DNA of 21,125 bases, taken from IMG/VR virus record IMGVR_UViG_3300005435_000256, positions 1-21,125 of that record, one strand, 5' to 3'. Each line of letters begins with the position of its first letter. Within the stretch, counting starts at the first letter, position 1. The notes under the pieces were generated by a model. The model ran no database searches and had not been told where the DNA came from. It was given only the letters and a program-made list of their open reading frames with translations. The DNA is from a virus. The translations under genes and the position numbers were made by a program. This document shows, piece by piece, positions 1 to 21,125 of this stretch.

Positions 1-612
1 ATGTCTCTCAAAGCAGTTTCCATCGGCTCGGCTGGCGCGACCGGCCAGCTGATCCAGATCACTGGTGCCACCAACGCCACGCCCATCGTCATCACCGTGA
101 GCGCCAACAGCGGACTGAAGAGCGCTGACCGGATCGCCATCGCGGGCGTCACGGGCAACACCGGCGCCAACGGCGAGTTCACCCTGCAGGCGCTGTCGGC
201 AACCACCTTCGCGCTGCTCGGCTCGGTCGGCAATGGCACGTTTGGCGGCACGCCACGCGTTGCGCTGATCTTTGACAAGACGCCAACGATGCGCGACCAC
301 TCCGGCCTGCTGCTCACCGGCGGCAATGGCGTGGCCACGCTGCTGCTTGAGGCCTTCGGCTCCTATGACGAGTTCGCTGCCGGAGACAACTCCAAGGGCG
401 GTGCGGTCGTGGCGCCGCTGGCATCCTCGGCCTTCAGCTTCGTGACCAACACGAACGCCAGCTCGGCCAGCACCAGCACCGTGGCCAGCTCCAGCATCGT
501 CCTGGCCGCCACCGCAGAGGGCACGCCCTTCGAGATCAAGATCCCGCGCTACCTGCGGGCCAGCTTGAGCGCGTACACCTCGGGCACCGTGAACGGCGTG
601 GTCACCGCCTGA
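1..612 (+). CDS. Phage structural protein with FCCH-like segment (hypothetical)
   Basis: A 203-residue protein read from an ATG at the first base of the window and ended by TGA. The true start could lie further upstream. Residues 20-80 follow a pattern common in phage virion proteins: a VITVSAN-type strand, GLKSADRIAIAGVTGNTGANG, then a strand ending in TTFALLGSVGNG. This resembles the small beta domain called FCCH-like or E1-FCCH in phage structural annotations. The middle is beta-rich, and residues 145-170 are rich in Ser, Ala and Thr. No catalytic motif or signal peptide is seen. It lies just upstream of the portal, where terminase or small virion genes usually sit. A decoration or minor virion role is inference. 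Confidence 0.7.
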   Translation: MSLKAVSIGSAGATGQLIQITGATNATPIVITVSANSGLKSADRIAIAGVTGNTGANGEFTLQALSATTFALLGSVGNGTFGGTPRVALIFDKTPTMRDHSGLLLTGGNGVATLLLEAFGSYDEFAAGDNSKGGAVVAPLASSAFSFVTNTNASSASTSTVASSSIVLAATAEGTPFEIKIPRYLRASLSAYTSGTVNGVVTA

Positions 613-616
613 AGCC

Positions 617-2353
617 ATGCCCGCCGTAGCACGCCGCGAGGAAGGGGCCGACCGCGTTGTGTCGGACGGCGACAAGGCGCTTGCCAGTCAATGGCAGAAG
701 CGCATTGACGCCGCCCGCCAGCGCCACGCCAAGCAGATCAAACAGTTCGACATCAACCGTCAGCTGCTGCGCGGCAAGGACCGCAACGGCAAGAAGCTGG
801 AGCAAAACCTCTTCTTCGCCAACCTCGCGGCGATGCGACCCCAGGTCTATGCCAAAGACCCGGAATACGCCGTTACGCCCACCAAGGCCGTGGCCGAGAG
901 CCAACTCACGGCGGCCAAGCGCTTCTCCGAGACCGCCGAGGCGGTGCTGGGGCGCTGCCTGGTCAAGGACTCATCCCTCAAGAAGCGGGCTAAGCGCTTG
1001 GTCAACAGCGCTTACACCACCTCGGTGGGCTGGCTCAAGAACTCGTGGCAGGACGGGGACACCAAGGTGAACCCGATCATCGAGAACCAGCTGAAAGACA
1101 GCCAGGACAATCTGGACCGGCTGCAGATGCTGCGGGACAAGGCGGCGGACGAGGCATCAGGCCGCGACCACGACCTGCAGATGGCCCAGATCCGGGAAAT
1201 GATGGCCGGCCTGCAGGCCAAGGCCGAGGTGGTGGTCAACCGTGGTCTGACGCTGGATTTCGTGAAGCCCGAAGACCTGATGTGTCTGGACGAGTCCGTC
1301 GACGAGTTCGGCGACTACCTGCGTGCGTCGGCCTTGGCCCACGGCGTCTGGATGACCAAAGACACCTTTCGAACCCGGTTTGGGTACGAAGCTGGCAAGG
1401 CCAAGGGCTTCGCAGCGTCGGACCAAGCCATCATGCCCACCCAGGCTGACCAGCAGGACGAGAACAAGCGTGCCAACCTGCTGCGCGTCTGGGAGATCTG
1501 GGACCAGGACAGCAATCGGGTGTTCACGATCTGCGAAGGCGAGCCCGGCTTTTGCCGTGAGCCGTTCACGCCGACCTGGACGGGCCGCCGGTGGTATCCA
1601 TTTTTTGGCCTGGCCTGGAACGAGGCCGAAGGCAGCTTCTACCCCTTGAGCGACGTCGAGCTCACCGAGCCGCAGATCCTTGAGATCAACAAGGCCCAGC
1701 GGGATTTCGAGCGCGACCGAAAGGCGTCGCTGCCCGTCAACGTGGTGCGCAAGGGTGGGGCGCTGACGCCCACCGACGTCGAGAGGCTGAAGAACCGCGA
1801 CGGCCTCGACTTCATCATGATCGAGGGCGTGGGCGGCCAGCCAATCCAGAACGACTTGTTCATGGGCCAGCTGACACAGTTGCGCGCCGAGAACTACGAC
1901 ACCACTGCCGCCCGGTCGTTCATGGAAATGATCGTTGGCGGCGGCGACGCGGCCCGCGGCACGGTCATGAAGGCCAAGACCGCCACCGAAGCCGAGATCA
2001 TGAGCCAGGGCCTGCGCGGTCGCAGCGCCGAGCGGCAGGACGTGATCGAGGACCTGCTCACCGAGCTGGGCGAATACAGCCTGCAGATCTGCCTTCGCAT
2101 GCTGACGCCCGAAGAGGTGCAGCGGATTGCCGGGCCAGACGCATTCTGGCCGGTGATGTCGCCGGACGACATTTTCGAGCTCATCAGCGTCGAGGTGCGC
2201 GCGGGCTCCACCGGCAAGCCGGACCGCCTTCAGAACCAAGACCGCTGGACGAAGCTGATGCCCGTGGTCGAGAAGACGATGGAGCAGGTGGCGCAGCTGC
2301 GGCAGAACGGCCAAGGCCAGCTTGCCGAGGCACTGATTGCCCTGTTGCGCTAG
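617..2353 (+). CDS. Portal protein, N-terminal 578 residues, ended by an in-frame TAG
   Basis: Portal subunits form the dodecameric ring at the capsid vertex through which DNA is packaged and ejected. Portal-like signs are an N-terminal helical segment, NLFFANLAAMRPQVYAKDPE at residues 64-83 (matching the 'N.. ....P.IYAK.P...V.P' signature of P22-type podovirus portals), an acidic and aromatic middle, and a late stretch around residues 505-545 containing SPDDIF, VEVRAGSTGKP and QDRW. The ATG at 617 has only a weak upstream GAAG. A GTG at 659, preceded by AGGAAGGGG at 639-647, is an alternative start. The frame closes at TAG 2351-2353, but the same frame stays open to 2821 and the continuation looks like portal C-terminus. 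P22-type portals run to about 725 residues; 578 is short and the joined product would be 734. Read-through, a pseudogene-type amber mutation, or two separate products are all possible. Confidence 0.85.
   Translation: MPAVARREEGADRVVSDGDKALASQWQKRIDAARQRHAKQIKQFDINRQLLRGKDRNGKKLEQNLFFANLAAMRPQVYAKDPEYAVTPTKAVAESQLTAAKRFSETAEAVLGRCLVKDSSLKKRAKRLVNSAYTTSVGWLKNSWQDGDTKVNPIIENQLKDSQDNLDRLQMLRDKAADEASGRDHDLQMAQIREMMAGLQAKAEVVVNRGLTLDFVKPEDLMCLDESVDEFGDYLRASALAHGVWMTKDTFRTRFGYEAGKAKGFAASDQAIMPTQADQQDENKRANLLRVWEIWDQDSNRVFTICEGEPGFCREPFTPTWTGRRWYPFFGLAWNEAEGSFYPLSDVELTEPQILEINKAQRDFERDRKASLPVNVVRKGGALTPTDVERLKNRDGLDFIMIEGVGGQPIQNDLFMGQLTQLRAENYDTTAARSFMEMIVGGGDAARGTVMKAKTATEAEIMSQGLRGRSAERQDVIEDLLTELGEYSLQICLRMLTPEEVQRIAGPDAFWPVMSPDDIFELISVEVRAGSTGKPDRLQNQDRWTKLMPVVEKTMEQVAQLRQNGQGQLAEALIALLR
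2351..2353 (+). other. In-frame amber codon interrupting the portal reading frame
   Basis: TAG sits between CGC and ACG in one unbroken frame running from 617 to 2821. Among the 18 other complete reading frames annotated here, 16 end in TGA and 2 in TAA; none ends in TAG. No Shine-Dalgarno site lies upstream of the TTG at 2357, six bases past the start of the TAG. A single substitution from CAG, GAG, AAG, TCG or TGG would create it. It could be a real mutation, a suppressed or recoded codon, or a sequencing error. Confidence 0.6.
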
Positions 2354-2356
2354 ACG

Positions 2357-2821
2357 TTGCGGCAGTTCGACGAGAGGCTCGACTTGGAGCAGTTCTTCCC
2401 GACGCCTAAGCCGGGCGAGCAGCCACAGGGGGGTGCAGATCCAGCCGCCGCCGAGAAGCTCAAGGCGGCCATGGAGCAGATCGCGGCGCTGCAGGAAGAG
2501 GTGGAGCGCCTCAAGGCCGAGGAGGCCAAGCAGAAGCTCGACGACGAGAAGTCCAAGCGCGACACGGCCGCCAAGCTGGCCTTGGCCACGCAGCCGAGCC
2601 TGGCCATTCAGGCCTTTGGGCTCGCCACCGATGCGGTGAATGCACAGCCGGTGGTGCTGCCCCAAGGCATGCCGTCGGAGCCGCCAGAGCTGCCCATGCA
2701 GCCGCCTGCAAACGTTGAACAAACGCAAGGCATGCCGCCAGAGACTGTGCCCGTTGAACAACCCGAGGCCATGCCAATGAGCGGGCCCGACATGCCACCA
2801 ACCGCCGAGACGCCGCCATGA
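2357..2821 (+). CDS. Probable portal C-terminal segment, downstream of TAG
   Basis: 154 residues follow a TTG codon in exactly the frame of the portal gene, so this is more likely the displaced C-terminus of the portal than an independent gene. It opens with RQFDERLDLEQFFP, which reads as a smooth continuation of the portal's last visible residues ALIALLR. Residues 31-72 are a charged, heptad-like coiled coil rich in Glu, Lys and Ala. The tail after residue 95 is rich in Pro and Met with two imperfect QGMP repeats. P22-type portals end in a helical barrel, so a helical C-terminus fits. No ribosome-binding site precedes the TTG; independent translation would need termination-reinitiation at the TAG. 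The end overlaps the scaffold start as ATGA. Confidence 0.55.
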   Translation: MRQFDERLDLEQFFPTPKPGEQPQGGADPAAAEKLKAAMEQIAALQEEVERLKAEEAKQKLDDEKSKRDTAAKLALATQPSLAIQAFGLATDAVNAQPVVLPQGMPSEPPELPMQPPANVEQTQGMPPETVPVEQPEAMPMSGPDMPPTAETPP

Positions 2822-3942
2822 AGCTGAAATTCCTTGCCTTGCGACTGATGCGCCCGACCGAGGGAGATGAGGGCGGCGGCGGCTTCGACACCGAACAGCA
2901 GGATGCAGCCGTCTCCCAGGGGCTCGACGAAGGTGGCGACACCGGCGCCGAGACCCCTGCGGCTGCGCCCACCGACGCCGACAAGCCGGCGTCCATGCTC
3001 GACGCGATCAATCAGGCGTTGGAGACCCCCGAGCAGAAGGCCGAGCGGCTGCGCGACGAGAAGGGCCGGTTCGCGGCCAAGACCGATGAGCAGCTGGCCG
3101 CCGACGCGGCCAAGCCCAAGCTGCCCGGCGCCCAGACGCCGCCGGCAGCCAAGGACCCGAACGCGCCCAAGCCGCCGCAGGACGACCTGCAGATGCCCGA
3201 GGGCTTGCAGCCCAAGGCGCAGCAGCGTTTCCAGACCATGGCCAACGAGCTGCGCGAGCTGCGGCCGATGCGCGAGCGCGTGGCCGAACTGGACAACCAG
3301 GTCAGCTATGTGAAACAGGCGTTCCGTGAGCACGCGGTCAAGCCTGAGCAATTCGAACGGGCCACGGCCGTCATCGGCATGATGAACCGCGGCGACCTGG
3401 AGGGCGCCCTGCAGGTACTGGACAAACAGCGCGCCATGATCGCGCTGGCCATTGGCCGTCCGCTCGAAGAGACCGACCCGTTGGCCCAGTTCCCAGACTT
3501 GCGCCAGGCCGTGGACAACATGCAGATCACCACCGGCCACGCCATGGAGATCGCCAGGGCCCGCTTTACGCAGCACGCCGGTCACCAGCAGCGCGAACAG
3601 GAAACCCAGCAGCAGCAAGCGCAGCAGGCTGCCCAGCAGGAACACCAGCAGGCCCAGCTTGCCGTGGACGCCGTGTGCAGACGCTTGCAGGCCGTCGACA
3701 TGGACTACCCGGCCATCGAGGCCAAGCTGATCCCCGAACTCGGAAACATTTTGGCGGGTGTGCACCCCAGCCAGTGGGCCCAGAAGGTTGAAACCCAGTA
3801 CCGCCTGCTCAAGCAGATGGCTGGTGCTCAGCGTCAGATCCCCACCGGCACCTCAGCGCTTCGTCCCACGGGGCAGGCATCGCCGAAGGCTCAGCCGAAG
3901 TCGATGTTCGAAGCAATGTTCGGCGAATCACCCGGAGCTTGA
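2818..3942 (+). CDS. Scaffolding protein (capsid assembly)
   Basis: A 374-residue protein between portal and major capsid protein, the standard position for the scaffold that guides procapsid assembly and then leaves. It is highly charged and mostly helical. Residues 15-60 are acidic and Ala-rich, RDEKGRF is at 79-85 (a segment often seen near the start of phage scaffolds), residues 100-123 are rich in Pro, and a helical coiled-coil region covers about 127-300 with an extremely Gln-rich stretch at 256-280. The C-terminal part (residues 295-374) carries basic helices and ends in KSMFEAMFGESPGA, plausible as the capsid-binding end. The start ATG overlaps the preceding TGA as ATGA, which suggests translational coupling. 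No protease motif is seen, so self-cleavage is not supported. Confidence 0.8.
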   Translation: MKLKFLALRLMRPTEGDEGGGGFDTEQQDAAVSQGLDEGGDTGAETPAAAPTDADKPASMLDAINQALETPEQKAERLRDEKGRFAAKTDEQLAADAAKPKLPGAQTPPAAKDPNAPKPPQDDLQMPEGLQPKAQQRFQTMANELRELRPMRERVAELDNQVSYVKQAFREHAVKPEQFERATAVIGMMNRGDLEGALQVLDKQRAMIALAIGRPLEETDPLAQFPDLRQAVDNMQITTGHAMEIARARFTQHAGHQQREQETQQQQAQQAAQQEHQQAQLAVDAVCRRLQAVDMDYPAIEAKLIPELGNILAGVHPSQWAQKVETQYRLLKQMAGAQRQIPTGTSALRPTGQASPKAQPKSMFEAMFGESPGA

Positions 3943-4086
3943 TCGCGCAGTTGCTCAGCGCAGGCCGCCGCGGGCCTTGATCGCGGCAGGTGTGAGCCCG
4001 GTTCACCGCGGGCATGTCGGACGTATGCGAGTCGTCACCGCAAACAGGCGCCCACCAGGCGCTCCTTCATGCCTTGGAGACCCATC
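3943..4086 (+). promoter_or_regulatory. 144-nt leader of the capsid gene, no gene seen
   Basis: Between scaffold and capsid genes. I see no convincing -35/-10 pair and no T7-type promoter. A weak stem of five pairs (GCCCG...CGGGC, roughly 3993-4015) is present but has no T-run. It ends in the strong GGAGA at 4076-4080 that serves the capsid start. Confidence 0.4.
4076..4080 (+). promoter_or_regulatory. Ribosome-binding site deciding the capsid start
   Basis: GGAGA lies six bases before the ATG at 4087. An earlier in-frame ATG at 4069 lacks a comparable site and would overlap this one, so 4087 is the better start. Confidence 0.75.
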
Positions 4087-5142
4087 ATGCCTTTTTCCGC
4101 ACAAGACATTCAAGACGCCGGCAAGGTCGGCATCGACTTCTACCTGGGCAACAAGCCCGTCGACCAGGTGGCCCTGGACCGCCCCCTTTTGAAGGCCCTG
4201 GTGGCCAAGAAGAAGACGGCCCCCGGCGCCAAGCAGTTCATCGTCGAGCAGCTGCGCGCCCGCTACCAGTCGAACTTCCAGTGGTTCAACGGTTCGCAGA
4301 TCGTCACCTACAACCGCCGGCAGACCATCGAGCAAGCCAACTTTGCATGGCGCTCGGCCCACGACGGCCTGGCCCTGGACGAAGACCGCCTGGTGCAGAA
4401 CGGCATCAAGGTGACCGACGACAGCGAGTCGGTGGCCACCAACGCCGAGAAATTCCAGCTGACGAACCTGCTGGAAGAGCAGTCGGAAGTGCTGCGCCTG
4501 GGCTTCCAAGAGCAGTTCAGCTACTCGCTGCACCTCGACGGCTCGCAAAGCCCTGACGCCATCGCTGGCCTGGATGCGCTGATCTCGCTGACGCCCACCA
4601 CCGGTGTCGTCGGTGGCATCGACCGCTCGCTGGCCCAGAACGCCTTCTGGCGCAACAACGTGGCCACGGGCCTGACCACCACGACTGGCACCGGAACCAT
4701 CTTGAACTCGATGGAAGTCACGTGGCGCAACTGCATGCGCAACGGCGGCGGCAAGCCCGACCTGATCCTGGCCGGCTCGACGTTCCTGGACGGCTATCGG
4801 AACTTCCTGACCAACAGCTACGGCCGCATGGATTACGGCCCCTCGGGCTTCAAGACTGTGGAAGCCGGCACCGAGACCATGACGTTCAAGGGCGTGCCGG
4901 TGCAGTGGTCGCCTGAGTTCGCCGAGCTGGACAGCCGCTATGCGCCCGCCACGCCGTGGGAGAAGCGCTGCTACTTCATCAACACCAGTCACCTGAAGCT
5001 GCGCCCGATCGAAGGCCAGGACATGGTGAACCGCAAGCCCCCGCGCGCCTATGACCGGTACGAGTACTACTGGGCCATCACGTGGCGCGGTGCTCTGACC
5101 ATGAACATGGCCTCGTCCATGGCGGTGCTGGCGGTTGCGTGA
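4087..5142 (+). CDS. Major capsid protein
   Basis: A 351-residue protein that forms the icosahedral shell. It follows the scaffold directly, has its own strong ribosome-binding site and is followed by a strong terminator, as expected for the most abundant virion product. It begins MPFSAQDIQDAGKVGIDFYL, a pattern typical of HK97-fold capsid proteins of podoviruses. Other typical stretches are FQWFNGSQIVTYNRRQTIEQ (about residues 60-80), a long helix rich in Glu and Leu (NLLEEQSEVLRLGFQEQF, about 122-142), a Gly/Thr-rich central region, GKPDLILAGSTFLDGYRNFL (about 217-237) and a C-terminal beta segment TFKGVPVQWSPEF. The C-terminus YYWAITWRGALTMNMASSM resembles the last strands of this fold. 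No delta domain is seen, consistent with a separate scaffold. The exact family cannot be fixed by eye. Confidence 0.9.
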   Translation: MPFSAQDIQDAGKVGIDFYLGNKPVDQVALDRPLLKALVAKKKTAPGAKQFIVEQLRARYQSNFQWFNGSQIVTYNRRQTIEQANFAWRSAHDGLALDEDRLVQNGIKVTDDSESVATNAEKFQLTNLLEEQSEVLRLGFQEQFSYSLHLDGSQSPDAIAGLDALISLTPTTGVVGGIDRSLAQNAFWRNNVATGLTTTTGTGTILNSMEVTWRNCMRNGGGKPDLILAGSTFLDGYRNFLTNSYGRMDYGPSGFKTVEAGTETMTFKGVPVQWSPEFAELDSRYAPATPWEKRCYFINTSHLKLRPIEGQDMVNRKPPRAYDRYEYYWAITWRGALTMNMASSMAVLAVA

Positions 5143-5150
5143 CGTTTGAC

Positions 5151-5229
5151 CCGGGCGCTTCGGTGCCCGGCAGGGGCCGGTCCCTGGCGGTGGCCGGCCC
5201 TTCTTGGGCTGCTGTCTTGGCCCTTTTTT
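5151..5229 (+). terminator. Tandem hairpin terminator after the capsid gene
   Basis: Three inverted repeats follow the capsid stop. The first, 5151-5170, pairs CCGGGC with GCCCGG; the inner bases add a G.U pair and a C-G closing a UUCG tetraloop. The second pairs GGGCCGG (5174-5180) with CCGGCCC (5194-5200). The third pairs GGGC (5206-5209) with GCCC (5220-5223) and is followed at once by T6 (5224-5229). The last gives a standard rho-independent shape. It would reduce transcription into the downstream tail genes and could stabilise the capsid mRNA 3' end. Confidence 0.8.
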
Positions 5230-5258
5230 GAACCGCCGCTCACAACAAGGAACACCCC

Positions 5259-5861
5259 ATGACCGCCCTTCGCAAACTCGCACCCGAGAAGCAGCTTTCG
5301 CGCCGCGTCTACGTGAACATCACCCGCGACATGACGCAGACCATCTCCAAGGTGGTCTGGCAGCACGAGCTGCCGCTGCTCGAGATCATCCACGGCGTGG
5401 ACCGCGAGGGTGAGGACGATGACGAGGTGGGTGAGGGCATGTCGGCAGCCTCTGGTCTGAAGCTGGTCGACCCGGCCAAGCTTGACGAGGGCTACAAGGA
5501 CAAGGTGAGCGTCGAGCTCCTGCCTTACAACAAGAAGCAGGACCGCATCCCGCGGCCCAGCGAGGCCCACCGCATCGGCTGGGTGTTTGTCGGCTCGCCG
5601 CGGCTTGAATACCAGCGCCTTGCTGGCGTGTACGACAAACACCCAGAGGTCAACGTCTCCAACGCCGAGTACATCTACGGCCGCTTCCGCGAAGGCCGCT
5701 TCACGGCCGCCCTGGGCAAGCCCGAGTTCAGCGACTTGCCAGAAGCGCAGCTGGCGAGCCTGGCGCTCGACTACGGCGCGACCGTCGAGCAGCTGGCCGA
5801 GACCAGCGGCCGTGACGCGCTGACGAAGCTGTGCCGCGAGCTCGGCGTGCAACTGGGCTGA
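5259..5861 (+). CDS. Hypothetical virion-cluster protein
   Basis: A 200-residue protein that I do not recognise. AAGGA at 5247-5251 lies seven bases before the ATG. The N-terminus has alternating beta-type residues (RVYVNITRDMTQ), then a helix-prone IISKVVWQHELPLLEIIHGVD-like segment, a strongly acidic loop at about residues 48-60 (EGEDDDEVGEG), and a C-terminal helical part (about 135-200) with repeated Ala/Leu/Glu heptads. There is no signal peptide or membrane segment. It sits between capsid and adaptor, so a small virion or connector-related role is plausible, but nothing in the sequence shows it. It is the first gene after the terminator, so it depends on read-through or a promoter I cannot see. 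Confidence 0.75.
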   Translation: MTALRKLAPEKQLSRRVYVNITRDMTQTISKVVWQHELPLLEIIHGVDREGEDDDEVGEGMSAASGLKLVDPAKLDEGYKDKVSVELLPYNKKQDRIPRPSEAHRIGWVFVGSPRLEYQRLAGVYDKHPEVNVSNAEYIYGRFREGRFTAALGKPEFSDLPEAQLASLALDYGATVEQLAETSGRDALTKLCRELGVQLG

Positions 5862-5865
5862 TGCC

Positions 5866-6525
5866 ATGCCGTACCGCACCCTTGGCGAACTGCGCAGCGA
5901 GCTCCTGGCCAGGCTGGGCATGGGCGGCATGGGTGCCTCCGGCGGCTCCAACCAGGTGTCGATGGACTCTTACCTGCGCAACGGGCAGCACCAGCTGTAC
6001 TGGACGCAGGAATGGCGCCGCCTGACCGCCTACGCTGAGGTCACGACGGGCATCGGCCAGAACCAGTACGACTACCCAGACGGCTGCGCGCGCGACCAGC
6101 GCATCTTGCGGATCGAGACGACGATCTCTGGCCAGTACCTGAAGCTGCGCGAAGGCATCAGCACCAGCGAGTGGTCCAACATGGATACGCAGGGCGACCC
6201 TCAGCGCTTCGAGCGGTTCGAGCAGATCCTGGTCTACCCGAAGAGCAATTCGGCCTACACGCTGCGGATTTGGTACATCCGCGACCTGGGCCGGTTCACC
6301 GAGGACGGGGACCGCGCGACCCTCGACGACGAGATGATCCTGCTGCACGCGCTGGCCAACGCGAAGGCGCATTACCGGCAGCCGGACGCGGCCGGGTACC
6401 AGAGCCAGCTGAACAGCTTGCTTGGCAGCCTGCGCGGCCAGTCGTTCGGCAGCGACGGCGTTTACAGCCGCGACGACGTGCCAATGAGCGAGCGGCGCCC
6501 GCTTGTCGTCGGCCGGGACGTTTGA
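5866..6525 (+). CDS. Head-tail adaptor protein (podovirus type)
   Basis: A 219-residue protein. It begins MPYRTLGELRSELLARLGMGG, then a MDSYLRNGQHQLYWTQEW stretch near residues 36-55, a beta-rich centre (EVTTGIGQNQYDYPDGC, about 62-78) and a helical C-terminus (LDDEMILLHALANAKAHYRQ, about 155-175). This arrangement of short helix, RNGQ.QLYW, ladder of strands and long helix is the pattern of adaptor proteins that attach to the portal in short-tailed phages of the SU10/T7 gp11 type. Position directly before the nozzle-like gene agrees. The start is four bases past the preceding TGA without a clear Shine-Dalgarno site, suggesting coupling. The family name is inferred from pattern and neighbourhood, not from a search. 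Confidence 0.7.
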   Translation: MPYRTLGELRSELLARLGMGGMGASGGSNQVSMDSYLRNGQHQLYWTQEWRRLTAYAEVTTGIGQNQYDYPDGCARDQRILRIETTISGQYLKLREGISTSEWSNMDTQGDPQRFERFEQILVYPKSNSAYTLRIWYIRDLGRFTEDGDRATLDDEMILLHALANAKAHYRQPDAAGYQSQLNSLLGSLRGQSFGSDGVYSRDDVPMSERRPLVVGRDV

Positions 6526-6528
6526 GCC

Positions 6529-8028
6529 ATGCCGGCCATCACCTTCGGCGACTTCAGTGGCGGCTTGGACCGCCGGCTGCCGATCACGGTCCAGGAGTCG
6601 AACCGGCTGTGGACGCTGAAGAACGCGTTCGTCACCACCGGCAAGAAGATCGCCAAGCGCCGCGGCCTGCGCGCACTGGCTGGCAGCCTGGTGGGGCCCA
6701 GCGGCGAGAAGACGTTCGGCCTGCACAACATCAACGGCGCGCTGACGGTCTTCAGCGAGTCGGCTGCGGCCTGGTCCCTGCCGGCGCCAGTGCAAAAGCT
6801 GGTGACGTCGGCTGTGGCTGACCCCGGTTGGACGCTCGCCGACTCGGTGTTCGGAGCGACTTACCAGTCGTTTGCCTACTTCGTCGGCAAGTACACCAAC
6901 GGCGCCCAGGTGCGCTACTACCACCACCTGTTCGACGGGGCACCCTCGACGCAGATCACAACGCTGCCGGGGACGGTTGTCACCACCGGCTCGAAGGCTC
7001 CAGGCATCACGGTGATGGCCTCGCGGGTTTTCGTCACCTCGGGCGATGGCCGCTTGGTCTATTACTGCGCCGCCGGCAATGCGCGGGACTGGACCACAGC
7101 CAACGACGCGGGCAGCCTGGCCGTTGCGTTGCAGAACAACGTCGCCACGGGCGCCGCAGCCCTGGGCAACTTCCAGGACAAGCTGGCGGTGATGTTTTCC
7201 GACTCGGTGCAGACGTGGAACATCTTCGTCGACCCGGCCCAGAACGCGATCGATCGTCGCATTTACGGGGTGGGCTCGGCGGCGCCGTACTCACTGGCCA
7301 GCTTCGGCAACGATCTGGTGTTCCTGAGCCCCAGCGGCTTCCGCTCGTTGAGCGTGGCCTCCATCTCCGACCGCATCGACGATCGGGACGTTGGCGTGCC
7401 CGTGGACAAGCTGGTGGTGCCGGACATTGCGGCCTGCCTCGCTCAGCAGAGCCCGCCCGACGCGCCAGGCGTGGCCGCTGTGGCCATTGAGCGATTCCAG
7501 AGCCTCTGGATTCCGCAGCTCGGGCAGTACTGGTGCTGGATGCCCATGGCGACCACCACCAGGGTGTGGGCCTACACCTACTCGAAGCTGTCGAAGCTCG
7601 CGTGCTGGTCGCAATTCGACTTTCCGTTTGTCATGACAGGCGTGGCCATTGCGGCCGGCACGGTCTACGTGCGCTCAGCCACCAAGCTCTACGAACTGAC
7701 GGACGAGGTGTATACGGACGACGGCACGTTGATCGATGTCGAGGTGCAGATGGCGTTCCAGGATGCCAAGACGCCAGGCGTGCAAAAGCAGATCTACGGC
7801 GCGGACTTCGTGATCGAGGGGACGGCCGAGGTCGCCTACAAATTCGATCCCCGCGACCAAACGAAAGAGACGGTGCCGCAGACCATCACCGGCGACACCC
7901 GTCCGGGCGACATGGTGCCCGTCGAGGTCGTCAGCCCGTGCATCGCACCTGTCTTCCGGCAGTCCGCAGACGCGCCGCTTGAGATCGACGCGCTGACGCT
8001 TTACTACAACCTCCTGGCCACGGTGTGA
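6529..8028 (+). CDS. Tail nozzle/hub-like structural protein
   Basis: A 499-residue protein downstream of the adaptor, the place of the nozzle (T7 gp12-like or P22 gp10-like) that closes the tail tube. The opening FGDFSGGLDRRLPITVQESN followed by LWTLKNAFVTTGKKIAKRRG (about residues 5-45) matches the start of many podovirus tail structural proteins: an S-G-G loop, then a basic K.R.G.R segment. The rest is beta-rich with repeated hydrophobic strands and glycine turns, including FGNDLVFLSPSGFRSLSVAS (about 261-280), consistent with a beta-propeller-like body. Which of the two named nozzle families it belongs to cannot be resolved by eye. Three bases separate it from the adaptor stop; the GNAT-like gene starts one base after its stop. 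Confidence 0.7.
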   Translation: MPAITFGDFSGGLDRRLPITVQESNRLWTLKNAFVTTGKKIAKRRGLRALAGSLVGPSGEKTFGLHNINGALTVFSESAAAWSLPAPVQKLVTSAVADPGWTLADSVFGATYQSFAYFVGKYTNGAQVRYYHHLFDGAPSTQITTLPGTVVTTGSKAPGITVMASRVFVTSGDGRLVYYCAAGNARDWTTANDAGSLAVALQNNVATGAAALGNFQDKLAVMFSDSVQTWNIFVDPAQNAIDRRIYGVGSAAPYSLASFGNDLVFLSPSGFRSLSVASISDRIDDRDVGVPVDKLVVPDIAACLAQQSPPDAPGVAAVAIERFQSLWIPQLGQYWCWMPMATTTRVWAYTYSKLSKLACWSQFDFPFVMTGVAIAAGTVYVRSATKLYELTDEVYTDDGTLIDVEVQMAFQDAKTPGVQKQIYGADFVIEGTAEVAYKFDPRDQTKETVPQTITGDTRPGDMVPVEVVSPCIAPVFRQSADAPLEIDALTLYYNLLATV

Positions 8029-8029
8029 C

Positions 8030-8497
8030 ATGCGCGAGCTCACCCTCTCCGACGCCCTCGCCGTGGTGCGTGACATGCGGCTGGAGGACCGGGCGTGCGT
8101 GGCCGCGATGAATCCAGGCCTCACCGACGAGCAGTTCGCCGTGAACCGGTGGCAGACGCACGGCCCGGCCTGGGTGATCGACGACGACCACGGCGCTCCG
8201 GTGGCGATCGGTGGGGTGTCCTTCCAGACCGATTGGCTGGGGGTCTTCTGGTTTGTCGCCACGCCCCGCATGCGGCCAAAACATTGGAAAAACACGATCC
8301 GCAATCTGGACACTGTGCTCGCACGCGCGCAAGAAAAAGGCAACCCGTATTTCAAGCGCCGGCTTGAGGCCTACACCCTCGGCGGCTGGGAAGAGGCGGC
8401 ACGGTTCGCAGCCAGTCGCTTTGAGTTTGAGGGCACCAAGCGCGGTGCCGGCGCGAACGGCGAAGACATTTTGATGTGGGCCCGTGTGGCACCTTGA
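8030..8497 (+). CDS. GNAT-fold phage protein, T7 gp13-like (DUF2833 type)
   Basis: A 155-residue protein with the layout of small GNAT-fold proteins in podovirus virion clusters: N-terminal helices (LSDALAVVRDMRLEDR), strand pairs GPAWVIDDDHGAPVAIGGV and LGVFWFVATPRMRP at about residues 44-86, a long helix NLDTVLARAQEKGNPYFKR (about 92-110), and a closing EAARFAASRFEFEGTKRGAG. The Arg/Gln-X-X-Gly-X-Gly/Ala acetyl-CoA loop expected between strand 4 and the next helix is absent, replaced by PRMRPKHW. Activity as an acetyltransferase is therefore doubtful; a structural or assembly role, as in T7 gp13, is more likely. It ends 10 bases before the next start. Confidence 0.7.
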   Translation: MRELTLSDALAVVRDMRLEDRACVAAMNPGLTDEQFAVNRWQTHGPAWVIDDDHGAPVAIGGVSFQTDWLGVFWFVATPRMRPKHWKNTIRNLDTVLARAQEKGNPYFKRRLEAYTLGGWEEAARFAASRFEFEGTKRGAGANGEDILMWARVAP

Positions 8498-8502
8498 AGG
8501 GA
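8497..8502 (+). promoter_or_regulatory. Ribosome-binding site for the SGNH hydrolase gene
   Basis: AAGGGA is five bases upstream of the ATG at 8508. An in-frame GTG at 8484 is further upstream and has no such site, so the eight residues between are probably not translated. Confidence 0.7.
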
Positions 8503-8507
8503 CAGAA

Positions 8508-9707
8508 ATGGCGATCAACAACCATGCATGGCGGGTGGGCTACGGGTCCAACGCGCCATTCGGCCGCAGCAAACGGGCAACTTACAAGCCCATGGGCACG
8601 CCAGAGTTGTCCGGCACTGCCGGGCTCACGCGGCACATTGCCATTTCGCTCGGGACGCGGTTTGTGGGTCTCACTGTGCGCTTGTACAACGCGCACACCA
8701 GCGCGGTGACCTACTCGGCCTCGGTCTGTGCGCCCGACGTTCAGGCGGCTGGTGCATACAGCGACCAGGCCTGGACGCGCGTGCTGTTCGGCGGTGCAAA
8801 CACCGTGTCGGTTCCTGCAGCAACCGCGGTCATTCCCAACGGCGTGCTCGGGAGCGTGGAGAGTGACCTTGTGCCCGTCGAATCAGGCCTGGCGCAGATC
8901 ATCTGTGGGCGGACCTACTGCAACTCGGCCAACAACAGCCGATTCATCGCCGGTATCACGCCTTCGATGAATCTGCCGGTGCACGGCTTCGAGACGTACT
9001 GGCAAAACGGCGTTGACGGTGTGAGCGATCCAACAGCACTGAACGCTGCCCAAGGCATCAACACGGGTCCGCCCATGGCGTTCCGCCTCTACACGCGCGC
9101 CGACGTCTGCAAAGTGGCGATCTTCGGGGCAAGCACGGGCGACGGCTACGGCGACGCGGTGGGAGCCGGCTGGGCAACGCGAGCCCGCGAGCTGATGCGT
9201 GCCCAGGGCAAACACGTGGCCATCGAGCAGCACTCTGTGTACGGCTCGAATACGGCGAGCCACATGGCCCGGGCGCGCGTCATGATCCCGCTGACCATGC
9301 CGGACGTCTGCGTGTTTGACGTGACGGTCAGCAACGACAGCGGGGACGCGGACTGGAACACGCCTGCGTACCTCGCACGGCGCCGCTCCGAGCTCTATGA
9401 GGCCGTCGAACTGGCACGCCAGTACGGCGCGGTGCCGGTGTTCCTGACCTATCACGCCCCGGTGGGCTACAGCGGCACCCAAAACGACTACCGCAAGCAG
9501 CTGGTTGAAACAATCCGCGCGGGCGCCAACGAGGGTCACTGGGTGGCTTTCGACATCGCCAAGTCGTGGACGGACGAGACCCAGGCGGTCGGGGCCTGGA
9601 TTGGTGGCAGCGCCTTCACGGACGATGGTGCTCACGGCAATGCCGCGGGCCAAAACAACATCGCCCGACGCTTCGTGCGCACGCTCGAATCTGTCCTCAA
9701 CCCCTGA
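8508..9707 (+). CDS. SGNH/GDSL-type hydrolase with beta-rich N-terminal domain
   Basis: A 399-residue protein. Residues 1-200 are beta-rich with no membrane or export signal, and could be an attachment or sugar-binding domain. From residue 203 the SGNH hydrolase core can be read: block I AIFGASTGDG with candidate nucleophile Ser209 (the usual GDS is here GAS), block III DVTVSND with Asn276, and block V FTDDGAHGNAAGQ with Asp372/Asp373 and His376. SGNH enzymes remove acyl groups from sugars or lipids; in phages they act as de-O-acetylases on host surface glycans. The oxyanion Gly of block II is not obvious. Between the GNAT-like gene and the glycosidase-like genes, a virion-borne glycan esterase is the best reading; the substrate is unknown. 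Confidence 0.75.
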   Translation: MAINNHAWRVGYGSNAPFGRSKRATYKPMGTPELSGTAGLTRHIAISLGTRFVGLTVRLYNAHTSAVTYSASVCAPDVQAAGAYSDQAWTRVLFGGANTVSVPAATAVIPNGVLGSVESDLVPVESGLAQIICGRTYCNSANNSRFIAGITPSMNLPVHGFETYWQNGVDGVSDPTALNAAQGINTGPPMAFRLYTRADVCKVAIFGASTGDGYGDAVGAGWATRARELMRAQGKHVAIEQHSVYGSNTASHMARARVMIPLTMPDVCVFDVTVSNDSGDADWNTPAYLARRRSELYEAVELARQYGAVPVFLTYHAPVGYSGTQNDYRKQLVETIRAGANEGHWVAFDIAKSWTDETQAVGAWIGGSAFTDDGAHGNAAGQNNIARRFVRTLESVLNP

Positions 9708-9718
9708 AGGTGAGCACC

Positions 9719-10378
9719 ATGCCGGTCGGATCAGTTGGAGCGGGTGGACAGTGGCGCGAAGTGCCGGACGTGCCCGCCGAGCCCGCCGCTGGCGGCGCAG
9801 CACCGCCAGCCGCCGTGTCGAGTCTGCCGGCCGGTGAGCGCGCCGGCGCGCGGCGCGTGGCCACCAACCTCGGCCCAGCGCCTGGCACCGAGGTCGTGTT
9901 CAGCGGCTCGCGCTGGCGCCCGGTGGCGCCGGTGGTGCTGCTGACGCAAAACACCTTTATGGCCAAGACTGACGCCGACGCCAATTGGCAAACCGGCGTC
10001 TCGGTGACGTTGCCGGCGGGGCTGGTCGGGCCCGGCACGGCCCTGCGGTGCGACTACATGCTGTCCTGCAGTGCCAGCGTGCTCGGCGCCAAGGAGATCC
10101 GGTGGCTGTGGGGTGGCCAGGTGGTCAACATGCAGTCTTTCGGCCTGGAGCAGGACTTTCGCGGGCTGTTCCAAGCCCAGGCGCTCGGCGCCAACAGCGT
10201 GCAAGGGTGGTGGCAGGGCGGGGCGGTGGTGTTCGGCGCTTCGGCGCCGGCCTTCACGCAGGCCGCGGTCGACCACAGCCAGCAGCAAACCCTGGCCATG
10301 CAGTTCCGGTTTGCCGTGGCCGGCACCGGCTCCAACACTTTGACGTTGCGAGGGCTCAAGGTATGGCTCGACCCCTGA
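9719..10378 (+). CDS. Beta-rich tail-associated protein, unknown
   Basis: A 219-residue protein starting at ATG 9719, with AAGGTGAG immediately upstream overlapping the preceding gene's stop. Residues 1-55 are a disordered-looking Pro/Ala/Gly region. From about residue 60 (PGTEVVFSGSRWRPVAPVVL) the pattern is strands and loops rich in Trp, Gly and Ser, with IRWLWGGQVVNMQSF near residues 120-140. This shape is common in receptor-binding tips of phage tail fibres, though I see no named family. It overlaps the next gene by 16 bases, so the two are probably produced together. The pairing with an esterase and a glycosidase suggests binding or capping in a surface-recognition unit; that is inference. 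Confidence 0.7.
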   Translation: MPVGSVGAGGQWREVPDVPAEPAAGGAAPPAAVSSLPAGERAGARRVATNLGPAPGTEVVFSGSRWRPVAPVVLLTQNTFMAKTDADANWQTGVSVTLPAGLVGPGTALRCDYMLSCSASVLGAKEIRWLWGGQVVNMQSFGLEQDFRGLFQAQALGANSVQGWWQGGAVVFGASAPAFTQAAVDHSQQQTLAMQFRFAVAGTGSNTLTLRGLKVWLDP

Positions 10379-11307
10379 TCGGTGTGAACATCCACAGCAA
10401 GCCGTGGGGGTACAACGATCCCTACGTCTGGAACGGTGCGCCTTCCATCATCGATGCGGCTCACTCCATGGGGTTCGAGGCCGTGCGGCTCGACATCGGG
10501 CCCAGCAGCACCTACACCACCTTCCCGAACCCGCTGCAGCGTGTCCAGACCTTCATGGGCCTGTGCCGCGACCGGGGCCTGCAGGTCCAACTTGTGTTCA
10601 CGCTGCCGTTCAAGTCGAACCGCACCAATGACGGCGCCTTCCCGGACACGGCTGCAGGGCGCTACCAGCAGGGGTTCAGCCTGGTGCGCGACACGCTCCA
10701 GGCGCTGCCGTACACGCCGGCCGAGATCGAGATCGAAAACGAGATTCCGATCGCCTGCGGCATTCCGTGGAACGCTGGCCAGACCATGGCCGAGTACGAC
10801 CGCGCCTATCCAAACACCGGCAATTTCACGTTCACGGAGTGGTCGCAGGTGATGCGAGGCGAGTACGACGCCATCCGGCAGTTCGCGCCGACCGCCAAGA
10901 TCATCTTGGGCACGGTGAGCCGCAATTACGCCTTCATCCCCTGGATGCGGGCGCGCGGGATCGACCCGGACATCGTGGGCTTTCACATCTACTTTCGGCC
11001 CGGAAACGAGGAATCTCTCGACGACTGGCAGGGCGGTGGATCGTGGCACCGCCAGGTGCTGGCCTATGGCAAGCCGGTCACGGTCAATGAGCTCAACGGC
11101 AATCCGGGCAGCGGCTCTGCCATGGCGCAGTGGGGCACCAAAGCCATGCGCGAGGTCGTGGCCTCGCCGGTGCCGGTGCAGAGCGTCTTCGTGTACGAAT
11201 TGCTCGACTCGGCCCATGAGGGCGGATTCGGGCTGTGCAATTTGGTGCCGACCGGCGGCTACGTTGGCAAGCCGGTGGTGTCCGAGTTCCTCAAAAGCAA
11301 GGGGTAA
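10363..11307 (+). CDS. Glycoside hydrolase-like protein, clan GH-A type TIM barrel
   Basis: A 314-residue protein with barrel strands readable in order: GVNIHSKPWG (1), GFEAVRLDIGP (2), GLQVQLVFTLPF (3), EIEIENEIPI (4), AKIILGTVSRN (5), DIVGFHIYF (6), PVTVNELNG (7) and SVFVYELLDS (8). The Asn-Glu pair after strand 4 puts the acid/base at Glu127, and Glu243 after strand 7 is the candidate nucleophile; the spacing of 116 fits retaining clan GH-A enzymes. The HIY after strand 6 also fits. The exact family and substrate cannot be set. There is no signal peptide, which suits a virion-attached depolymerase. The start overlaps the upstream gene by 16 bases with AGGG at 10351. It ends in TAA. Confidence 0.75.
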   Translation: MARPLIGVNIHSKPWGYNDPYVWNGAPSIIDAAHSMGFEAVRLDIGPSSTYTTFPNPLQRVQTFMGLCRDRGLQVQLVFTLPFKSNRTNDGAFPDTAAGRYQQGFSLVRDTLQALPYTPAEIEIENEIPIACGIPWNAGQTMAEYDRAYPNTGNFTFTEWSQVMRGEYDAIRQFAPTAKIILGTVSRNYAFIPWMRARGIDPDIVGFHIYFRPGNEESLDDWQGGGSWHRQVLAYGKPVTVNELNGNPGSGSAMAQWGTKAMREVVASPVPVQSVFVYELLDSAHEGGFGLCNLVPTGGYVGKPVVSEFLKSKG

Positions 11308-11309
11308 TC

Positions 11310-12107
11310 ATGGGTGGCGGCGGTGGTGGTGATGGCGGGTACCAGGAACGCGCGGACGCGGAGGCGGCGCGCAAGCAGCAGGCACGCAACCAGCTGAACG
11401 TCTTGTTCGGGGTAGCGCCGACCGGTGGCGGCCCGGCCGCGCCCGACCGGCAGGCCTTCTACAAGCAGGGCGGGCCCGTGGCCGAAGACGGCAGCATGCC
11501 GGGCATGTTTGATGAGGCCGGGTACAACGCTGCACAGGCCGAGTACAACTCGGCGCTCGGCCTGGGCGCCGAAGCGGAGCGCAACAAGGCGGCTCGTGAG
11601 GCGCTGTACGGCAAGGTGCGCGAGGACGCTTTCACTGCAGGCAAGCGGCAGCTTGACGAGCGGCGCGACGAAGCAGCCCGCAAAACCAAGTTTGCGCTGT
11701 TCGAGCGCGGGCTGAATGGGTCAAGCCAGGCCGACGACCAGAACACATTGGTCAACCGCACTTACCAGCAGGGCCTGCTGGACCTCGGTGCACGCGCCGA
11801 CGGCGTTCGAGCGGACCTCAGCGGAAACGATGAGCAGACCCGCCTGGGCCTGCTGGAATCGCTCAACGCAGGCACGGACCAGGGCAGCGCGATCAGCAGC
11901 GCCCTGAACCAGATGAAGGTCGCCAGCGACAAGGCGGCGGCCACGGCGGCGGGCGCCAACCTCGGGGACCTGTTCGGCGACGCCGGGCTGCTCTACAACC
12001 AGAACAACGTCAACAACGCGCGCATCGCAGCGCGCAACAGCTTCAACCAGCAGTACCCGGGCCTCACCGGCCAGGGCTCGGGGCCTCTTTACTCTCGGAC
12101 GGGCTGA
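11310..12107 (+). CDS. Putative internal virion / ejection protein (small)
   Basis: A 265-residue protein beginning with seven-residue MGGGGGG, preceded by AAGGGG five bases away. It is helical, with charged Ala/Glu/Arg segments at about 15-35 and 85-150 (EAERNKAAREALYGKVREDAF and similar), and a hydrophilic C-terminus with many Asn and Gln. No enzyme motif or export signal is seen. It opens a run of four proteins with the same character between the glycosidase-like gene and the spike, where short-tailed phages place the internal core or ejection proteins that form the DNA channel through the cell envelope. Assignment rests on position and composition. Confidence 0.6.
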   Translation: MGGGGGGDGGYQERADAEAARKQQARNQLNVLFGVAPTGGGPAAPDRQAFYKQGGPVAEDGSMPGMFDEAGYNAAQAEYNSALGLGAEAERNKAAREALYGKVREDAFTAGKRQLDERRDEAARKTKFALFERGLNGSSQADDQNTLVNRTYQQGLLDLGARADGVRADLSGNDEQTRLGLLESLNAGTDQGSAISSALNQMKVASDKAAATAAGANLGDLFGDAGLLYNQNNVNNARIAARNSFNQQYPGLTGQGSGPLYSRTG

Positions 12108-12109
12108 CC

Positions 12110-12787
12110 ATGGGACCAGAACTCCTTCTCGCCCTGGGCACCGCCGCTGGCGGCGCCTACATCAGCAACCAGGCGGACAAGCGCCGAGCCGGCGAGCAAC
12201 GCTCAATCCTGAACCGTTCGCTCGACCGCAGCGAGAAGGCGCAGGCCGAGACCACCGGCGACGTGCTGAAGGAGGCCCAGAAGTACGCGGGCGATCAGCG
12301 CATGGCAGAGCTCCAGCAGCAGGAGGCAGCGAACGTTGCCCAAGCCGAGAAGGATGGGGCCATCCGCAGCGCCGCCACCGCGGCCGTGCCCGGGCAAACC
12401 CAGGGCCAGCCGGGCACGATCGCTCTGGGGGATGCCGACAAGGCGCTGTCCGAGGGCAACCGCATGACGGCGATCGCTCGCGAGCTCGCCAAGGTGCGCG
12501 CACCAAACCAGCTGCTGGCTGCCGCACAGCTGCGGCGCGCCAACCTGGCGGGTGACACGAACAACCTGTGGAGCAACGACCGCTCCCAGGCGAACGCGGC
12601 CGGGCTTGACGCCCAGTCCGTCAAGGCCCCGTGGTGGGGCACCCTGGGCAAGGTGGCGCAGGCGGTCGGCACCGGCATGGCCGGCAGCGCGTTGGGCGCT
12701 GGGCTGATGGCCTCAGGCACTGCCTCGGCGGCTACCACCGGTGCCAACTACGGCGCCAACTACGGCCGCATCTTTGCAGGAGGTTGA
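12110..12787 (+). CDS. Putative internal virion / ejection protein with membrane-zipper ends
   Basis: A 225-residue protein. The first 18 residues (MGPELLLALGTAAGGAYI) and the stretch at about 175-212 (GTLGKVAQAVGTGMAGSALG and following) are Gly/Ala-rich and hydrophobic, like glycine zippers that insert in membranes. The middle (residues 20-100) is a polar coiled coil rich in Gln, Glu and Ala. This combination fits ejection proteins of the T7 gp14 type that insert in the host envelope; I cannot show homology. The start is two bases past the preceding TGA with no clear ribosome-binding site, which suggests coupling. Confidence 0.6.
   Translation: MGPELLLALGTAAGGAYISNQADKRRAGEQRSILNRSLDRSEKAQAETTGDVLKEAQKYAGDQRMAELQQQEAANVAQAEKDGAIRSAATAAVPGQTQGQPGTIALGDADKALSEGNRMTAIARELAKVRAPNQLLAAAQLRRANLAGDTNNLWSNDRSQANAAGLDAQSVKAPWWGTLGKVAQAVGTGMAGSALGAGLMASGTASAATTGANYGANYGRIFAGG
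12778..12783 (+). promoter_or_regulatory. Strong ribosome-binding site for the third ejection-like gene
   Basis: AGGAGG, a full Shine-Dalgarno match, is seven bases before the ATG at 12791 and lies inside the last codons of the preceding gene. Confidence 0.75.
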
Positions 12788-12790
12788 TCC

Positions 12791-14218
12791 ATGCCACGCA
12801 CGAGTTTCTCGATGGAGGCGGCCACGCCCGGCCTGAGCAAGTTGGCAGCAGCCATTGCTGGCGGTGGCGCGGCCGAGCGCAAGGCGTTCGACGACGAGAC
12901 GATGACGCAGACCAAGATGGCGGCGGCCCTGGCGCAAATGGGTGCGCATCGTGCGGCGGCGGCCAAGGACGAAGCTCAGACGTCGATGCTGACCGGTCGG
13001 CCCGATGTTTTCGAAGAGCAGGTGGCGGCCAACGCCGGCTCCAGCATCCCGCTGGTCCGCGCAGTCCGCGACCTCATCAAGACGGGCGCGATGCCCGCGG
13101 ACCCTTCGCGCCAGATCGGCCCGCCTACCGCTGAGGGGCAGATGGGCCTGGGCTCGATGCAGATCCCACCCGAAGCGGAATCCAAGATCCGGCAGGCGCT
13201 GAATGCCTTTGCGCCGGTGCTCACCAACGCCAACGGGATCGACGCCGACAACATTGCCAAGGCTGCGGGCGTCTACCGCACCCAGGGGCGCGAGGACCAA
13301 GCACTGGCCGGCGGCTTTGCGCCTGGGCAGCTCGAGAACCTGCGGCAGCTCAAGCTGTCGGAGGGAGGCAAGGACCGGTTTGGCGCGAACGCCGAGGGCG
13401 TGCTCGACCAGTTCAGCGGCCGTCTGGACACGTCCGCGCCGACCACGCAGGCCACCATCGGGCAGCGTCGCGCGGCTGCAGGTGCCAGCACAGCGGCGGC
13501 AGCCAACAGCTACGCCTCGGCCGGGCAGCACAAGGCACAGACTTCGAAGATCAACGACGAAATCGCTCTCGGCAAGAAGGGCGTGCTCCGAGACACCGAC
13601 CAGGGGCTGGTCTCCATAAACCCTTGGACCAACGAAGTTACGCCGGTGAATGGATCGGATGGTCAGCAACTCGGCGCAAAGCTCAAGCAAGTGCCAGCTG
13701 CCGCCAATAAGGCGATCATCGAGAACGACCAAAATCTCAACAAGGTTGACCAAGCCCTTGCGCTGCTGAGAGGCGAGTCTGTAGGCGCTTTGCAGGGCGA
13801 CACAAAAGCCACCGGGGCCAAGGGCTTCCTTCCAAATTCTCTGCTCAACCGGATGGACCCCAAGGGGGTCGACACGAGGGCGATGATTTCCGACATCGGG
13901 TCGCTGGTGTTGCACGACCGAAGTGGTGCCGCCGTGAGCGCCTCCGAGTCGCCGCGCCTCATGCCATTCATCCCGCTTGCCTCTGACGACCCCGTCACGG
14001 CAATGAAGAAACTGACCAGGTTCAAGCAGGTGTACGAGCAGGAGCAGGAGGCGCTGAACATGACGTATAGCAGAGAGCAGGGGTACAACCCGAACCCTCT
14101 GAGTGACCCCAAGCGGCGTGCCACAGACAAGGCTCAGGCCCAAGCTGCACCGCCTGCAGCACACGCACAAGGCGGGTCAGCGCCGCAAGCGAACCGAAAC
14201 ATCCGGGTCAACTTCTGA
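12791..14218 (+). CDS. Putative internal virion / ejection protein (medium)
   Basis: A 475-residue protein behind the best ribosome-binding site in this part of the window. The N-terminal half is Ala-rich and helical (GLSKLAAAIAGGGAAERKAF at about 14-33, and EDETMTQTKMAAALAQMG-like heptads). From about residue 270 the composition shifts: ATA and AAT codons and more A/T-rich stretches appear, and conserved-looking blocks occur, such as ISDIGSLVLHDRSGAAVSAS (about 364-383) and PRLMPFIPLASDD (about 386-398), familiar from phage virion proteins. The C-terminus has Pro/Ala/Gln-rich disorder. No catalytic motif is seen. It sits in the ejection block and is probably packaged in the virion; the function is inferred from context. 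Confidence 0.6.
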   Translation: MPRTSFSMEAATPGLSKLAAAIAGGGAAERKAFDDETMTQTKMAAALAQMGAHRAAAAKDEAQTSMLTGRPDVFEEQVAANAGSSIPLVRAVRDLIKTGAMPADPSRQIGPPTAEGQMGLGSMQIPPEAESKIRQALNAFAPVLTNANGIDADNIAKAAGVYRTQGREDQALAGGFAPGQLENLRQLKLSEGGKDRFGANAEGVLDQFSGRLDTSAPTTQATIGQRRAAAGASTAAAANSYASAGQHKAQTSKINDEIALGKKGVLRDTDQGLVSINPWTNEVTPVNGSDGQQLGAKLKQVPAAANKAIIENDQNLNKVDQALALLRGESVGALQGDTKATGAKGFLPNSLLNRMDPKGVDTRAMISDIGSLVLHDRSGAAVSASESPRLMPFIPLASDDPVTAMKKLTRFKQVYEQEQEALNMTYSREQGYNPNPLSDPKRRATDKAQAQAAPPAAHAQGGSAPQANRNIRVNF

Positions 14219-14225
14219 GGCCGCC

Positions 14226-16697
14226 ATGCCCTACAGCATCACGACAGAGGACGGCATCACCGTCGACAACATCCCGGACCATCTGCAGCCCGACGCGCCC
14301 GAGCTCAAGCAGCGCGTCGCGCAGATCAGGGCCGTGGCAGACGCGAACAAGCCGGCGGCGAAGCCCGTCGAGAAGATCTCGACCCTCGAGCGCGTAGCCA
14401 CGGGTGCTGCTGACCCGGTGCACGCCGGTGCGCAGCTGCTGACCCACGTGCTGCCGACCGGTGTTGTGAACGCCGTCAACAGCGCCAACAACTGGCTTGC
14501 CGACAAGACCGGCCTCGTGGCGAAGGTGCCAGAGGGCGGCGTCGACCAAATGGTGCGAGACCGCGAAACGGAGTATCAAGCGCGCCGTCAGGCATCGGAA
14601 GCGCCAACGCTGTCTGGCTTGGTCACCGGCCAGAAGCCGGAGCCGGGTTTCGACTGGGCGCGGCTGGGCGGCAATGTGGTCAGCCCAGCAAACCTGGTTC
14701 TTGGTACGCGGGCGGCTGGCGCTGCCGAGGCCCTGGTGCCGGCCATCACTCGCCTATTCCCTGCGCTGGGCCGGCTGGGCCAGGCACTGCCGATGGTCGC
14801 AACCGGTGCTGCATCCGGGGCTGCCGGAGGCGTAGCCACACCGGTGACCGACATCCCACAGGGCGGGTCGTTCGCCGGCGAAAAGGCCAGCCAGGTCCTG
14901 GGTGCCGGCGCTGCTGGGGGCGTGCTGGGTCCCGTTGCCCAGAAGGCGGGAGAGGTCGTCGCCAAGGGCGTGCGCGGCATCACCGCGGCAAAGCCAGTGG
15001 CGCCCACCGCGGAGCAGGTGAACGTTGCCATGAACAACCTGTTTGATTCGCAGGGCGTGAAGCTGCAGGACGTGCCAAAGGTCGTTCAGGATTCGGTGTC
15101 ACGGCAGCTTACCGAGGCGCTGACTGCCGGTCGCAAGCTCGACCCTGCCGCCATGGTGCGCCGCGCCGAGGCGGAAGCCGTGGGCCTCACGGGCGATGCG
15201 GGAATGACGGTTGGCCAGGCCAGCCGCAACCCCATCCAATTGGCGCAGGAGAAGAACCTGAGCGGCGTGGTGCTGGACGGCCCCCAGGGCCAGTACAACC
15301 CGATGGCGGACCGCATCAACAACCAGAATATCGCGCTGCAGGAGGTCTTCAAACGCGCCGGAGCGGGCGGCGCGGTCGACAACACGACGGCAGGCGACAA
15401 GATCCTGCGCGGGCTGAAAGATGCCGATGTGCCGGTGAAGCAGGGCGTCGACGCGGCCTATGCCAACGCGCGCGCACTGGCCGGGGGCCGCGCTGCCGAG
15501 CTGGAGCGCGAGCACTTCATCCGCACGGCGAACGAGGCCCTCGACCAGGGGCAGTGGGGTCGGTATGTGCCGCCAGAGGTGCGGGGCATGCTGAACGACA
15601 TCGCCACCGGCAAGAGCCCATTCACGGTCGACGCCGAGGTGCAAATCGACAGCATCCTGTCCAAGGCTCAGCGCTCAGCTGGGCAGGGGTCGCCGCAGGC
15701 CTCGGCCATCGGCGTGATCCGCGACAAGCTGCGCGAGACGCCGATGGCACAGCCCAAGCCCCCGATGCAAGGGGCTCCGAGCGTTGCGGAGCAGGCCAAC
15801 GCGGCCGGCGTGGTCGACAACGGCGTCACCGACGTGCCGTTCCGCGAGGTGACGCCAACCGCATTGCCAAGGCCGCCGAGCACCGAGCTCGCCACCGAGC
15901 CGGTGCTTCCGCAGACGCGACAGCCTGGCCGTGCGCTTGGACCGGCATCGCCGGTGCCGCCGACTGCGGCGCCTCCCATCGATGAAGGTGCCGCCGCTCG
16001 CCAGGCCTTCGCTGAGGCTCGCCAGGCAGCCCGCAGTCGGTTCGCGCGCATCGAAGAGACGCCCGCCCTGAAGGCCGCGCTGGAGGACGCAGCACCCGAC
16101 AGCTTCGTCCGAAACTACGTGCTCAACGCGGACGTGCGCGACATCAAGGCCATGCAGAAGGTGCTGGAGGGCAACCCAGAAGCGCTTGGCCAGGCCCGCG
16201 CCCAGGTTGCAGAGCACCTGCGCCAAGCCGCCTTCGGTGCCAACGCCTCCGGTGACAAGACCTTCGCCTCCGAGCGCTACTTGAACACGCTCAAGGGCAT
16301 CGGAAAGCAGAAGCTCGAAGCGTTCTTCACCCCCGAAGAGGTGGTACAGCTGAACCTGGCAGGAAAAGTGGCCAGCGACCTGAACAGCGTCCCAGCAGGG
16401 GCCCGCTACGCCGTCAACAGTTCCGGCTCGGGAGCCGCCGTGTTCAACCTGCTCTCGAAGATCGTTGACGCGGTGCCGGGCGGCAAGTACGTGGGCGGTG
16501 CTGCGCGCTTTCTGGGCAACCAGGCCGGCCAGGTGCAGACGGCCAAGCAGATTCAACAGGCTTTGTCCGGGCAGCTTCCGCGTGAACCGGTGCCGCTACC
16601 CCCTGAGACGCTCGACATGCTCAGGCGGCTGCTGCCCCTGTCGGCTGCGGCGGGAGGCACGGGCGCGGCCTATGCGGGCCAGGACTCGGCTCCATAA
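14226..16697 (+). CDS. Large putative ejection protein
   Basis: An 823-residue protein with GAGG at 14217-14220 before the ATG. The start YSITTEDGITVDNIPDHLQP and then PELKQRVAQIRA (about 2-38) follows an N-terminal motif seen at the head of large virion proteins in many podoviruses. A hydrophobic glycine/alanine-rich region runs over about residues 155-255, apt for membrane contact. A Pro-rich linker covers about 508-590. The C-terminal part is helical, with a final hydrophobic tail (LRRLLPLSAAAGGTGAAYAG). No transglycosylase Glu motif or peptidase motif was found, although such domains often occur in this class. Its length and place just before the spike fit the largest internal core protein. 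Confidence 0.6.
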   Translation: MPYSITTEDGITVDNIPDHLQPDAPELKQRVAQIRAVADANKPAAKPVEKISTLERVATGAADPVHAGAQLLTHVLPTGVVNAVNSANNWLADKTGLVAKVPEGGVDQMVRDRETEYQARRQASEAPTLSGLVTGQKPEPGFDWARLGGNVVSPANLVLGTRAAGAAEALVPAITRLFPALGRLGQALPMVATGAASGAAGGVATPVTDIPQGGSFAGEKASQVLGAGAAGGVLGPVAQKAGEVVAKGVRGITAAKPVAPTAEQVNVAMNNLFDSQGVKLQDVPKVVQDSVSRQLTEALTAGRKLDPAAMVRRAEAEAVGLTGDAGMTVGQASRNPIQLAQEKNLSGVVLDGPQGQYNPMADRINNQNIALQEVFKRAGAGGAVDNTTAGDKILRGLKDADVPVKQGVDAAYANARALAGGRAAELEREHFIRTANEALDQGQWGRYVPPEVRGMLNDIATGKSPFTVDAEVQIDSILSKAQRSAGQGSPQASAIGVIRDKLRETPMAQPKPPMQGAPSVAEQANAAGVVDNGVTDVPFREVTPTALPRPPSTELATEPVLPQTRQPGRALGPASPVPPTAAPPIDEGAAARQAFAEARQAARSRFARIEETPALKAALEDAAPDSFVRNYVLNADVRDIKAMQKVLEGNPEALGQARAQVAEHLRQAAFGANASGDKTFASERYLNTLKGIGKQKLEAFFTPEEVVQLNLAGKVASDLNSVPAGARYAVNSSGSGAAVFNLLSKIVDAVPGGKYVGGAARFLGNQAGQVQTAKQIQQALSGQLPREPVPLPPETLDMLRRLLPLSAAAGGTGAAYAGQDSAP

Positions 16698-16820
16698 CCA
16701 CAGCACGGCAGACCAAAAAATAGGGGACAAGACGCCCGCAAGGGCGCCGCGCAGGGCGTCGTTGTTCATCCCGCCAGTGGACCCAAAACGGCGGGAAAAC
16801 ACAACCCAGGCCACCAGACC
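16698..16820 (+). other. Gap with two hairpins, no gene or promoter seen
   Basis: Two inverted repeats are visible: GACGCCC (16731-16737) with GGGCGTC (16754-16760), and CCCGCC (16770-16775) with GGCGGG (16790-16795). Neither is followed by a T-run, so these are not classical terminators. No convincing promoter is visible. AGG at 16808-16810 may serve the spike start at ten bases. Confidence 0.5.
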
Positions 16821-19190
16821 ATGGCCGGCATGGCACAGGCACCCATCTACACGCGCGTCACCGATTTCTCGCAGGACGAACTGAACAACGTCGGCGGGCG
16901 CTCGACGGTTGGCACGGCGAAGCTTGATGCCGAGCTGGACAACATTCAGGCAACCGTCAACGCGCTGCGAAGCAACCTGACGGCCATCCAGCGCGACGAC
17001 GGGAAGCTGCGGGACTCGTCGCTCAGCATCAACAGCCTTGACGCCACGGTGCTGGCCGCTTTGGGCATCACCGGCGCCATCCGCGGCGCCTGGCTCACTG
17101 CCACGGCCTACGCTGTGCGCGACATCATTCAGCAGGGTGGAAACACCTACATGGCGCTGGTCACGCACACCAGCGGCACGTTCGCAACCGACCTGTCTGC
17201 GGGACGCTGGTTCCAGCTGGGTGGGTCCAGCGCCGTGCGCACCGGCATCGGTGCAGCGACTCGCGCCATCGCCGCAAAGGTGCAGGACTTCACCACCACA
17301 GCCGACACCAACAGCTTGACCGGCGACATGGTGGCAGACGACTCCACCGCCCTGGGCAGCGCCCTGACCGACTTCGCGGCATCCAACCGGACCAGCTTGC
17401 ACTTCGTGAGCGGGATGCGGCACCGGACCACCTCCAACCTGGCCATTGCCGGTGCCCTGAACTACGCGAGCGGTGCTGACACGTTCCTGCGCGGCCACGG
17501 CGCCCGCATCTACGCGGACCACTTGGGCACTGCCTTGACGGTGGGCGACTACACCAATCACGGCCCGGGCTACCGCATCAACTACCACGTCGACGGCCTC
17601 AACTTCTTCGGAAAGACCGGCCAGGACGTGACCACCAGCGGATCGGTCGGCCTTCTCGTCAACAGCACGGCCAATGTCTTCACCGAAGACAACACGATCA
17701 GCGGGTTCCAGTACGGTCTCAAGGGGCAGGGCGCACTGATCTGCGACTTCACGAACCTGACCAGCCGAGACAACGGATTTGGGGCGCACTTCACGGCGGC
17801 CAACGGCTTCAGTCCCAACAGCATCAACCTGTGGGGCGCCAGGCTGATCGAGAACAAGCTGGCCCTTTACATCAACGACACCTCCCAGGGGGAGACCAAC
17901 CTGTTCGGGTGCCAGACTGAGGGCAACAACCAGGGCGGCAACTCCGCGGATGGCAAGGTCATCAGCGACCACCAGAATGCTGGCTACACCAACCTGATTG
18001 GCTGCCACGACGAAGGCAACCCGGGCCAGATCAACCGGCGGTACGTCGGCGGCGACGTCGGCAAGGGCCTGCTGATCGCCGGCTCACAGCTCATCAGCAA
18101 TTCGGGCACGGTGTTGGAGATGACGCAGGGGTCGCTGACCGCAGTGTCGTCGCGGATCACTGGCGGCATCACGAACCAGGTCAACCTGGCGAGCAACGCG
18201 GCCAGCGCAGTGCTCATCAACACCGAGACGAGCCTGAGCGGCACGCTCGATCGGGTGCAGGCGCTGCGGTACGGCAAGACTTCGTTCGGCGCGAACTCGC
18301 CACTTGTCGGCGACCCGCTGCTGTGGGCGCGCCCTGCTGCGATCGCGGACTCCGGCAACATCGTCGCGCGCTGGCAGAACAACAACATCGTCGAGCAGTT
18401 CTACAACACGGCCGGGTCTCGGGTCGGTTATCGCTCCTGGAACACTGGCAGCAATGCCGTTTTCTTCCAGGACCAGGCGTACGGCTACGAGTTCTATGGC
18501 AGCAATGCGGTGCGCTTCTTCGTTGCGCGCAACGGTGCTCAGTCAATTGAACCCGGCGCAGCCAACGCGGTCCTGTGTGGCAGCGCTGTGTTGCCTTGGT
18601 CTGGCGGCAACACACAGGTGGCCTTCACGATCACCTCGGACGAGCGCACGAAGCTCAACCCTGTTGACATCGACGACGCGGCGCTCGACGCTTGGGCAGA
18701 GGTGCGATGGGTGGTTTACCAACTCATCACCTCGTACCAAGAGAAGGGCGACGAAGCTCGACTGCACTCGGGCACCGTGGCCCAGTACATCCTCGGGGCG
18801 TTCGAGCGGCAGGGCTTGGATGGCCGTCGGTTCGCCTTGCTCTGCCATGACAAGTGGGACGACCAGTTCCGCGACGTGCCTGCCGTTCAGGAGCGTGTAC
18901 CCGCCGTGGTGAAGGTCATTCCGGCACACGAGATCCCTGCGCACATCGACAAAGATGGCCTCTTCGTGCTGACCAAAGAGGTGGGCGAGGAGGTCGTCGA
19001 ACTGGAGCCGGCGTATATCCGCGAAGTGTCGCCGGCCACCAAAGAACTCGTGCGCGCGGCGGGCGACTGCTGGTCGGTGCGCTACGAAGAAGCCTTCGCG
19101 TTCGAGGCCGCATGGAACCGGCGCGAGCACAAGCGCATGGCCGCACGTGTCGAGCAGTTGGAGGCGGCCTTGGCTGCCCTGAAGCCGTGA
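16821..19190 (+). CDS. Tail spike/fibre with C-terminal S74 intramolecular chaperone
   Basis: A 789-residue protein. Residues 8-65 (IYTRVTDFSQDELNNVGGRS, then AKLDAELDNIQATVNAL and RDDGKLRD) are the typical virion-binding N-terminus of podovirus fibres. Residues 89-134 (AWLTATAYAVRDIIQQGGNT and onward to AGRWFQL) look like a small carbohydrate-binding domain. Residues about 150-480 contain repeated short strands with N, G and D turns, consistent with a right-handed beta-helix. The C-terminus has ITSDERTK at 604-611, with candidate autocleavage Ser606, and HSGTVAQYI at 649-657, corresponding to the HxGxxAQ motif of the endosialidase-type chaperone (Peptidase_S74). A coiled coil ends it (AARVEQLEAALAALKP). 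The trimer would cut itself after folding. A second ATG at 16830 is possible. Confidence 0.85.
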   Translation: MAGMAQAPIYTRVTDFSQDELNNVGGRSTVGTAKLDAELDNIQATVNALRSNLTAIQRDDGKLRDSSLSINSLDATVLAALGITGAIRGAWLTATAYAVRDIIQQGGNTYMALVTHTSGTFATDLSAGRWFQLGGSSAVRTGIGAATRAIAAKVQDFTTTADTNSLTGDMVADDSTALGSALTDFAASNRTSLHFVSGMRHRTTSNLAIAGALNYASGADTFLRGHGARIYADHLGTALTVGDYTNHGPGYRINYHVDGLNFFGKTGQDVTTSGSVGLLVNSTANVFTEDNTISGFQYGLKGQGALICDFTNLTSRDNGFGAHFTAANGFSPNSINLWGARLIENKLALYINDTSQGETNLFGCQTEGNNQGGNSADGKVISDHQNAGYTNLIGCHDEGNPGQINRRYVGGDVGKGLLIAGSQLISNSGTVLEMTQGSLTAVSSRITGGITNQVNLASNAASAVLINTETSLSGTLDRVQALRYGKTSFGANSPLVGDPLLWARPAAIADSGNIVARWQNNNIVEQFYNTAGSRVGYRSWNTGSNAVFFQDQAYGYEFYGSNAVRFFVARNGAQSIEPGAANAVLCGSAVLPWSGGNTQVAFTITSDERTKLNPVDIDDAALDAWAEVRWVVYQLITSYQEKGDEARLHSGTVAQYILGAFERQGLDGRRFALLCHDKWDDQFRDVPAVQERVPAVVKVIPAHEIPAHIDKDGLFVLTKEVGEEVVELEPAYIREVSPATKELVRAAGDCWSVRYEEAFAFEAAWNRREHKRMAARVEQLEAALAALKP

Positions 19191-19198
19191 GGTGAGCC

Positions 19199-19618
19199 AT
19201 GCAGCTGACGCCACCCCCTCAGCCAGCCCTGGACATCGTGTCCGCAGCGATCAAGGCGTCGGCATTCGTCTTCGGATCTGAGGCGGCGGCACAGTACATC
19301 GGGCCCTATCTGGTCATCATCGTCGCCTCATGCGTGGGCGCCTACCTGGGCACGGTCAAAGACGACACGAAGACCTCCATGGCCACCCTCGTGAACGCAG
19401 CGGTCGGGACCCTTGCAGCCGTGCTGGTCACGGTTTCCATCTCGATGGTGTGCGCCAAGTACACCCCGTTTGAAGCCCAGGTGTGGTTCGTGCCGATCGC
19501 CGGGCTCATCGGGTTTCGCTACAAGCAGATCCCCAGCGACCTGGGCCGGCTGTGGGGCTTCGGCACGCGGCTCCTTGGCGACTGGCTGCGGCTGCGCTTC
19601 AGGGAGACCGAAAAATGA
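19199..19618 (+). CDS. Small membrane protein, holin candidate
   Basis: A 139-residue protein directly after the spike, with AGGTGAG before the ATG. It has two clear hydrophobic segments at about 34-51 (IGPYLVIIVASCVGAYL) and 63-85 (TLVNAAVGTLAAVLVTVSISMVC), and a shorter one near 95-106 (WFVPIAGLIGFRY). The C-terminus is basic (RLRFRETEK), as in many holins. No signal peptidase site is evident. Its position at the end of the virion cluster, overlapping the next membrane-protein gene by ATGA, fits a lysis cassette. Which holin class, or whether it is one, cannot be said from this sequence alone. Confidence 0.6.
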   Translation: MQLTPPPQPALDIVSAAIKASAFVFGSEAAAQYIGPYLVIIVASCVGAYLGTVKDDTKTSMATLVNAAVGTLAAVLVTVSISMVCAKYTPFEAQVWFVPIAGLIGFRYKQIPSDLGRLWGFGTRLLGDWLRLRFRETEK

Positions 19619-19938
19619 TGATGACCCCCACCAACGGTCAGCTGCTGCTTGCCATCGTCAACTGCGTGCTGTGCCTCTTCGTCGCTTACTCGTGCCTGAT
19701 GCGGGCGAAGGTCATGCGGCAGTGGAGCACGCGATGGTCATGGCAGCTGCGCTACGCCGCGCTGTTCGGGGTGTCGGTGGTCGGTGCCTTCGCGCCGCTC
19801 ACCATGGGCGAATGGCCCGGTTGGTTTCACATCTCGATCGAGGGCGCCTTGCTTTCGATCATTGGCCTTGGCGGCTCATGGGAAGAGGACGGAGTTCCCC
19901 CCTACGCGAAAAAACACAACGTGAAAGCCAAAGCCTGA
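19615..19938 (+). CDS. Small membrane protein, second holin/antiholin candidate
   Basis: A 107-residue protein whose ATG overlaps the upstream TGA (ATGATGATG). The first Met at 19615 has AGGGAGA at 19601-19607 at a good distance; the Mets at 19618 and 19621 are also in frame. Hydrophobic segments lie at about 9-28 (QLLLAIVNCVLCLFVAYSCL), 46-64 (RYAALFGVSVVGAFAPLTM) and 71-87. The segments are split by the basic loop MRAKVMRQWSTRWSW. The C-terminus is hydrophilic and basic. Two starts close together recall dual-start holin genes, but this is only a resemblance. It may be a partner or antiholin of the previous gene. Confidence 0.6.
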   Translation: MMMTPTNGQLLLAIVNCVLCLFVAYSCLMRAKVMRQWSTRWSWQLRYAALFGVSVVGAFAPLTMGEWPGWFHISIEGALLSIIGLGGSWEEDGVPPYAKKHNVKAKA

Positions 19939-19947
19939 GCACCACCC

Positions 19948-19960
19948 GCGGCCTGGCCGC
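19948..19960 (+). repeat. Short GC palindrome between lysis-type genes
   Basis: GCGGCC, T, GGCCGC form a perfect short palindrome in the 48-base gap before the secreted-protein gene. No T-run follows, so it is not a full terminator by eye. It may be chance in GC-rich DNA. Confidence 0.35.
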
Positions 19961-19986
19961 ATAACCGCCGATAGTGAGGTCCCCCC

Positions 19987-21125
19987 ATGAAGTCGAAATT
20001 GTCCGTTGTCGCGCTCGCCGCGATGTCCTTTGCTGCGCATGCGCAGACCGCCTCCACGGCGCCCACCACCAAGTACTACACCTTCCCCCGCCCCGGCGCC
20101 CTGTACGACGGCTCAACCCGCGTGAACCAGAAGGACTACTGGAGCGGCCAGGAGTGCCTGGACGACCTTGAAAAAGCAGTGAAAGCGAAGCGTGCGCTCA
20201 ACCCGAGCGCGCCCGTGGTCGGCATGCGTTGCCGCGCGGAGACAGGCGGGGTCAGTGAGCTGGTGCAGCCAGGCAAGAATCCGCCCCCCCCCGTGGACCC
20301 CGACCCCATCCCGCCAGTCAAAGAAAACCCGCCCGTGACATCGATGCCGCCCGGCATCTTGGCGGCCAAGCCCTTCCCGGTTGGTTCGGCTGGGTACAGC
20401 ACCGAGCGCCTGTCCCCGTTCGTGCCCGGCACCGGCCTGCCCGGCATTCAAGGCCCCTACGACGTGGGCGCGTTCCGTCTGCAGTGCCAAGCTTCGCACG
20501 TCGCCAATGACGACCCCATCGTGTACCCAGGGCAGCCCGGCCGCTCGCACCTGCACACGTTTTTCGGCAACACCACGACCGATGCCTACTCGACGAACGC
20601 CTCGCTTGTGGCCAAGGGCAACTCCACCTGTAACGGGGGCACCATCAACCGCACCGGCTACTGGGCGCCGTCGATGATCAACATGACGACGAAGCAGGTC
20701 GTCATGCCGGCCTATGCAGACTTCTACTACAAGACCGGCTACGGCGGCGTGAAGCCGGCCGATGTCAAGCCGTACCCCGCGGGTCTGCGCATGATCGCTG
20801 GTGATCCGATGAATCGCCGAGTCGGCACTGGACAGCCGTACCGCTACATCTGCCACAACACGCTGTCCGCCACGGGCGGCCTCATTGAGGCGCAGACCTT
20901 CGTGAGCTGCCCGGTCGGCGACTACATGAGCATGGAGGTGTTCTTTCCGCAGTGCTGGGACGGCAAGAACCTGGACAGCCCGGACCACAAGAGCCACATG
21001 GCCTACCCGGCTGGCAACGGCTGCCCGCAGTCGCACCCGGTGGCCCTGCCCGAGTACTCGATGCACATCCATTACCTCGTCACGGCCGCCGGCGTAGAGC
21101 GCCAATGGAAGCTGTCGAGCGACGA
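19987..21125 (+). CDS. Secreted DUF1996 protein, cut by the window end
   Basis: At least 379 residues, open to the last base. GAGG at 19976-19979 precedes the ATG. The start MKSKLSVVALAAMSFAAHAQ is a typical Sec signal peptide, with cleavage likely after Ala19. A small domain at about 23-97 holds two cysteines (57 and 82), probably a disulfide, followed by a Pro-rich linker at about 98-118. From about 155 the DUF1996 pattern is clear: SHVANDDPIVYPGQPGRSHL (171-189 region) with THTFFGN, STCNGG, and FPQCWDGKNLDSPDHKSHM (319-338). Six cysteines (167, 215, 289, 308, 323, 346) and many histidines are retained, suggesting a folded, disulfide-stabilised exported domain, maybe metal-binding. The family's role is not known. 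Placement after membrane proteins suggests an envelope role. Confidence 0.8.
   Translation, partial: MKSKLSVVALAAMSFAAHAQTASTAPTTKYYTFPRPGALYDGSTRVNQKDYWSGQECLDDLEKAVKAKRALNPSAPVVGMRCRAETGGVSELVQPGKNPPPPVDPDPIPPVKENPPVTSMPPGILAAKPFPVGSAGYSTERLSPFVPGTGLPGIQGPYDVGAFRLQCQASHVANDDPIVYPGQPGRSHLHTFFGNTTTDAYSTNASLVAKGNSTCNGGTINRTGYWAPSMINMTTKQVVMPAYADFYYKTGYGGVKPADVKPYPAGLRMIAGDPMNRRVGTGQPYRYICHNTLSATGGLIEAQTFVSCPVGDYMSMEVFFPQCWDGKNLDSPDHKSHMAYPAGNGCPQSHPVALPEYSMHIHYLVTAAGVERQWKLSSD

Follow-up and report, generated by a model that had tools for sequence, protein, structure and literature searches.

Results

The portal gene and its in-frame TAG

The DNA analysed here (the window) is a virus record of 21,125 bases, a fragment of a genome. 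On its plus strand, a frame at 617..2353 encodes the N-terminal 578 codons of a portal gene, covering the wing, the stem and most of the crown, as assigned from a match to PHROG 12082, the unbroken genes of relatives and the predicted fold of a related portal (L009). This frame is closed by a TAG at 2351..2353, after which the same frame runs through another 155 sense codons to a TGA at 2819-2821, the whole interrupted gene amounting to 734 codons. The part behind the stop (2354..2821, plus strand) corresponds to the end of the last crown helix, a linker, the barrel helices and a proline-rich tail, as judged by alignment, coding composition and the helices of the L009 model. It reads TLRQFDERLDLEQFFP and aligns with the C-termini of the relatives' portals, the best tblastn match having 39% identity over 95 amino acids (E 5e-11). 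The GC content at the three codon positions is.65/.41/.87 before the TAG and.74/.45/.81 after it, the same coding signature on both sides. The homology of the continuation to portal C-termini means that its open frame is no accident, and since it aligns with them, it completes the portal and is no separate gene. No ribosome-binding site was found before the TTG at 2357. In describing a TAG-closed portal frame with a long open continuation that lacks a ribosome-binding site, the original prediction was borne out, and the portal of this contig should be annotated as a single interrupted gene, not as two.

The first part of the gene matched the PHROG 12082 portal family (E 2.1e-12) and the annotated portal of Microcystis phage Mae-Yong1326-1 (29.5% identity, E 3e-39), and portals or portal-like proteins in phage records shared 24-30% identity with it. 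Close relatives, with 49-62% identity, were found in viral contigs and in genome records of Herminiimonas, Rhizobacter and Roseateles. Searches of Pfam and of the PDB sequences with the portal gave no match; weak Pfam hits of its tail (ZapB and others, below the cut-off) were set aside as coiled-coil resemblance. The structural model used was that of the portal of the closest relative, L009 (pLDDT 76.2, pTM 0.61), rather than of the window's own protein. The model matched solved portals, that of N4 first and then those of Pan3, SU10, DEV, T7 and P22 (E down to 5e-17), as well as predicted viral portals. The comparison with a P22-type portal made earlier holds for the total length, which is similar, and not for the fold, the nearest solved one being of the N4 type. 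The surroundings are those of a head gene cluster, with a major head protein (PHROG 9953, E 9e-48) downstream at 4069-5142. Thus, a sequence match is shared with the podovirus-type portals (PHROG 12082; N4, DEV, Pan3, SU10 and P22 folds) and the predicted fold of L009 matches them, whereas the frame through the crown and the barrel, continuous in all relatives, is interrupted by one TAG in the window record only. The gene is a portal gene by descent, the product of which is most likely truncated here.

What relatives carry at the TAG position

All relatives that reach the junction are unbroken there. The codon at the position of the TAG is that of glutamate in 26 of the 26 distinct relatives (35-62% identity), being GAG in 13 of them and GAA in the other 13, and it is followed by TLRRFDER or near variants. 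An alignment of 23 relatives placed the glutamate in the same column. Four remote relatives (27% identity) carried the same glutamate shifted by one codon in the pairwise match, and one of them, placed in a multiple alignment, had it in register; the window's TAG was read as Glu in that multiple alignment by choice, so that the window row is no evidence. The alignment with homologues proposed as a check has therefore returned unbroken portals with a glutamate at the TAG position, which refutes the suggested separate portal domain protein.

The search was extended to 2.9 million viral contigs (IMG/VR) with a pattern made of the TAG and its kept flanking codons. The TAG form matched four contigs, all of which were rejected as none of the matches was a portal, while with a Glu codon in place of the TAG the pattern was found in 43 contigs, 37 of which carry a portal homologue; as one Phe codon of the pattern is written TTC, these counts refer to contigs with TTC and not TTT there. 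Near-identical DNA copies were sought in phage records and viral contigs and none was found, in a collection that may by design omit records very near the window. No other portal with a TAG at this site was found, and, judged from the sequences compared, the TAG is private to the window contig and unique in the collections searched. Both the invariant Glu codon at the site and the privacy of the TAG support the earlier suggestion of a natural amber mutation (or an assembly error).

Discussion

Decoding of the TAG and the two-part alternatives

The gene is very probably a full-length podovirus-type portal gene with one private nonsense codon, at which the TAG acts as a stop. The readings in which the TAG is decoded, or in which the split gene is functional, are unlikely even when taken together. 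A genome-wide recoding, with TAG read as an amino acid as in translation table 15 (TAG=Gln), is next to impossible. In its favour, the other complete genes of the window do not end in TAG; the terminators in the gene list are 14 TGA, 2 TAA and the one TAG of the portal, in line with the avoidance of TAG noted originally, although at 66% GC a shortage of TAG terminators is nothing unusual. The TAG at 2351 is, however, the only one in frame among about 6,700 codons of the window, even though codons for Gln (371) and for Glu (317) abound, and relatives have Glu at the site rather than the Gln of table 15. It is also the only stop inside any window gene that is crossed by homology: many crossed stops in a six-frame comparison proved to be shadow frames, the true gene frames leaving only 2351 and 5229, and the latter precedes a gene start at 5259. 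TAG is, moreover, the normal portal terminator in the relatives L009, L027 and L035. The window contains no tRNA, as originally noted, and none, including a suppressor with a CUA anticodon, was found in the contigs of eleven relatives, several of which are about 40 kb long. Phages using table 15 likewise have in-frame TAG codons in structural genes, but in them many genes are interrupted and strongly shortened under the standard code, and a Sup-CTA tRNA is present in about half of the cases (PMC11210395). Recoding is thus unlikely because of the single TAG, the TAG terminators of the family, the lack of a visible tRNA and the contrast with the table-15 phages.

If the host or a suppressor tRNA allowed partial read-through of the TAG, short and full-length portals would be made side by side; this is distinctly improbable. 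In its favour, the frame behind the stop is undisturbed and its coding signature is retained, and in-frame stops with purifying selection behind them have been reported in bacterial genes (PMC7918605); a recent lesion predicts a clean continuation equally well. A suppressor tRNA might lie elsewhere, as the window is a fragment, whereas none was seen here or in the eleven relatives' contigs, and the stop is kept at the site by no relative. The folding of the 120 nucleotides that begin with the stop is no stronger than that of shuffled sequences (z -0.54), which speaks against a stimulatory RNA structure, even though such a structure is not required at all read-through sites. Nor is read-through needed as an explanation, because a host still replicates a prophage that has a dead portal gene; the suggested suppression found no positive evidence. 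Still less probable is a regulated version, in which the phage or its host would decode the single TAG at a set rate, so that a controlled proportion of the subunits in the portal ring of the virion would be full-length and carry the barrel. Decoding of the TAG, if it did occur, would make this portal one of the rare phage structural genes with stop read-through. It is also very improbable, if slightly less so than such regulated decoding, that the portal is naturally in two parts, or that the 578-residue form works by itself, with the rest either dispensable or made as a separate protein. The last 50 residues of the P22 portal are indeed dispensable (PMC4992974), and a barrel-less core of residues 1-602 has been crystallised (PMC5290284). 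Here, however, the conserved ETLRRFDER at the crown end would go together with the entire barrel, a larger loss than that of the dispensable P22 tail; the relatives are all continuous, and the TTG at 2357 lacks a ribosome-binding site.

Nonsense mutation or sequence error

The locus is best read as carrying either a nonsense mutation of the ordinary kind or an error of sequencing, with no new way of reading the genetic code involved. Upstream of the stop, the window departs from the other relatives at none of the 100 positions that are invariant among them. Downstream it departs at one of six, and three other relatives also show one departure there. The downstream change, Arg to Gln at the fourth residue past the stop, may mean that some time has passed since the lesion, or it may be ordinary variation. 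Neither flank of the stop bears the marks of long neglect, so that the lesion either arose recently or is not real.

Integrases were present in 7 of the 11 relatives' records searched, one of these records being a whole bacterial genome with many integrases. The hosts of the relatives belong to Burkholderiales, and portals of the group lie inside the genome records of the three genera named above. Integrases together with portals in bacterial genome records indicate that the group is temperate, and since a dead portal gene can persist in a prophage, a real mutation is plausible. The earlier argument that a broken portal would be lethal if fixed does not hold, given that a single contig does not demonstrate fixation and that the relatives are temperate.

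In the proposed course of events, a recent substitution would have turned the invariant Glu codon into TAG in a temperate phage; the mutated copy would probably be a prophage no longer selected for virion assembly, and its message would yield a portal of 578 residues without the crown end and the barrel. We give an even chance to such a mutation being real and recent, in a temperate phage and probably in a prophage copy, while an error of base calling, amplification or consensus is a somewhat less probable but serious possibility; this division is inferred. Counting against a decayed prophage, the other genes of the window look intact and no wider sign of prophage decay is seen. The pattern is the same as in the nonsense (amber) mutants of phage structural genes, where the codon of a conserved residue becomes a stop while the rest of the gene and the relatives remain intact, with the difference that in a metagenome contig the change may be an error of sequence. 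The finding is an ordinary one, and it carries a warning: before recoding is proposed from one in-frame stop in a metagenome contig, the relatives should be consulted.

Consequence for the protein

In the L009 model, the glutamate of the site is residue 570, inside a helix spanning residues 558-574, and the long helices 596-637 and 641-659 come after it. In the P22 portal, the crown comprises residues 525-600 and the barrel residues 600-725 (PMC5290284). By analogy, the stop is predicted to lie near the end of the crown, inside its last helix, and with the stop so placed a truncated portal would lose the crown end and the whole barrel. A portal of 578 residues would most likely be non-functional.

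Other genes in the window

The gene at 6529-8028 matches PHROG 5107, a family of phage lysis proteins (amidase, E 2e-7), despite its position in the head gene cluster. Its homologue in the L010 record (G003) occupies 21029-22503 in two open frames of 331 and 416 amino acids, possibly owing to a frameshift there. The region 8484-11307, flanked by conserved genes, has no counterpart in the relatives compared, and two of its frames gave no match against phage records; it probably contains genes at 8484-9707 and 9719-10378 and a third from about 10372 to 11307. Frameshifts considered near 9700-10400 and 19200-20000 were discarded, as translation gives continuous ordinary genes.

At 16821-19190 lies a tail fibre or spike gene, the product of which ends in a chaperone domain of the endosialidase type (Peptidase_S74) and weakly matches a carbohydrate-binding module (CBM_5_12, below the cut-off). 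The family of the last gene was sought in the records of the eleven relatives without a match, in a search the controls of which were also unmatched. This gene, at 19987-21123, runs off the window end, has a signal-peptide-like start, belongs to DUF1996 (PF09362, E 2e-40) and has a 42% match in a phage contig from Manatee Spring.
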